Assembly: GCF_014138045.1 (NCBI RefSeq)
Contig: NZ_JACGXA010000001.1
Location: 2,589,001 to 2,653,000, forward strand
Length of the DNA stretch: 64,000 nt
Reading direction: 5' to 3'
Source of the DNA: Nocardioides ginsengisegetis
Lineage (GTDB): Bacteria; Actinomycetota; Actinomycetes; Propionibacteriales; Nocardioidaceae
Shown here piece after piece: positions 1-64,000 of this stretch. Numbering within the stretch: the stretch's first letter is position 1; each line of letters begins with the position of its first letter. A program made the translations under genes and the position numbers. Under the pieces are notes generated by a model. The model searched no databases. It saw nothing but the letters and a program-made list of their open reading frames with translations, and was not told where the DNA came from.

Positions 1-63
1 GTCGCACACGGTGTGGTCGCGGGCCTCGACGGGCTCGCCGCAGTGACCGCAGAAGTCGTTCAT
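1..63 (-). CDS. bsaP: Biotin synthase auxiliary protein BsaP (partial, cut by window edge)
   Basis: Only the first 21 codons are in the window. The peptide begins MNDFCGHCGEPV and continues with a further Cys near position 20, giving closely spaced Cys pairs that could hold an iron-sulfur cluster. A GGCGGAG ribosome site sits directly before the ATG, and the start lies 10 bases after the bioB stop, so it is co-transcribed with and probably translationally linked to bioB. Actinobacterial biotin synthases are known to need a small Cys-rich auxiliary protein encoded next to bioB; position and N-terminus fit that family. The C-terminus is not visible. Confidence 0.8.
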   Translation of the reverse strand, partial: MNDFCGHCGEPVEARDHTVCD

Positions 64-73
64 CTCCGCCGGC

Positions 74-1069
74 TCACAGGGTCTTCGCGAGTTCCTTGAT
101 CGGCATCTTCAGGTCCGAGAGGAGGGTGAGGTCCTCGTCGGCGTTGCGGCCGAGCGTCGTCAGGTAGTTGCCCACGATGACGGCGTTGATGCCGCCGAGC
201 AGGCCGTCGCGGGTGCCGAGGTCACCGAGGGTGAGCTCGCGGCCGCCGGCGTAGCGCAGGACGGTGCGCGGCATCGCGAGGCGGAAGGCAGCGATCGTGC
301 GCAGGGCGTCGGCGGAGTCCATGATCGGCAGGTCGCCGAAGGGGGTGCCGGGGCGCGGGTTGAGGAAGTTGAGCGGGACCTCGTGGGGGTCGAGCTCGGC
401 CAGCTGCGAGGCCAGCTCGGCGCGCTGCTCGAGGGTCTCGCCCATGCCGACCAGGCCGCCGCAGCACAGCTCCATGCCGGACTCGCGGACCATCTCGCAG
501 GTCTCCCAGCGCTCCTCGTAGGAGTGCGTAGTCACCACCGAGGGGAAGTAGGACTTCGCGGCCTCGAGGTTGTGGTTGTAGCGGTGGACGCCCATGTCCT
601 TGAGGTCGTCGACCTGCTCCTGGGTGAGCATGCCGAGCGAGCAGGCGACGTTGATGTCGACGGCCTCCTGGATGGCCTTGATGCCGTCACGGACCTGCGT
701 CATCAGGCGCTCGTCGGGGCCGCGGACGGCGGCGACGATGCAGAACTCCGTGGCGCCGGTGGCGGCGGTCTCCTCGGCGGCCTTGACCAGCTGCGGGATG
801 TCCAGCCACACCGAGCGGACCGGCGAGGTGAACTGGCCGGACTGGCTGCAGAAGTGGCAGTCCTCGGGGCAGCCGCCGGTCTTGAGGCTGATGATCCCCT
901 CGACCTCGATCTCGGGGCCGCAGTGCTTCATGCGGACCCCGTGGGCCAGCTCCAGCAGCTCGGGGATCTGGTCGTCGGGGAGCTGGAGGACCTCGACCAG
1001 CTCGTCGTACGACAGTCCTTCGCCGTCGTCGAGGACCTTCGTGCGGGCGCGCTCCAGGATGTCAGTCAC
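74..1069 (-). CDS. bioB: Biotin synthase
   Basis: Radical-SAM enzyme that inserts sulfur into dethiobiotin, the last step of biotin synthesis. The 331-residue reading carries the radical-SAM cluster motif CxxxCxxC (C67, C71, C74, in [10 protein letters not shown]) and the family pattern [13 protein letters not shown] chose the GTG at 1069 rather than an upstream start at 1198 because the protein then begins at the family's usual N-terminus (TDILERA) and because a -10 box TAACCT lies exactly 7 bases upstream, as in other leaderless genes here. It is divergent from bioA and followed by bsaP. Confidence 0.95.
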
Positions 1070-1076
1070 GCAAGGC

Positions 1077-1082
1077 AGGTTA
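1077..1082 (-). promoter_or_regulatory. -10 box of bioB, leaderless
   Basis: TAACCT on the minus strand, followed by 7 bases (GCCTTGC) and the GTG start, so the transcript should begin at or next to the start codon. The box overlaps the 8-bp palindrome GGTTAACC (1078-1085). Confidence 0.6.
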
Positions 1083-1126
1083 ACCGCCGTGGGGACGCGC
1101 GGCGTACGCCGGTCGGTTACTGGAAC
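1078..1126. promoter_or_regulatory. Possible biotin operator region between bioB and bioA
   Basis: Between the divergent starts are the perfect palindrome GGTTAACC (1078-1085), the palindrome GGCGTACGCC (1101-1110) and the near-palindrome GTTACTGGAAC (1116-1126). Actinobacterial biotin genes are often controlled by the TetR-type repressor BioQ, whose described site has GAAC/GTTAC half-sites. Arrangement and spacing here differ, so the link is inference only. A -10 like TAGACT for bioA is at 1167-1172, 9 bases before its ATG. Confidence 0.3.
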
Positions 1127-1181
1127 GTACGCCGGACGTGCAGGTCGGCGCGCGTGTCGTCGCTCGTAGACTGCCGGGGCG

Positions 1182-2495
1182 ATGACGGCCTCCCCCACTC
1201 AGATCCCCGCGCCGGGCGCGGGCACCGCCCCGGACCTGCTCGCGTTCGACCGCGAGCACGTGTGGCACCCCTACACCTCGATGACCGACCCGACGCCGAC
1301 GCGGCTGGTGACCGGGGCGTCCGGCACCCGGCTGACCCTGGCCGACGGCACCGAGCTGGTCGACGGGATGTCGTCGTGGTGGGCCGCGATCCACGGCTAC
1401 AACCACCCGGTGCTCAACGCCGCGCTCGCCGCGCAGGCGGCCGACTACGCGCACGTGATGTTCGGCGGGCTCACCCACGAGCCCGCGATCCGGCTGGCCC
1501 GGCGGCTGGTCGACCTGTCCCCGGTCGGGCTCGAGCACGTCTTCCTCGCCGACTCCGGGTCGGTGAGCGTCGAGGTCGCGCTCAAGATGGTGCTGCAGTA
1601 CCAGCGCGGGGTCGGCCATCCCGAGCGCACCCGGCTGCTGACGATCCGTGGCGGCTACCACGGCGACACGTTCGGCTGTATGAGCGTGTGCGACCCGGTG
1701 GGTGGCATGCACTCGATGTTCAGCGGCGTGCTGCCGCAGCAGGTCTTCGCCGACCAGCCGCCGTCGTCCCCCGACGGTGTCGCGGCCTGGGCCGCCGGGT
1801 TCGAGGCGCTGGCCGCCGAGCACGCCCACGAGCTGGCCGGGATCATCGTCGAGCCGCTGCTGCAGGGCGCCGGGGGCATGTACGTCTACCCCGCCGAGTG
1901 CCTGCAGGTGATGCGCGAGGTCGCGGACCGGCACGACCTGGTGCTGGTCTTCGACGAGATCGCGACCGGCTTCGGCCGCACCGGCACGCTCTTCGCCGCC
2001 GACGCGGCCGGGGTCTCCCCCGACATCATGTGCGTCGGCAAGGCCCTCACCGGCGGATACCTGACGCTCGCGGCCGCCCTCTGCACGTCGCGGATCGCCG
2101 TCGGCCTCTCCCACTCCGAGTCCGGCGTGCTGATGCACGGCCCGACCTTCATGGGCAACCCGCTCGCCTGCTCGGCCGCCCTCGCGTCGCTGGACCTCCT
2201 CGAGGCCAACGACTGGGAGGCCCAGGTCGCCCGGATCAACGCCGGGCTCGTCGCCGGGCTCGCGCCGGTCCGGCACCTGGCCGGCGTCGCCGACGTGCGC
2301 ACGCTCGGCGCGGTCGGCGTCGTCCAGCTCGACCACCCCGTCGACATGGTGAAGGCCACCGAGGTCGCGATCGAGCACGGCGTGTGGCTGCGGCCCTTCC
2401 GCGACCTGATCTACACGATGCCGCCCTACGTCTCCTCCGACGAGGACGTCGCCACGATCTGTGCGGCGATCGCGGCCGCGGCGGTCGTGGCATGA
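1182..2495 (+). CDS. bioA: Adenosylmethionine--8-amino-7-oxononanoate aminotransferase
   Basis: PLP enzyme converting 7-keto-8-aminopelargonate to 7,8-diaminopelargonate with SAM as amino donor. The 437-residue protein shows the BioA N-terminus [12 protein letters not shown], the [11 protein letters not shown] block, the Asp of [12 protein letters not shown] that contacts PLP, and the Schiff-base lysine K287 in [17 protein letters not shown]. It opens the plus-strand operon; its TGA overlaps the bioF ATG (ATGA). The LTLAAAL context and HPYTSM support BioA rather than another class III aminotransferase. Confidence 0.95.
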
Positions 2496-3625
2496 CGACC
2501 CCGTCGGGCTGGGACGCGTGGCTGGCCGCCGAGGCGGCGGCGCGCGACGAAGCCGGGCTGACCCGGCGCCTGGTCCCGCGGAAGGCGGACGACCCGACCA
2601 TCGACCTGGCGGGCAACGACTACCTCGGCCTGTCCCGGCACCCCGACGTCGTGGCCGGGGCCGTCGCCGCGGCCCGTGCCTTCGGCGGCGGCGCGGGTGC
2701 GTCGCGGCTCGTCACCGGCACGCTGACGATCCACGCCGAACTCGAGCGCGCGCTGGCCGACTACACGGGTCAGCCGGAGGCGCTGGTGTTCTCCACCGGC
2801 TACCACGCCAACCTCTCGATCGTGACCGCGCTGGCCGACCGGACGGCGTACGTCGTCTCCGACGCGCACGTCCACGCCTCCCTCGTCGACGCCGTGCGCC
2901 TGTCGAGGGCCGCGCTCGAGATCGTGCCGCACAGCGACGTGACGGCGGTGCGCGAGGCGCTGGCTCGGGCCGACGGCCGCCCCACGCTGGTGCTGGCCGA
3001 GTCGGTCTACTCCGTGCTCGGCGACGAGGCCCCGCTCGTCGAGCTGGCCGCCGCTTGTGAGGAGTACGGCGCCCTCCTGGTCGTCGACGAGGCGCACGGA
3101 CTGGGCGTGCACGGCCCCGGCGTCGTGCACCGGCTCGGCCTGGCCGGTCTGCCGCACGTCGTCGTCACGGCCACCCTGTCCAAGTCGCTCGGCAGCCAGG
3201 GCGGGGCCGTGCTCGGCTCGCCCGCGCTGGTCGAGCACCTCGTCAACCGGGCGCGTCCGTTCATCTTCGACACCGGCCTGGCCCCCGCGGCCGCCGGCGC
3301 GGCCCTGGCCGCTCTCGAGCTGCTGCGCGGCGACCCGGCGCTCCCCGGCGTGGTCCGGCGGCGGGTCACCGACCTGGCCGCCGCGCTGGGCGTCGAGCCG
3401 CCGGCCGGCGCGGTGCTGTCGGTGCCGATGGCCTCGCCGCAGGTCGCCCTGGCCGCTCAGGGCGCCGTCCTCGAGCAGGGCGTCCGGGTCGGCTGCTTCC
3501 GGCCGCCGTCGGTCCCCGACGGCGTCTCCCGGCTGCGGATCACCTCCAGCGCCGGCCCGTCCGACGAGGACTGGGCGCGCGCCGTCGAGGTGCTCGTCGC
3601 CGTCGTGAAGGAGTTCAGGCCATGA
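2492..3625 (+). CDS. bioF: 8-amino-7-oxononanoate synthase
   Basis: PLP-dependent condensation of pimeloyl-thioester with alanine to give 7-keto-8-aminopelargonate. The 377-residue protein has the alpha-oxoamine synthase landmarks: [12 protein letters not shown] near the N-terminus, [10 protein letters not shown], the [14 protein letters not shown] block and the PLP lysine K231 in [13 protein letters not shown]. It starts with ATG overlapping the bioA stop and ends in an ATGA overlap with bioD, so three enzymes are translationally coupled. No bioC/bioH-type pimelate gene is visible in the window. Confidence 0.95.
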
Positions 3626-4290
3626 GCCGCATCGTCGTCGTCACCGGCACGTCCACGGGCGTCGGCAAGACCGTCGCCACCGCGGCGCTCGCGCTGCGCG
3701 CGGCCGGGTCCGGCACCGTCACCGTCGTGAAGCCCGTGCAGACCGGGATCGTCGACGGCGACAGCGACGCCGGGGAGGTGCACCGGCTGACCGGCTGCGG
3801 CGTGCAGGAGTACACCGCGCTCGACGAGCCCCTCGCACCCGACACCGCGGCCCGTCGGCAGGGCGTGCGGATCCCGCCCGTGGCGGAGTACGCCGACCGG
3901 ATCCGGGTGCTCGCGGAGTTCCACGACACGGTCGTCGTCGAGGGCGCGGGCGGGCTGCTGGTCCGCCTCGACACCGACGGCGGCACGATCCTCGACCTCG
4001 CCGCCGAGCTCGCCGAGACGCTCCCCGTCGAGGTCGTCGTCGTCGCCGGGCCGCAGCTCGGGACCCTCAACCACGCCGAGCTCACCGTCGGCGCGATCCG
4101 CGCCCGCGGCCTCGAGCCGGCGGGCGTGGTGATCGGCGCCTGGCCGGCCGAGCCCGGCCTGGCCGAGCGCTGCAACGCCGAGGACCTCCCCCGCGTCACC
4201 GGACTGCCGGTGCTGGCGACCATCCCCGCCGGCGTGGGCACGCTGGACCGCGAGGCCTTCCGCGAGCAGTCGCCGACCTGGTTCGCCTGA
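3622..4290 (+). CDS. bioD: Dethiobiotin synthetase
   Basis: ATP-dependent ring closure of diaminopelargonate with CO2 to dethiobiotin. The 222-residue protein carries the P-loop GTSTGVGKT (residues 9-17), the VVKPVQTG substrate block and VVEGAGGLLVRL, all typical of BioD at the usual length. Last gene of the bioAFD operon; it ends 3 bases before the convergent amidase gene, with no clear hairpin terminator in between. Confidence 0.95.
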   Translation: MSRIVVVTGTSTGVGKTVATAALALRAAGSGTVTVVKPVQTGIVDGDSDAGEVHRLTGCGVQEYTALDEPLAPDTAARRQGVRIPPVAEYADRIRVLAEFHDTVVVEGAGGLLVRLDTDGGTILDLAAELAETLPVEVVVVAGPQLGTLNHAELTVGAIRARGLEPAGVVIGAWPAEPGLAERCNAEDLPRVTGLPVLATIPAGVGTLDREAFREQSPTWFA

Positions 4291-4293
4291 GCG

Positions 4294-5685
4294 TCACCAG
4301 CCCGGCGGCCGCCGGTCGGCCCACGGCGCGGCCTCCTCGACCTGCGCGGAGAGCGACAGCAGCAACGCCTCCTCGGCGGGACGGGCGGCCAGCATCACCC
4401 CGACCGGCAGCCCGTCAGGCGTCCAGTGCGTGGGGAGCGAGACCGCCGGCATGCCGGTGACGTTCCAGGCCGAGGTCCACGGCGTGAAGTCCTTCTGGGC
4501 CTCGAAGTCGGCCCCCGGGTCGGCGTCGTTGCGCAGCGCCCCGACCGGCAACGGCGGAGTTGCGAGCGTCGGCGTCAGCACCGCGTCGTACGGCGCCAGC
4601 GCGGTCAGCGCCTCGGCCGCGAACCGCCTCATCGCGCCGATGGCGAGCCCGAAACCAGGCCCGCTGACGGCGTTGCCGCGCTCGGTCAGCCAGCGGGTCA
4701 GCGGACGCAGCAGGTGCTCGCGCTCGGGCGGCACCACGGACAGCGCGGTCAGCACCGACCAGCAGGTCTCGAAGACCGGCACCGCCTCGCGCGGCAGCGG
4801 GACCGCGACGTCGACGACCTCGTGGCCGAGCGACTCGAGCAGGACCGAGGCGTCCTCCCAGGCCCGGACGCACTCCGGGTCGACCGGCACGTCGGCGATG
4901 ACGGGCTCGACGAAGCGGGCGATCCGCAGCCGACCCGGCGGCCGGTCGCAGGCCGAGAGGAAAGAGGCGTCCGGCGGTGGCGCCCACGACGGGTCGCCGG
5001 GCCGGCGTCCCTCGAGCACGTCGAGCAGCGCGGCTGCGTCCCGCACCGTCCGGGCGATCGAGCCGGCCGTCGCGAGGCCGACCGGGTCGCCGTACATCGG
5101 GTGGCCGCTGATCCGGCCGCGGGTGGGCTTGAGGCCGACCAGCCCGCAGCAGGAGGCCGGGATCCGGATCGACCCTCCCCCGTCGGAGCCCTGGGCGACG
5201 GGCACGAGGCCGGCCGCGACCGCTGCGGCCGCACCACCCGACGAGCCGCCGGCCATCCGGGTGCGGTCCCAGGGGGTCACCGCCGGCGGCAGCCCCTCGG
5301 GCTCGGTGTAGCAGGGCGACCCGAACTCCGGCGTGCTGGTCTTGCCGATGCTGACCATCCCGGCGGCCTCGATCGACAGCGTCACGCCGTCGGAGACGTC
5401 GGGCACGAAGTCGTCGAACGCCGCGGAACCGAAGGTGGTGCGGACCCCGGCGGTCATGTTCAGGTCCTTGATCGCGGTCGGCACGCCGTAGAGCGGCGAC
5501 GTCCCGGTGCCCAGCGACAGGGCCCGGACCCGGGCCAGGTCGGGGGTGAGCGTGACGAACGCGCCGACCGAGTCGAGTCGGTCGGCGCGTTCGAGGTAGT
5601 GCTCGGTGAGCTCGGCGGAGGAGACCTCACGACGCCGGACGAGGTCGCCCTGCTCCAGGGCGGTCAGGTCGTGGAGGTCAGTCAT
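4294..5685 (-). CDS. Amidase-signature family hydrolase
   Basis: A 463-residue amidase-signature protein. The Ser-cisSer-Lys triad is visible: K73 in AIKDLNMTAG, the Gly/Ser loop GGSSGG with S148/S149, and nucleophile S172 in GGGSIRIPAS. It is a free-standing monomeric amidase (many hydrolyse short-chain or aryl amides), not the GatA subunit, which is encoded separately at 57633-59168. The substrate cannot be told from sequence. TAGTTT lies 7 bases before the ATG, indicating a leaderless transcript. The gene is convergent with bioD. Confidence 0.85.
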   Translation of the reverse strand: MTDLHDLTALEQGDLVRRREVSSAELTEHYLERADRLDSVGAFVTLTPDLARVRALSLGTGTSPLYGVPTAIKDLNMTAGVRTTFGSAAFDDFVPDVSDGVTLSIEAAGMVSIGKTSTPEFGSPCYTEPEGLPPAVTPWDRTRMAGGSSGGAAAAVAAGLVPVAQGSDGGGSIRIPASCCGLVGLKPTRGRISGHPMYGDPVGLATAGSIARTVRDAAALLDVLEGRRPGDPSWAPPPDASFLSACDRPPGRLRIARFVEPVIADVPVDPECVRAWEDASVLLESLGHEVVDVAVPLPREAVPVFETCWSVLTALSVVPPEREHLLRPLTRWLTERGNAVSGPGFGLAIGAMRRFAAEALTALAPYDAVLTPTLATPPLPVGALRNDADPGADFEAQKDFTPWTSAWNVTGMPAVSLPTHWTPDGLPVGVMLAARPAEEALLLSLSAQVEEAAPWADRRPPGW

Positions 5686-5692
5686 GCCCCTG

Positions 5693-5698
5693 AAACTA
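5693..5698 (-). promoter_or_regulatory. -10 box of the amidase gene, leaderless
   Basis: TAGTTT on the minus strand, then 7 bases and the ATG. Confidence 0.55.
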
Positions 5699-5722
5699 CG
5701 CTGCCCGCGGACAGCGGTCCGA

Positions 5723-6271
5723 TCAGGCCGCGGCGGTCTCCGCGTCGAAGTCGACCAGGGTCTGCACGGCGCCGTTGAGCTTGGCCAGCACGTCGGCGTC
5801 GGTCAGCACGTCGACCTCGAGGGCCGACTGCGAGACGGTGACGTCCTCGACCACGACCGCACCGGCGATGCCGGCGGAGCGGGCGGTGTCCTGGTGGGCC
5901 CACTTGCCGCCGTACGGCGTGGGGGTGGCACCGACGACGCCGAACGGCTTGCCCTTGATGGCGCCGACGCCGTAGGGGCGGGAGAGCCAGTCGATGGCGT
6001 TGTTGAGCACGGCGGGCATGGTGCCGTTGTACTCGGGGGTGACGGCCAGCACGCGGTCGGCGTTGGCGACGCGGGCGCGCAGCTCGGCGGCGGCCGCGGG
6101 GACGTTCTCGCCGTCGAGGTCCTCGTTGTAGAACGGGAGCGCCTCGAGGTTCTCGGCGATCTCGACCGTGACGCCCTCGGGCGCCTGGTCACGCAGGGTC
6201 TCGGCGATCTTGCGGTTCAGGGAGTCGGCGCGAAGGCTGCCGACGAGGACGATGACGCGGGTGTCCGACAT
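5723..6271 (-). CDS. NADPH-dependent FMN reductase (flavodoxin-like)
   Basis: A 182-residue flavodoxin-fold quinone/FMN reductase. The FMN phosphate loop is GSLRADSLNRK (from residue 11) and the isoalloxazine-binding block is TPEYNGTMPAVLNNAIDW. Such proteins reduce FMN, quinones or azo dyes with NAD(P)H in the cytoplasm. A GTAGGAG ribosome site precedes the ATG. It is divergent from a TetR regulator across a 131-bp gap with a 14-bp palindrome, so the regulator probably controls it. Confidence 0.85.
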   Translation of the reverse strand: MSDTRVIVLVGSLRADSLNRKIAETLRDQAPEGVTVEIAENLEALPFYNEDLDGENVPAAAAELRARVANADRVLAVTPEYNGTMPAVLNNAIDWLSRPYGVGAIKGKPFGVVGATPTPYGGKWAHQDTARSAGIAGAVVVEDVTVSQSALEVDVLTDADVLAKLNGAVQTLVDFDAETAAA

Positions 6272-6318
6272 GGGGTGCTCCTACGGGGGTCGAGTTCAGG
6301 GCCGTTCACGGTTTCAAA

Positions 6319-6332
6319 CGGACCGCGGTCCG
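6319..6332. promoter_or_regulatory. Candidate TetR operator
   Basis: The 14-bp perfect palindrome CGGACCGCGGTCCG lies midway between the divergent FMN reductase and TetR starts. A second weaker inverted repeat (TCGGC ... GCCGA around a T-rich loop) is at 6346-6365. TetR repressors usually bind such sites and repress both flanking genes. A TAGAGT -10 for the regulator is at 6388-6393. Confidence 0.45.
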
Positions 6333-6402
6333 GTTCTTATTCCGGATCGGCGAACTTTTTTGCCGACCCCCTGATACCCACTCCTCCTAGAGTTGACCCC
6401 TG

Positions 6403-7002
6403 ATGTCCGAACCCCGCCTCCTGCCGCTGCTCGACGCTCCCCACCCCGAGCGTCGCGACGCCGCGCGCAACCGCGAGGCGCTGCTGCTCGCGGCCCAGCG
6501 GCTCGTCGACCACTGCGGGGTCGACGGCGTGACGATGGACGCCGTCGCGCACGAGGCGGGTGTGGGCAAGGGCACGGTCTTCCGCCGCTTCGTCTCCCGC
6601 GAGGGCCTGATGGCGGCGCTGCTGAACTTCTCCGAGACCGAGTGGCAGGCCGCGGTGATGTCCGGCCCGCCGCCGCTCGGCCCGGGCGCCGAGCCGTGGG
6701 ACCGGCTGATGGCCTTCGGCCGCTCGCGCCTGGAGACGACGATCAAGCACGCCGACCTGATCCGGCACGCCGGCCGCGCCGGGTCGCGGTCGTTCGCGGC
6801 GTACTCCTTCGTGGCCATGCACGTGCGCTACCTCCTCGGCGAGCTGCACGTCACCGGCGACCTGCCGCTGCTCGCCACCGCGCTGATGGCCCCGCTGGAG
6901 GCGCCGATCCTGGACCAGCAGGTGCGGATCGAGGGCCTCGAGGTCGACCGCGTGTACGCCGGCTGGGTCGACCTCGCCCGCCGGGTGGTGCGGTCGCCGT
7001 AG
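6403..7002 (+). CDS. TetR/AcrR family transcriptional regulator
   Basis: A 199-residue TetR-family regulator. Its N-terminal HTH contains AQRLVDHCGVDGVTMDAVAHEAGVG and then KGTVFRRFVSREGL, the classic recognition helix region with the conserved Gly-Thr-x-Phe-x-x-Phe turn. The C-terminal helical ligand domain is not diagnostic. It is divergent from the FMN reductase; the shared palindrome suggests autoregulation and control of that oxidoreductase, perhaps in response to quinone- or drug-like molecules (inference). Confidence 0.85.
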   Translation: MSEPRLLPLLDAPHPERRDAARNREALLLAAQRLVDHCGVDGVTMDAVAHEAGVGKGTVFRRFVSREGLMAALLNFSETEWQAAVMSGPPPLGPGAEPWDRLMAFGRSRLETTIKHADLIRHAGRAGSRSFAAYSFVAMHVRYLLGELHVTGDLPLLATALMAPLEAPILDQQVRIEGLEVDRVYAGWVDLARRVVRSP

Positions 7003-7053
7003 CGGGAATGGCCACGTCCTGGCGCGTTCATGTTCCGCTCATGTTCGTGCCTC

Positions 7054-7059
7054 TACGGT
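7054..7059 (+). promoter_or_regulatory. -10 box of the ABC exporter operon, leaderless
   Basis: TACGGT followed by 6 bases (GCGTCC) and the ATG at 7066. Confidence 0.5.
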
Positions 7060-7065
7060 GCGTCC

Positions 7066-8001
7066 ATGACAGAACCGCTGGCCGTGGACGCCGTGGGTGT
7101 GACCAAGGCCTTCGGGTCCCTGCGCGCGGTGGACGACATCACCGTCCGCGTCGCCCCCGGTGAGGTGTACGGCGTGCTCGGGCCCAACGGCGCCGGCAAG
7201 ACGACGTTCCTGCGGATGCTCTTCGGGCTGATCCGCCCCGACGCCGGCACGATCCGGGTCTTCGGCCGGACGTGGGAGGAGGACGGGGCCGCCGTGCTGG
7301 ACGGCGTCGCAGGCTTCATCGAGAGCCCGAAGTTCTACCCCTACCTGACCGGACGGGCCAACCTCGAGGGGCTCGCGCTCCTCGACGGCGGCGCCCGGCC
7401 CGGCCGTCTCGAGGAGGTGCTGGCCATCGTCGACCTGGCCGACCGCGCCGACGACAAGGTGGGTGGCTACTCCTACGGCATGCGGCAGCGGCTCGGCGTC
7501 GCCGCCAGCCTGTTGCGCGACCCGCGCCTGCTGATCCTCGACGAGCCGGCCAACGGCCTCGACCCGGCCGGCATCCGGGACATGCGGGCGCTGGTGAAGC
7601 GGCTCGCGGGGAGCGGGCTGACGGTCCTGCTGAGCTCGCACCACATGGACGAGGTCGAGGAGATCTGCGACAACGTCACGATCATGCGGCGCGGCAGTGT
7701 CGCCTTCCACGGCACCATCGCCGACCTGCGCGCGATGGCCCCCGACCCCGGCCACCTGCTCGCCACCACCGACGACGCGCGGGCGCTCGCGCTGGCCGCC
7801 GACCGGCCCGGCATCGAGGTCGAGCGCGACCCCGAGGCGGCGCTGGTGGTCACCGGGCCCCAGCACGAGGTCTCGGCGTACGTCGCGGACCTGGTGCGCG
7901 CCGGCCTGGACCTGCGCGCGTTCACCCCCACCCGGACGCCGCTGGAGGCGCTGTTCTTCATGCTCACCGACGCGACTCCCGACCTGGAGGAAGTCCGATG
8001 A
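7066..8001 (+). CDS. ABC transporter ATP-binding protein (ABC-2 exporter type)
   Basis: A 311-residue nucleotide-binding subunit. Walker A GPNGAGKT is at about residues 39-46, the signature is the variant YSYGMRQR, Walker B is LLILDEPANGLDP, and the H-loop is LSSHHMDEVEEI. The layout matches ABC-2/CcmA-like exporters, including the C-terminal accessory region of about 80 residues. I chose the ATG at 7066 over 7030 because of the -10 box just upstream and the natural N-terminus. Its TGA overlaps the permease ATG. The exported substrate is unknown. Confidence 0.85.
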   Translation: MTEPLAVDAVGVTKAFGSLRAVDDITVRVAPGEVYGVLGPNGAGKTTFLRMLFGLIRPDAGTIRVFGRTWEEDGAAVLDGVAGFIESPKFYPYLTGRANLEGLALLDGGARPGRLEEVLAIVDLADRADDKVGGYSYGMRQRLGVAASLLRDPRLLILDEPANGLDPAGIRDMRALVKRLAGSGLTVLLSSHHMDEVEEICDNVTIMRRGSVAFHGTIADLRAMAPDPGHLLATTDDARALALAADRPGIEVERDPEAALVVTGPQHEVSAYVADLVRAGLDLRAFTPTRTPLEALFFMLTDATPDLEEVR

Positions 8002-8855
8002 CGACCACGCTGGAGGCCGTCGCCGCGACCACGCGGACGCACCCCGGGCTGGGGGCCGTGCTGCGGTGGGAGACCCGCAAGCTGCGCGCGCAATACCGCG
8101 CGAAGGCCGTGCTCCTCGGGGCGCTGCTGGGCCCGATCCCCGTCGTGTTCATCATCCACGGACAGTCGCGGCCGCCGAAGGACACGCTCTTCGGCCGGTT
8201 CGCCACGGAGAACGGCTTCGCCCTGGCGTTGCTGGTGCTCGGCTTCGCCTCGCAGTGGGTGCTGCCGCTGCTGACCGCGATCGTGGCCGGCGACGTCTTC
8301 GCCAGCGAGGACCAGCACGGCACGTGGAAGACCGTCCTGACCCGCTCGACGAGCCGGGCCCAGCTGTTCTGGGCCAAGGCCCTGGTCGCCAGCGGATTCG
8401 CCGTCCTCGTCCTGGCCGTCCTGGCCGCCTCCACGATCGTCTCGAGCCTCCTCGTCGTGGGCCACCAGCCGCTGATCGGCCTCTCCGGCCAGACCGTCGA
8501 CCCGCGGTCCGCCCTGGAGCTCGTGGCCGCCAGCTGGGCGACCACCCTCCCGCCCATGATCGGCTTCACCTGCCTGGCGATCCTGCTGTCGGTGTGGGCC
8601 CGCAACCCCGCCGTCGGCATCGCCGCCCCGGTCGTGATCGGCATGGTGATGCAGCTCGTCGGCGCACTCGGCGGCATCGAGGCCGTGCGGCCGCTGCTGC
8701 TCACCACGCCGTTCGAGTCCTGGCACGGCCTGCTCACCCAACCGGCCTTCACCGGTCCGCTCGTCCAGGGGGTGCTGGTGAGCGCGGTGTGGAGCCTCGC
8801 GTCCCTCGCCGTCGCCTTCGTCCTGCTCCGCCGTCGCGACATCACCGGAGGCTGA
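7998..8855 (+). CDS. ABC-2 type transporter permease
   Basis: A 285-residue membrane protein with about six hydrophobic segments, for example AVLLGALLGPIPVVFIIH, the LALLVLGFASQWVLPLLTAI stretch, FAVLVLAVLAASTIVSSLL and the C-terminal SAVWSLASLAVAFVLL. The segment EDQHGTWKTVLTRSTSR between membrane helices is typical of ABC-2 permeases. ATGA overlap with the ATPase and a 4-base gap to the next gene mark a three-gene operon. Confidence 0.8.
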   Translation: MTTTLEAVAATTRTHPGLGAVLRWETRKLRAQYRAKAVLLGALLGPIPVVFIIHGQSRPPKDTLFGRFATENGFALALLVLGFASQWVLPLLTAIVAGDVFASEDQHGTWKTVLTRSTSRAQLFWAKALVASGFAVLVLAVLAASTIVSSLLVVGHQPLIGLSGQTVDPRSALELVAASWATTLPPMIGFTCLAILLSVWARNPAVGIAAPVVIGMVMQLVGALGGIEAVRPLLLTTPFESWHGLLTQPAFTGPLVQGVLVSAVWSLASLAVAFVLLRRRDITGG

Positions 8856-8859
8856 CGCC

Positions 8860-9642
8860 ATGCGTCGCAGCATCATCGCCGTCCTCACCACCCTGCTCGT
8901 CGTGGCCGCCATCGGCGCCGCGGCCGTGGCCGGCGGAAGCGGCAGCACCGTCACCAAGGCCCGACTCGAGCGCGCCCTGCCGGTGGTGTTCGCCAACATG
9001 TACGTCCAGCAGGCCCGCCTGCTGGGCCGCACCGACATCACCGCGGCGTCCCTCGAGCCGCAGGCCATGTGCGACAAGCACGGCCCCGACGTGGCCGACG
9101 TCGGCCCCGGCGGCGACTGGATCTGCCTGATGAGCTGGACCGACCCGCAGGTGCCGATGCCCTCGGAGGGCTACGGCAAGTTCGAGCTCAACGTGCACAG
9201 CAACGACTGCTTCACCGCCGCCGGGCCGAGCAAGCTGACCGGCTTCCTCACGCTGACCGACAAGCGCGGCCGCGAGGTGACCAACCCGCTCTTCGAGTTC
9301 GACGGCTGCTTCGACCCCGCCACGGACGACACCCCGACGGGCACCACGTTCCCCTCGGTCTTCGCGATCACCAGCCCCTCGGTGACGCCCGACGGTCAGG
9401 GCCTGGTCAACGCCCAGGTCACCTGCGGCACGGGAAGCCAGGGCTGTGCCGGCACGATCACCGCCATGGCCGGGAAGACCTCGCTGGGGGTCGTCCCCTA
9501 CCGGCTCAAGGAGGAGGCGACGGCCCGGATCCCGTTCCCGAACGCGCTTCCTGACGGGACCAAGGAGGTCTCGTTCCAGGTGACCCCGGCGACCGGCTAC
9601 AGCTCGGACTCGCCGGTGGTGCTGCCGGTCCAGAAGCAGTAG
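8860..9642 (+). CDS. Exported or membrane-anchored hypothetical protein
   Basis: 260 residues with an N-terminal hydrophobic segment (about residues 5-27, after MRR) that could be a signal anchor, then a soluble domain with six or more Cys, including MCDKHG, DWICLMS, SNDCF, DGCF and the pair in TCGTGSQGCAG, which suggests disulfides outside the cell. No family recognised. It follows the ABC permease by 4 bases and may be an extracytoplasmic partner or substrate of that exporter (inference). Convergent with cimA. Confidence 0.6.
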   Translation: MRRSIIAVLTTLLVVAAIGAAAVAGGSGSTVTKARLERALPVVFANMYVQQARLLGRTDITAASLEPQAMCDKHGPDVADVGPGGDWICLMSWTDPQVPMPSEGYGKFELNVHSNDCFTAAGPSKLTGFLTLTDKRGREVTNPLFEFDGCFDPATDDTPTGTTFPSVFAITSPSVTPDGQGLVNAQVTCGTGSQGCAGTITAMAGKTSLGVVPYRLKEEATARIPFPNALPDGTKEVSFQVTPATGYSSDSPVVLPVQKQ

Positions 9643-9654
9643 CTCAGCGACGCG

Positions 9655-11253
9655 TCATGAGGCGTCGTGGTGCTTGCGCAGGCCGAAGGTGAGTCCGTCG
9701 ACCAGCGCCCCCCACGACGCCTCGATCACGTTGTGGCCGACCCCGACGGTCACCCACGACGACACCCCGTCGCTGGTCTCGATCAGCACGCGGGTGATGG
9801 CGTCGGTGCCGTGCCCCTGGTCGAGGATCCGGACCTTGTAGTCGATCAGCTCGAACTTCGCGACCTCGGGGAACGCCTGGCCGATCGCCGAGCGGAGCGC
9901 CGCGTCCAGCGCGTTGACCGGGCCGTTGCCCTCCCCGGTCACGACGTAGCGGACGCCCTCGGCCTTCAGCTTCACCGTCGCCTCGGAGACCGCCTCGTCG
10001 TCGGCGCCGCGGTTGCTGAGGGTCTCGGTGATCACCCGCCACGACTCGACCTCGAAGTACGACGGGCGCCGGCCCTCGACCTCCTCGACCAGCAGCAGCT
10101 CGAAGGAGGCGTCCGCGGCCTCGAAGGTGTAGCCGCGTGACTCCAGCTTTTTGACGCGGTCGGTGACGCGGGTGACGAGGTCCTTGTCCCCGCTGAGGTC
10201 GAAGCCGAGCTCCCGACCCTTGAGCTCGATGGACGCCCGGCCGGCCATGTCGGAGACGAGCAGCCTCATGTCGTTGCCGACCCCGACCGGGTCCATGTGC
10301 TGGTAGAGGTTGGGGTCGACCTTGATGGCGCTCGCGTGCAGCCCCGCCTTGTGCGTGAAGGCCGAGGTGCCGACGTACGGCTGCCGGGACGCGGGCGGGA
10401 AGTTGGTGACCTCGGCGACCGCGTGGGCGATCCGGGTGGCGTCGCGCAGGAGGCCCGGCGGCAGCACCTGGCGGTCCAGCTTGAGCTCGAGGTTGGCCAC
10501 GACCGAGACCAGGTCGGCGTTGCCCGTGCGCTCCCCGTAGCCGTTGATGGTGCCCTGGACGTGGGTGGCGCCGGCGTCGACCGCGGCGAGGGTGTTGGCC
10601 ACGGCGCACCCGGTGTCGTTGTGGCAGTGGATGCCGACGCGCACCTGGGCGGTCTCGAGGACGTCGTGGACGACGTCGGCGACCCAGCCGGGGAGCATGC
10701 CGCCGTTGGTGTCGCAGAGCGCGATCACCTCGGCGCCCGCGTCGTACGCCGTGCGGAGCACCTCGAGGGCGTAGTCGCGGTTGGCGCGGTAGCCGTCGAA
10801 GAAGTGCTCGGCGTCGAGGAAGACCTGCTGGCCCTCCGCGCGGAGGTGGCTCACGGTGTCGCGGATCATCGCGAGGTTCTCCTCGAGCGTGGTCCGCAGC
10901 GCGAGCTCGACGTGCCGGTCGTGGGACTTCGCGACCAGGGTGACCACCCCGGCGCCGCTGTCGCGCAGCGCCGCCACCAGCGGGTCGTCGGCGGCCCTCA
11001 CGCCGGCCCGGCGGGTGGCGCCGAAGGCCGCGAGCCGGGCGTTGCGCAGGTCCAGCTCCTGGCTGGCGCGGCGGAAGAACTCGGTGTCCTTGGGGTTGGC
11101 GCCCGGCCAGCCGCCCTCGATGTAACCCACGCCGAGCCCGTCCAGCTGCCGCGCGATGCTCAGCTTGTCGGCGACGGAGAGGTTGAGCCCCTCCTGCTGC
11201 GCTCCGTCGCGCAGGGTGGTGTCGTAGACGTGGAACGAGCCGTGCAGGTCCAT
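9655..11253 (-). CDS. cimA: Citramalate synthase
   Basis: Condenses pyruvate with acetyl-CoA to citramalate, entry to the threonine-independent isoleucine route. The 532-residue protein has the DRE-TIM motif YDTTLRDGAQQEG, the metal motif GIHCHNDTGCAVANT and the QGTINGYGERTGNADL block, then a LeuA-type dimerisation/regulatory domain from about residue 400. Length and the GGWPGANPKDTEFF block favour CimA over 2-isopropylmalate or homocitrate synthase. The ATG at 11253 is preceded by GAAGGAAG. A terminator and a leader peptide with Ile-Ile codons lie upstream, so it is probably controlled by attenuation. Confidence 0.9.
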   Translation of the reverse strand: MDLHGSFHVYDTTLRDGAQQEGLNLSVADKLSIARQLDGLGVGYIEGGWPGANPKDTEFFRRASQELDLRNARLAAFGATRRAGVRAADDPLVAALRDSGAGVVTLVAKSHDRHVELALRTTLEENLAMIRDTVSHLRAEGQQVFLDAEHFFDGYRANRDYALEVLRTAYDAGAEVIALCDTNGGMLPGWVADVVHDVLETAQVRVGIHCHNDTGCAVANTLAAVDAGATHVQGTINGYGERTGNADLVSVVANLELKLDRQVLPPGLLRDATRIAHAVAEVTNFPPASRQPYVGTSAFTHKAGLHASAIKVDPNLYQHMDPVGVGNDMRLLVSDMAGRASIELKGRELGFDLSGDKDLVTRVTDRVKKLESRGYTFEAADASFELLLVEEVEGRRPSYFEVESWRVITETLSNRGADDEAVSEATVKLKAEGVRYVVTGEGNGPVNALDAALRSAIGQAFPEVAKFELIDYKVRILDQGHGTDAITRVLIETSDGVSSWVTVGVGHNVIEASWGALVDGLTFGLRKHHDAS

Positions 11254-11313
11254 CGGGGTACTTCCTTCAGGTGTGGTCTCGACAAGCTCGACCAACGAGG
11301 GCGGTCCGGGCAC

Positions 11314-11340
11314 AAAAAAACCTCTCGGGGGTGCGAGAGG
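11314..11340 (-). terminator. Attenuator terminator upstream of cimA
   Basis: On the minus strand a 7-bp stem CCTCTCG/CGAGAGG with a 6-base loop is followed by seven T. It sits 60 bases before the cimA ATG and after the leader peptide stop, the position expected for an amino-acid attenuator. Confidence 0.8.
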
Positions 11341-11342
11341 TG

Positions 11343-11368
11343 GCGCGTCGAGGTGGTGCTCGACGCGC
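11343..11368 (-). promoter_or_regulatory. Stable stem between the cimA leader peptide and terminator
   Basis: A perfect 10-bp stem GCGCGTCGAG/CTCGACGCGC with a 6-base loop begins inside the leader peptide stop codon and ends two bases before the terminator stem. A ribosome stalled at the Ile codons would cover its 5' side, so it is a candidate pause or protector hairpin. Confidence 0.55.
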
Positions 11369-11406
11369 TAGGGAATGATCGCCTGCTGGTGCTGCATGTC
11401 CTCCAT
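11368..11406 (-). CDS. cimA leader peptide (MEDMQHQQAIIP)
   Basis: Twelve-codon ORF ending in Ile-Ile-Pro (ATC ATT CCC TAG) directly before the stem and terminator upstream of cimA. The second Ile uses ATT, which is rare in this genome. A possible internal start (MQHQQAIIP) follows four codons in. Scarce charged Ile-tRNA would stall the ribosome at the end of the ORF; cimA feeds isoleucine synthesis, so codon content matches the pathway. The peptide itself is probably not functional. Confidence 0.65.
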   Translation of the reverse strand: MEDMQHQQAIIP

Positions 11407-11510
11407 GCTGCCACCGCGTCCCGGTCCGTGGGCCCGGATCTCGGGATCTGAACGCGCCGGGGGTGCGTGGTCGGCCGGCGGGCGGCCACGACGCGGCGCG
11501 AGGTGGGAGA

Positions 11511-13160
11511 TCACCCCATCGGCACGTGGAGCCCCGAGAGCCGGTCGGGCACCGACCAGTGGGCGAAGGGTCGGCCGTTGCCGGGCAGCCAGCTGGTGCC
11601 GGCCGTGTCGACGCGGAAGCCGATGACGGCGGCGACCGCGAGCAGGACCACGAGCCCCACGAGGAACCGCCGGCCCTCCGCGGCCAGCGGGTTGACCACA
11701 CGTCCCAGCGGGGACCGGACCCGGGAGCCGCCGGGGCCGAACCAGAACGACGCGGCCAGCAGGAGACCGCTGACGAAGAGGGTGACCTGCGTGCCCGCCG
11801 ACGCGCCGTAGCAGAGGAGCGCGCCGGCGGTGGCCAGCCCGGCGCTCCACAGCGTGAGCAGGACGGTGCCCGGGATCGAGCGGACGAGGTCCCAGGGCGC
11901 GCCGAGGAGGAACTGCGCGCCGTCGTACCACTTCCGGCCGCGCCGCGATCGGCGGTTGCCGACCGCGCTGGCCGCGAGCGAGCCGCTGCGCAGCAGCCAG
12001 ACGAGGACGAGGACCAGGGCCACGGTCGGCCAGGGGTACGCCGCGGCGCCGGCGCCCACGGTCACGGCACCGGCGACGAGCAGGGCGAGGCGGCGCAACC
12101 GGACCAGGACCGGGACGCGGGGCTGGCCGAACTCGACCGGCTCGCCCCACTCGTCGATCCGCTCGGTCTCGTACATCCGGGTGGCCCCGTCGGGCTCCTC
12201 GCCGTCGCCCTGCCTGTCCCGGAGCACGTCGGTCTCGTCATCGCCCCACGCCTGCGCGGCGATCGCGAGCGGGACGGTGTGGTCGTCGCCCGGTCCCGTG
12301 GGCGGCGGCGGGACGACGGCCTGCACGCGGGTGGTCTGCGGGCGCAGCCACTCCAGGATCGCTCCCAGCGTCGGGCGCTGGCCGGGGTCGGGGTCGAGGG
12401 CCGCCGCGACCACGTCGTGCAGGTCGCGGGGCAGGCCGGAGAGGTCGTGCTGACCGCGGCGGACGCGGTCCATGATCGCCATCGACGGGCCGCGACCGAA
12501 GGGCGCGTGGCCGGTGCCGGCGTAGGCGACCGTGGCCGCCCAGGAGTGCACGTCGGAGGCGGCGCTGGCGTCGTCGCCGTAGAGGATCTCGGGCGCGAGG
12601 TAGCCGGGGGTGCCGAGCAGCCAGCCGGTGTGGGTGAGCTTGGGGTCGTCGGCGACGCGGGCCAGGCCGAAGTCGATGAGGATCGGCGTGCGGCCCTCCA
12701 TCAGCACGTTGGTGGGCTTCACGTCGCGGTGCAGGACGCCGACGTCGTGGACCGAGGCGAGGCCCTCGGCCAGGCAACCGGCGAACCAGACCAGGTCGCG
12801 GCCGGTGATGGCACCCTCGTCGACGACGTGGTCGTGCAGCGAGAGGCCGGGCACGTAGCGGGTCGCCACGAAGGGGATGTCGCCCCACGGGTCGGAGTCG
12901 ACGATCTCGGCGACCCAGCGGCTGCGGATCCGGCTCAGCGAGTTGACCTCGCGGGCCAGCCGCGCACGGGCCTCGTCGTCACCGACGATGTGCGGGCGCA
13001 GCACCTTGAGCGCGACCCGCTCCCCGCCGGGCCTCTGGGCGAGGTGGACGACGCCCATGCCCCCCTCACCGATGCGGGAGAGGAGGGAGTAGGGACCCAC
13101 GGTCAGGCCCGGCGGGGCCTGCTCAGGGCGGCGCCCGTCGTGGCGCGGCGTGGTCGTCAC
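11511..13160 (-). CDS. Transmembrane serine/threonine protein kinase
   Basis: 549 residues. The kinase domain (about 22-270) is complete: Gly-loop GEGGMG (31-36), Lys K52 in VALKVL, catalytic HRDVKPTN (D146), DFG at 163-165 and the GTPGYLAPE activation segment. Instead of one TM helix and PASTA repeats, the C-terminal half (from about 355) holds several hydrophobic segments, probably six, and ends with a hydrophilic tail. So the kinase faces the cytoplasm, tethered to a polytopic domain of unknown function. GTG start with TAGCCT 6 bases upstream (leaderless). Confidence 0.88.
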   Translation of the reverse strand: MTTTPRHDGRRPEQAPPGLTVGPYSLLSRIGEGGMGVVHLAQRPGGERVALKVLRPHIVGDDEARARLAREVNSLSRIRSRWVAEIVDSDPWGDIPFVATRYVPGLSLHDHVVDEGAITGRDLVWFAGCLAEGLASVHDVGVLHRDVKPTNVLMEGRTPILIDFGLARVADDPKLTHTGWLLGTPGYLAPEILYGDDASAASDVHSWAATVAYAGTGHAPFGRGPSMAIMDRVRRGQHDLSGLPRDLHDVVAAALDPDPGQRPTLGAILEWLRPQTTRVQAVVPPPPTGPGDDHTVPLAIAAQAWGDDETDVLRDRQGDGEEPDGATRMYETERIDEWGEPVEFGQPRVPVLVRLRRLALLVAGAVTVGAGAAAYPWPTVALVLVLVWLLRSGSLAASAVGNRRSRRGRKWYDGAQFLLGAPWDLVRSIPGTVLLTLWSAGLATAGALLCYGASAGTQVTLFVSGLLLAASFWFGPGGSRVRSPLGRVVNPLAAEGRRFLVGLVVLLAVAAVIGFRVDTAGTSWLPGNGRPFAHWSVPDRLSGLHVPMG

Positions 13161-13166
13161 GGCTCG

Positions 13167-13172
13167 AGGCTA
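13167..13172 (-). promoter_or_regulatory. -10 box of the kinase gene, leaderless
   Basis: TAGCCT on the minus strand, 6 bases, then GTG. It lies immediately past the ilvE terminator. Confidence 0.5.
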
Positions 13173-13184
13173 CTCGGGCCGATG

Positions 13185-13207
13185 CCTCCCGCCGCGCAGG
13201 CGGGAGG
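13185..13207 (-). terminator. Hairpin terminator after ilvE
   Basis: Perfect 9-bp stem CCTCCCGCC/GGCGGGAGG with a 5-base loop, 39 bases past the ilvE stop. There is no T-run, as with other terminators here. It overlaps the region expected for the kinase -35 box. Confidence 0.6.
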
Positions 13208-13245
13208 TAACGATGTCGACGCCGTGGCGCCGGGCGCGACGGGGC

Positions 13246-14319
13246 TCAGACGATCCGGTGCATCCACCCGAAGGAGTCCTCGGCGCGGCCGTACTGCACG
13301 TCGACGAGGGCCGAGCGGACCTTCATGGTCAGGTCGGTGCTGGCCGGGGCAGGCACCTCTCCCCCGTCCCACTTCAGGGCGCCGACCGGCGTGACGACGG
13401 CGGCGGTGCCGCAGGCGAAGATCTCGACGATCCGGCCGCTGGTCACGCCGTCGCGCCACTCGTCGATGGAGAACTTCCGCTCCTCGACCTGGTGGCCGAG
13501 CTTGCCCGCGAGCTCGATGATGCTGGCACGGGTGATGCCCTCGAGGATCGTGCCGGTCTCCGGGGTGACGATCGAGCCGTCGTCGTAGACGAAGTACATG
13601 TTCATGCCGCCGAGCTCCTCGACGTAGGTGCCCTCCTGGGCGTCGAGGAAGACGACCTGGTCGCAGCCGTGGCGGGTCGCCTCCTGCTGCGCGACGAGCG
13701 AGCTGGCGTAGTTGCCGCCGGTCTTGGCCGCGCCCATGCCGCCGCGGCCGGCGCGGGTGTACTCCTCGGTGAGCCAGAGCGTGACCGGCTTGACGCCGCC
13801 CTTGAAGTAGGCGCCGGCGGGGCTCGCGATCACCATGAAGGTGACGTGCTGCGAGGGGCGGACGCCGAGGAACTTCTCGGTGGCGATCATGAACGGGCGG
13901 ATGTAGAGCGACTTCTCGCCCTCCGGGTCCGGCACCCAGCGCTGGTCGATCTTCACCAGGGCGTCGACGGCCGCGACGAAGTCCTCGACGGGGAGCTCGG
14001 GGAAGGCCAGGCGCTTGCTGGAACGCACCATCCGCGCGGCGTTCTCCTCCGGCCGGAACGACCAGATCGAGCCGTCGGCGTGCCGGTAGGCCTTCATGCC
14101 CTCGAACGTCTCCTGCGCGTAGTGCAGGACGGCGGTCGCCGGGTCGAGGGTGAGCGGGCCGTAGGGCTCGATGCGGGCGTCGTGCCAGCCCGCGTCGGGC
14201 GTCCACTCGACCGTGAACATGTGGTCGGTGAAGAACTGCCCGAAGCCGGGGTTGCCGAGGATCTCGGCGAGGCGCGCGTCGTCGACGGCGTTGGTCGAGT
14301 GGGTGGTGCTGATCTGCAT
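13246..14319 (-). CDS. ilvE: Branched-chain amino acid aminotransferase
   Basis: Final transamination to isoleucine, valine and leucine. Fold-type IV PLP enzyme, 357 residues from the ATG at 14319. Motifs: YAQETFEGMKAYR, KSLYIRPFM, the PLP-lysine block AAKTGGNYASSL and ITRASIIELA with EIFACGTAAVVTPVG. A TTG at 14328 would add three residues with a GAGAGG site. I prefer the ATG because TAACTT lies exactly 7 bases upstream of it, giving a leaderless transcript. leuB lies upstream on the same strand across a 68-bp gap. Confidence 0.93.
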   Translation of the reverse strand: MQISTTHSTNAVDDARLAEILGNPGFGQFFTDHMFTVEWTPDAGWHDARIEPYGPLTLDPATAVLHYAQETFEGMKAYRHADGSIWSFRPEENAARMVRSSKRLAFPELPVEDFVAAVDALVKIDQRWVPDPEGEKSLYIRPFMIATEKFLGVRPSQHVTFMVIASPAGAYFKGGVKPVTLWLTEEYTRAGRGGMGAAKTGGNYASSLVAQQEATRHGCDQVVFLDAQEGTYVEELGGMNMYFVYDDGSIVTPETGTILEGITRASIIELAGKLGHQVEERKFSIDEWRDGVTSGRIVEIFACGTAAVVTPVGALKWDGGEVPAPASTDLTMKVRSALVDVQYGRAEDSFGWMHRIV

Positions 14320-14326
14320 GGGAGAC

Positions 14327-14332
14327 AAGTTA
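14327..14332 (-). promoter_or_regulatory. -10 box of ilvE, leaderless
   Basis: TAACTT on the minus strand, 7 bases (GTCTCCC), then ATG. Confidence 0.6.
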
Positions 14333-14387
14333 GCCGACCTCTCGGGAGCAGGGATGGGTGACGTCTGCCCGCCGTGGGTCGGCGAGC

Positions 14388-15458
14388 TCAGCTGCCTACT
14401 CGGGCGGCGATGGCGTCGCCGACCTCCGACGTACGACGCGTGGTGCCGGCGGTGCGCGCCGCGAGGTCGTCGATGACGGCCGTCTCGATGGCGGCCGCGG
14501 CATCGGCGTACCCGAGGTGGTCGAGCAGCAGCGACGCCGACAGGATCGCGGCGGTGGGGTCGGCCTTCTGCTGCCCCGCGATGTCGGGGGCCGAGCCGTG
14601 GACGGGCTCGAACATCGACGGCGCGGTGCGGTCCGGGTTGATGTTGCCGGACGCGGCCAGGCCGATGCCGCCGGTGATGGCGGCGGCGAGGTCGGTGATG
14701 ATGTCGCCGAAGAGGTTGTCGGTGACGATCACGTCGAAGCGCGACGGGTCGGTGGTCATGAAGATCGTCGCGGCGTCGATGTGCAGGTAGTCGACGGTCA
14801 CGTCGGGGAACTCCCGGCCCACCTCGGCCACCAGGCGCGACCAGACGGCCCCGGCGTTCACGAGCACGTTGGTCTTGTGGACCAGCGTGAGCTTCTTGCG
14901 GGGACGTCGCTGGGCGCGGGCGAACGCGTCGCGGACGACCCGCTCGACGCCGAACGCCGTGTTGAGGGAGACCTCGGTGGCGACCTCGTGGGGGGTGCCC
15001 ACCCGGATCGACCCACCGTTGCCGGTGTAGGGCCCCTCGGTCCCCTCGCGGACCACCACGAAGTCGACCTCGCCGGGGGCGGCCAGGGGCGACGCGACCC
15101 CCGGGAAGATCCGGGACGGCCGCAGGTTGACGTAGTGGTCGAGCTCGAAGCGGAGCCGCAGCAGCAGCCCCCGCTCGAGGATGCCCGGAGGCAGGTTCGG
15201 GTCGCCCGGCTTGCCCCCGACTGCGCCGAGCAGGATGGCGTCGTGCTCGCGGATCTCGGCGAGCACGGAGTCGGGCAGCACCTCGCCGGTCGCGAGGTAC
15301 CGCTCCGCACCGAGGTCGTAGCGGGTCGGCTCGAACTTCACGCCGGCCGGGGCGGCGACCTCGAGCACCTTGAGTGCCTCGGCCGTCACCTCCTGGCCGA
15401 TGCCGTCACCGGGGATGACGGCGAGCTTGAGGGTGCCCGTGTTCGAGTCGGAAGTCAT
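14388..15458 (-). CDS. leuB: 3-isopropylmalate dehydrogenase
   Basis: Oxidises and decarboxylates 3-isopropylmalate in leucine synthesis; in many organisms it also handles 3-methylmalate in the citramalate-isoleucine route, which fits cimA nearby. 356 residues with [11 protein letters not shown] at the N-terminus, [18 protein letters not shown], the metal-site Asp block [17 protein letters not shown] and [13 protein letters not shown]. Start set at ATG 15458, with TAGCGT 7 bases upstream; a longer N-terminal extension would run through that promoter. Confidence 0.93.
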
Positions 15459-15465
15459 GCCCGCA

Positions 15466-15471
15466 ACGCTA
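15466..15471 (-). promoter_or_regulatory. -10 box of leuB, leaderless, overlapping a stop codon
   Basis: TAGCGT on the minus strand, 7 bases (TGCGGGC), then the leuB ATG. Its first three bases are the TAG stop codon of the upstream 45-residue ORF. Confidence 0.6.
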
Positions 15472-15606
15472 GTTGTCGTCGGGGCGCTCGCCGCCGTTGT
15501 CTCGCAGGTCAAGCGAGCGCTGGACGGCCGCCCGGATGTTCTCGGCGCTGCGCGGGTTCTCGGGGTGGTGGCTGGCGGGTCCCCACTCGGGGTACATGTC
15601 GTACAT
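15469..15606 (-). CDS. Small hypothetical protein upstream of leuB (45 aa)
   Basis: Short ORF beginning [20 protein letters not shown] and ending NGGERPDDN. It has a good ribosome site (AGGAG, 8 bases before the ATG). Composition is acidic and hydrophilic with several His, Pro and Asn; the middle part ([18 protein letters not shown]) could form one amphipathic helix. It has no run of Leu/Ile/Val codons, so it is not an obvious attenuation peptide. Its stop codon forms part of the leuB -10 box. Function unknown. Confidence 0.6.
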
Positions 15607-15975
15607 GGGTCGTCTCCTGGTCATGTGATGGGTCTGTGACGGGTCATGGCGGTGCTGCGGAGGAAGACGCCCCGCGTCGGGGGCGCTGGCCGCTCATGGG
15701 TCACATGAGGGAGAGGAACCAATGCAGAAGGCGGGTCGCGCGTGCTGTGGTCGCGCATCCGCCGCGGAGGCGTCTTCAGTGAGGACGGTGGGCCGAACAA
15801 CGCCGAACTCCGCGGCGAGGTGGCTCCACCTAAGAAGCCTCGCCGCGGCGCTCGATGAGTACGAACACGCTCCGCATGGTCCGAAAACCGTACGACGTGC
15901 GCCCGCCGCGCGACACGCCTTTTCCGATCCTGCTCAGGATGCGAGACGGCATTCCCAGGATGAAAGACTCGCAGC
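15607..15975. other. 369-bp intergenic region rich in inverted repeats
   Basis: No convincing gene. It holds several hairpin-forming repeats: CGCCCC/GGGGCG around a 6-base loop (15668-15685), CTCATG/CATGAG (15693-15709), a perfect 11-bp pair CCGCGGCGAGG/CCTCGCCGCGG separated by 17 bases (15810-15848) with a nested AGGTGG/CCACCT, and ATCCTG/CAGGAT near 15927-15942. GAAGACGCC (15663-15671) is repeated inverted at 15769-15777. It separates the divergent 45-residue ORF and methyltransferase gene, and could hold operators or a structured RNA. Confidence 0.5.
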
Positions 15976-16542
15976 ATGAGTGCCCCGCCCGATCTCCCCG
16001 ACGTCGTGTCCCGTGCCTTCGACGTGTCCCGCAAGGCGGGCTACGTGTCGTTCTGCCGCAACGAGACCGGTCGGCTGCTGGCCACCCTGGCCGCCACGCG
16101 GGTCGGCACGATGGCGGAGTTCGGCACCGGCTGCGGGGTGGGGACGGCCTGGCTGCGCAGCGGCGTACGCGGGGAGGCCCGGATCGTGACGGCCGAGCTC
16201 GACGCGCGCCTGGCCGGCGCCGCGGCCGAGATCTTCGAGGACGACCCGCAGGTCGAGGTGCTCTCGGCCAACTGGTCGACGCTGCTCGACAAGGGCCCGT
16301 TCTCGCTGCTGTTCCTCGACTCGGGCGAGCCCACCGAGGTCGGCGTCGACGCGATCGCCGACCTCGTCGAGGCCGGCGGGATCGTGGTCCTCGACGACTT
16401 CACGCCGTGCGAGATGTGGCCACCGATCACCCACGGCCGGGTCGACACGCTGCGCGAGCAGTGGCTCACCGACGAGCGCTTCACCGCCGTCGAGGTGATG
16501 GTCGCCTCGGACGCCTCAGCCCTGATCGCCACCAAGCGCTGA
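15976..16542 (+). CDS. Class I SAM-dependent O-methyltransferase
   Basis: A 188-residue Rossmann methyltransferase of the CCoAMT/O-methyltransferase type. The SAM-binding motif I is MAEFGTGCGVGTAWL (about residues 48-62), the acidic residue ending strand 2 is in VTAELDARL, and FLDSGEP and VVLDDF follow the family order. Shorter than typical 210-220 residue members. Substrate not predictable. Its 3' end overlaps the convergent yczE-like gene by 27 bp. Confidence 0.75.
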   Translation: MSAPPDLPDVVSRAFDVSRKAGYVSFCRNETGRLLATLAATRVGTMAEFGTGCGVGTAWLRSGVRGEARIVTAELDARLAGAAAEIFEDDPQVEVLSANWSTLLDKGPFSLLFLDSGEPTEVGVDAIADLVEAGGIVVLDDFTPCEMWPPITHGRVDTLREQWLTDERFTAVEVMVASDASALIATKR

Positions 16543-17214
16543 GCGCGGCGCCGGTGCCGTCACCTCCACGGTGAACCACGGCAGCAGCGCCTGGGTGATC
16601 GGCCCGATCGCCAGCGCGAACAGCAGCGTGCCGAGGCCGGCGACCCCGCCGAGCAGCAGGCCGAGCACGACCACGGCGACCTCGAGGCCCGTGCGGACCA
16701 GGCGCAGCGAGAGGCCGGTACGCCGGTGCAGGCCGGTCATCAGCCCGTCGCGCGGGCCGCGGCCGAGCTGCGCGCCGATGTAGAGCGCGGTGGCCAGGCC
16801 GCACAGCCCGACCCCGCCGAGCATGAGCGCGATGCGTGCCACCAGCAGGTCCGGGCGGTCCAGGAGCGCCAGCGTCGCGTCGGCCGAGAAGCCGACGACG
16901 AGGGCGTTGGAGATCGTCCCGATGCCCGGGGTCTCGCGGAGCGGGATCCACGCGACCAGCACCACGAAGCTCATCACCACGACGGCCTGGCCCAGCGTGA
17001 TCGGCACGTGCCGGATCAGGCCGGAGTGCAGGACGTCCCACGGCGCGAGGCCGAGGTCGCCGCGCACCATCATGGCCAGCGAGACGCCGTAGAGCAGCAG
17101 GCCGACGTAGAGCTGGCTCAGGCGCCGGACGAGCCGGCCGGCCCGCAGCTGGGCGATCGGGCCGAGGTCGGTCAGGCCGCGACGGGCAGTTCCGGCGGGG
17201 GCGGTCAGGCTCAT
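16516..17214 (-). CDS. YczE/YyaS/YitT-like membrane protein
   Basis: A 232-residue integral membrane protein with about five hydrophobic segments. The conserved block LLLYGVSLAMMVRGDLGLAPWDVLHSGL, the GTISNALVVG motif and GAQLGRGPRDGLMTGL match the YczE family, whose members are often encoded beside a MocR-type regulator. It is divergent from such a regulator here. Transport substrate unknown. The last 27 bp overlap the end of the methyltransferase gene on the other strand. Confidence 0.8.
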   Translation of the reverse strand: MSLTAPAGTARRGLTDLGPIAQLRAGRLVRRLSQLYVGLLLYGVSLAMMVRGDLGLAPWDVLHSGLIRHVPITLGQAVVVMSFVVLVAWIPLRETPGIGTISNALVVGFSADATLALLDRPDLLVARIALMLGGVGLCGLATALYIGAQLGRGPRDGLMTGLHRRTGLSLRLVRTGLEVAVVVLGLLLGGVAGLGTLLFALAIGPITQALLPWFTVEVTAPAPRSALGGDQG

Positions 17215-17232
17215 GGTGACCAGTCTGCGGTG

Positions 17233-17259
17233 GATTGGCCTTCTCTCAAATAGCCAATC
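17233..17259. promoter_or_regulatory. Candidate MocR operator between yczE-like gene and regulator
   Basis: Inverted repeat GATTGGC ... GCCAATC, 7-bp perfect arms separated by 13 bp, centred between the two divergent starts. MocR-type (YczR) regulators are known to sit beside yczE genes and to bind repeats in the shared promoter region. Confidence 0.55.
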
Positions 17260-17276
17260 GTGGGACAGTGGACTGC

Positions 17277-18710
17277 ATGAGTGGTGCCATCAGCGCCACC
17301 AGGGTGGCCACCCTGGTCGGCGACTTCGACCGCAGTCCCGCCTATGCCGGCCTCGCCGACGCGCTGGTCCTGCTGATCGGCGACGGGCGCATCGGCCTCG
17401 CCACCCGGCTGCCCAGCGAGCGCGAGCTCACCGAGGCACTCGGGGTCTCCCGCACGACGGTGACCCGCGCCTACGCCGCCCTGCGCGACGCGGGCTACGC
17501 CGAGGCGCGCCGCGGCGCCGGCACGTTCACCCGCGTCCCCGGCGGGCGCAGCCGCGCCCACGACCGCGCGCTGCTGCCGCGGCCCGGCGACCACGAAGCG
17601 ATCGACCTCAACTGCGCGGCGGCGACCGCTCCCCCGGGGCTCGCGGCGGCGTACGTCGAGGCGGCGGCCGACCTGCCGGCGTACCTCGGCGGTCACGGCT
17701 ACTTCCCCGCCGGCCTGCCCGAGCTGCAGGCGGCAGTGGCGGCGTCCTACGACGCCCGGGGACTGCCCACCGCGCCCGAGCAGATCATGGTCACGCCGGG
17801 AGCCCTGAGCGCCGCGTCGATCGTGGCCAGGGCTTGCGCGGGGCCGGGCGACCGCGTCGTCGTCGAGAGCCCGGTCTACCCGAACGCCACGCAGGCGATC
17901 CGGCACTCCGGCGTGCGCCTCGTGGCGTCGCCGGTGGACCCCGACGGGTGGGACCTCGACGCGGTCGGGGCGACGCTGCGGCAGGCGTCGCCGAGGCTGG
18001 CCTACCTGATCCCCGACTTCCAGAACCCCACCGGCCACGTGATGACCGACGCCCAGCGCGAGGAGTACGCCGGCCACCTCCGCCGCACCCGCACGGTCGC
18101 GGTCGTCGACGAGGCCCACCAGGCGCTGGCCCTCGAGGGGCAGGAGATGCCGCGCCCGTTCGCGTGCTTCGCGCCGGAGACGATCACGATCGGCAGCGCC
18201 AGCAAGAGCTTCTGGGGCGGGCTGCGGCTCGGTTGGGTCCGCGCGCCCGAGGGGCGGATGGACGCGTTGACTCACGCCCGGGTGGCGATGGACCTCGGCG
18301 CCCCGGTGATGGAGCAGCTGGTCCTGACCCGGCTGCTGGCCCAGGGGCCGGTGTTCCCCGACCACGTCGCGCGCCTGCGCGAGCAGCGCGACCTGCTCGC
18401 CGCCGCCCTGCGCGAGCACCTCCCGGAGTGGCGTTTCCTGCTGCCCACCGGGGGTCTCGCCGTGTGGTGCCAGCTCCCCGCTCCCCTCGGCACGGCCGTC
18501 GCCGACGAGGCCGAGCGGCTCGGGCTGATCGTCACCCCCGGCCCGGTGTTCGCCGCCGAGGGGGGCCTCGACCACTTCGTGAGGATCCCGTGGACCCGCC
18601 CCGGCGCCGAGCTCGAGGAGGCCGTGCGCCGGCTCGCGGCCGCGTGGGCCGTCGTACGGGACCGGCAGTCGCAGCGGACGAGGCCCGGGGTGCGGGTGAT
18701 GGTGGCCTGA
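17277..18710 (+). CDS. MocR-type GntR/aminotransferase regulator (YczR-like)
   Basis: 477 residues: an N-terminal GntR winged helix (about 20-90, with RLPSERELTEALGVSRTTVTRAYAALRDAGY) joined to a fold-type I aminotransferase domain (about 105-470). The PLP lysine K310 is present in SASKSFWGGLRLGW and the PLP Asp in VVDEAHQAL, so it probably senses PLP or an amine. The ATG at 17277 is used because an upstream in-frame start would run through the operator. Divergent gene encodes the YczE-like protein, its likely target. Confidence 0.85.
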   Translation: MSGAISATRVATLVGDFDRSPAYAGLADALVLLIGDGRIGLATRLPSERELTEALGVSRTTVTRAYAALRDAGYAEARRGAGTFTRVPGGRSRAHDRALLPRPGDHEAIDLNCAAATAPPGLAAAYVEAAADLPAYLGGHGYFPAGLPELQAAVAASYDARGLPTAPEQIMVTPGALSAASIVARACAGPGDRVVVESPVYPNATQAIRHSGVRLVASPVDPDGWDLDAVGATLRQASPRLAYLIPDFQNPTGHVMTDAQREEYAGHLRRTRTVAVVDEAHQALALEGQEMPRPFACFAPETITIGSASKSFWGGLRLGWVRAPEGRMDALTHARVAMDLGAPVMEQLVLTRLLAQGPVFPDHVARLREQRDLLAAALREHLPEWRFLLPTGGLAVWCQLPAPLGTAVADEAERLGLIVTPGPVFAAEGGLDHFVRIPWTRPGAELEEAVRRLAAAWAVVRDRQSQRTRPGVRVMVA

Positions 18711-18773
18711 GCGGCGCCTGACCCTGCCGAACGGCCCTTGTCGATCGCCGCGGACGTGGGTGACCCTGACGAC

Positions 18774-19841
18774 GTGGGACCGCGCATCCGCGTCGTGGTG
18801 GCCGCTGCACTGCTGGCCACGGCCGCAGCCTGCGGCAACGCGCCGGCCCCACCGGCGGCCCGCCCGTCGTCCTCCGTGGCGTCGCCGGCCACCCCCACCG
18901 GGTCGCCGGCCTCGAGCGCACCGGAGCCCGCGGCCGGGCACGAGCTCGCCGTCGGGGCCAACGCGTGGGTGGCCGTGGCGGTCGCCCGGCTGTGGCAGTC
19001 GCCGTCGTCACCGTGGCCGGTGGACGCGCCGGCCCTGCGGAGCCCGGTCCGCTTCCGGGCGTGGCTGCAGGCCATGACTTTGGACCAGCGGCGCGCGCTG
19101 TTCGAGCGGAGCGACACCGAGGCCCTGCTCGGCGACCGGGTCGTGGTCCGCGAGCTCCGGCCGCACTGGGTCCGCGTCGTGGTGCCGTCGCAACCCAGCC
19201 CGAAGGCCCGCGGCGGCTACCCCGGCTGGATCCCGCGCCGCCAGCTCACCGCGCGCGTCCCGGCCTGGACGGCGAAGGTCGCCACGGTGACCCGGCGCAC
19301 CGCCTGGCTCCGCACCGACGACGCCGCCAGCGCGAGGACGACCGAGGTGAGCGCCGGGACCCGGCTGCACGTGGTGGGCCGAACCGGTCACTACCTGCGG
19401 GTCCTGACCCCGCGCGGCGACGTCCGGCGGCTGCTCGAGGGGGTCGCGGTCGTCCGTGCCCCGCGCGAGGCTGCCCTCCCCGCCACCCGCACCGGCCTGC
19501 GACGCACCGCGAGGTCGTTCCTCGGCCTGTACTACCTGTGGGGAGGCCTGTCCGGGTTCGGGCTCGACTGCTCCGGCCTGACGTGGCTCGACTACCGCGT
19601 GCACGGCATCCGGATCCCCCGTGACGCGCTGCCGCAGTCGCAGCACGGCCGCCGCACTGCACGCCACGTGGGCGACCTGCTCTTCTACGCCAGCGACGGG
19701 CTGGTGCACCACGTGTCGATGTACGTCGGCGACGGCCTGATGATCCACGCGCCACGCACCGGCGAGCAGGTGCAGGTCGTGTCGTTCGAGCAGGAGCCGC
19801 TGCGCAGCGAGTACGCCGGGGCCCGGCGCTACCTGCACTAA
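18774..19841 (+). CDS. NlpC/P60 family cell-wall hydrolase, probable lipoprotein
   Basis: About 355 residues. A signal segment (IRVVVAAALLATAAACG) ends in a weak lipobox with a Cys, followed by an Ala/Pro/Ser linker, an SH3-like region and a C-terminal NlpC/P60 domain. The catalytic Cys is in GLDCSGLTWLDY and the His in VHHVSMYVGDGLMIHAP; these enzymes cut peptidoglycan stem peptides. Start uncertain: GTG 18774 best fits the signal peptide, but GTG 18756 and TTG 18738 are in frame. The 3' end overlaps the convergent DUF4230 gene by 4 bp. Confidence 0.8.
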   Translation: MGPRIRVVVAAALLATAAACGNAPAPPAARPSSSVASPATPTGSPASSAPEPAAGHELAVGANAWVAVAVARLWQSPSSPWPVDAPALRSPVRFRAWLQAMTLDQRRALFERSDTEALLGDRVVVRELRPHWVRVVVPSQPSPKARGGYPGWIPRRQLTARVPAWTAKVATVTRRTAWLRTDDAASARTTEVSAGTRLHVVGRTGHYLRVLTPRGDVRRLLEGVAVVRAPREAALPATRTGLRRTARSFLGLYYLWGGLSGFGLDCSGLTWLDYRVHGIRIPRDALPQSQHGRRTARHVGDLLFYASDGLVHHVSMYVGDGLMIHAPRTGEQVQVVSFEQEPLRSEYAGARRYLH

Positions 19842-20452
19842 CTGACGAACGTCACCTTCATGTCCATCGAGCCGAAGAGGCCCACCAGCATCGCCTGAGT
19901 GTTGTCCTGCGCCTGCCGCTCGAGCTCGGACTCCTCCGCGGCAGCCTCCAGTTTCGTCTCGGCGAGCTGGTACAGCTCCTGCTGGTCATCGGTCGACAGG
20001 GCGTCCCCGACCCGGTCAAGGACACCCCGGTCCTGCGAGAAGAGGTAGGTGCGGTCCTGGTCGAGGTTCGGCTTGGAGAGCTGCGCATCCGGGAGCCGGA
20101 CCACCACGGACTTGCCGTCGTCAGACAGTCTGACGTCACCCGAGGCCAGCCCGGAGAAGTCGACGTACGCATCGACGGTGCCCGCCGCGACGAAGAGCGA
20201 ACGCTCGCCCGCGATGAAGCTTGGCACCCAGTTCACGTCGTGCTCGTAGTCCAGCACGACCTCGAAGTTCCCCACGGCCGCGTGGAACTCGCTGATGTCC
20301 TGGATGGACTTGAGCACGGCGGGCTGACTCCGGTCGACGTCCGTGACGCCGAAGGGGAGATTGACTCCCAGCTTCCAGGCAGCAGCGATGCCAACAGCGA
20401 TGACCATCATGCAAACGACGGCGACGGCGGCAAGCTTGGCGAAGAAGCGCAT
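19838..20452 (-). CDS. DUF4230 domain membrane-anchored protein
   Basis: 204 residues: one N-terminal hydrophobic segment (about 3-25) and an outside domain with the DUF4230 pattern, that is LKSIQDISEFHAAVGNFEVV, a beta-rich centre (GLASGDVRLSDDGKSVVVRLP) and a long C-terminal helix. Members are found widely but have no assigned role. A GGAGGGA site precedes the ATG at 20452. The next gene upstream is serA, 219 bp away. Confidence 0.7.
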   Translation of the reverse strand: MRFFAKLAAVAVVCMMVIAVGIAAAWKLGVNLPFGVTDVDRSQPAVLKSIQDISEFHAAVGNFEVVLDYEHDVNWVPSFIAGERSLFVAAGTVDAYVDFSGLASGDVRLSDDGKSVVVRLPDAQLSKPNLDQDRTYLFSQDRGVLDRVGDALSTDDQQELYQLAETKLEAAAEESELERQAQDNTQAMLVGLFGSMDMKVTFVS

Positions 20453-20671
20453 GGGTTGTCCCTCCGAGAGGACTCGATGTGATCGTGGCCCGAACCGCTC
20501 GAGCACGCGACGCGAGGCGTCGGAGGGAAGACGCGCCTCACGGCCATCCATGACGCGTCATCAGGGGGAAAGTCGATGCAAGTCGCCCGTGGCCGCTAGG
20601 TCACGGGTCGATCGGGTCATCGAACCCCCGCGACGACGCCCGCTTCGTAGGTGACTACCCCGCCCGCAGCA

Positions 20672-22258
20672 TCAGACGAGGTCGACGGCCCGCACCAGGT
20701 CGGCGTCCATCGCGGTCTGGATCTCGGCCAGCGCCTCGGTCGGGATCGCGGAGTCGACCGACAGCGCGACCAGCGCGTGGCCACCCTTGGCGTCCCGCGC
20801 GACCTGCATGCCGGCGATGTTGACGCCGGCGTCGCCGAGGATCCCGCCGACGGTGCCGACCATGCCGGGCCGGTCGGCGTAGCGGAAGAACGCGAGGTGC
20901 TCGGTGGGCTCGATGTCGACGTCGAAGCCGTTGACCTCGACGAGCCGCTCCTTCTGGTTGATCCCCACGAGGGTGCCGCTGACCGAGACCTGCGAGCCGT
21001 CGGCGAGGGTGCCGCGGATGGTGATCAGGTTGCGGTGGTCGGGGCTCTCGGGGTCGGTCACGAGCCGGACCGCGCAGCCGCGCTCGGCCGCGAGGAGCGG
21101 CGCGTTCACGTAGGAGACCTGCTCCTCGACGATGTCGGTGAAGACGCCCTTGAGGGCGGCGAGCTCGAGGACCTTGACGTCGAAGTCGGTGATCTCGCCG
21201 CGCACCTCGACGTCGATCGACTCCGCCACCTGGCCGGCGATGCCGGTGAAGACCCGGCCGAGCTTCTCGGTCAGCGGGATGCCGGGACGGACGTCCTCGG
21301 CGATCACGCCGCCCTGGACGTTGACCGCGTCGGGCACGAGCTCGCCGGACAGCGCCAGCCGCACCGACCGGGCGACCGCGAGCCCGGCCTTCTCCTGGGC
21401 CTCGTCGGTGGAGGCCCCGAGGTGCGGGGTGGCCACGACGTTCTCGAGCTCGAAGAGCGGGCTGTCGGTGCAGGGCTCCTGGGCGAACACGTCGAGGCCG
21501 GCGGCCGCGACCCGGCCCTCCTTGAGGGCGGAGTAGAGGGCGGCCTCGTCCACGATGCCGCCCCGCGCCGCGTTGACGAGCACCAGGGACGGCTTGACCT
21601 TGGCCAGCGCCTCGGCGTCGATCAGCCCCACGGTCTCGGGGGTCTTGGGCAGGTGGACCGACATGAAGTCGGCCTCGGCCAGCAGGGTGTCGAGGTCGAC
21701 GAGCCGCACCCCCATCTGCGCGGCGCGCCCGGCCTGCACGTAGGGGTCGTAGGCGATGACCTTCATGCCGAAGGCCGAGAGCCGCTGGGCGACCAGCACC
21801 CCGATCCGGCCCAGCCCCACGACGCCGACGGTCTTCTCGTAGAGCTCGATGCCGGTGTAGCGCGACCGCTTCCACTCCCCGCCCTTGAGCGAGTGGTGGG
21901 CCGGCGAGACGTGCCGGGCCGCGGCGAGCATCAGCGCGACGGCCAGCTCGGCGGCGGAGACGATGTTGGAGGTCGGGGCGTTCACGACCATCACGCCGGC
22001 CTGGGTCGCGGCCCGGACGTCGACGTTGTCGAGCCCGACACCGGCCCGGGCGACGACCTTCAGCCGGGTGGCCGCTTCGAGCGCCTCGACGTCGACCTTG
22101 GTCGCCGAGCGGACCAGGAGCGCGTCCGCGTCGACGATCGCGGCGAGCAGCTGACCCCGGTCCGAGCCGTCACAGCTGCGGACGTCGAAGTCGGGACCGA
22201 GCGCCTCGACGGTGGCCGGGCTGAGCTCTTCGGCGATGAGTACGACGGGCTTGCTCAC
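20672..22258 (-). CDS. serA: D-3-phosphoglycerate dehydrogenase
   Basis: First step of serine synthesis. The 528-residue long form: substrate/NAD domain with the Rossmann motif VGLGRIG (about 148-154), catalytic Arg in NAARGG, Glu in the QEPCTDSP loop and His in TPHLGAST, then an ASB intervening domain and a C-terminal ACT domain (RPGMVGTVGGILGDAGVNIAGM) for serine feedback. Start is GTG with GAGGGAA upstream. The actinobacterial long form has the same domain order. Confidence 0.95.
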   Translation of the reverse strand: MSKPVVLIAEELSPATVEALGPDFDVRSCDGSDRGQLLAAIVDADALLVRSATKVDVEALEAATRLKVVARAGVGLDNVDVRAATQAGVMVVNAPTSNIVSAAELAVALMLAAARHVSPAHHSLKGGEWKRSRYTGIELYEKTVGVVGLGRIGVLVAQRLSAFGMKVIAYDPYVQAGRAAQMGVRLVDLDTLLAEADFMSVHLPKTPETVGLIDAEALAKVKPSLVLVNAARGGIVDEAALYSALKEGRVAAAGLDVFAQEPCTDSPLFELENVVATPHLGASTDEAQEKAGLAVARSVRLALSGELVPDAVNVQGGVIAEDVRPGIPLTEKLGRVFTGIAGQVAESIDVEVRGEITDFDVKVLELAALKGVFTDIVEEQVSYVNAPLLAAERGCAVRLVTDPESPDHRNLITIRGTLADGSQVSVSGTLVGINQKERLVEVNGFDVDIEPTEHLAFFRYADRPGMVGTVGGILGDAGVNIAGMQVARDAKGGHALVALSVDSAIPTEALAEIQTAMDADLVRAVDLV

Positions 22259-22340
22259 AGCGATTCCCTCGTTTGGTGGTCGATGCGGTGGAAGGTGGCC
22301 GGTCGGAGCGGCCGTGCACGACGCTGTGCCCGAGTTGTGA

Positions 22341-22346
22341 ACTCTA
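22341..22346 (-). promoter_or_regulatory. Possible -10 box of serA
   Basis: TAGAGT on the minus strand about 83 bases before the serA GTG; no convincing -35. It would give a short leader with the ribosome site. Confidence 0.3.
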
Positions 22347-22357
22347 CCCCCACCGAC

Positions 22358-22438
22358 ATGAGGAAATCCGTGGCGTCCGCGCGTCGTCAGCCCTACGATC
22401 CGTGTCGTCCCATCCCCTCCCGCAAGCAGGTCCGTTGA
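22358..22438 (+). CDS. Possible upstream ORF of the ABC-F gene (26 aa)
   Basis: A 26-codon ORF beginning [20 protein letters not shown] and ending KQVR, about 110 bases before the ABC-F start. It is basic, with several Arg/Pro codons, and is followed by a strong hairpin. Antibiotic-resistance ABC-F genes are often controlled by such stalled uORFs. There is no strong ribosome site, so expression is uncertain. Confidence 0.3.
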
Positions 22439-22479
22439 ACTTCTGAGGTCGCGCCGTCGTCGCCGTACGACGTCATCCC

Positions 22480-22507
22480 CGCCGGTCGAGCGAGCCCGCT
22501 CCCGGCG
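22480..22507 (+). promoter_or_regulatory. Strong hairpin in the ABC-F leader
   Basis: Stem CGCCGG/CCGGCG continued by GAGCG/CGCTC with a 2-base bulge and AGCC loop. No T-run follows. It lies 40 bases before the ABC-F ATG. Confidence 0.45.
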
Positions 22508-22547
22508 TGTCCCGCCGCATCCTCGAGCCGCTCACCGGGAGACTTCC

Positions 22548-24095
22548 ATGCCTGCTCCGACCTCCGTCATCACCCTGTCCGGCCTGCACTTCGCGTGGCC
22601 CGACGGCACCCCCGTCCTCGACGGCCTCGACCTGCTCATCGGCCCCGGCCGCACCGGGCTGGTCGGCGTCAACGGGTCCGGCAAGTCGACCATCCTCCGG
22701 CTGGTCGCCGGCGTCCTCGCGCCCACGCGCGGTCACGTGCAGGTCACCGGCGAGGTCGGCTACCTGCCCCAGGACCTCACCCTCGACACCACGCAGGGCG
22801 TCGCGGACTTCCTCGGCGTCGCCGCGGTGCAGCGGGCGGTCGCCGCGGTCGCGGCCGGCGACCTCGACGAGGACGCCCTGGCCGACGCCCTGGCCGTCAT
22901 CGGGGACGACTGGGACGTCGAGGACCGCGCGGTCGCCGAGCTCGAGCGGCTCGGCCTCCCCGGCTCGGTCCTCGAGCGCCGGCTCGGCGAGCTGTCGGGC
23001 GGCGAGGTCACCCAGCTCGGGTTGGCCCGCCTGCTCCTGGGCCGCCCCGACGTGCTCGTCCTCGACGAGCCCACCAACAACCTGGACGCGCGCGCCCGGG
23101 ACCGCCTGTACGACGTGGTGGCGTCCTGGTCGCGGACCCTCCTCGTGGTGAGCCACGACCGTGAGCTGCTGGAGCGGGTGGACCGGATCGGCGACCTGCG
23201 CGGCGGTGCGGTGCGCTGGTACGGCGGCGGCTACTCCTCCTACGCCGAGCAGGTCGAGGCCGAGCAGCACGCCGCCCGCACCGCGGTGGCGGCCGCCCGG
23301 TCCGACGTACGCCGGCAGCGCAACGACGTGCTCGAGGCCGAGCGGTTCCTGGCCTCGCGGGCCCGGATCGCGAAGAAGCAGGGCATCGGGATGAGCAAGG
23401 CCGAGCGCGACTGGCGCAAGAACCGCTCGGAGAAGTCGACCGCGAAGTACCGCCAGACCCATGCCGACCGGCTCGAGGACGCCCGCGGCAAGCTGACCGA
23501 GGCCGAGGCGCGGCTGCGCGACGACCGCGAGATCCGCATCGACCTGCCGGGGACCGCCGTGCCGCGCGGCCGTGTCGTGCTCGAGGGCGAGCTGCCGATC
23601 AGCGGCCCCGACCGGATCGGTCTCGTCGGACCCAACGGCTCGGGCAAGACCACGCTCCTGCACCGGCTCGTCGACCAGGCGCGGGTGCCCGTCGGGCTGC
23701 TCCCCCAGCGGCTGGACCTGCTCGACGCCGACGACACGGTCGCCGGCAACGTCGCGTGCCGGGCACCCGGCGCGGACATGAACGAGGTCCGGGCCCGGCT
23801 CGCGCGGTTCCTCTTCCGTGGTTCCGCGGCCGACAAGCGGGTCGGCGACCTGTCCGGCGGCGAGCGCTTCCGGGCCACGCTCGCGGCGCTGCTGCTGGCC
23901 GACCCCGCACCCCAGCTGCTGCTCCTCGACGAGCCGACCAACAACCTCGACTTCGCGTCGTACGACGCCCTGGCCTCAGCCCTCGCCTCCTACCGCGGCG
24001 CCCTCGTCGTCGCCAGCCACGACGAGGCGTTCCTCGAGGACGTCGGGATCGACCGGGTCGTGGCGCTCGGGCAGCCCGTTGCCGAGGCGACGTAG
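22548..24095 (+). CDS. ABC-F family ATPase
   Basis: 515 residues with two nucleotide-binding domains in one chain and no membrane segment. NBD1: [28 protein letters not shown]2: [25 protein letters not shown]. Between them is a charged linker with [20 protein letters not shown] proteins act on the ribosome, either as translation factors or as antibiotic-protection proteins; sequence alone does not decide. A 26-codon uORF and hairpin upstream hint at drug-responsive control. Convergent with the WXG gene. Confidence 0.85.
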
Positions 24096-24103
24096 CCGAC
24101 GCG

Positions 24104-25018
24104 TCAGTTCGGCCGGTCGTCGAGGCCGACGGTGTGCTTCACCGCGCCGCTGCCGCCCTGGTAGGTGATGTTGGCCAGGCTCGGCATGCCGTGGCCCGGG
24201 CTGGCACCCCCGGCGAAGATCCGGTCGAAGTCGTACTCCGCGTTGCCGACCGATGTCTTGGCCCACTTCTCCGACAGCGACTTCACCGACCCCCCGAGCT
24301 CCTCGGAGGCACGGAGCAGCTCGTCGAGGTGGCCGCTGAGGTTGCCCATCGACTTGACCAGTCCCTTGACGAAGGCAGAGATCCGCGCGGCCCACTCGGC
24401 GACCTTGGCGGAGATCTCGGCGATCGCCTTGGGCGCGAGGGCGACAGTCAGGAGCTGGACGGCCTTGGACAGGCCGTAGCCGATCAGCTGCGAGATCGCG
24501 TCACGCACGATCTCCCGGACCCCGGCCACGATCGCGCCGGCGGCCTCGGTGGCTCCGGCGACGCCGGACACCATGGAGCCGAACCCGTCGATGATCGCAG
24601 CCTGGGCGCGGGCCGCGGTGCGGTAGGCGTCGATGGCGACGCCGTCCCACTCCGAGCTGGCCCGCCCGACGGCGTCGAGGAACTCGCTGCTGCTGTCGTG
24701 CACCCGGGTGGCGATGTTGCCCCACGTCGAGGCGAAGGCATGGATCTGGTCCGGGCTCCCGGCCAGCTGGTCGAGCCAGGTGGGGAAGGGCTCGAGGTGC
24801 TCGATCAGCCAGCCGATCCCGGCGGAGACCAGGGCCCCGAAGGGGTCCGCGATCGCACCCAGGGTCTCCAGCCCCGTGGCCACCCCCATGACGCTCGCCT
24901 CGACCCAGTCGTGGTTCTCCAGGGCGTTGGCGGTGCCGACCAGCGACTCGAGCGCACCGGCCCCGGTGAAGGCGGTGCTCGAGTCGACGGCACCGACGAC
25001 GAGGTCGTTGCCGCTCAT
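24104..25018 (-). CDS. WXG100-like type VII secretion-associated protein
   Basis: 304 residues, mostly helical and Ala-rich. A WXG signature is visible in SSEWDGVAIDAYRTAARAQ (about residues 123-141), preceded by a helix and a PTWLDQLAG segment, the hallmark of ESX-type substrates and LXG/PPE-like proteins. The C-terminus (GGASPGHGMPSLANITYQGG) is short and shows no toxin domain. ATGA overlap with the EspC-like gene places it last in a three-gene operon. No EccC ATPase or membrane channel gene is in the window. Confidence 0.6.
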   Translation of the reverse strand: MSGNDLVVGAVDSSTAFTGAGALESLVGTANALENHDWVEASVMGVATGLETLGAIADPFGALVSAGIGWLIEHLEPFPTWLDQLAGSPDQIHAFASTWGNIATRVHDSSSEFLDAVGRASSEWDGVAIDAYRTAARAQAAIIDGFGSMVSGVAGATEAAGAIVAGVREIVRDAISQLIGYGLSKAVQLLTVALAPKAIAEISAKVAEWAARISAFVKGLVKSMGNLSGHLDELLRASEELGGSVKSLSEKWAKTSVGNAEYDFDRIFAGGASPGHGMPSLANITYQGGSGAVKHTVGLDDRPN

Positions 25019-25329
25019 GAGTTCCCCCGGAAACGGTTCATGGCCGACCCGACGACGTCGTCGACCTCGTCGAAGACCTCGGCGACGGCGCGGAGCTGGG
25101 CCGCGGTGGCCCCCAGGCTGGCGACGGCGAGGGCGGTGCTGGCGATGCCGGTGGCCTGCGCGGGCACCATGGCGGCGCCGATGAAGGAGCAGAGGACGCC
25201 ATAGGCGTCGCCGGGCGTGCTGACCGTCCGGCCCGCCTCGACACCCTGGTAGGTCCACGACGCCAGCCGGTCGAGATCACCGGCGTGCCGGCGCATCGCA
25301 TCCGTCACGACCGCGATCTCGCCGCTCAT
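25015..25329 (-). CDS. EspC-like ESX-1 secretion-associated protein
   Basis: 104 residues, helical, beginning MSGEIAVVTDAMRRHAGDLD, which resembles the EspC/T7SS_ESX_EspC N-terminus (short polar start, then amphipathic helix). A hydrophobic Ala/Gly-rich middle is followed by a second helix (LRAVAEVFDEVDDVVGSAM). It overlaps the YbaB-like gene upstream and the WXG gene downstream, so the products are likely made in fixed ratio and may pair for secretion. Confidence 0.55.
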   Translation of the reverse strand: MSGEIAVVTDAMRRHAGDLDRLASWTYQGVEAGRTVSTPGDAYGVLCSFIGAAMVPAQATGIASTALAVASLGATAAQLRAVAEVFDEVDDVVGSAMNRFRGNS

Positions 25330-25727
25330 CGCAGGACCCCCGGGTGATCGCTGCCACCCTCGGCGGGCGGGAACATCTGGCGGTAGCGAGCGGCGAGCTC
25401 GCGCGTCGTCGCCGAGTCGTCGCCGAAGGCCCGGCCGGAGAGCTCCGTCACCCGGGCGGCGAGCTGGGACTGTGCCGCAGCGTTGGCCTGGAGGAACGCG
25501 GTCCGGAGCTGGTCCAGCCCGGCATTCTCGAGCCTCCGACCGAAGTAGACGTCGGTGACCGCGCCGGTGTGGCTGAGGGTGACCTCGGCGGCTCCGTCCC
25601 GCGACTGCCCGGTCACGCGCAGGGCGTCGAGATCGACGCTCAGCGCCTGGGCGCGGATGGCATGGGCCCGGGCTTCGGCGACCGCACGGTCGACGCTCGC
25701 CAAGGCTTCTTCCTCGCTGGTGAACAT
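25326..25727 (-). CDS. YbaB/EbfC-family protein of an ESX-like locus
   Basis: 133 residues with helix, beta sheet (GAAEVTLSHTGAVTDVYFG) and helix order typical of YbaB/EbfC proteins, here with an extended C-terminus. In actinobacteria distant YbaB members often precede WXG100/EspC genes. Start at ATG 25727, first gene of the trio, divergent from a membrane protein. Role in the locus unknown. Confidence 0.6.
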   Translation of the reverse strand: MFTSEEEALASVDRAVAEARAHAIRAQALSVDLDALRVTGQSRDGAAEVTLSHTGAVTDVYFGRRLENAGLDQLRTAFLQANAAAQSQLAARVTELSGRAFGDDSATTRELAARYRQMFPPAEGGSDHPGVLR

Positions 25728-25888
25728 GGTTCGACTCCCCCGTCGATGCTGCCGGCCGTGTCGCCGGCGTACGAATCCCACCATGCCCGGCACCGCCCGT
25801 CGCAAACACCCGACGCGCGCCGGGTGCGAGCATGGGACCGCTTCCGGGAGCACCTTCCCCCGGACTCGGCCCCGAGGAGGAGAAGCAC

Positions 25889-26440
25889 GTGTCGACCACA
25901 CCCCAGTCCGCCCGCAGCGAGGTGCTGACGCCCGCGCCGGCGATGAAGGTCCTGTTCTCCCTGGTGGCGGTGTTCTTCTGCGGTGGCCTGCTCCAGAACC
26001 TGCCGCGGATCCTGCACGGTGACCTCGAGTGGACCCTCGTCTGGAAGATCGGCTTCCCGATCCTGGTCATCGCCGCACTCGCGTCCGTGGTCGGCGCCGT
26101 GGCGGCGTTCACCAACAAGGTCTGGATCGACTACGACCGCAACGAGATCCACCAGTACGTCGTCCTCCGCGACGTCGCCATCTCCCTGGACGAACCCACC
26201 ACCGTGGAGCTGGGCTACACCCGTCAGGCGGTCGGCTCGACGGTCAGCGGCACCTGGCGGGTCGTGGTGCGCCAGCCCGGCAGGACGGCCATGGGCGTGA
26301 GCACGCCCTGGGTCCGCGACATCGCCGACGTCCTGCGCATCCTGCAGCCGGCACTCGCCCGCAACCCGCGGCTGGCCGCCGACGAGCACACCCGCGCCGC
26401 CATCGAGGACCCCGGCAACCTGACGCCGCCACCGCGCTGA
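25889..26440 (+). CDS. Two-TM membrane protein of unknown function
   Basis: 183 residues with two hydrophobic segments, KVLFSLVAVFFCGGLLQNL and IGFPILVIAALASVVGAVAAF, followed by a soluble, beta-rich cytoplasmic domain (VWIDYDRNEIHQYVVLRDVAI ... VVVRQPGR) that looks like a small PH-like domain. GTG start with a strong GAGGAGG site; a longer start would lack one. Divergent from the ESX-like trio, so a link is possible but unproven. Confidence 0.55.
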   Translation: MSTTPQSARSEVLTPAPAMKVLFSLVAVFFCGGLLQNLPRILHGDLEWTLVWKIGFPILVIAALASVVGAVAAFTNKVWIDYDRNEIHQYVVLRDVAISLDEPTTVELGYTRQAVGSTVSGTWRVVVRQPGRTAMGVSTPWVRDIADVLRILQPALARNPRLAADEHTRAAIEDPGNLTPPPR

Positions 26441-26462
26441 CGCGGCGGGCAGGGCAGGTGCC

Positions 26463-26468
26463 TAGGCT
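26463..26468 (+). promoter_or_regulatory. -10 box of the PPOX gene, leaderless
   Basis: TAGGCT followed by 6 bases (CGGGGC) and the ATG. Confidence 0.55.
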
Positions 26469-26474
26469 CGGGGC

Positions 26475-26873
26475 ATGACGACGTTCTCGGACGAGAAGTA
26501 CCTCGCGTTCACCACCTACCGGAAGACCGGCGACGCGGTCAGCACGCCCGTGTGGGTGGTGCCGGTCAGCGACGGCCGGATCGGCTTCTGGACCGCCATG
26601 GGCACCGGCAAGACCAAGCGGCTGCGCAACGACCCGCGCGTCGCGGTCCAGCCCTCCGACGTGCGCGGCAACGTCAAGGACGGGAGCGACGCGGTGACCG
26701 GCACGGCCGAGATGGTGCAGTCGGGCCAGCTCTTCGACGAGGTGCACAGCCGGGTGCGGGCGAAGTACGGCTTCATGACCAAGCTGACCAAGGTCTTCGC
26801 CTGGGTCGGGGGCCAGGGCCGCAAGGGGCTGACCTACGCCGACACCGTGGTGCTGGTGCGGCTCGACGGGTAG
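26475..26873 (+). CDS. PPOX-class, probably F420-dependent, oxidoreductase
   Basis: 132-residue split-barrel flavin/deazaflavin-binding protein. Block order PVWVVPVSDGRIGFWTAMGTGKTKRLRNDPRVAVQP is the family signature (strand, Lys/Arg phosphate contact, Pro turn), close to F420-binding FDOR-B proteins. Substrate unknown. Leaderless start. Convergent with efeB, 7 bp between stops. Confidence 0.8.
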   Translation: MTTFSDEKYLAFTTYRKTGDAVSTPVWVVPVSDGRIGFWTAMGTGKTKRLRNDPRVAVQPSDVRGNVKDGSDAVTGTAEMVQSGQLFDEVHSRVRAKYGFMTKLTKVFAWVGGQGRKGLTYADTVVLVRLDG

Positions 26874-26880
26874 CGGGCGC

Positions 26881-28149
26881 TCAGGCGAACAGCGCCTGGC
26901 CGACGTACTCGCCGTCGCCGGCGCCGGGCGGCACGGCGAACAGCGCCGACCCGGTGAACTTGAGGTACTCCATCAGCGCGTCCATCTTCGCCATCCGCAG
27001 CTGCATCGGGATGAAGTGCGTGCGCGGGTCGCGCAGGTAGGCGAGGAAGAACAGCCCCGCGTTGAGACCGCCGAGCTGGTCGGTGCCGTCGACGAAGTTG
27101 TAGCCGCGACGCAGGATCCGCACCCCGTCGTTGTGGTCGGGGTGGACCACGCTGACGTGGGAGTCCTTCGGGATGACCGGGCCGTCGTGGCCGGGCATCG
27201 AGAAGTCGGGCTCGGAGAGCTCGCCGCCGCCGGACAGCGGCGCGCCGGTGTCCTTGGTGCGACCGACGAACGACTCCTGGTCACCGAGCGGCTGCCGGTC
27301 CCAGACCTCGATGGTCATGTTGACCCGGCGCGCGACGAGGTAGGAGCCGCCCGCCATCCACCCGGCCCTCGCGTCGTCGGAGGACGCGACCCAGACGTGC
27401 TCGGCGAGTTCGTCGGTCTCCTCGGCCTTGACGTTGGCCGTGCCGTCCTTGAAGCCGAAGAGGTTGCGGGGCGTGGACTGGGACGTCGAGGTGGTCGACG
27501 TACGCCCGAAGCCGAGCTGCGACCAGCGGACCGCGACCGTGCCGAAACCGATCCGGGCGAGGTTGCGGATCGCGTGGACCGCGACCTGCGGGTCGTTGGC
27601 GCAGGCCTGGACGCAGAGGTCGCCGTGGGAGCGCATCTCGTCGAGGTTGTCGCCCGGGAAGTGCGGGAGCGGCTCCAGGGCGGCCGGCTGCCGGTCGGCG
27701 AGGCCGAAGCGGTCCTTGCCGCCGGCGTCGCGGAAGAGTGTCGGGCCGAAGCCGAAGGTGATCGTCAGGCCGCTCGGCGACAGGCCGATCGCCTCGCCGG
27801 TGTCGTCCGGCGGGAGGTTGGCGGCCCCCTCGACCGGACCGATCTCGCCGGCCGGCCGGCCACGGGTCATCCGGTCGGCCGCCTCGGTCCAGGCCTTCAG
27901 CAGCGCGATGAGCTGGGCCCGGGACCTCGTGGTCACGTCGAACGCCGCGAAGTGCAGGCGGTCCTGGGCGGGCGTCACGATGCCGGCCTGGTGCTCGCCG
28001 CGGAAGGGATAGGTCAGCGCCTCGCCCGAGGCGGCGTGGGCGGACTCGCTCTCGCGCCCGGCCACGTAGGCGCCGGCGACCCCGGCGACGGCGACGCCGC
28101 CACCGATCAGCCCGCGCCGGGAGACCCGCCCGGCCCCGTCGGCGCTCAG
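26881..28149 (-). CDS. efeB: EfeB, Tat-exported Dyp-type peroxidase/deferrochelatase; start probably CTG
   Basis: Extracytoplasmic heme peroxidase of the EfeUOB ferrous iron system. Dyp landmarks include GFKDGTAN (GxxDG motif) and the C-terminal FFLAYLRDP. A Tat signal with twin Arg (RVSRRGLIGGGVAVAGVAGA) lies upstream of the first in-frame GTG (28065), so a start there would lose the signal. No ATG/GTG/TTG exists in frame over the signal or back about 80 bases into efeO. The CTG at 28149, overlapping the efeO TGA (CTGA), gives a 422-residue preprotein and is my choice; start uncertain. Confidence 0.85.
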   Translation of the reverse strand: MSADGAGRVSRRGLIGGGVAVAGVAGAYVAGRESESAHAASGEALTYPFRGEHQAGIVTPAQDRLHFAAFDVTTRSRAQLIALLKAWTEAADRMTRGRPAGEIGPVEGAANLPPDDTGEAIGLSPSGLTITFGFGPTLFRDAGGKDRFGLADRQPAALEPLPHFPGDNLDEMRSHGDLCVQACANDPQVAVHAIRNLARIGFGTVAVRWSQLGFGRTSTTSTSQSTPRNLFGFKDGTANVKAEETDELAEHVWVASSDDARAGWMAGGSYLVARRVNMTIEVWDRQPLGDQESFVGRTKDTGAPLSGGGELSEPDFSMPGHDGPVIPKDSHVSVVHPDHNDGVRILRRGYNFVDGTDQLGGLNAGLFFLAYLRDPRTHFIPMQLRMAKMDALMEYLKFTGSALFAVPPGAGDGEYVGQALFA

Positions 28150-29297
28150 GAGAGCACCGCCGCGGTGAGCTGGGACAGCGGTTCGGAGACGGCGTTGACG
28201 GCGTCCGCGAGCTTCTTGACCTCCTGCGGCGTCAGCTGGTCGTAGGTCTTGAACCCGTCGCCGACCTTCTGCTCGTCGAGCAGCTCCTGCAGGTCGTCGA
28301 AGCGCTCGTCGAGTGTCTCCTCGAGCTCGGGGTCCTTCTGGCCGAGCACGGGCTCGAGCAGCTCGAACGCCTTCCTCGCGCCCTCGACGTTGGCCTGGAA
28401 GTCCCAGAGGTCGGTCCGCGACCAGTACTCCTCCTCACCGGTGACCTTGCCCGTCGCGACCTCCTCCATGAGGGCCCGCGAGCCGTTGGCGATCTGGTCG
28501 ACGGTGAACTCGAGGTCCTTGATCCGCCCGTCGAGGGTGACGGTGTCGGCGAGCAGGTCGTCGGCGTACGTCGCCCGCTCCTTCATCGTCAGGGCGGCGT
28601 ACTTGCCGGCCCGCGCCGGCCACAGGTCCTTCTCGAGGCGGTGCCAGCCGGTCCACTTCTGGCCGGGCTCGAGGTCGGCCTCCCGGGCGTCCATCTTCGG
28701 GTCGAGGTCACCGAAGGACTCGGCGACCGTCTCGATCCGCTCCCAGTGCGTGCGCGCCACGGGGTAGAGCGCCTTGGCCTTGCGGTCGTCGCCGGACGTG
28801 TACGCCGCGACGAACGCCTTGGTCTGCGCCAGGAGCTGGCCGGACTCGTCCTGGACCCACTCCTGGTACTCCTCGGTCGCGTGCGCGATCTGCTCGTCGT
28901 CGCTCTGGGCCGCGACCTTGGCGCCGCTGTCGGAGACGGTGAAGTCGGCGCGGATGCCCGTGCCCTTCATCCCCGGCTTGCAGGCAGTGACGTAGGTGCC
29001 GGGGGCGACGCTGACCGTCAGCTCGCGGGACAGCTTGGGGCCGACGTTCTCGACCTCGCCGAGGATCCGCTGGCCGTCCTCGGCGTAGAGGTAGAACTCG
29101 GTGACCTCCGAGCCGTCGTTGGTGACCTCGAAGGTCAGCGTGCCGGACGGTGCGTCGAGCGGCGAGACGTCGCAGGCGTCGTCGGTCGAGGTGACCAGGA
29201 TCGTGCGGTCGTCGCCGGTCTTGACCGTGGCGTTCTGGGTGCAGGCGGCCAGGGCCGGGGTCGCGACGAGGGCAGCGAGCAGCAGGGGGATGCGCAT
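28146..29297 (-). CDS. efeO: EfeO, iron-binding lipoprotein
   Basis: 383 residues. Signal peptide with lipobox LAAC (Cys 19), a cupredoxin-like domain (about 30-125, with DACDVSPLDAPSGTLTFEVTN and TACKPGMKG), then the helical M75/EfeO domain with HWERIE (HxxE metal motif) and LEPGQKWTGWHRLEKDLW. Periplasm-side iron handling for EfeU. Located 20 bases after efeU and overlapping efeB. Confidence 0.92.
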   Translation of the reverse strand: MRIPLLLAALVATPALAACTQNATVKTGDDRTILVTSTDDACDVSPLDAPSGTLTFEVTNDGSEVTEFYLYAEDGQRILGEVENVGPKLSRELTVSVAPGTYVTACKPGMKGTGIRADFTVSDSGAKVAAQSDDEQIAHATEEYQEWVQDESGQLLAQTKAFVAAYTSGDDRKAKALYPVARTHWERIETVAESFGDLDPKMDAREADLEPGQKWTGWHRLEKDLWPARAGKYAALTMKERATYADDLLADTVTLDGRIKDLEFTVDQIANGSRALMEEVATGKVTGEEEYWSRTDLWDFQANVEGARKAFELLEPVLGQKDPELEETLDERFDDLQELLDEQKVGDGFKTYDQLTPQEVKKLADAVNAVSEPLSQLTAAVLS

Positions 29298-29317
29298 CGG
29301 AGGGGGATCCTTCGGGG

Positions 29318-30193
29318 TCAGCGGGCGGCCGGCGAGGGGGCCGGCGTGGCGGGCGGGGTGGAGACGGCGCGGCGGCGTACGCCGGCGATGAAGAGCAGCA
29401 GGGTCGGCACGACGTAGAGGACCCAGACGACGGCCTCGAGGACGGTCGTGACGGGCGAGAAGTTGAAGACGCCCTTGAGGAGCACGGCGTACCACGTGCT
29501 CGGGTCGATGGTGTCCGAGACGTCGAAGGCGATGGTGTCCAGGCCGGGCAGGATGCCGGCCTCCTGAAGGTCGTGCACGCCGTAGGACAGCACGCCGGCG
29601 GCGACGAGGATCAGGAAGTAGCCGGTCCAGGTGAAGAAGCGCGACAGGTTGATCGAGATGGCGCCGCGGTAGAGCAGGTAGCCGATGACGACCGCGGTCG
29701 CCAGGCCGAGGGCGGCGCCGAGCAGCGGCTCCCAGGTGGGGGTGGCCGAGCCGGCCGCCTCGCGGGTGCCGGCCTTGGTGGCGGCCCAGAGGAAGAGCGC
29801 CGTCTCCAGGCCCTCCCGGCCGACGGCCAGGACGGCGACCAGGACCAGCGACCAGCGGCTGCCCTCGGCGGCCTTGTCGATCTGGCCGCGGAGCTCGCCG
29901 CTCATCGCGCGGGCGGCCCGGGCCATCCAGAAGATCATCCAGGTCACGAAGCAGACCGCGATGATCGAGAGCGTCCCGCCGATGGCCTCCTGGGCCTCGA
30001 ACGTCAGGCCGCTGGGGCCGTAGGTCAGCAGGGCGCCGAAGGCGAGGCTGACCCCGACGGCCAGGGCGACGCCGACCCAGATGCGGGTCAGCAGGTGCCG
30101 TCGCTCGGACTTGACCAGGTAGGCCACGAGGATGCTCACGACCAGCGCGGCCTCGAGTCCCTCGCGGAGCCCGATCAGGTAGTTCGCCAGCAT
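29318..30193 (-). CDS. efeU: EfeU, FTR1-family iron permease
   Basis: 291 residues, about seven TM segments. Two REGLE iron-transport motifs are present: REGLEAAL (about 10-17) and REGLETAL near the middle. First gene of efeUOB; AAGGGA lies before the ATG. Two IdeR-like boxes immediately upstream indicate repression by iron. Confidence 0.92.
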   Translation of the reverse strand: MLANYLIGLREGLEAALVVSILVAYLVKSERRHLLTRIWVGVALAVGVSLAFGALLTYGPSGLTFEAQEAIGGTLSIIAVCFVTWMIFWMARAARAMSGELRGQIDKAAEGSRWSLVLVAVLAVGREGLETALFLWAATKAGTREAAGSATPTWEPLLGAALGLATAVVIGYLLYRGAISINLSRFFTWTGYFLILVAAGVLSYGVHDLQEAGILPGLDTIAFDVSDTIDPSTWYAVLLKGVFNFSPVTTVLEAVVWVLYVVPTLLLFIAGVRRRAVSTPPATPAPSPAAR

Positions 30194-30202
30194 GACTGTC
30201 CC

Positions 30203-30221
30203 TTAGGTGAGGCAACACTTA
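30203..30221 (-). promoter_or_regulatory. IdeR/DtxR iron box 1 upstream of efeU
   Basis: TTAGGTGAGGCAACACTTA (plus strand) matches the 19-bp consensus TTAGGTTAGGCTAACCTAA at 14 positions. It lies 10 bases before the efeU ATG, overlapping the expected transcription start. Confidence 0.75.
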
Positions 30222-30222
30222 C

Positions 30223-30241
30223 TTAGGTGCGCCTTACCTTA
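30223..30241 (-). promoter_or_regulatory. IdeR/DtxR iron box 2 upstream of efeU
   Basis: TTAGGTGCGCCTTACCTTA matches the same consensus at 14 of 19 positions. It is 20 bp from box 1, so two dimers could bind on nearly the same face of the helix. Confidence 0.7.
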
Positions 30242-30286
30242 CACAAGACTGGCAGGTTCCCGGCAGGGGGTCCGCCGGGGCGTGCG

Positions 30287-30991
30287 TCACACCGCGCAGC
30301 CGTCGGGGCCGCAGGCCTCTCCCCCGGGCGCCATCTCCAGGGTGGGCCGGGCCTCCGCCCACGCCCGCTCGAGGACCTGGGCGAAGACCTCGGCCGGCTG
30401 GGCGCCGCTGATCCCGAACTTCTGGTCGACGACGTAGAACGGGACGCCGGTGGCGCCGTACGCCCGCGCCTGGGCGATGTCGGCCTGCACGGCGGCGGCG
30501 TACGCGTCGCCGGTCAGCACCTCCTTGACCCGCACGTCGTCGAGGCCCACCTCGGTGGCCGCGGCGTGCAGCACGTCGTGGTCGCCGACGTCCTCGGCGC
30601 GCACGAAGTACGCCGCCAGCAGGGCCTCCTTGAGGTCGCGCTGGAGCGCGGGGCCGCCCTCGTCAAGGGCCAGGTGCAGGAGCCGGTGGGCGTCGACGGT
30701 GTTGGTGTGGACGTTCTCGAGGAGCCGGAACGCCAGCCCCTCCTCGGCCGCCACCTCGGTCAGCTGGAGCTGCATCTGCCGCATCTCGTCCTCGCTGCGG
30801 CCGTACTTGCGCGCGAGCACGGGGGTGGTCAGCTCGTGCCCGTGCTGCGGCGCCGAAGGGTCGAGCTCGAAGGAGCGGTAGACGATCTCGACGTCGTCAC
30901 GGTGCTCGAAGCCTGCCAGAGCGGTCTCCAGCCGGCGCTTGCCGACGTAGCACCAGGGACAGACGACGTCGGACCAGATCTCGATACGCAT
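30287..30991 (-). CDS. DsbA-family oxidoreductase, FrnE-like
   Basis: 234 residues, thioredoxin fold with active-site CPWCYVG (Cys about residues 12 and 15) near the N-terminus, the helical insert and GVPFYVVD cis-Pro loop. This is the FrnE/2-hydroxychromene isomerase-like branch, cytoplasmic (no signal peptide). An extra Cys pair closes the C-terminus (ACGPDGCAV), as in FrnE proteins with a second redox pair. ATG at 30991 chosen; a TTG at 31009 would add six residues. Confidence 0.8.
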   Translation of the reverse strand: MRIEIWSDVVCPWCYVGKRRLETALAGFEHRDDVEIVYRSFELDPSAPQHGHELTTPVLARKYGRSEDEMRQMQLQLTEVAAEEGLAFRLLENVHTNTVDAHRLLHLALDEGGPALQRDLKEALLAAYFVRAEDVGDHDVLHAAATEVGLDDVRVKEVLTGDAYAAAVQADIAQARAYGATGVPFYVVDQKFGISGAQPAEVFAQVLERAWAEARPTLEMAPGGEACGPDGCAV

Positions 30992-31026
30992 GACTGGTAC
31001 AACGTTCAACCGCTCCGGACATTCCC

Positions 31027-31114
31027 GACCCGTCGCTCGTTGACGCAGGAACGCGTCGACCCGTCGTCAATTGACGACGGGTCGACGCGTTGGGTGGTGA
31101 AGGAGCGACGGGTC
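31027..31114. repeat. Nested inverted repeats with a 42-bp perfect palindrome
   Basis: The inner palindrome at 31050-31091 has 21-bp arms with no spacer (centre TCAATTGA). Around it are 12-bp arms GACCCGTCGCTC (31027-31038) and GAGCGACGGGTC (31103-31114); the right outer arm overlaps the permease stop codon. It lies at the 3' end of the permease and upstream of the FrnE-like gene. Probably a very strong terminator, but longer than needed. Confidence 0.9.
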
Positions 31115-32777
31115 AGTGGGCGGCCGGCGCCATGCCCTCCTCGGGCTCCTCGACCTCGCCGATCATCTCCTCGATCTGCTCGGTGCTCAGGGCGACGGCC
31201 ATCGCCCAGTAGTAGACGACCAGGCTCCAGGCCGCGACGACCAGGGCGTCCCAGCCGAACGGGATCAGCGCGTCGTCGCCCTTCGGACCGAAGTCACTGA
31301 TGTAGACGATGACGCCCATGCCGATGAGGTAGGGGATCAGCCAAGACGCGGCCTTCCAGTCCAGGGTCGGCTTGTGCTCGTTGAGCTTGAAGACGCGGTT
31401 GGCGACCAGGATGGCGTAGCCGATCAGGATCGTGATGCCGAGCTTCCAGATCGTGTCCCAGCCGGTCCACAGGATGATCAGGTTGGCGATGATGAACGCC
31501 ACCGGCGACAGGAACCCCGCGGCGGGCAGCCGGTAGGGGCGCTCCGCGTTGGGCAGGCGGCGCCGGAAGGCACCCAGCGACAGCGGCGCACCGCCGTACA
31601 TCAGGACGGACGCGCTGGTGATCAGGCCGACGAGCGACTGCCAGCTCGGGAACGGCAGGAAGCAGATGCAGCCGGTGATGAACGCAGCCAGCAGGCCCAC
31701 CCACGGCACGTTGCGCTTGTTGGTCCACTCGAAGGCCGAGGGGACGTAGCCGTTGCGCGAGAGGCCGTAGGCCAGGCGCGAGCTGCCGGTCGTGTAGATC
31801 AGGCCGGTGCCTCCGGGGCTGATGATCGCGTCGGCGTAGATGATCGCGGCCAGCCAGCCGATGCTGAGCAGGCTCGCGATCTCGGCGAACGGACCGGTGA
31901 AGGTCGTGTAGAGGCCGTTGCCGACCTGGTCCCAGGTGTCGCCGATCGCGCTCTTGGGGAGCGCGAAGAGGAAGACCAGCTGCAGCAGGATGTAGAGGAT
32001 CGTGCCGAAGACGACCGAGCCGATGATCGCGAACGGGACGTCGCGCTTGGGGTTGGCCGACTCGCCTGCGAGCTGGTCGGCCTGCTCGAAGCCGAGGTAG
32101 CTGAAGATGATGCCGCCGGTGGAGACCGCGGCGAAGATGCCCTTGAGGCCGGCCGGGTTGAAGCCGTTGGCAGCCGTCAGGTTGCTGGTGTCGAAGTTGG
32201 CGATCGCCAGCACCAGGATGGTGAGCATCGGGATCGCGATCTTCCACCACGTCGCGGCGCTGTTGGTGGCCGCGAGCTTCTTGACGCCGAGGAAGTTGAT
32301 GGCCGTCAGGATCGCCATCAGGATGATCGCCACGACGATGCCGGTGAAGCTCAGGACACCGTTGTCGGGGTTGATCCAGCCGTTCGCGAAGTCGTAGTGA
32401 CCGGCGTACGTCAGCATCGCGGACACCTCGATCGGGGCCACGGTCGCGGCGTTGAGCCACGCGAACCAGCCGAACGAGGCACCCGCGACACCGCCGAAGG
32501 CGTAGTGCGGGAAGCGGGCCGTGCCGCCGGACACGGGGTACATGCCGCCCAGCTCCGCGTGCACGAGCGCGAGGACCACGATGGCGACGCCACCGATGAC
32601 CCACGAGATGATCGCGGCCGGTCCGGCGGCGATCAGGGCCTCCTGGGGGCCGAACAGCCAGCCTGAGCCGATGATCGAGCCCATCGAGGCCCAGGTCAGG
32701 CCGATGATGCCGACCTCACGGACCAGCTTGGTGTTGCGCTTCTTTGTGCCTGGTGACGGCGCCTGGGTCGTTGTCAT
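31113..32777 (-). CDS. APC-family amino acid permease 1
   Basis: 554 residues, about 12 TM segments. The APC substrate loop in TM1 is SMGSIIGSGWLFGPQEALIAAGP. A PSWQSLVGLITSASVLMYGGAP stretch and an acidic C-terminus (EEPEEG) complete the pattern. It is a paralogue of the permease at 42409-44079 with the same order of conserved blocks. Transport substrate cannot be named. It lies between the palindrome and ilvC. Confidence 0.85.
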   Translation of the reverse strand: MTTTQAPSPGTKKRNTKLVREVGIIGLTWASMGSIIGSGWLFGPQEALIAAGPAAIISWVIGGVAIVVLALVHAELGGMYPVSGGTARFPHYAFGGVAGASFGWFAWLNAATVAPIEVSAMLTYAGHYDFANGWINPDNGVLSFTGIVVAIILMAILTAINFLGVKKLAATNSAATWWKIAIPMLTILVLAIANFDTSNLTAANGFNPAGLKGIFAAVSTGGIIFSYLGFEQADQLAGESANPKRDVPFAIIGSVVFGTILYILLQLVFLFALPKSAIGDTWDQVGNGLYTTFTGPFAEIASLLSIGWLAAIIYADAIISPGGTGLIYTTGSSRLAYGLSRNGYVPSAFEWTNKRNVPWVGLLAAFITGCICFLPFPSWQSLVGLITSASVLMYGGAPLSLGAFRRRLPNAERPYRLPAAGFLSPVAFIIANLIILWTGWDTIWKLGITILIGYAILVANRVFKLNEHKPTLDWKAASWLIPYLIGMGVIVYISDFGPKGDDALIPFGWDALVVAAWSLVVYYWAMAVALSTEQIEEMIGEVEEPEEGMAPAAH

Positions 32778-32814
32778 GCGTCCTCCGAGTTACAGGGGAT
32801 CGAAGATGGACGAA

Positions 32815-32833
32815 GGGGGCCTGCAAGGCCCCC
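32815..32833 (-). promoter_or_regulatory. Hairpin in the 5' region of permease 1
   Basis: GGGGGCC/GGCCCCC stem with a 5-base loop, 37 bases before the permease ATG on the minus strand. No T-run; possibly a leader structure. Confidence 0.4.
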
Positions 32834-32898
32834 AACCTCCACCTCTACCCACTCGTCGGTGGATCACTCCTGCGAGTTCGGATGTGTTCCGAAATGCG

Positions 32899-32931
32899 AC
32901 CGACCCGCCCCGGTGAGCGGGACGGGTCGGT
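32899..32931 (-). terminator. Terminator after ilvC
   Basis: Stem ACCGACCCG/CGGGTCGGT with inner CCCG/CGGG pairing, 18 bases past the ilvC stop; followed by CGCATTTCGG. Confidence 0.7.
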
Positions 32932-32949
32932 GCGCGACGTACGGGTGGA

Positions 32950-34026
<1,077 letters not shown>

Positions 34027-34575
34027 TCACCGGGCTGCGGTGGCCGCGGGCGGGGCAGGGATCGGGACGGGACGGAGCGTGCGCTCGCTGATGGAGCGGG
34101 AGCCGCGGCCGATCGCGACCATGCCGGACTGCACGAGCTCACGGATCCCGAAGGGCTCCACGACCTTGAGGAAGGACGCGAGCTTGTCGGCGTTGCCGGT
34201 GACCTCGATCGTCACGGCGTCGGTGGCGACGTCGACGACGCGCGCGCGGAACAGCGAGACCGCGTCGAGGACCTGGCCGCGCGACTCGGGGTCGGCCTTG
34301 ACCTTGACCAGCAGCAGCTCGCGGTTGACCGAGGCGGGGCCGTCGAGCTCGACGATCTTGATGACCTCGACGAGCTTGTTCAGCTGCTTGGTGACCTGCT
34401 CGAGCGGCGACTCCTCGACGTTGACCACGATGGTCATCCGCGAGACCTCGGGGTGCTCGGTCGGACCGACCGCGAGCGAGTCGATGTTGAAGCCGCGACG
34501 GCTGAACAGGCCGGCGATGCGGGCCAGGACGCCCGGCTTGTTCTCGACCAGCACGGACAGGGTGTGCTTGCTCAT
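34027..34575 (-). CDS. ilvN: Acetolactate synthase regulatory subunit
   Basis: 182 residues with an N-terminal ACT domain (TLSVLVENKPGVLARIAGLF, GFNIDSLAVG) and the C-terminal ALS_ss domain. Binds valine and controls IlvB. Its ATG overlaps the ilvB stop (TGATG). Confidence 0.94.
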   Translation of the reverse strand: MSKHTLSVLVENKPGVLARIAGLFSRRGFNIDSLAVGPTEHPEVSRMTIVVNVEESPLEQVTKQLNKLVEVIKIVELDGPASVNRELLLVKVKADPESRGQVLDAVSLFRARVVDVATDAVTIEVTGNADKLASFLKVVEPFGIRELVQSGMVAIGRGSRSISERTLRPVPIPAPPAATAAR

Positions 34576-36314
34576 CAGAGCTCGTCCTCCTCGAACTGCG
34601 GGGCGAGGTCGCGGGCGTACTTGATGTCGTCGTTGCTGGTGCCGGCCGCGACCATCGGCCACACCATCGCGTCGCGGTGGACCCGGAAGTCCACGACCAC
34701 GGGGACGTCGTTGATCTCCATGGCCTTGTTGATCGCGGCGTCCACGTCGTCGGGGCTCTCACAGGCGAGGCCGACACAGCCGTAGGCCTCGGCGAGCTTG
34801 ACGAAGTCGGGGATCCGCTTGGAGTGCAGGTCGGTGTTGGAGTAGCGCTCGTTGTAGAACAGCGTCTGCCACTGCCGCACCATGCCGAGCGACTCGTTGT
34901 TGATGATCGCGACCTTGATCGGGATGTCGTTGATCGCGCAGGTGGCCAGCTCCTGGTTGGTCATCTGGAAGCAGCCGTCGCCGTCGATCGCCCAGACGGT
35001 GGAGTCGGGCATCCCGACCTTGGCGCCCATCGCGGCCGGCACGGAGTAGCCCATGGTCCCGAGACCGCCCGAGTTGAGCCAGGTGTTGGGCTTCTCGTAG
35101 CCGATGAAGTGGGCCGCCCACATCTGGTGCTGCCCGACACCCGACGTGAAGATGGTGTCGGGTCCCGCGATCTTGCCGAGCCGCTCGATGACGTACTGCG
35201 GGGCGAGGCCCTCGGCCGGCTTGTCGTAGCCCAGCGGATAGGTCTGCTTCACCCCGGCGAGGAACTGCACCCACGCCTCGTAGTCGCCGGCGTGGCCGGC
35301 GTCGGCCTCGGCCTTGAGCGCCACGATCAGGTCGCTGATGACCTCACGGCAGTCCCCCACGATCGGGACGTCGGCGACGCGGTTCTTGCCGATCTCGGCC
35401 GGGTCGATGTCGGCGTGGATGACCTTGGCGCCGGGCGCGAAGGAGTCGAGGTTGCCGGTGACCCGGTCGTCGAAGCGGGCGCCGAGGCTGATGATCAGGT
35501 CGGACTTCTGCAGGCCGGCCACGGCCGCCACGGTGCCGTGCATCCCGGGCATGCCGAGGTGCTGCGGGTGGCTGTCGGGGAACGCGCCGCGGGCCATGAG
35601 GGTCGTCACGACCGGCATGCCGGTGAACTCCGCCAGGACACGCAGCTCGCGGGAGGCGGCCGCGCGGATCGTGCCGCCGCCGACGTACAGGACGGGGCGG
35701 CGGGCCTCGAGGATGAGCTTGGCCGCCTCGCGGATCTGCTTGGCGTGCGGCTTGGTCACCGGGCGGTAGCCGGGCAGGTGCAGCTCGGTGGGCCACCGGA
35801 AGGTCGTCATCGACTGCAGCGCCGACTTGGCGACGTCGACGAGGACCGGGCCCGGACGGCCGGTGCTGGCGATGTAGAACGCCTCCGCGACCGTGCGCGG
35901 GATCTCGGCGGGGTCGGTGACCAGGAAGTTGTGCTTGGTGATCGGCATCGTGATGCCGCGGATGTCGGCCTCCTGGAAGGCGTCGGTCCCGATCATCGAG
36001 GCACCGACCTGGCCGGTGATCGCGACCATCGGCACGGAGTCCATGTGGGCGTCTGCCAGCGGGGTCACCAAGTTGGTGGCGCCCGGGCCGGAGGTGGCCA
36101 TGCACACGCCGACCCGGCCCGTGGCGGCGGCGTACCCCTGTGCCGCGTGGCCCGCACCCTGCTCGTGGCGGACCAGGATGTGCCGGATGGAGCTGTCCAT
36201 GAGGGGGTCGTACGCCGGGAGGATCGCCCCACCCGGGATGCCGAAGATGTTGTCGGCCCCAGCCGCCTCCAGCGACTTGATCAGGCTCTGTGCGCCCGTG
36301 ATCTGCTCGCTCAT
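34575..36314 (-). CDS. ilvB: Acetolactate synthase catalytic subunit
   Basis: 579 residues, TPP/FAD enzyme making acetolactate and acetohydroxybutyrate. Catalytic Glu in [17 protein letters not shown] block [17 protein letters not shown], and the TPP-Mg motif [14 protein letters not shown]...NN near 460. GAGAGGGAAG precedes the ATG at 36314. Preceded by a leader peptide and attenuator. Confidence 0.95.
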
Positions 36315-36372
36315 CGCCGTGCTTCCCTCTCCTGTGCTGCCGGTTGACCTGTGCCCGTGTGGCCTGTGCCCA

Positions 36373-36406
36373 TAAAAAAGCCCCTCGGCCCGTGGGCAAC
36401 GAGGGG
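36373..36406 (-). terminator. Attenuator terminator upstream of ilvBNC
   Basis: On the minus strand a 7-bp stem CCCCTCG/CGAGGGG with a loop of about 12 bases, then C and six T. It lies 28 bases after the leader peptide stop and about 58 before the ilvB ATG. Confidence 0.85.
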
Positions 36407-36433
36407 TGACGCGCTGGCTGGTTCGGTCTGAAC

Positions 36434-36475
36434 TCAGCTCACGCGTCGCGTGCATACAAGAAGAATCTCGCGCAT
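36434..36475 (-). CDS. ilvBNC leader peptide ([13 protein letters not shown])
   Basis: Thirteen codons with consecutive Ile-Leu-Leu-Val encoded ATT CTT CTT GTA, all rare codons in this genome, so the ribosome is very sensitive to scarce charged branched-chain tRNAs. The following GACGCG can pair with CGCGTC before the terminator. A TACCGT -10 box is 6 bases upstream of its ATG, so translation starts at the RNA 5' end. Classic attenuation layout. Confidence 0.88.
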
Positions 36476-36481
36476 GCCGCC

Positions 36482-36511
36482 ACGGTAGCCGTCGGCTCCC
36501 TCGTGCGTCAC
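36482..36511 (-). promoter_or_regulatory. Promoter of ilvBNC leader transcript
   Basis: -35 GTGACG (36506-36511), 18-bp spacer, -10 TACCGT (36482-36487), then 6 bases to the leader peptide ATG. Confidence 0.6.
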
Positions 36512-36519
36512 CCGAGTGT

Positions 36520-36550
36520 GACAGGCGTCCCACGATGCGGGACGCCTGTC
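36520..36550 (-). terminator. Hairpin terminator after the PhhB-VOC gene
   Basis: Perfect 12-bp stem GACAGGCGTCCC/GGGACGCCTGTC with a 7-base loop, 22 bases past the gene's stop and 9 bases before the ilv -35 box. No T-run. Confidence 0.6.
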
Positions 36551-36572
36551 TCACTCCTTGTCCGTCGCCCCG

Positions 36573-37232
36573 TCAGTCGCGGCCGGCGCTGGTGCAGACG
36601 CACGCCTTGTTGCCCTCGGCGTCGGCGAGGATCGTGAAGGCCGGCTCCCGGGCCGCACTGACCAGCGTGCCCCCGGCCGCCAGCGCCGCCTCGATCCGGC
36701 CGGGCGCGACCTCGGGCGGCACGGTGATGTCGACGTGGAAGCGCTGCCGCGGCTCGTCGTGGGGGTCGGTCTCCTGGAACCACAGCGTCGGCAACGAGCC
36801 GCCCTTGTCGACCAGCTCGTCGGGGCTGGCCGTCTCCGACATCCCGAGCACGGCCAGCCAGAACGGCCGGACCCCCTCGAGGTCCGCGGTGTCGAGCGCG
36901 AGCTCGAGCACCTGCACGGCCGACGGGTCGGCCGCGACCCCGACCCCGGCGGCCAGCTCGCTGATCCGGCGGGCCAGCCGCAGGTCGCGGTCGGTGACGC
37001 CGCCGACGTCGTGGCTGCTGAGCCGGACGTTGAGGTGGGGGTAGCGCAGGTCGAGGTCGGGGTGGTGGTCCATCTCCTCGGCGGCCTCGGCGATCGCGGT
37101 CGCCAACCGCAGCCCGGTCACGAAGTCACCGGTGCGGAATCGGGCGTGCAGTGCCCGCAACATCCAGCGCCAGTCGTCGAGGCCCTCGGCGCCGACCGTG
37201 TCCGTGTGGGTCCGCAGGGTCTTGTCGCTCAC
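36573..37232 (-). CDS. Fusion of 4a-hydroxytetrahydrobiopterin dehydratase and VOC domain
   Basis: 219 residues. The N-terminal half (1-105) is PhhB-like with DWRWMLRALHARFRTGDF and the catalytic HHPDLDLRYPHLNVRLSSHD. The C-terminal half (105-215) is a VOC/glyoxalase-like fold (VQVLELALDTADLEGVRPFW). PhhB recycles pterin cofactor of aromatic hydroxylases; the role of the VOC half is unknown. GTG start in a GTGA overlap with the upstream VOC gene. No aromatic hydroxylase is seen in the window. Confidence 0.8.
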   Translation of the reverse strand: MSDKTLRTHTDTVGAEGLDDWRWMLRALHARFRTGDFVTGLRLATAIAEAAEEMDHHPDLDLRYPHLNVRLSSHDVGGVTDRDLRLARRISELAAGVGVAADPSAVQVLELALDTADLEGVRPFWLAVLGMSETASPDELVDKGGSLPTLWFQETDPHDEPRQRFHVDITVPPEVAPGRIEAALAAGGTLVSAAREPAFTILADAEGNKACVCTSAGRD

Positions 37233-37645
37233 GGGAGCACCTCCTGCCCGATCGGACCGGGGTTGGTGGCGATCTCCCAGCGGAAGCCGTCGGGGTCGCC
37301 GAAGTAGCCGGTATAGCCGCCCCAGTCGCGCTCGACGGCCTCGGTCACCGGGTCGGCGCCCGCCGCCCGGGCGGTCCCGAGGATGGCGTCGACCTCGGCC
37401 TCGGTGCGCACGTTGTGGGAGAGCGTCAGCGGCGCGACGCCCTCACCGCGCCGGATCGGGCCGACCTCGGCCTCGAAGCCGGCCTCGCTCCAGAGCGAGA
37501 GGACGAGGTGCTCCCCCGCCTTGAACATCAGCACCTCGCCGGGCACGTCGAGCGCGGCCGTCCAGCCGAGGCCGTCGAGGTAGAAGGCGCGACTGCGGTC
37601 CAGGTCGGCCACCGCCAGGGTCACGAAGCTGATCCGTTGGTCCAT
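37229..37645 (-). CDS. VOC family protein (glyoxalase/bleomycin-resistance-like)
   Basis: 138 residues with the paired beta-alpha-beta-beta-beta modules: MDQRISFVTLAVADLDRSRA starts the first and SHNVRTEAEVD the second, with FGDPDGFRWEIATNP at the end holding the usual metal Glu. Function not predictable. It overlaps the PhhB-VOC gene downstream, so the two may act together. Confidence 0.8.
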   Translation of the reverse strand: MDQRISFVTLAVADLDRSRAFYLDGLGWTAALDVPGEVLMFKAGEHLVLSLWSEAGFEAEVGPIRRGEGVAPLTLSHNVRTEAEVDAILGTARAAGADPVTEAVERDWGGYTGYFGDPDGFRWEIATNPGPIGQEVLP

Positions 37646-37698
37646 GCCGTCCACCCTGCCACGGTCCGGGGACACCGCCGAGGGCCCGGGCGAGGGGC

Positions 37699-38712
37699 TC
37701 AGGCGAGGGTCTGGGTGACCTCGTGCCGGTCGCCGTCGACCACGACCCGACCCAGGGCGTGGTTGACCAGCGGCAGGAACGGCTGGGTGTGGCCGATCTC
37801 CATGTCCAGCACGATCGGGATGTCGAGCATGCCGAGCGCGTCGATCACGGCGTCGTGCTGGCTCATGTCGTCGTGGCCGGGCGCGGGGGTGCGGCCGACG
37901 AGGATGGCGTTGGCGTGCTCGAACCACCCGGCCAGGCGCAGTGCGTGGAGGGCGCGGCACACGTCGTAGGACCCGTGCTCCGCGGCCTCGAGGTAGACCA
38001 GCAGCCCCTCGTCGGCGTGGGCGCGGCCGTGGGCGGGCACGTCGGCGTACGGCGTGCCGGCGAGCGGCATGACGCACTCCAGGCAGCCGCCGACCAGCCG
38101 CCCGGACACGTCGAGGTCTCCCCCGCCGACGACCGTCCACGAGCCAGGCGCGTCGAGCTGCATCTCGGAGATCTCGGGGGTGACGCGGTAGTCACCCCAC
38201 CCGTCGCTGCGGTAGCGGCCGGGGCTGCGCTGCGTGAACGGCGCCGTGGCCGAGGCGACATCGACCCAGTGCAGGAGGCCGTCGGGAGCGGCGTACGCGG
38301 TGTCCATGAGGTTCCAGCCGTGGATGCTGGCCCAGCCCAGCCGCAGCGAGAGCGGCAGCATCCACGACGTGGTGTCGGACCAGCCGACGGTCCAGGTGGG
38401 CTCCGCGGCGGCGAGGGCGTCCCAGTCGAGCTGGTCGAGCAGGTCGATCGCGAGCTCGCCGCCCCACGGCGGGACGACCGCCCTGATCGCAGGGTCGAGC
38501 AGCATCGCGCCCAGCTCGGCGGCGCGCTGCTCCTTCGGAGCCGACGTGACGCGCTCCCCGTCCATGCAGTCGCCGACGACGACCTCGAAACCACGCTCGC
38601 GCAACGAGGCCACGCAGACGTCGAGCCGGGGACGCAGGCTGTCGGAGACGCCGCTCGAGGGCGAGGTGACGCCGATCCGGTCACCGGGGCGCAGGGGGCG
38701 CGGGAACTCCAT
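37699..38712 (-). CDS. S66-family LD-carboxypeptidase/MccF-like peptidase
   Basis: 337 residues. The S66 nucleophile is the Ser of VGWSDTTSW, with the Glu in GGCLECVMPLAG and His in EIGHTQPFLPL, giving the Ser-Glu-His set. Family members cut LD-peptide bonds in murein recycling or detoxify microcin C. No signal peptide, so cytoplasmic. ATG at 38712 is 5 bases after the kynU stop. Confidence 0.8.
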   Translation of the reverse strand: MEFPRPLRPGDRIGVTSPSSGVSDSLRPRLDVCVASLRERGFEVVVGDCMDGERVTSAPKEQRAAELGAMLLDPAIRAVVPPWGGELAIDLLDQLDWDALAAAEPTWTVGWSDTTSWMLPLSLRLGWASIHGWNLMDTAYAAPDGLLHWVDVASATAPFTQRSPGRYRSDGWGDYRVTPEISEMQLDAPGSWTVVGGGDLDVSGRLVGGCLECVMPLAGTPYADVPAHGRAHADEGLLVYLEAAEHGSYDVCRALHALRLAGWFEHANAILVGRTPAPGHDDMSQHDAVIDALGMLDIPIVLDMEIGHTQPFLPLVNHALGRVVVDGDRHEVTQTLA

Positions 38713-38717
38713 GGCGC

Positions 38718-39944
38718 TCAGGCTGTCAGGGCGTCCAGCGTGGCGCGAACGATTTCCACCCCGCGCTCGACCTCGCCGAAGGACGTGGACAGCGGCGAGA
38801 GGCCGAGCCGGAGGCCGCCGGGATCGCGGTAGTCCGGGATGACGTCCTGCGCCCACAGTCGCGCGGTCACCTCGCGCATCGCGGGGTGGTTGACGGTCAC
38901 GTGGCCGCCGCGGCGGTCGGCCTCCCGCGGGCTCGCGAGCACGGCGCCGGCCGGCGCGAGGACCTCGTCGGTGAGGTCGATGGCGTACTGCGTGAGGGCG
39001 ACCGACTTGTCCCGCACCGCGTCGATGCTGGCCTCCTCGAGCAGCTCGAGCATGTCGCGCACCGCGAGCATGCCGAGGATCGGTGGGGTCCCGGACAGGA
39101 ACCTCCGGATGCCCGGCGCAGGGGTGTAGGAGGGGCCCATCAGGAACGGGTCGTCGTTGCCGATCCAGCCCCGGATCGGCTGGGTCAGCTCGTCGATCAG
39201 CCGGCTCGCGACGTACACGAAGGCCGGCGCGCCGGGGCCGCCGTTGAGGTACTTGTAGGAGCAGCCGACGGCGATGTCGACGTCCCACGCGTCGAGCGCG
39301 AGCGGGACCGAGCCGGCGGAGTGGCACAGGTCGGCGAGGATCAGCGCGCCGGCGTCGTGGGTGATCCGCACGAGCTCGGGCAGGTCGGCGAGCCAGGCCG
39401 AGCGGTAGGCGACGTGGCTGACGACGACCAGCGCGGTGGCCGGGCCGACGGCCTCAGCCAGCAGCTCTGCCGTGACGCCCTCGGTGGTGTCGACCTCGAT
39501 CCAGCGCAGCGTCAGGCCGAGCTCCTCGGCGATGCCGGCGGCGACGTAGCGGTCGGTCGGGAAGTTGTCGCGGTCGATCACGATCTCGGTGCGGCCCGGT
39601 CGGGCCGCGACCGCGGCTCGCATCATCTTGTAGAGCAGCACCGTCGTGGAGTCGCCGACCACCGTCTGCCCGGCGGCGGCGCCGAGGCAGATCCGGCCGA
39701 GGTCGTCGCCGATCCGGTGCGGCAGGTCCATCCAGCCCTCGTCCCAGCCGCGGATCAGCCGGCCGCCCCACTCCTCGTCGACGAACCGCTGGAGCCGCGG
39801 GCCCGTCGCCCTGAGCGGCCGGCCGAGGCTGTTGCCGTCGAAGTAGACGAGCGGGTCGCCGGCACCGACGAACCGCTCGCGGAATCCCGCGAGCGGGTCC
39901 TGGCGGTCGAGCTGGGCGGCGAGGTCGGTGGGCGCGCTGGTCAC
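38718..39944 (-). CDS. kynU: Kynureninase
   Basis: 408-residue PLP enzyme splitting kynurenine to anthranilate and alanine. Conserved YFDGNSLGRPL at the start, WGGRLIRGWDEGWMDLP, DLCHSAGSVPLAL, and PLP lysine in GCSYKYLNGGPGAPAF. GTG start; TAGACA lies 7 bases upstream, one base off the leaderless consensus. The other kynurenine pathway genes (tryptophan dioxygenase, formamidase) are not in the window. Confidence 0.92.
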   Translation of the reverse strand: MTSAPTDLAAQLDRQDPLAGFRERFVGAGDPLVYFDGNSLGRPLRATGPRLQRFVDEEWGGRLIRGWDEGWMDLPHRIGDDLGRICLGAAAGQTVVGDSTTVLLYKMMRAAVAARPGRTEIVIDRDNFPTDRYVAAGIAEELGLTLRWIEVDTTEGVTAELLAEAVGPATALVVVSHVAYRSAWLADLPELVRITHDAGALILADLCHSAGSVPLALDAWDVDIAVGCSYKYLNGGPGAPAFVYVASRLIDELTQPIRGWIGNDDPFLMGPSYTPAPGIRRFLSGTPPILGMLAVRDMLELLEEASIDAVRDKSVALTQYAIDLTDEVLAPAGAVLASPREADRRGGHVTVNHPAMREVTARLWAQDVIPDYRDPGGLRLGLSPLSTSFGEVERGVEIVRATLDALTA

Positions 39945-39975
39945 ACGGACATGTCTACCGCAGCGCGACCTCCGG

Positions 39976-41661
39976 TCAGCTCGTGACGGCGCCGTGGGCG
40001 GCGGACTGGACGACCTTGGCGTACTTGCCGAGGACGCCGCGGGTGTACTTCGGCGGCTTCGGGCTCCAGCCCTCCTTGCGGGCCTCGAGGTCGTCGATCT
40101 CCACGTCGAGGCGGCGGTTGAGGACGTCGAGGGTGATCTTGTCGCCGTCGCGGACGAAGGCGATCGGGCCGCCGTCGGAGGCCTCGGGCGCGACGTGGCC
40201 CACGCACAGGCCCGTCGTACCTCCCGAGAAGCGGCCGTCGGTCAGCAGCAGCACGTCCTTGCCGAGGCCGGCGCCCTTGATGGCGCCGGTGATGGCGAGC
40301 ATCTCGCGCATGCCGGGGCCGCCCTTGGGGCCCTCGTAGCGGATCACGACGACGTCGCCGGCGGTGACCTGCCCGGCGGCGAGGGCGTCCATCGCGGCGC
40401 GCTCCCCGTCGAAGACGCGGGCGGTGCCCTCGAAGACCGACTCGTCGAAGCCGGCGGACTTCACGACCGCGCCCTCCGGGGCCAGCGTGCCCTTGAGGAT
40501 GGTCAGGCCGCCGGTCTTGTGGATCGGCCGGTCGAGGTCGCGGATCACGTCGTCGTCGACGGCCGGCGGGGCCAGCGCCTCGAGGTTCTCGCGCATCGTC
40601 CTCCCGGTGACGGTCAGGCAGTCGCCGTGCATGAGACCGGCGTCGAGCAGCGCCTTCATGACCATGGGGATGCCGCCGACCTTGTCGACGTCGTTCATGA
40701 CGTACTTGCCGAAGGGCTTGAGGTCGCCGAGGTGCGGCACCTTGTCGCCGATCCGGTTGAAGTCGTCGAGGGTCAGGTCGACCTCGGCCTCGCGGGCGAT
40801 CGCCAGCAGGTGCAGGACTGCGTTGGTGGAGCCGCCGAGCGCCATCACGACCGTGATGGCGTTCTCGAAGGCCTCCTTGGTCAGGATCTGGCGGGCGGTG
40901 ATGCCCTGGCGCAGCAGGTTGACGACCGCTTCGCCCGAGCGGTGGGCGAAGCCGTCGCGGCGGCGGTCGACCGCCGGCGGCGCAGCCGAACCGGGCAGCG
41001 ACAGGCCGAGGGCCTCGCCGACGGCGGCCATCGTGTTGGCGGTGTACATGCCGCCGCAGGCCCCCTCCCCCGGACAGATGGCCCGCTCGATCCGGTCGAC
41101 CTCGTCGCGCGTGATCTTGCCCGCCAGGCAGGCGCCGACGGCCTCGAAGGCGTCGATGATCGTCACGTCGTTGCCGTCGACCTGGCCGGGCATGATGGAG
41201 CCGGCGTACAGGAACACGGCCGCGAGGTCGAGGCGCGCGGCGGCCATCATCATGCCGGGCAGCGACTTGTCGCAGCCGGCGAGCAGCACCGACCCGTCGA
41301 GCCGCTCGGCCATCATCACGGTCTCGACCGAGTCGGCGATCACCTCGCGGGAGACCAGCGAGAAGTGCATCCCCTCGTGGCCCATCGAGATGCCGTCGGA
41401 GACCGAGATCGTGCCGAACTCCAGCGGGTAGCCACCCGCCGCGTGCACGCCGTTCTTCACGGCCTTGGCGAGCCGGTCGAGCGAGAGGTTGCAGGGGGTG
41501 ATCTCGTTCCAGCTCGACGCCACGCCGATCTGGGGCTTCTCCCAGTCGTCGTCGCCCATGCCGACCGCGCGGAGCATGCCGCGGGCCGCGGCCCGCTCGA
41601 GACCGTCCGTCACGTCGCGGGAACGGGGCTTGATGTCGATCTGGCCGGTCTCGTCGCTCAT
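39976..41661 (-). CDS. ilvD: Dihydroxy-acid dehydratase
   Basis: Third common step of valine/isoleucine synthesis. 561 residues, iron-sulfur dehydratase with cluster Cys in [26 protein letters not shown] and [17 protein letters not shown], and the [18 protein letters not shown] block. Start ATG 41661 fits the family and has TAACCT 7 bases upstream, so leaderless. Confidence 0.95.
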
Positions 41662-41668
41662 GGAGCCG

Positions 41669-41674
41669 AGGTTA
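41669..41674 (-). promoter_or_regulatory. -10 box of ilvD, leaderless
   Basis: TAACCT on the minus strand, 7 bases (CGGCTCC), then ATG. Same box and spacing as bioB. Confidence 0.6.
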
Positions 41675-41731
41675 GTCGCGTGGGGCGCCCGTGGTGCTGA
41701 CGGGACCGGCCCGCGAGAAGGCACGGCGTAC

Positions 41732-41785
41732 GCCGGCAGTTGCGTCGACTCGACCTCTCAGGGCCGGCAGTTGCGCCGAGTCGAC
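41732..41785. repeat. 23-bp tandem imperfect direct repeat near ilvD
   Basis: Two copies sharing GCCGGCAGTTGCG and ending in TCGAC (41732-41754 and 41763-41785), two mismatches, 31 bp apart. It lies between the ilvD promoter and the end of the SRPBCC gene. The TCGACTCGA / GAGTCGA ends are palindrome-like, so a protein site is possible. Confidence 0.7.
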
Positions 41786-41790
41786 GGCGC

Positions 41791-42252
41791 TCAGCCCTCG
41801 GCGGCGACCTTGAGCCGGGCCAGGCCCTTCTCGAAGTCCTTGCCGACCAGCTTGTCCATGTTGAACAGCTTGCCGATGACCACACCGAAGCCCTTGTGCT
41901 CCCCGGTCATCGTCCACGTGACGTCGGTGCCGGTGCCCGCGGCGGACGGGACGAACGTGAAGGTGACGTCGTTGGTGGCCTTCCAGGGCTTGAGGAAGGC
42001 CAGCCGGATCCCGATCTTCTCGGGCACCGACGCCGTGATCTCCATGCTGCCCTGCCCGGCGCGGCGGTTGCCCGACCAGGCGTAGTGGGCGCCGGTGCCG
42101 CTGGCGGGGCCGGAGTAGGTCCGCTCCAGAGCGGGATCCACGTCCTCCCACGGCGACCACGCGGTCCACTCGTGGAAGTCGTTGACCAACGCGTGCACCC
42201 GCCCGGGGTCCGCCTCGATCGTCGCCGAACGGGAGATCTCGAACTCGCTCAT
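41791..42252 (-). CDS. SRPBCC family (START-like) protein
   Basis: 153 residues with the polyketide-cyclase/SRPBCC layout: SRSATIEADPGRVHALVNDFHEWTAWSPWE, then beta strands and the long C-terminal helix LVGKDFEKGLARLKVAAEG. Ligand unknown. ATG at 42252 chosen over upstream in-frame ATGs since it starts just at the fold. Confidence 0.8.
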   Translation of the reverse strand: MSEFEISRSATIEADPGRVHALVNDFHEWTAWSPWEDVDPALERTYSGPASGTGAHYAWSGNRRAGQGSMEITASVPEKIGIRLAFLKPWKATNDVTFTFVPSAAGTGTDVTWTMTGEHKGFGVVIGKLFNMDKLVGKDFEKGLARLKVAAEG

Positions 42253-42408
42253 GGCGCGCATCTTCGCGCACCACGGGGGATCCACGGGAGCGTTCGGGGC
42301 GAATCATGCGGACGCCCGTGGCGTTTGAGCGGACATCGTCCGGGTAGGGACACAGGGCGGGGACCTCGTGGTCTCCGGCGTCCGATCCCCCTGTGAGAGA
42401 TGGTGCAC

Positions 42409-44079
42409 ATGTCCGTGGACACGGAGTCAGCCCCCGCCGAGCAGACACAGCTGAAGAGACACGTCGGCGTCGTCGGCCTGCTCTTCGCCAGCGTCGGCTC
42501 GATCATCGGCTCCGGCTGGTTGTTCGGCGCGTTGAACGCCTCGGTCGCCGCAGGACCGGCGGCGATCATCTCGTGGGCACTCGGCGGAGTGATGATCCTG
42601 ATGATCGCCCTCGTCTACGCCGAGCTCGGGACGATGTTCCCGCTGTCGGGAGGCGTCGTGCGCTTCCCCCACCTCGCGTTCGGCTCGTTCGCGAGCTACT
42701 CCGCAGGCTGGATCACCTGGGTGGCGGTCGCCACGACCGCGCCGATCGAGGTCGAGGCGGCGCTGCAGTACGCCACGAAGTACGCCCCCTTCACCTCCGC
42801 GCACACCGTGAGCGGGGAGACGGTCTACACCCTCACGGGCCTCGGCTACGCCAGCGCCGTGGTGCTGATGGCGCTGTTCGTGGTCGTCAACTTCTACGGC
42901 GTGCGCTGGTTCGCCCGGATCAACAACGCGCTCGTGGGCTGGAAGGTCTTCATCATCCTGCTCGTCGTGGCCGCTTTCCTCCTGACCGCGGTGCACGGTG
43001 AGAACTTCAGCAGCCACGGCTTCATGCCGCAGGGCTGGCACGGCGTCTTCACCGCGATCGCGACGTCGGGCGTGGTCTTCTCCTACCTCGGCTTCCGCCA
43101 GGGCATCGAGTTCGCGGGCGAGACCGACAACCCGCGTCGCAACGTGCCGATCGCCGTCGTGGGCTCGGTCCTGATCACCGGCCTGATCTACGTCGCCCTG
43201 CAGGTCGCCTTCATCGGCGCCCTCGACCCCCGCGACCTCGAGAAGTCCGGCTCCTGGTCCAACCTCACGTTCAACGGCGACTTCGGCCCCCTCGCGGCCG
43301 TCGCGACCACCCTGGGCCTGGGCTGGCTGGCGATCCTGCTGTACGCCGACGCGATCGTCTCCCCCGGCGACACGGGCCTGATCTACACCACGACCACGTC
43401 CCGGATCTCCTACGCGATGGCCAAGAACGGCAACGCCCCGCAAGGCCTGGCCCGCACCACGGACCGCGGCGTGCCGATGATCTCGCTCATCGTGACGTTC
43501 CTGGTCGGCCTGATCGTCTTCCTGCCGTTCCCGAGCTGGCAGCAGCTGGTCGGCTTCATCACCTCGGCGACGGTGCTGTCCTTCGCCTCCGGTCCGCTGG
43601 TCCTCGGGGCGCTGCGCCGGCGCCTGCCCGAGGCCGAGCGTCCCTTCCGGGTGCCGGGTGGCCACGTCATCCCGGTGGTGGCCTTCTTCGCCTCCAACCT
43701 GATCGTCTACTGGTCCGGCTGGGACATCGTCTGGAAGCTCGCCATCGCGGTCGCGATCGGCTTCGTGCTGCTGCCGATCTACAAGGCGCTCGGCAAGGAC
43801 GTGCCCGACCTGGACTTCGCCGCCGGCGCCAGCTGGGTGCTGCCGTGGCTGGGCGGGCTCGTCCTGCTGTCCTACCTGGGCAACTACCCGGAGCCGGCCG
43901 CGGGCAACCTGAACGTCCTCACGTTCGAGACGTCGGTGCCGCTGATCCTGGTCTTCTCCGTCGCCATCTACGCGCTGGCGATGAAGTTCTGCCTGCCGAA
44001 GGCCGAGATGGAGCGCCACATCGCGGCCGTCGAGGCCGAGGCCGAGGTCGAGGAGCAGGAGCTCGGCGCCGCGCCGTGA
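42409..44079 (+). CDS. APC-family amino acid permease 2
   Basis: 556 residues, about 12 TM segments, paralogue of the permease at 31113-32777. Shared blocks: SVGSIIGSGWLFG, AAGPAAIISW, LYADAIVSPGDTGLIYTT and LPFPSWQQLVGFITSATVLS. ATG 42409 follows GAGAG at suitable distance; ATG 42400 is also in frame. Strongly acidic tail (EAEAEVEEQELG). It ends at a hairpin shared with a convergent gene. Confidence 0.85.
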   Translation: MSVDTESAPAEQTQLKRHVGVVGLLFASVGSIIGSGWLFGALNASVAAGPAAIISWALGGVMILMIALVYAELGTMFPLSGGVVRFPHLAFGSFASYSAGWITWVAVATTAPIEVEAALQYATKYAPFTSAHTVSGETVYTLTGLGYASAVVLMALFVVVNFYGVRWFARINNALVGWKVFIILLVVAAFLLTAVHGENFSSHGFMPQGWHGVFTAIATSGVVFSYLGFRQGIEFAGETDNPRRNVPIAVVGSVLITGLIYVALQVAFIGALDPRDLEKSGSWSNLTFNGDFGPLAAVATTLGLGWLAILLYADAIVSPGDTGLIYTTTTSRISYAMAKNGNAPQGLARTTDRGVPMISLIVTFLVGLIVFLPFPSWQQLVGFITSATVLSFASGPLVLGALRRRLPEAERPFRVPGGHVIPVVAFFASNLIVYWSGWDIVWKLAIAVAIGFVLLPIYKALGKDVPDLDFAAGASWVLPWLGGLVLLSYLGNYPEPAAGNLNVLTFETSVPLILVFSVAIYALAMKFCLPKAEMERHIAAVEAEAEVEEQELGAAP

Positions 44080-44085
44080 CCGGAT

Positions 44086-44128
44086 GCGTGCGGGGCCGTC
44101 GCGATCAGATCGCGGCGGCCCGTACGCA
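44086..44128. terminator. Bidirectional terminator hairpin between convergent genes
   Basis: A long inverted repeat, about 20 bp with a bulge and a few mismatches, centred on CGCGATCAGATCGCG. It begins 6 bases after the permease stop and overlaps the 3' end of the convergent BNR gene. Confidence 0.65.
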
Positions 44129-45190
44129 CATCACGTCGGGGAGGTCGCTGACGATCTGGCGCCACGTGTCGCCCTCGTCAGCGGAGCCCCACACGGCGCC
44201 GTTGCGGGCGCCGAAGTAGAGCCCGGCCCGCTCGTGGCCGTCGGCGCACATGGCGTCGCGCATCACCGCCACGAAGAACCCGTCGGGCAGGCCCGCGGCG
44301 AGCTCCTCCCACGTCTCCCCCGCGTCGCGCGAGCGCCATACCCGAGCCTTGGCGTCCGGCGGGTAGCGCCGGTCACCGCCGCCGATCGGGAAGACGTAGA
44401 CGGTGTCCGGCTCGTGGGGGTGCACGACGATCGGGAACCCGAAGTCGGCCGGAAGCCCGTCGGCGATCGACTGCCAGGACGCCCCGTGGTCGTCGGAGCG
44501 GTAGACGCCGCCGTGGTTCTGGAGGTACATCCGCTCGGGGCGGGCCGGGTGCCGGGTGACCTTGTGCACGCACTGCCCGAACTCGGGGTACTGCTGCCCC
44601 TCGGGCAGGAACTCCGCACGGATGCCCTGGTTGCGCGGCTCCCACGACGCCCCGCCGTCGTTGGTCTGGTAGACGCCACCGGTCGAGAGCGCGGCGGTCA
44701 CGGACTGCGGGTCCGTGGGGTGCGGGAGCACGGTGTGGAAGGCCTGGCCGCCGAAGCCGGCGTTCCACTGCGGCCGGTGCGGGTGGTCCCAGAGCGCCTG
44801 CTCGAGCGCGAACGTCTCGCCGCCGTCCGTGGAGCGGAACACGGCGCCGGGCTCGGTGCCGGCGTAGACGACCCCCGGCTCGGCCCCGGGCACCAGCTGC
44901 CAGACCCGCTCCAGGGTCGCGCCGGTCGACTCCGGGAAGCGGATGGCCCCGTTGGGGGTCTCCGCCCACGTCGCGCCCAGGTCGTCGGAGTGCCGCACCT
45001 GGGGACCCAGCCAGCTCGACGACGCACCGGCCAGCAGCCGTGGCTGGTCGCCGCGGGTGTCGACCATGCAGGAGTAGACCTCCTCCATGTCGAAGTGCGG
45101 ACCGGTGAACTCCCAGTCCACGCGGGCCTCGTCGGAGGTCCCGATCCACAGTCCCTTGCGGGTGCCCACGAGCAGCACTGTCCTGTCCAC
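44105..45190 (-). CDS. WD40/YVTN/BNR-repeat protein (sialidase-fold superfamily)
   Basis: 361 residues forming a probable beta-propeller: repeated BNR-like turns such as RSTDGGETF, QTNDGGASW, RSDDHGASW, RSRDAGETW and SADEGDTW, five or more copies. No signal peptide, so cytoplasmic. No catalytic residues of sialidases are obvious. GTG 45190 with GAAGGGAAG upstream is chosen; an ATG at 45259 would overlap the divergent gene. Confidence 0.75.
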   Translation of the reverse strand: MDRTVLLVGTRKGLWIGTSDEARVDWEFTGPHFDMEEVYSCMVDTRGDQPRLLAGASSSWLGPQVRHSDDLGATWAETPNGAIRFPESTGATLERVWQLVPGAEPGVVYAGTEPGAVFRSTDGGETFALEQALWDHPHRPQWNAGFGGQAFHTVLPHPTDPQSVTAALSTGGVYQTNDGGASWEPRNQGIRAEFLPEGQQYPEFGQCVHKVTRHPARPERMYLQNHGGVYRSDDHGASWQSIADGLPADFGFPIVVHPHEPDTVYVFPIGGGDRRYPPDAKARVWRSRDAGETWEELAAGLPDGFFVAVMRDAMCADGHERAGLYFGARNGAVWGSADEGDTWRQIVSDLPDVMCVRAAAI

Positions 45191-45228
45191 GGTCAACTTC
45201 CCTTCGTACGTCGATCCCGGGTCTTTCG

Positions 45229-45234
45229 TAGTGT
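45229..45234 (+). promoter_or_regulatory. -10 box of the EamA gene, leaderless
   Basis: TAGTGT, 6 bases (GACCCG), then GTG. Confidence 0.55.
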
Positions 45235-45240
45235 GACCCG

Positions 45241-46095
45241 GTGACCACCCGATTCTCACCGGTCTGGCTGGTGCTCGTCGGGATCTTTTCGGTCCAGTTC
45301 GGCGCGGGCATCGCCAAGAGCCTCTTCGACGAGGTCGAGCCGACCCTGATCGTGTGGCTGCGGCTGGTCACCAGCGCGGTGGTCCTCGCGCTCGCCGCGC
45401 GACCGGTCCTGCGCGGCCGGAGCCGGCGCGACTGGCTGGTCGTGCTGGGTCTCGGCGCCTCGCTCGGCACCATGAACTGGGCGATCTACCAGTCGTTCGC
45501 CCGGATCCCGCTGGGCATCGCGGTCACCATCGAGTTCGTCGGGCCGCTGACGCTGGCCGTGCTCGGGTCGCGCCGCGCGCGCGACCTGGTCTGGGTCGGC
45601 CTCGCCGGACTGGGCGTGGCGCTGCTCGGGGTCGAACGGGCCCACCTCACCTGGCCCGGCGTGCTCTGCGCGCTGCTGGCCGGCGCCGCGTGGGCGGCGT
45701 ACATCCTGCTGAGCGCGGAGACCGGACGACGCTGGCCAGGCCTGGACGGGCTGGCGGTGGCCAGCGTCGTGGCGACCCTGCTGCTCACCCCGTTCGCCCT
45801 GCACGTCGGCGGCGACAAGCTGGGCGACGGGCGGGTGCTGCTGCTCGGCGCCGCCGTCGGGCTGCTCAGCTCGGTGATCCCCTACAGCTGCGAGATGGTG
45901 GCGCTGCGCTCCATCCGTCCGGCCGTCTTCGGCGTGCTGATGAGCCTGGAGCCGGCCGCCGCGGCTCTCGCCGGGATCGTGGTGCTCGGGGAGTTCCTCT
46001 CGCCCGTGCAGTGGGTCGCGATGGCCTGCGTGGTCGTGGCCAGCGTCGGCGCGACGCGGAGCGGGGCCACCCTCGCCGACCCCGTCCCGGACTGA
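45241..46095 (+). CDS. EamA-family (RhtA-like) exporter
   Basis: 284 residues, ten TM segments in two EamA repeats. The block SLFDEVEPTLIVWLRLVTSA and IEFVGPLTLAVL, then SSVIPYSCEMVALR and FGVLMSLEPAAAALAGIVVLGE, resembles RhtA threonine/homoserine exporters. GTG start, leaderless. Divergent from the BNR gene. Confidence 0.82.
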   Translation: MTTRFSPVWLVLVGIFSVQFGAGIAKSLFDEVEPTLIVWLRLVTSAVVLALAARPVLRGRSRRDWLVVLGLGASLGTMNWAIYQSFARIPLGIAVTIEFVGPLTLAVLGSRRARDLVWVGLAGLGVALLGVERAHLTWPGVLCALLAGAAWAAYILLSAETGRRWPGLDGLAVASVVATLLLTPFALHVGGDKLGDGRVLLLGAAVGLLSSVIPYSCEMVALRSIRPAVFGVLMSLEPAAAALAGIVVLGEFLSPVQWVAMACVVVASVGATRSGATLADPVPD

Positions 46096-46235
46096 GGTCG
46101 ACGGAGGCGCCGGCAAGTTCACCCAACCGTCACACGACGTTGACGCCGGTGACCTCGCAGCCTCCTAGGTTCGTTGCAAGAGCAGGAGTGCTGCACCACC
46201 CATCGCAGTTGCCGACGTCGTCCCGGGAGCCAGTC

Positions 46236-46442
46236 ATGAACCTCTGGAAGTCGCTCCACCGCCATCTCACGCAGTGGCCGGTCGAGTCGCAGCAGGTCGC
46301 CCGTCGCAACGCCATGATCGCCTCCACCGCGCTCGCCCAACGACGTGCGGAACGCGACGAGGTCGAGGACTTCCTCGCCGGACTGACCGGGTCAGCCGGC
46401 GGGTCCCCGGCCGCGGAGGTCGCAGCCCAGGCTGCTCTGTGA
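46236..46442 (+). CDS. Small hypothetical protein (68 aa)
   Basis: Starts MNLWKSLHRHLTQWP; a helical, charged middle (QQVARRNAMIASTALAQRRA) and an Ala-rich tail. It follows CGGGAG at proper distance, a TAGGTT -10-like box at 46166-46171 is upstream, and a hairpin follows the stop. No family recognised. Confidence 0.55.
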   Translation: MNLWKSLHRHLTQWPVESQQVARRNAMIASTALAQRRAERDEVEDFLAGLTGSAGGSPAAEVAAQAAL

Positions 46443-46492
46443 GCTGGGTTCACCGGGTCGGCCCACCTCCCTGGGCACCCGGTGAACTCAGC
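46443..46492 (+). terminator. Hairpin terminator after the 68-aa gene
   Basis: 16-bp arms GCTGGGTTCACCGGGT/ACCCGGTGAACTCAGC with one mismatch, 18-base loop, immediately after the stop codon. No T-run. Confidence 0.65.
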
Positions 46493-46537
46493 CACACCTC
46501 CCGCACCCGTCACTGAGGCTGGGGCACAATCGGGCCC

Positions 46538-47452
46538 ATGCCCGCCTCCGCCGCCCGCGCCGCCACGGACGACCAGATCACCTTCCACGACGTCCTCTCC
46601 GACGACGGGACGCGGCTGCGGGCGTGGACCAACGACCCCGCGAGCCGCATCGACGGCCCGACCGTGGTGCTCTGCAACGGGCTCGGCACCAGCCCCTGGA
46701 CCTGGCCGGCGCTGCTCGACCCCGACTGCGGGGTCCGCGTCGTGTCGTGGAACCACCGCGGCACGGGCGGGTCGGATCGCCCGAGCGACCCGCAGCGCGT
46801 CGGCATCGAGGAGTTCGTCGAGGACGGCCTGTCGGTCATGGACCACTTCGGGGTCGACCGGGCGGTCCTCATGGGGTGGTCCATGGGCGTCAACACGATG
46901 TTCGAGCTCGCGGTCCGCCACCCGGAGCGCGTCACGGGCCTCTTCGCCGTCGCGGGCGTCCCCGGCGACACGTTCGCCACCATGCTCGGCCCGCTGCACC
47001 TGCCGCACCTCGCGGCCCGTGCGCTCACCGTGAGCCTCTCGCGTGCCATGAAGCTCGGCGGCCGGCTGCTCACGCCGATCGCCTCACGGCTGCCGGTCGG
47101 CCCGCGCGCCGTCGACCTGATCACCCACAGCGGCTTCATGCTCCCCGTGCCGGACCCCGAGCTCGCCGCGGTCGCGATCGCGGAGTTCCTCACCACGCCC
47201 GTCGACTGGTACTTCCACCTCGCCCTCAAGACCTCCGAGCACGCCCGCGTCTCGCTCAGCGGCATCACCGTGCCGGCCATGTTCGTCGCCGCGACGTACG
47301 ACGTGCTGGCCGGCGCCCGCGACATGCGCACCGCCGCCGACCGGATCGAGGGGGCGACCTACGTCGAGCTCCGCGGCAGCCACTTCATCCAGATGGAGCA
47401 GCCCGAGCGCGTGCACGAGCTGCTGCTCGACTTCCTGGAGCGGGTGGGCTGA
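46538..47452 (+). CDS. Alpha/beta-fold hydrolase
   Basis: 304 residues. Nucleophile elbow GWSMG, oxyanion region CNGLGTSPWTW, HRGTGGSDRP block, acid in ATYDVLAG and His in RGSHFIQMEQPE. Substrate not known. CACAAT lies 7 bases before the ATG, one base off the leaderless consensus. The next gene starts one base after its stop. Confidence 0.82.
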   Translation: MPASAARAATDDQITFHDVLSDDGTRLRAWTNDPASRIDGPTVVLCNGLGTSPWTWPALLDPDCGVRVVSWNHRGTGGSDRPSDPQRVGIEEFVEDGLSVMDHFGVDRAVLMGWSMGVNTMFELAVRHPERVTGLFAVAGVPGDTFATMLGPLHLPHLAARALTVSLSRAMKLGGRLLTPIASRLPVGPRAVDLITHSGFMLPVPDPELAAVAIAEFLTTPVDWYFHLALKTSEHARVSLSGITVPAMFVAATYDVLAGARDMRTAADRIEGATYVELRGSHFIQMEQPERVHELLLDFLERVG

Positions 47453-47453
47453 C

Positions 47454-48593
47454 GTGCGCCGGGGGGCGGTCGCCCTGGTCGCGATCGCTGCCCTGGCCGG
47501 CTGCACCTCCGGGGGCGACTCCTCCAACCAGACGGACGACACCGTCACGGCCTCACCGGCACCCGCGTCGGGCGCCACCTCCGAGGGCCCCTCGAAACCC
47601 GCCGGCACCCCGCGGGTGGTCGGGACGATCGCCACCGGGCTGGCCGTGCCGTGGGGGCTGGCGTTCCTGCCCGACGGCGACGCGATCGTCACCGAGCGGG
47701 ACACCCGACGGGTGCTGCTGATCCACGGCCCCCGCCACGTGGTCCGGGTGATCACCACCATCGGCGAGCCCGTCGGGGAGGGCGCCGCGGGCGAGTCCGG
47801 CCTGCTCGGCGTGGCCGTCTCCCCCGACTTCGCCAGCGACCACCTCCTCTACTTCTACGTCACCACGCCCTCGGACAACCGCATCGAGCGGGCGACGTAC
47901 GACGGCGGGCGGCTCGGCGACCTCGAGGTGGTGCTCGACGGCATCCCCAACGGCTACATCCATGACGGCGGCCGGCTCGCCTTCGGGCCCGACGGCTACC
48001 TCTACGCCTCCACCGGCGAAACGGGCGACGATTCCCTGGCCCAGGACAAGGACTCCCTCGGCGGGAAAATCCTGCGGATCACCCCCGACGGCGACCCGGC
48101 ACCGGGCAACCCCTTCGGCACGCCGGTCTTCTCCTACGGCCACCGCAACGTGCAGGGCCTGGCCTTCGACGACGCCGGGCACCTGTGGGCCTCGGAGTTC
48201 GGGCACGACCTGTTCGACGAGCTCAACCTCATCGTGGCCGGCCACGACTACGGCTGGCCGGTCGTCGAGGGACGGGGCGATGCCGCAGGCATGACCAACC
48301 CGCAGGTCGTGTGGGACCCGTCGGTCGCCTCGCCGTCGGGACTGGCCTACCTCGACGGCGAGCTCTGGCTCGGCTCCCTGCGCGGCATGCGCCTGTGGCG
48401 CATCGACGTCCACGGCACCCGCGCCTCCCACCCGACCGACTTCTTCGTGGGCGAGTACGGCCGGATGCGCACGGTCGCCGTGGCTCCCGACGGACGGCTG
48501 TGGGTGACCACCAGCAACCGCGACGGCCGCGGCGCCCCCGTCGAGGGCGACGACCGGATCCTGCTGGTCGACCCGACTGGAGGACAGCAGTGA
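47454..48593 (+). CDS. PQQ-dependent sugar dehydrogenase-like lipoprotein
   Basis: 379 residues. Signal peptide with lipobox LAGC, a low-complexity linker, then a glucose/sorbosone dehydrogenase beta-propeller: VPWGLAFLPDGDAIVTER, GLLGVAVSPDF, catalytic His in GYIHDGGRLAFGPDGYLYAS, and YGHRNVQGLAFD with ASEFGHDLFDELN. Soluble PQQ glucose dehydrogenase family; acts outside the membrane. GTG start. Confidence 0.85.
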   Translation: MRRGAVALVAIAALAGCTSGGDSSNQTDDTVTASPAPASGATSEGPSKPAGTPRVVGTIATGLAVPWGLAFLPDGDAIVTERDTRRVLLIHGPRHVVRVITTIGEPVGEGAAGESGLLGVAVSPDFASDHLLYFYVTTPSDNRIERATYDGGRLGDLEVVLDGIPNGYIHDGGRLAFGPDGYLYASTGETGDDSLAQDKDSLGGKILRITPDGDPAPGNPFGTPVFSYGHRNVQGLAFDDAGHLWASEFGHDLFDELNLIVAGHDYGWPVVEGRGDAAGMTNPQVVWDPSVASPSGLAYLDGELWLGSLRGMRLWRIDVHGTRASHPTDFFVGEYGRMRTVAVAPDGRLWVTTSNRDGRGAPVEGDDRILLVDPTGGQQ

Positions 48594-48979
48594 CGAGCGG
48601 GGACGAGCAGCTGCCGACGTGGTCGGTCACGATGGTCAGCCCCGAGCTCGAGCTGCGCGTCGGTGCGCCGCGCGAGGAGACACTCGGGGTGCTGGCCCGA
48701 CACCTCGACATCGCGGGGTTCAAGACGAAGGACGCCACCCCGACCGGCTTCCGCGCGGTGCACTTCGCCCGGGGCTGGATCCTGGTCGGCGAGACGTCCT
48801 ACCGGACCGAGCTGCTGGTCCGCGCCGAGGGTGACGCCGTGACCGTGGCCGTCGGCCGCAACGCGCGCAACGGCAAGCCCCGTCGGCTCGCCGCCCGAGG
48901 GTTGAACGCCGCGCTCGACGAGCTCAGGAGCTGTGGGGTCGGGGTGCACTGGACGCCGTGGGCTGAACAGTCCCGGTGA
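48590..48979 (+). CDS. Hypothetical protein
   Basis: 129 residues, GTG start overlapping the upstream stop (GTGA). Reads as a small alpha/beta protein (VTMVSPELELRVGAPREETL ... AVGRNARNGKPRR). No family recognised. Its last 56 bp overlap the convergent ECF S-component gene. Confidence 0.6.
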   Translation: MTSGDEQLPTWSVTMVSPELELRVGAPREETLGVLARHLDIAGFKTKDATPTGFRAVHFARGWILVGETSYRTELLVRAEGDAVTVAVGRNARNGKPRRLAARGLNAALDELRSCGVGVHWTPWAEQSR

Positions 48980-49763
48980 CCGTCGCCCGGCGGGAGGCCC
49001 GGCGCAGCGTCGACAGCACGGCCGGGCCCAGCACCGCGATCGCCACCGCGTTGGTGATCGCCCGACCGGTGTCCCAGCTGCCGGTCGACGTGAGCAGCGT
49101 GTAGACCGCGAAGCGGTGCAGGTTGTCCGCGACCGGTGCGCCGGCCACGAACGACAGCGAGCTCCCGTGGCCGGGCACCTCCACGCCGAGCAGGAACGGC
49201 CAGCCCGAGAGGTTCATCAGCAGGCCGAACACGTAGGCCGCGACGATTCCGTAGACCACCAGCATGGCGATCTCGGCCCGCCCGGTGACCCGCCGCGGGA
49301 GCAGTCCCGCGCCCATCCCCACCCAGGCGGACACCAGCATCTGGAAGGGCAACCAGGGGCCGACGCCGGCGGTCATCAGGGCCGACGCGAAGAGCGACGT
49401 ACAGCCCAGGACGAAGCCGAAGCCGGGGCCGAAGACGCGCCCGGCGAGGATCAGCAGGAAGAGGACGAGCTCGACACCGGCCGTGCCGGGCGAGATGCCG
49501 CGCAGGACGGCGTTGATCGCCGAGAGCACCCCCAGGATCGCCAGCACCCGCGGGTCCATGCCGCCCTCGCTGATCTCGGCGAGCACGACGGCGATCACGA
49601 CCGGCAGCAGTCCGAGGAAGAGGAACGGCGGGTCGACCCGCGGCTCGTCGCCGACCCGCACGAGCAGCGGCCAGCAGAGCATCATCAGCCCGGCCAGCGA
49701 GGCGACGCCGAGCACGAGGGCGGTGCGCGGCGCGATCGGGACCGCGGAGACGCGGGCGCTCAT
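48924..49763 (-). CDS. ECF transporter S component, probably for cobalamin
   Basis: 279 residues, six or so TM segments, with GMDPRVLAILGVLSAINAVLRG and FMLG-like helix GRVFGPGFGFVLGCTSLFASALMTAGVGPWLPFQML, typical of the larger ECF S components linked to cobalamin. The assignment to B12 rests on the riboswitch at the head of the operon. ATG overlaps the ATPase stop. Long hydrophilic C-terminus (about 25 residues). Confidence 0.8.
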   Translation of the reverse strand: MSARVSAVPIAPRTALVLGVASLAGLMMLCWPLLVRVGDEPRVDPPFLFLGLLPVVIAVVLAEISEGGMDPRVLAILGVLSAINAVLRGISPGTAGVELVLFLLILAGRVFGPGFGFVLGCTSLFASALMTAGVGPWLPFQMLVSAWVGMGAGLLPRRVTGRAEIAMLVVYGIVAAYVFGLLMNLSGWPFLLGVEVPGHGSSLSFVAGAPVADNLHRFAVYTLLTSTGSWDTGRAITNAVAIAVLGPAVLSTLRRASRRATVTGTVQPTASSAPRPHSS

Positions 49764-51346
49764 GCCGAGTCCAGCCGTGCGGCCACCTCGTCGACCCGCA
49801 GCCACGGCGCGCCGAGCACCTTGGTGACCTGGGGGGCGAAGGCGGGTGACTCGGCCACCACGCGGCGTACGGGCCCGGAGGAGACGACCTCGCCCTCGGC
49901 CAGCACCACCACGTCGTGGGCGGCCTGGGCCACGAACTCGACGTCGTGGGTGGCGACGAGGACGGCGTGCCCCTCCTCGGCCAGGGTGCGGAGGATGCCC
50001 GCGAGCTCGTGCTTGGCGGCGTAGTCCAGGCCGCGCGTCGGCTCGTCGAGGAGCAGCACGTCCGGCCGCGAGACGAGGACCAGGGAGAGCGCGAGGGCCA
50101 GCCGCTGGCCCTCCGAGAGGTCGCGCGGGTGGGTGTCGTCGGCGATGCCCGGCACGAGGCGCTCGAGGATCGCCCGGCAGGCGCCCGAGCCGCCGTCGGC
50201 GGCGGCGCACTCCTCGGCGACGGTCTCGAGGTAGAGCAGGTCCGCGGCGTTCTGCGGCACCAGGCCCACGAGGTTGCGGCGACCGGCAGCGTCGAGCGCC
50301 GCCGGGTCGTGGCTGCCGACGTGTACGTCGCCCGCCGCACGCCGGCCGCTGCCCTGCAGGGCCCACATCATCGAGGACTTGCCCGAGCCGTTGCGCCCCA
50401 TCAGGGCCGTGACCCGACGCGCTCCGAGGGCCAGGTCGACCTCGCGCAGCGCGACGGTCGGGCCGTGCACGACCGAGAGGCGTCGGGCCCGGAGGGCGAC
50501 GTCGTCGGATGGTGTCTCGTGGGACGCCACCGGGGCCGCGCCGAGGCGGTCGGCCAGACCGCGGGCCAGCCGGCGGGCGTCGCGCACGCTCAGCGGGAGG
50601 GGGTCCCAGCCGGCGGCGCGGCCGAGCTCGACGATCGGCGGGACCACCGGCGAGTCGGCCAGCAGGGTCGCCGGCTCGCCCACCCGCACGGCACCCCCGC
50701 CGGTCATCAGGCACATCCGGTCGGCGAACGGGACGACCCGCTCGAGCCGGTGCTCGGCCATCAGCACGCTGACGCCGAGGTCGTGCACGAGCCGGGTGAG
50801 GGTCGCGAGGACGTCCTCGGCGGCGGTCGGGTCGAGGGCGGAGGTGGGCTCGTCGAGCACCAGCAGCCGGGGGTGCATCGTGAGGACCGACCCGATCGCC
50901 ACGCGCTGCTGCTGACCACCCGAAAGGGTGCGCAGGTCCCGGTTGCGGAGCTCGGCGATGCCGAGCAGGTCGAGGGTCTCCTCGACCCGGCGGCGCATCG
51001 TGTCGGCGGGCAGGCCGAGCTGCTCCATCCCGTAGGCGAGCTCCTCCTCGACCGTGTCGGTCACGAAGCCCGCCGCGGGATCCTGGCCGACGTAGCCCAC
51101 GAGGTGGGCCCGGTCGCGCGGCGGGGTGCGCACGACGCTGGCGCCGTCGAGCAGCACGTCGCCGGAGAGGTGGCCGCCGCTGAACCGCGGCACCAGCCCG
51201 GTCACGACCCCCAGGAGCGTGGACTTGCCGACGCCGGTCGGCCCGGAGACGACGACGAGCTCGCCCTCCTCGATGGTCAGCGAGACCCGGTCGAGGACGG
51301 GAGGCCCCTCGGCGTAGCCGAACGTGATGTCGCGCAGCTCGATCAT
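49760..51346 (-). CDS. ECF transporter fused ATPase (A-A')
   Basis: 528 residues with two ABC domains. First: GPTGVGKST, LSGGQQQR, LLVLDEPTSALDP. Second: GRNGSGKSS, degenerate signature DLSEGQRLALAL, VLLLDEPTRGLD. Fused ECF ATPases energise vitamin import with EcfT. ATGA overlaps on both sides (EcfT, S component). Confidence 0.9.
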   Translation of the reverse strand: MIELRDITFGYAEGPPVLDRVSLTIEEGELVVVSGPTGVGKSTLLGVVTGLVPRFSGGHLSGDVLLDGASVVRTPPRDRAHLVGYVGQDPAAGFVTDTVEEELAYGMEQLGLPADTMRRRVEETLDLLGIAELRNRDLRTLSGGQQQRVAIGSVLTMHPRLLVLDEPTSALDPTAAEDVLATLTRLVHDLGVSVLMAEHRLERVVPFADRMCLMTGGGAVRVGEPATLLADSPVVPPIVELGRAAGWDPLPLSVRDARRLARGLADRLGAAPVASHETPSDDVALRARRLSVVHGPTVALREVDLALGARRVTALMGRNGSGKSSMMWALQGSGRRAAGDVHVGSHDPAALDAAGRRNLVGLVPQNAADLLYLETVAEECAAADGGSGACRAILERLVPGIADDTHPRDLSEGQRLALALSLVLVSRPDVLLLDEPTRGLDYAAKHELAGILRTLAEEGHAVLVATHDVEFVAQAAHDVVVLAEGEVVSSGPVRRVVAESPAFAPQVTKVLGAPWLRVDEVAARLDSA

Positions 51347-52464
51347 GCGGCGGCCTCCGCGTGGCCGCGGAGCTCGGCCACGGGGCGGTACGGCGCGGCG
51401 ACCGGCGGCGAGGCCAGCCCGCCGAGCAGGCCGATCGCGGCACCGAGCAGGGAGGCGCCGCCGACGCGCGGGACCGTGGCGAGGTCGGGGTAGGCCAGGG
51501 CGACCTGGTGGCCGCCGACCCACCACGCGAGGGCCGCCACCGCGACGCCGGACGCGACGACGACGAGCTCGGGCAGCCGCCAGTGGTCGGGCCGGTAGCG
51601 GGTGCGCTCCACCCGTCGCCCCGCGCTGAGCAGCCCGGCGGTCGCCGTCGCGGCCCCGAGCGCGAGCATCGGCAGCGCGAGCCAGCGGGGGGCGGTCTGG
51701 TCGAGGACGGCGTAGGTGCCCACGCAGATCCCGACCAGCCCGGTCAGCATCAGGGCGCCGGTGGTGCGGCGGGCGGTCCGGCCGAGGTTGCCGGCCCGGC
51801 CGTAGCCGCGCGCGTCCATCCCCGCCGCGAGGGCCAGCGACCGCTCCAGCGCGTCCTCGAGGACCGGCACCAGGAAGCGGCGCAGCCGCCCGATCCGGCC
51901 GGTCTCCCCCGCCCGCAGGCTCTGTGCGGCCCGGACCCGGCGCACGCTGTCGGCGAACTGCGGCAGCACCGTCACGGCCACCACCAGGGCGGTCCCGATC
52001 TCGTAGAGCGCCGGCGGCACCGAGCGCAGCAGCCGCTTGGGGTTCGCGAGCGCGTTGGCCGCGCCGATGCAGATCACGATCGTGGCGAGCCGCAGGCCGT
52101 CGTACAGGCCCGCGAGCAGCGCCTCGCGCGTGATCGGCCCCAGCAGGGTGATGCCGGCGACCCAGTGCGGCAGGGGCACGGCCGGGAGCGGGACCAGCAC
52201 GGTGCCGACGTCACCGGCCCCGAAGACCACCCGGAACGCCAGCCGGACCGCGACGATCACGACCCCGAGCCAGACGTAGATCCGGAACGACGCAGCCCAC
52301 GGCTGGTCGGAACGTCGCGCCATCACGACCACGCTCGCCACCGCCACGAGCAGGAGCAGCACGAGCGGGTTGGTCGTCAGCGACGCCGCCGCGGCAAGCC
52401 CGATCGCCCACACCCACCAGGCCACGGGGTGCAGGTCGCGCGGGAGCCGCGTCGGGGGCCGCAT
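51343..52464 (-). CDS. ECF transporter T component
   Basis: 373 residues, several TM helices, with the ATPase-coupling Ala-Arg-Gly motif in GMDARGYGR (the second xRG repeat is in RAAQSLRAGE). ATG 52464; a GTG at 52473 is in frame. The third transport component between the exported protein gene and the ATPase. Confidence 0.87.
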   Translation of the reverse strand: MRPPTRLPRDLHPVAWWVWAIGLAAAASLTTNPLVLLLLVAVASVVVMARRSDQPWAASFRIYVWLGVVIVAVRLAFRVVFGAGDVGTVLVPLPAVPLPHWVAGITLLGPITREALLAGLYDGLRLATIVICIGAANALANPKRLLRSVPPALYEIGTALVVAVTVLPQFADSVRRVRAAQSLRAGETGRIGRLRRFLVPVLEDALERSLALAAGMDARGYGRAGNLGRTARRTTGALMLTGLVGICVGTYAVLDQTAPRWLALPMLALGAATATAGLLSAGRRVERTRYRPDHWRLPELVVVASGVAVAALAWWVGGHQVALAYPDLATVPRVGGASLLGAAIGLLGGLASPPVAAPYRPVAELRGHAEAAA

Positions 52465-52477
52465 CGTGGGCACGGGC

Positions 52478-53374
52478 TCAGCCGGCCCTGCGGCGGCGCA
52501 CGAGCGCGGTGGCACCGGCCGCCGCGAAGAGCACCGCGATGGCCGCCGGCGCCACCCAGGCGGGGAGGCCGCCGTCGTCCGGGGTCGGCGCCTCAGCAGC
52601 CGGTACGTCGCCCGCCGCCGGGGAGGCCGATCCGGACGGGTCGGCCGTGGCCGAGCTGCTCGCGCCGGCCGAGGGCGAGGCGTGGTGGCGCTTCTTCTGC
52701 CCGTGCTTGCCCCCGTGCTTGCCATCGGGCTTGGAGCCGGCCGAGGAGGCGGACACAGAGGGAGCGGTCGCGCCCGACGCCGGGGCAGTCGTCCCTCCGC
52801 CGGTGCCCGGCTGCTGGCTCGGCGCGTGCGTCGGCTGCTGGGTCGGCTGCTGCGTCGGCTGGTGGCTCGGTGAGGGCGACGGGGTCGGCGACGCGGTCTT
52901 GTGGGCCGTGGGGGCCGCGCCCGGCGGCGACTTGGTGCTGCTGCCGTTCCACGAGAGGGCGACGTACCCGCCCTCGGGGACGGTCAGCGAGTCGACGCCC
53001 TGGCTGGCGTAGGTCCACGTCCCGGACGTGCCGTCGGACCACCACAGGCCCCAGTAGGCGTCGGCAGGCGGGGTGTTGACGCAGGACTCCTGGTCCGAGG
53101 ACGGCGCGTTGTTCACCCGACACACGAAGCCGGGCTGGCGCTGCACCCGGGTCAGGGCGAAGCCGGAGTCCTCGAACTGGGTCGCCGCGTCGTCCCCGGC
53201 ACCACCGGCGTCGCAGACCTGCTGCACACCGCCGCCGAGCTCGTGGAAGTCCACGACGACCGTGACCCCGCTCGCGGTCGAGCAGGCGGCCGCCTGGGTC
53301 GGCGCCGCAGGGATCACACCCGTCGCCGCGGTCACGAGGACCGCGGCGACGAGCGACGCGAGCGTCAGCCGCAC
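52478..53374 (-). CDS. SCO2322-family exported, membrane-anchored protein (DUF4430-like beta domain)
   Basis: 298 residues. Signal peptide to about 28, a beta domain (ACSTASGVTVVVDFHELGGG ... YWGLWWSDGTSGTWTY ... GGYVALSW) that resembles the DUF4430/transcobalamin beta-domain pattern, a Pro/Thr/Gln/Ser linker (QPTQQPTQQP), a basic region, then one TM helix and RRRR tail. Probably faces the outside. GTG overlaps the preceding stop by 10 bp. Confidence 0.7.
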   Translation of the reverse strand: MRLTLASLVAAVLVTAATGVIPAAPTQAAACSTASGVTVVVDFHELGGGVQQVCDAGGAGDDAATQFEDSGFALTRVQRQPGFVCRVNNAPSSDQESCVNTPPADAYWGLWWSDGTSGTWTYASQGVDSLTVPEGGYVALSWNGSSTKSPPGAAPTAHKTASPTPSPSPSHQPTQQPTQQPTHAPSQQPGTGGGTTAPASGATAPSVSASSAGSKPDGKHGGKHGQKKRHHASPSAGASSSATADPSGSASPAAGDVPAAEAPTPDDGGLPAWVAPAAIAVLFAAAGATALVRRRRAG

Positions 53375-54441
53375 GTCAGGTAGCCCAGGCCCGGCGCCGC
53401 CTGCGAGGTGGCGCGCCGCCACTGGTCCTGGGTCTCGGTCGTGATGCCGTCCTGCGCGGCGGCGTCGTACGCCGTCCGGTCGTAGGCGATCGCACCGCGC
53501 TGGCCGTGGAGCGGCTTGCCGCTCGCGACGTCACCGACTTGGAGCTTCTTCACCCAGGCCGCCGCCTTCGAGGCCGCACCGCACGCGCCGGAGCCGCCGA
53601 GGGCCCAGGCCGCGAGGCCGGTGCTGTTGGCGTTGGACGCCTCGGTGGCAGGGCCGCCGCCGAAGCTGCCGTTGTCCTTCTGGTGGTGCTTGAGCCACGC
53701 AACGGCGTCCTTGATCGCGGCCTTCACCGCGGCGGACTTGTGCGGGACCGGCCGCAGGTTGATCACCGCGAGAGCGGTGACGTCGGTGTCGGGTGCACTG
53801 GTCGTGGCCCGCTTCCCGGCGTCGCACGACTGGTCGGCCTTCGCCTTGCCCGCGAAGTTGAGGCGGAACCAGCCGCCCGCGCACTGCTGCTTCAACAGGA
53901 AGCGGATCGCCTCGTCGGCCTTCCCCGAGCCGGCCACGGCCAGCCCGCGGGCCGCGAACGCCTGACCGATCGTGTTGGCGTAGTCGGTCGCGGACCTGTC
54001 CTGGATCCGGCCGACCGTCGGGGCGTCGGTGCTGACGCGCTTGCCGAGCCGCTGGACGAGGTCCACGCCGCCGAACGAGCGCGGATCGCCGCCGGTGGCC
54101 TCGGCCAGGACGACCGCCTTGGCCACGGAGCCGGCGTAGACGTCGTCGGAGCCGAAGTCGACGCCGGTCGTCCAGCTGTCGACGTGGGTGGCCAGCGACT
54201 TGCGGATGTCGGCGACGTGGGAGGCCTGGCCCCCGGTCGCGAGCAGCGCGAAGGCGACGTCGGCGGTGAGGCCGTAGTCGTCGAAGGAGTACTGGTCGTT
54301 GTGGACCAGGCCGTCGGTCAGCTGGTGGGTGAGCCAGGTGCCGGCCCGGTCGTCGGGGGCCGCCTGGGCGGCTCCGGGGACGAGCGTGAGGAGCAGGGCG
54401 GAGACGGCGACGAGCGCCGAGCTCCTGGAGAGGCGTGACAT
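53365..54441 (-). CDS. Exported prenyltransferase/squalene-oxidase-repeat protein (transcobalamin alpha-domain-like)
   Basis: 358 residues with a signal peptide (to about 27, AQAAP). The mature part has alpha/alpha-barrel repeats: YGLTADVAFALLATG, GWFRLNF, LKHHQKDNGSFGGG, STGLAAWALGG. This fold is shared with transcobalamin and intrinsic factor. First gene after the B12 riboswitch, so it may capture cobalamin for the ECF importer (inference). Good GGAAGGA site. Confidence 0.75.
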   Translation of the reverse strand: MSRLSRSSALVAVSALLLTLVPGAAQAAPDDRAGTWLTHQLTDGLVHNDQYSFDDYGLTADVAFALLATGGQASHVADIRKSLATHVDSWTTGVDFGSDDVYAGSVAKAVVLAEATGGDPRSFGGVDLVQRLGKRVSTDAPTVGRIQDRSATDYANTIGQAFAARGLAVAGSGKADEAIRFLLKQQCAGGWFRLNFAGKAKADQSCDAGKRATTSAPDTDVTALAVINLRPVPHKSAAVKAAIKDAVAWLKHHQKDNGSFGGGPATEASNANSTGLAAWALGGSGACGAASKAAAWVKKLQVGDVASGKPLHGQRGAIAYDRTAYDAAAQDGITTETQDQWRRATSQAAPGLGYLTCG

Positions 54442-54499
54442 GAGGGTTCCTTCCCGCTGCACAACGGGAGGCCCGGGGCCACCCGCTGGTTTCCACGAC

Positions 54500-54630
54500 A
54501 GCGTGTGATCAGGACGCGTCGCGGCAGGTGGTCCGGCTCGCTCCCCGAGGCGAACCTCGGCGAGCACACGGTTGCGGGTCAGCGCCGGATTCGGACCGGC
54601 TTCCCCCACTGCGGGCGTGATGAGTTGTGT
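54500..54630 (-). ncRNA. Cobalamin (B12) riboswitch
   Basis: Read on the minus strand: GTGGGGGAAG, then CCGGTCCGAATCCGG (54585-54599), CTGACCCGCAACC (54570-54582) and the B12 box AGCCGGACCACCTGCC (54523-54538). These are the conserved core elements in the right order. A hairpin CCCG...CGGG lies just before the ribosome site of the next gene (about 54451-54466), a possible expression platform. Edges are approximate. Confidence 0.92.
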
Positions 54631-54636
54631 GAGCGC

Positions 54637-54642
54637 AGCATA
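54637..54642 (-). promoter_or_regulatory. -10 box of the riboswitch operon
   Basis: TATGCT on the minus strand, about 7 bases before the probable RNA start; no clear -35. Confidence 0.5.
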
Positions 54643-54646
54643 CCGG

Positions 54647-54676
54647 CGGACCGACCCCCGTGAGGGGGCCGGTCCG
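54647..54676 (-). terminator. Terminator after the phospholipase-D-like gene
   Basis: Stem CGGACCG/CGGTCCG plus CCCCC/GGGGG closed by a GTGA tetraloop with one mismatch, 18 bases past the gene's stop and 5 bases before the riboswitch -10 box. Confidence 0.75.
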
Positions 54677-54693
54677 TCCGTGGACGCCGTGGG

Positions 54694-56001
54694 TCAGTCC
54701 GCCTCGACGAGGGCGTACGGATCAACCGAGGTGGTGCTCCAGCGGCCCGGCAGGTTGGTGCCGGTGCCGGCGGGGTCCTTGCCGTTGGGGTACTTCTTCG
54801 GCGGGTTGTGGAACAGGTGGTTGATCCACCCGTTGTAGCGGTTCAGCGTGACCGGGCGGCTCAGCCGGAGCACGGCCTCGTCGCTGGCCAGCACCGCCGG
54901 GGACCAGTTGGCCGACCCGTTGAGCGTGATGGTCGCCGCGTGGTCCTTGCGGTAGTGCCCCTGGATCGTCATGACCTTCATGTGGAGGTACTTGTCGTAG
55001 ACGCCGTCGGCGTTGAAGTCCTGCACGATCTGGCGCATCGGGACGGGGTGATCTCCCCCGCGGCGCAGGATGCGCAGCACCTCGTTGCCCATGACGGCGT
55101 ACACGATCCGGATGCGGCAGCCGTTGTTCTGCATGTGCCGGATCCGCCAGGCGATCCGCTTGCCGCGGTCGCCGAACCACGAGGTCTGGGCGATCCGCAG
55201 GCTCGTGTGGCCGTCCCCGGTGTTGCGGGCGCCGGAGCAGGTGACCCGGTCCAGCTCCCGCATGACGGGGTCCTTGGTGGTGTGCGCCCCGGTGTAGGGG
55301 AAGGCCATCGTGGTCAGGGACCGGTAGCGGTGCACGCGGTAGCCCTGCGCGACCGGCTGGTCCCTGAACATCTGCGAGAAGACCTTGCGGAACTCCTTGA
55401 AGACCTTCGGGCGGCCCACCACGGTGTAGAGGTCGTTCCACTGGCCGCTGACCGCGAGGTCGGTGGCGTTGAAGGAGCCGTTCATGACGACGTCGTGGGC
55501 GCGACCGACGTGGTCGAAGAGGAAGAACTTCGAGTGCGCGATACCGCGCGTGCCGCGGCACGAGCTGCGGCACTTCTCGAGGTGGCTGCGCATCGCCGGG
55601 CGGCGGGTTCGGTTGCCGTTGTTCTTCAGCGCCCGCTGCAGCCGGTTGACGCCCTCGTTGGGGTTGTCGGGGTTGGCGTTGCCGCGGTCCATGATCACGC
55701 GGACCGACACGTGCCGCTTGTGGGCGGCGATCAGCGCGTTGACGATCGCGTCGCTGCGGATGTTCCAGCTGGCGATCCGGATGTGCGACATCCGCGGCGT
55801 GCTGTCGATGGCACGGATGACGTGCCGGATGATCACGCGGCGCTCGGTCCGGTCACCGAGGGGGTTGTTGGTCTTCACCCCCGCGGGCGGGGTGTAGTGC
55901 CCCACGGCGGAGGCCGGCGCGGCGAACGCGCCGGCTCCGATCGCCAGCGTGGCGACCAGGGCGACGAACAGGGAAGGAAGTCGTGCTGAGCGGGTGGACA
56001 T
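54694..56001 (-). CDS. Exported phospholipase-D-like protein
   Basis: 435 residues: signal peptide (cleavage near ASA, residue 32), then two PLD half-domains. First HKD is intact, HSKFFLFD (H156, K158, D163) with NGSFNATD. Second has HMKVMTIQ (H340, K342) with Gln at 347 in place of Asp, followed by NGSANWS. Such exported proteins hydrolyse phosphodiesters. TAAAGT may be its -10 box upstream. Confidence 0.85.
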   Translation of the reverse strand: MSTRSARLPSLFVALVATLAIGAGAFAAPASAVGHYTPPAGVKTNNPLGDRTERRVIIRHVIRAIDSTPRMSHIRIASWNIRSDAIVNALIAAHKRHVSVRVIMDRGNANPDNPNEGVNRLQRALKNNGNRTRRPAMRSHLEKCRSSCRGTRGIAHSKFFLFDHVGRAHDVVMNGSFNATDLAVSGQWNDLYTVVGRPKVFKEFRKVFSQMFRDQPVAQGYRVHRYRSLTTMAFPYTGAHTTKDPVMRELDRVTCSGARNTGDGHTSLRIAQTSWFGDRGKRIAWRIRHMQNNGCRIRIVYAVMGNEVLRILRRGGDHPVPMRQIVQDFNADGVYDKYLHMKVMTIQGHYRKDHAATITLNGSANWSPAVLASDEAVLRLSRPVTLNRYNGWINHLFHNPPKKYPNGKDPAGTGTNLPGRWSTTSVDPYALVEAD

Positions 56002-56133
56002 CGAAGCGGCCAGCTCCCAAAGGATTGGTTGCGGTCAGGGTCGGCTCTCCCGGAGCGACCGCAGACTTTACCAACCACGGGTGGCCGCCCCGATGTCACA
56101 CACGCATCGCGGACTCCCACTGTGGGCAGGGTC

Positions 56134-57636
56134 TCAGCCCAGCTTCTCCAGGATCAGCTCGCGCACCCGGCCGGCGTCGGCCTGGCCGCGCATCTCCTTC
56201 ATGACCGCACCGATCAGGGCGCCGGCGGCCGCCACCTTGCCGTCGCGGATCTTGTCCGCGACGTCGGGGTTGGCGGCGATGGCCTTGTCGACGGCCGCCG
56301 ACAGCGCGCCCTCGTCGGAGACGATGGCGAGCCCGCGGGCGGCGACGATCTCCTCGGGGGTGCCCTCACCGGCGAGCAGGCCGTCGAAGACCTGGCGGGC
56401 CAGCTTGTCGTTGATCGTGCCTCCGTCGACGAGCGCCTGCACGGCCGCGACCTGCGCCGGGGAGACGCCCAGGGCGCCGATCTCGACGCCGGAGTCGTTG
56501 GCGCGGCGCGCCATCTCCGAGAGCCACCACTTGCGGGCGGCCTGCGGGGTGGCCCCGGCCGCGATGGTCTCCTCGACCAGGCCGAACGCGCCGGCACCCA
56601 CGGTGTCGCGCATCTCGAGGTCGGAGAAGCCCCACTCGGCCTGCAGGCGGGCGCGCTTCTGGGTGGGGTTCTCCGGCAGCGTGCCGCGGAGCTCCTCGAC
56701 CCACTCGCGCGACGGCGCCACGGGCACCAGGTCGGGCTCGGGGAAGTAGCGGTAGTCCTCGGCGTCGGACTTCTCGCGACCACTCGTCGTGATCCCGGTG
56801 TCCTCGTGCCAGTGGCGGGTCTCCTGCAGGATCGAGCCGCCGGCGTCGAGGATGCCCGCGTGGCGCTGCATCTCGTAGCGGACCGCGCGCTCGACCGAGC
56901 GCAGGGAGTTGACGTTCTTGGTCTCCGAGCGGGTGCCGAGCGTCCCGGTCCCCTTCGGCGACAGCGACAGGTTGACGTCGGCACGGATCGAGCCCTGGTC
57001 CATCCGGGCGTCGGAGACGCCGAGCGCGACGATGAGCTCGCGCAGCTGGGCGACGTACGCCTTGGCGATCTCGGGCGCCTTCTCACCCGCGCCCATGATC
57101 GGGCGGGTGACGATCTCGATCAGCGGGATGCCGGCGCGGTTGTAGTCGACCAGCGAGTAGTCCGCACCGTGGATGCGACCGGTCGCGCCGCCGACGTGCA
57201 GCGACTTGCCGGTGTCCTCCTCCATGTGGGCGCGCTCGATCTCGACCCGGAAGGTCTCCCCGTCGACCTCGACGTCCATGTGGCCGTCGAAGGCGATGGG
57301 CTCGTCGTACTGGGAGGTCTGGAAGTTCTTCGGCATGTCCGGGTAGAAGTAGTTCTTCCGCGCGAAGCGGCACCACTCGGCGATGTCGCAGTTGAGCGCG
57401 AGCCCGATCCGGATCGCCGACTCCACGGCCTTGCCGTTGACCACGGGCATGGCACCGGGCAGGCCCAGGCAGGTCGGGCAGACCTGCGTGTTGGGCTCGG
57501 CGCCGAACTCGGTCGGGCAGCCGCAGAACATCTTGGAATTGGTGTTCAGCTCGACGTGGACCTCCAGGCCCATCGCCGGGTCGTACGCCGCGAGGACGTC
57601 CTCGAACGGAACGAGGGTCTCGATGCTGGTGCTCAT
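56134..57636 (-). CDS. gatB: Asp-tRNA(Asn)/Glu-tRNA(Gln) amidotransferase subunit B
   Basis: 500 residues; kinase domain with [19 protein letters not shown] and [31 protein letters not shown], and the C-terminal YqeY-like tail. Activates Glu/Asp on mischarged tRNA. ATGA overlap with gatA. About 130 bp separate it from the exported PLD gene. Confidence 0.96.
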
Positions 57637-59168
57637 CGGGCAGCTCCGTTCAGGGCGGGGGCCTTGTCGAGCAGCGGGCCGCCCCACTGGTCGAGCAGCG
57701 CGGCCTCGAGGGCGGCGCCGACGCGGTAGAGGCGCTCGTCGGCCAGGGCCGGCGCCAGGATCTGGAAGCCGGCCGGCAGGCCGTCCTCGTCGGCGAGGCC
57801 GCTGGGCACCGAGATGCCCGGCACGCCGGCGAGGTTGGCGGGGATGGTCGCGAGGTCGTTGAGGTACATCGCGATCGGGTCGTCGAGCTTCTCCCCCAGC
57901 TTGAACGCCGTGGTCGGCGCGGTCGGGGACACCAGCACGTCGGCCTTCTCGAACGCGGCGTCGAAGTCGCGGCTGATCAGGGTGCGCACCTTCTGGGCCT
58001 GGCCGTAGTAGGCGTCGTAGTAGCCGCTCGACAGGGCGTAGGTGCCGAGGATGATGCGGCGCTTGACCTCGTCGCCGAAGCCGGCGTCGCGGGTGGCCCG
58101 CATGACGTCCTCGGCCGACGGGCTCTCGATGCCCTCGGGCAGGACCCGCAGGCCGTAGCGCATCGCGTCGAACTTCGCGAGATTGCTGGACGCCTCGGCC
58201 GGCAGGATCAGGTAGTAGGTCGCCAGCGCGTGCACGAACGTCGGGCAGGAGACCTCCACGACCTCGGCGCCGGCCTTGACCAGCAGGTCCACCGACTCCT
58301 GGAATCGGGCCAGCACGCCGGGCTGGTAGCCCTCTCCGCCGAGCTCGGTGACGACGCCGATCCGGACGCCGGTCATGTCGCCGGCGGCACCCTGGCGGGC
58401 GGCCTCGACGTAGGCGCCGACCGGGCGGTCGATGCTGGTGGAGTCGAGCTCGTCGTGGCCGCCGATGACCTCGTGCAGCAGCGCCGAGTCGAGCACCGTG
58501 CGGGTGACGGGGCCGGCCTGGTCGAGCGAGTTGGCCAGGGCCACGAGGCCGTAGCGGGAGACCGAGCCGTAGGTCGGCTTCACGCCGACCGTGCCGGTGA
58601 CGGCGCCGGGCTGGCGGATCGAGCCGCCGGTGTCGGTGCCGATGGCGAGCGGCGCCTCGAAGGCGGCCACGGCCGCGGCCGAGCCACCGCCCGAGCCGCC
58701 GGGGATCCGGTCGAGGTCCCACGGGTTGTGGGTCGCGCCGTAGGCGGAGTGCTCGGTGGAGGAGCCCATCGCGAACTCGTCCATGTTGGTCTTGCCCAGG
58801 ATGGGCAGGCCGGCCTCGCGCAGCTTGCGCACGACGGTGGCGTCGTACGGCGGCACCCAGCCCTCGAGGATCTTCGAGCCGCACGTCGTGGGCAGGCCGG
58901 CGGTCGCCAGCACGTCCTTGACCGCGATCGGGACGCCGTCGAGCGACGACAGGGGCGCGCCCGCGGCGCGGCGGGCGTCGGAGGCCGCCGCCTCGGCGAG
59001 GGCGCCGTCGGCGTCGACGTGGAGGAAGGCGTGCACGTCGGCCTCGACCGCGGCGATCCGGTCGAGGTGGGCGCGGGTCAGCTCGACCGAGGTGACCTCG
59101 CCGGCCGCGAGGGCGTCGGCGAGCTCGGCCGCGGTCCGGCGGGTCCAGTCGGTGGTGGGGGCGGTCAC
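57633..59168 (-). CDS. gatA: Asp-tRNA(Asn)/Glu-tRNA(Gln) amidotransferase subunit A
   Basis: 511 residues, amidase-signature subunit freeing ammonia from glutamine. Triad: Lys in VPIAVKDVL, Ser in [13 protein letters not shown], Ser in [14 protein letters not shown] start overlaps the gatC stop (GTGA) and its end overlaps gatB. Confidence 0.95.
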
Positions 59169-59464
59169 TGCTCGTCTCCCAGGATGCGAGGGACCGAGAA
59201 GCGCTGCTGCTCGTGTGCGGGAGCACCGGACAGCGCCTGCTCGGCGGTGAGGCACGGGCGGACGACGTCGTCTCGGAAGACGTTGGTCATCGGCAGCGCG
59301 TGCGAGGTCGGGGGGACGTCGTCGCCGGCGACTCCGCTGATCGAGGCGACCGACTCGAGGATCACCGACAGCTGCGGTGCGAGGTGGTCGAGCTCGGCAT
59401 CGTCGAGGTCGATCCGGGCGAGGTTCGCCAGGTGCGCGACCTCGTCACGGGAAATGTCAGGCAT
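59165..59464 (-). CDS. gatC: Asp-tRNA(Asn)/Glu-tRNA(Gln) amidotransferase subunit C
   Basis: 99 residues, [20 protein letters not shown] and the [15 protein letters not shown] tail wrap GatA and GatB. Start at ATG 59464 rather than 59473, as TAGGAT lies 7 bases upstream and contains the other ATG's region. Opens gatCAB. Confidence 0.92.
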
Positions 59465-59471
59465 GGGGGCC

Positions 59472-59477
59472 ATCCTA
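59472..59477 (-). promoter_or_regulatory. -10 box of gatCAB, leaderless
   Basis: TAGGAT on the minus strand, 7 bases (GGCCCCC), then ATG. Confidence 0.6.
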
Positions 59478-59518
59478 GGAGAGCCCCGGACTCGGCCTCC
59501 CCCCGGTCGGACCCGGGC

Positions 59519-59866
59519 TCAGCGGAGGAAGACGGCCACGGCAGCGGTGTCCAGCAGTGCCCCGGCCAGGATCGCCAGCCAGATCTGCCACGAGCGCGCC
59601 CGGCACTCGAGGGCCACCGTGGGCAGGGCCGTCGCCAGCAACCCGGTCACCACGCCGAGCACGGCGTTGCCCAGGCCGTGCGCGACCGCGAAGCCGCAGA
59701 ACGCGACGACGAGGGAGAACAGCCCGACCGCGGCGTACGCCGTGTCCCGCAGGCCGGTCCCGGCGAACGTCGCCACCGCGACGCCGGCCTGGGCTGCCAC
59801 ACCGACGACGACGCCGGCCGGCCGGTCGGTGGAGGGGGCGCCGTCGGGGGCGTAGGACTCGAGCAC
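59519..59866 (-). CDS. Small membrane protein of unknown function
   Basis: 115 residues with three to four hydrophobic segments: GVVVGVAAQAGVAVATFAG, AAVGLFSLVVAFCGFAVAHG, AVLGVVTGLLATALPTV and IWLAILAGALLDTAAVAVFL. GTG start with GGGGGAAG upstream. Divergent from the sigma factor gene. Confidence 0.6.
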   Translation of the reverse strand: MLESYAPDGAPSTDRPAGVVVGVAAQAGVAVATFAGTGLRDTAYAAVGLFSLVVAFCGFAVAHGLGNAVLGVVTGLLATALPTVALECRARSWQIWLAILAGALLDTAAVAVFLR

Positions 59867-59967
59867 GAAGGGGATCTTCCCCCGGTCTCGACGACACAAA
59901 CGGAGCCGCGCCCAACCAAGGTGTGACCTCGCGCATCTGACAGGGTGAACGACACGAGGGAGAACCG

Positions 59968-60498
59968 ATGCCACACCTTCCCGGGCGCCCACCGTCCGAC
60001 GACGACTACACCGAGTTCGTCCATGCCAGCTGGTCCTCGCTGTACCGCACGGCGTACCTGCTCCTCGGCGACCACGCCGAGGCCGAGGACCTCGTCCAGA
60101 CGGCGCTGGCCAAGACCTACGCCTCCTGGCGCCAGGTCCGTGACCTGAGCGCTGCGCCGGGCTATGCCCGCACCACGCTGGTCAACACGGCCACGTCGTG
60201 GTTCCGCAAGAAGTCCTGGCGGAACGAGCGCCCCTCGGAGGAGCTCCCGGAGCAGGTCGTGCACCACGACCCCTCCGACCGTCCCGCACTCGTGACCGCT
60301 CTCGGGGAGCTACCGCCGCGGCAGCGCGCGGTCGTCGTCCTCCGCTTCTACGAGGACCTGTCCGTGGCTCAGACCGCCCACGCCCTCGGCTGTTCCGAGG
60401 GCACCGTCAAGAGCCAGACCTCCGACGCGCTCGCCCGGCTGCGCACGCTGCTCGGCGACGCCGTCGTCCCGCACACCCTGGGAGCCCTGCATGACTGA
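59968..60498 (+). CDS. SigE-family ECF RNA polymerase sigma factor
   Basis: 176 residues. Sigma region 2 (FVHASWSSLYRTAYLLLGDHAEAEDLVQTAL) and region 4 (LPPRQRAVVVLRFYEDLSVAQTAHALGCSEGTVKS) match the actinobacterial SigE family. GAGGGAGAACCG precedes the ATG. Overlaps the next gene by 8 bp, its likely regulator. Confidence 0.9.
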   Translation: MPHLPGRPPSDDDYTEFVHASWSSLYRTAYLLLGDHAEAEDLVQTALAKTYASWRQVRDLSAAPGYARTTLVNTATSWFRKKSWRNERPSEELPEQVVHHDPSDRPALVTALGELPPRQRAVVVLRFYEDLSVAQTAHALGCSEGTVKSQTSDALARLRTLLGDAVVPHTLGALHD

Positions 60499-61600
60499 CC
60501 GACTCACCGCCCTCCTGCACGAGGAGGCCGAGCACCTCGCGGTGCCGCCCCCGCACGCTGCTCAGGTCATCGCGCGGGGCCGCCGCCTGCACCACCGTCA
60601 CCAGGCTGTCACGGGCATCGCGGCCGTGGCCGTCGTCGCGACGCTGGGCGTCGTGGCCGGCCTGCTCGGAGGCATGCACCCCGACCGGGCCGCAGAGCCG
60701 GCGGGGACCACCGACGAGCACGGCGCGATGTTCACCCTCGGCACCACCGTCTTCTACGACGGGGGCACCGAGCACGTCGCAATCGACGACAAGGCCGTCA
60801 AGTCGAGCTACTACACCTCGGCGGGCCTGCTGGTCCGGCACGGCAACAACAACGCCAGCGACGGCGGCGGACCGCAGCGGTTCTCCCTCGTCACCCCGTC
60901 GGGCACCGTGCGGCACGTCTCCGTCGTCACCGAGGAGAGCGTCCCGGGCGTCGACCCGGCCCAGCCCTACCTGGCCTACACGGAGGTCACCGACGGCACC
61001 GTCGAGGTGGTCGTCCACGACGTCGCCATGGACAAGGAGGTGGCCCGCGTCGCGATGCCGGGCGACTTCACCTGGGGCGGCTGGTCCGGTCCTCCGGTCG
61101 CGCTGAGCGGCGACACGGTGTACGTCGGCTCCGACGGCGTCACCCGCACCGTCGACTGGCGGACCGGCAAGGTCGGCACGACCGATGTCGTCACCGGCGG
61201 CTACCCCGTCGTCCAGGGTGGTCGCACCGTCGGCCGGGACGGCGACAACGCCGTGGTCCTCGACGTGGCGACCGGGAAGACCCTGCTCGCGATCCCCGTC
61301 GGCCAGTACGGCTACGCCAAGCTCTCCCCCGACGGCCGCTTCGCCACGGTCGACGCCAAGGACGGCAAGTCCTTCACCGTCTACGGCGTCGACTCCGACA
61401 CCACCGCGACGTTCGACGGCTACTCGTTCGGCTACGGGTGGACGCCAGGCGACGACCTGTTCACCGTCAGCAAGCACCACGTCGTCACCTGCTCGGCGAC
61501 GTCGGGCGACTGCGTCACGGGCGACCAGGTCATCCCCTCCGAGGGCGGCGGGGTCGCGCCCGACGACCTGAGGCTGGCGAACCAGACCTACGAGTCCTGA
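60491..61600 (+). CDS. Membrane-anchored beta-propeller-like protein, possible anti-sigma partner
   Basis: 369 residues: a cytoplasmic stretch of about 40 residues (TDRLTALLHEEAEHLAVPPP), one TM helix (about 42-60, GIAAVAVVATLGVVAGLLGG), then an outside beta-rich domain with propeller-like strands (FVTPSGTVRH, DVATGKTLLAIP, LSPDGRFATVDAKDG). Overlap with the sigma gene suggests it controls it, though no zinc anti-sigma motif is seen. Confidence 0.65.
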   Translation: MTDRLTALLHEEAEHLAVPPPHAAQVIARGRRLHHRHQAVTGIAAVAVVATLGVVAGLLGGMHPDRAAEPAGTTDEHGAMFTLGTTVFYDGGTEHVAIDDKAVKSSYYTSAGLLVRHGNNNASDGGGPQRFSLVTPSGTVRHVSVVTEESVPGVDPAQPYLAYTEVTDGTVEVVVHDVAMDKEVARVAMPGDFTWGGWSGPPVALSGDTVYVGSDGVTRTVDWRTGKVGTTDVVTGGYPVVQGGRTVGRDGDNAVVLDVATGKTLLAIPVGQYGYAKLSPDGRFATVDAKDGKSFTVYGVDSDTTATFDGYSFGYGWTPGDDLFTVSKHHVVTCSATSGDCVTGDQVIPSEGGGVAPDDLRLANQTYES

Positions 61601-61606
61601 CCCGCG

Positions 61607-64000
<2,394 letters not shown>

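Follow-up and report, generated by a model that had tools for sequence, protein, structure and literature searches.

A cobalamin riboswitch-led operon of Nocardioides ginsengisegetis with a probable two-part, transcobalamin-like trap and an ECF importer

In importers of the ECF type, the S component has been described as the substrate-binding protein, according to the part of the source available to us (PMC5997447). For acI freshwater actinobacteria, the accessible text of another report describes ECF modules led by cobalamin riboswitches and proposes that they constitute a cobalamin transporter (PMC5301498). The operon analyzed here is located within a window of 64,000 nucleotides (the whole stretch of DNA that was studied) and joins ECF genes and a cobalamin riboswitch to two exported proteins. 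No description of this system was found by a full-text literature search, most subscription journals and preprints lying outside its reach. The features of the operon are as follows:

54506..54663, minus strand: cobalamin riboswitch aptamer RF00174 (29.9 bits), 65 bases upstream of the alpha start codon
53365..54441, minus strand: alpha protein P0001, 358 aa, exported, alpha/alpha barrel (predicted model and fold searches)
52478..53374, minus strand: beta protein P0002, 298 aa, exported with a membrane anchor (one hydrophobic stretch near either end, residues 1-26 and 268-293, the latter followed by RRRR)
52919..53296, minus strand: beta domain, residues 27-152, transcobalamin beta-domain fold (fold searches)
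52574..52924, minus strand: low-complexity linker from the beta domain to the anchor, rich in Ala, Pro, Ser, Gly and Thr (sequence)
52496..52573, minus strand: C-terminal anchor of beta (hydrophobic stretch, residues 268-293)
51343..52473, minus strand: EcfT, transmembrane coupling subunit (Pfam CbiQ PF02361, 44.4 bits, cut-off 25)
49760..51346, minus strand: fused ECF ATPase EcfA-A', 528 aa, two ABC domains (Pfam ABC_tran PF00005, two stretches, E 4.5e-49)
48924..49763, minus strand: ECF S component, 279 aa (Pfam PF12822, 38.2 bits, cut-off 30.7)

The five genes are coupled and follow the riboswitch in the order alpha, beta, EcfT, EcfA-A' and S. According to the gene coordinates, alpha and beta overlap by 10 bases, beta and EcfT are separated by 4 bases, and EcfT/EcfA as well as EcfA/S overlap by 4 bases each, as anticipated by the original prediction of five overlapping or tightly spaced genes behind a riboswitch. 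The assignment of the last three genes to EcfT, a fused EcfA-A' and an S component also held, an EcfT, two ATPase domains and an S component being present in a single operon, all above their Pfam cut-offs. The top NCBIfam model for EcfA-A' was ECF_ATPase_2 (269 bits), which is under its cut-off of 330. The S component additionally matched PF07155 (27.3 bits, cut-off 26.7). Since its family matches are to general ECF families (Pfam) and, below threshold, to folT (NCBIfam), they do not indicate its substrate specificity.

The riboswitch match spans the full RF00174 model (1-189) with an E-value of 5.7e-6 for the 381 bases searched; genome-wide, its E-value is 1.6e-5 and it ranks fifth among six RF00174 matches. 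Its score is below the Rfam gathering score of 31.5 bits, and a default Rfam scan of the window therefore reports nothing. Of the 40 loci scanned, all of which are alpha loci, 37 have an RF00174 match ahead of the alpha gene or of a fusion gene that includes alpha, and three revealed no riboswitch upstream of alpha. The gene pair is thus not mostly riboswitch-free. Since 17 of the 37 upstream matches reach their cut-off, the element in the window is still read as a cobalamin riboswitch, and its position ahead of alpha is conserved among the loci of relatives. A false match was considered and given low weight. The expected riboswitch is accordingly present, although the term "clear" used for it was slightly too strong for a copy under the gathering score. 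Because the leader sequence from the riboswitch to the start codon is no more stably folded than its shuffled versions (z -0.56), no claim is made on how expression switches.

For the beta protein, no match was obtained in Pfam or NCBIfam, and neither P0002 nor the beta profile matched a PDB sequence. By fold searches, however, its predicted fold specifically resembles the transcobalamin beta domain, with modest Foldseek E-values (none below 1e-3) and identities of 12-18%. The terminal hydrophobic stretches bear out the predicted export and membrane anchoring. DUF4430 (PF14478) was above the Pfam cut-off in none of the 70 members of the beta alignment, the window protein included, and had no match in the host genome; it was found in four of 296 genomes of the class, near an alpha gene in two of those four. 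Hence, a designation as DUF4430-like rests on the fold and is unsupported by sequence, so that the original prediction of such a domain stands in the former respect but not in the latter.

The alpha protein possesses one hydrophobic stretch (residues 4-28) and no C-terminal anchor. Its single-chain structure prediction (pLDDT 97.5, pTM 0.94) and the fold searches agree with the exported alpha/alpha-barrel protein that had been expected. The barrel matches that of transcobalamin in general fold, non-specifically, the nearest structures being terpene cyclases and sugar enzymes, not transcobalamin. Taken singly, both proteins thus have folds like transcobalamin domains, specific in the case of beta and non-specific in the case of alpha. 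Transcobalamin is absent from the best 50 alpha matches listed by a second structure aligner, which excludes nothing. In Pfam, P0001 gave sub-threshold alpha/alpha-toroid matches only and no match to PF01122; weak PF01122 matches were seen in seven of 90 alpha relatives (best E 0.034), and the best fused relative reached 19.6 bits, under the cut-off of 25. A search of ten chosen genomes yielded two sub-threshold PF01122 matches; the one in G095 falls within its alpha gene, whereas the one in G285 is located on a contig where alpha has no match. The best named family is the NCBIfam SCO2321 family membrane protein NF053823, which states no function and whose cut-off of 300 bits is far above the 72.7 bits obtained. 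Against PDB sequences, P0001 gave a single chance-level match (4j9w, E 0.39), while the alpha profile matched squalene-hopene cyclases, complement C4 and others, with transcobalamin absent. Class II terpene cyclases carry a DxDD motif. The DVDD of squalene-hopene cyclase aligns with DTDV in the window protein, where the motif is not intact, and a function of alpha as terpene cyclase, which was considered, was given low weight.

Among 296 sampled genomes of the class, alpha was matched in 93 and beta in 115. In 76 of the 78 genomes possessing both proteins, the genes lie on the same strand within 3.5 kb. The order beta-T-A-S after alpha is kept in 60 of 64 loci with sufficient downstream sequence; the other 15 of the 79 loci, in which no more than 5.5 kb follows alpha, are omitted from this count. 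Loci were counted individually and not per genome, and two of them (L047 and L048) are contigs of one strain with identical coordinates. The alignments comprise 89 of 94 non-redundant rows for alpha (A4) and 69 of 70 for beta (A3). Alpha occurs without a beta match in 15 of its 93 genomes and beta without alpha in 37 of 115; in three loci (L029, L037 and L040) an alpha gene is led by a riboswitch and no beta was found nearby, and some alpha genes have no ECF genes in the vicinity. Both domains are fused in 23 long natural proteins, in which beta precedes alpha. These fusions are further evidence, beyond that available to the original prediction.

Considering these data together, the operon probably encodes a B12-repressed system for cobalamin capture and import, in which a two-part, transcobalamin-like trap feeds an ECF importer. 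The two folds, the hydrophobic stretches for export and anchoring, the conservation of the gene set, its association with riboswitches and the natural fusions were computed here, and the earlier interpretation of the operon as a two-part binder with an ECF importer is supported by the folds and the 37 riboswitch-led loci, to which the fusions add. The binding of alpha to beta, cobalamin as ligand, its hand-over to the S component and its transport are inferred. Control of riboswitches by cobalamin is well established. At low cellular cobalamin, the riboswitch would permit expression of the five coupled genes. The alpha barrel would be secreted and the beta domain tethered to the membrane by the flexible linker. 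The barrel and the beta domain may then take cobalamin between them in the manner of transcobalamin and intrinsic factor, which would enrich it at the membrane. Once loaded, the two proteins would pass it to the S component, and EcfT together with the fused ATPase EcfA-A' would drive it into the cytoplasm. Against this reading count the nearness of alpha to terpene cyclases, the modest Foldseek values and low identities of beta, the lack of DUF4430 matches among its relatives, the alpha and beta genes that occur without each other, the three loci without a riboswitch and the host's own B12 biosynthesis genes. We see an about even chance that the system is a bacterial counterpart, perhaps the ancestor, of the transcobalamin family, in which an alpha barrel and a tethered beta domain encoded by separate genes clamp cobalamin and deliver it to the S component. 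If so, ECF import preceded by a capture step outside the membrane, through an extracytoplasmic binding module belonging to the importer, would be widespread in one large bacterial class, two protein families would be assigned a function, and the animal B12 carriers would be rooted in bacterial surface capture systems, making this link directly testable.

It is conceivable, though rather unlikely, that the same kind of system takes up another cargo, such as cobinamide, another cobamide or a precursor completed in the cell. The host encodes B12 biosynthesis genes, e.g. cobU, cbiB, cbiJ and cobN, which could complete a precursor and due to which dependence on B12 import is not necessary; the S component is silent on specificity, and the riboswitch does not decide the matter since its family is compatible with this cargo as well. 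Transcobalamin-type folds, on the other hand, point to a whole corrinoid and not to a small precursor or cobalt.

Slightly less probable still is that the ECF importer takes up cobalamin alone while alpha and beta act otherwise under the same control, e.g. as an enzyme or surface structure. In ECF-CbrT, the S component serves as the binding protein for the B12 that is imported, as stated in the portion of the source at hand (PMC5997447). Such a division is also in line with the terpene cyclases and enzymes of sugars that are nearest to alpha in fold, and with the alpha genes lacking ECF neighbors. Against it stand the specificity of the beta fold for B12 carriers, the 23 proteins that unite beta and alpha in one chain, and the broken DxDD motif (DTDV). 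It is highly improbable that the likeness to transcobalamin is coincidental, two common domain types, one beta-grasp-like and one a toroid, merely lying side by side. A transcobalamin-like trap coupled to the importer is the reading we prefer.

Bacterial DUF4430 proteins, of which 3u7z (Ruminococcus gnavus RUMGNA_00854) is presumably one, differ from the beta protein in that PF14478 misses the latter and its whole 70-member alignment. The acI modules likewise lie behind a cobalamin riboswitch; compared by description, the text available to us mentions no alpha or beta protein for them (PMC5301498). With ECF-CbrT, the vitamin B12 importer of Lactobacillus, the operon shares EcfT, two ATPase domains, an S component and the presumed B12 cargo; however, ECF-CbrT is described in the accessible part of that report without an extracytoplasmic alpha-beta module (PMC5997447), whereas the present operon has fused ATPases and places all of its genes behind one riboswitch. 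Compared to the transcobalamin family, the window proteins are below the Pfam PF01122 cut-off and the beta protein carries a membrane anchor. Transcobalamin is one chain with alpha followed by beta, while the domains are here encoded by two genes and the fusions of relatives place beta first. What the operon has in common with transcobalamin, haptocorrin and intrinsic factor is the combination of a beta-domain fold and an alpha/alpha barrel domain.

The original prediction of a cobalamin riboswitch heading five overlapping or tightly spaced genes was borne out on the minus strand of the window (contig C1 2589001-2653000 of the 4.46-Mb genome), with a riboswitch match below the Rfam cut-off. 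The postulated ECF importer genes next to alpha and beta, the genes of the putative two-part trap, were recovered as well.

Cobalamin riboswitch and operon in the window
54663-54506, minus: cobalamin riboswitch (RF00174), full model covered, 29.9 bits versus the Rfam cut-off of 31.5
54441-53365, minus: alpha, first of five consecutive genes
53374-52478, minus: beta, second gene, overlapping alpha by 10 bases
52473-51343, minus: EcfT, third gene, 4-base gap after beta, passes the Pfam cut-off
51346-49760, minus: EcfA (fused EcfA-A' ATPase), fourth gene, 4-base overlap with EcfT, passes the Pfam cut-off
49763-48924, minus: S component, fifth gene, 4-base overlap with EcfA, passes the Pfam cut-off

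Because of its score, the riboswitch is missing from a default Rfam scan of the window; its E-value is 5.7e-6 locally and 1.6e-5 genome-wide, the genome containing six cobalamin riboswitch matches. The nearest other database proteins belong to Nocardioides sp. LS1 (alpha 94%, beta 81%). The gene preceding the riboswitch on the same strand (54694-56001, minus) resembles by eye a secreted phospholipase D-type protein, judging by its HxK motifs.

A scan of species genomes kept 79 alpha loci; the gene-order counts are of profile-matched open frames rather than gene calls. Beta directly followed alpha in 66 of 70 loci with more than 1.5 kb downstream, and beta, EcfT, EcfA and S were all situated downstream of alpha in 60 of 64 loci with more than 5.5 kb. 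The four exceptions are L037, L040 and L082, without beta, and L085, in which T-A-S lie ahead of alpha-beta. In a 296-genome sample of the host's class, 93 contained alpha (E 1e-5) and 115 beta (E 1e-3): 78 possessed both, 15 only alpha, 37 only beta and 166 neither. Both genes lie on one strand at most 3.5 kb apart in 76 of the 78 genomes (Fisher p 1e-27, relatedness ignored) and on separate contigs in the other two (G008, G130). All five modules were detected in 14 of 16 longer stretches in variable order, for instance beta-T-A-S-alpha in L120 and L121; the beta match was weak (22-31 bits) in L131, L133 and L135. Two stretches picked for their PF14478 (DUF4430) matches, L124 and L125, contained none of the five modules.

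Three Marmoricola loci (L029, L037, L040) carry riboswitch-led alpha genes, near which beta and ECF genes were not found. Extra copies occur in L094, L095, L104, L122, L127 and L128 as tandem alpha genes, two alpha-beta pairs, alpha at each end or an extra beta after S; in L128 an alpha-beta pair is divergent. In three 1.2-Mb genomes of one family (G125, G155, G227), beta was matched and alpha was unmatched at the thresholds used; alpha may have diverged there.

The survey of the gene pair beside B12 riboswitches, scanned at a relaxed threshold, supported the proposed association: a cobalamin riboswitch is located 5' of alpha, or of an alpha-containing fusion, in 37 of 40 loci, a non-random set of alpha-bearing loci picked by score or by the author. 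The set comprises the window, 29 class loci (one per genome, the survey's best matches apart from the window's own), five more distant loci and five gene-order exceptions. The riboswitch lies upstream of alpha on the same strand in the window, in 27 of the 29 class loci and before a fused gene in a 28th (L102), in four of the five distant loci and in four of the five exceptions. Without an upstream riboswitch are L131, L082 and L095, where the match sits between tandem alpha genes. Scores lie between 21.5 and 44.1 bits, and 17 of these 37 matches exceed their cut-off; the matches in L088 (E 0.25) and L093 (E 0.2) are of little meaning alone. The L135 riboswitch is of the AdoCbl-II type (42.2 bits), and that of L130 lies about 650 bases ahead of the first aligned alpha residue. 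L097 contains back-to-back cobalamin riboswitches on opposite strands (2764-2879, minus; 3093-3317, plus), the 38.6-bit one leading alpha and the 85-bit one pointing away from it. A second riboswitch after beta was detected in L105 (1-99, minus), L106 (3863-3998, plus) and L107 (1-125, minus), and thus alpha-beta and the following genes may be separate units there.

Both sequences fit the predicted export of the two proteins and anchoring of beta. Alpha is hydrophobic only at residues 4-28, at its N-terminus, while beta has hydrophobic stretches at both ends (residues 1-26 and 268-293), the second preceded by an Ala-, Pro-, Ser- and Gly-rich linker and followed by RRRR. Judged by eye, both N-termini resemble ordinary signal peptides. 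From these sequences, alpha should be released outside the cell and beta tethered.

The suggested likeness of beta to DUF4430 was not supported at the sequence level, as PF14478 matched none of 70 beta sequences. This family is present in four of the 296 class genomes; in G089 and G234 its matches (36.4 and 33 bits, cut-off 23.8) lie 1.1 and 1.0 kb after the alpha match on the same strand. Since alpha follows S there, the DUF4430 gene is an extra one beside the operon's own beta. PF01122 ('Eukaryotic cobalamin-binding protein') matched 7 of 90 alpha sequences weakly (best E 0.034) and the second alpha domain of the fused protein P0252 with 19.6 bits (E 4.8e-4, cut-off 25). Other alpha/alpha families score better on P0252 (SQHop_cyclase_C, E 9.3e-9), hence the PF01122 matches are leads and not membership. 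According to PMC4350170, animal transcobalamins carry DUF4430 as their C-terminal domain, and PMC9963975 describes a DUF4430 gene adjoining rtpR in Lacticaseibacillus.

The strongest evidence for alpha and beta acting together is their repeated fusion. In L102 (Jiangella alba in the database), a single gene led by a cobalamin riboswitch encodes a beta domain, an Ig-like domain and two alpha domains, with a hydrophobic stretch at the C-terminus. A search with residues 30-720 of this protein yielded 167 proteins, 120 of them listed, many matching the Ig domain only. Among the matches listed, an alpha domain occurs in 31; 23 of them, counting the query, have a beta domain as well, and it precedes alpha in all 23. 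Because the query was itself a fusion and the search length-limited, this proportion is not a frequency. The C-termini of P0252, P0262 and P0268 consist of LAxTG, a hydrophobic stretch and arginines, an arrangement resembling a sortase signal. Ten of the 23 fusions (P0249, P0252, P0259, P0262, P0268, P0271, P0302, P0311, P0348, P0349) are annotated in the database with PF28005, a family that may correspond to either the beta or the alpha domain.

The computed evidence consists of the folds, the hydrophobic stretches, the order of the genes, the riboswitch and the domain fusions. We infer an alpha-beta complex, its ligand, hand-over and transport: cobalamin would be clamped between a secreted alpha barrel and a tethered beta domain and then passed to the S component of the adjacent ECF importer, and B12 would repress the whole unit. 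Near other riboswitches of the genome are cobN, cbiJ, cbiB, cobU, a CobB/CobQ-type amidotransferase domain and ribonucleotide reductase; the large-chain gene of the latter (L136, 5223-7730, minus) lies immediately behind the genome's strongest cobalamin riboswitch (87.3 bits). The host is probably a corrinoid producer, in which case the importer would serve salvage.

A transcobalamin-like pair with an ECF importer was not found in the literature searched, which lay outside most subscription journals and preprints; this is weak evidence of absence. Among the nearest published systems are ECF-CbrT (PMC5997447) and the ECF modules of acI actinobacteria, which are led by riboswitches (PMC5301498).
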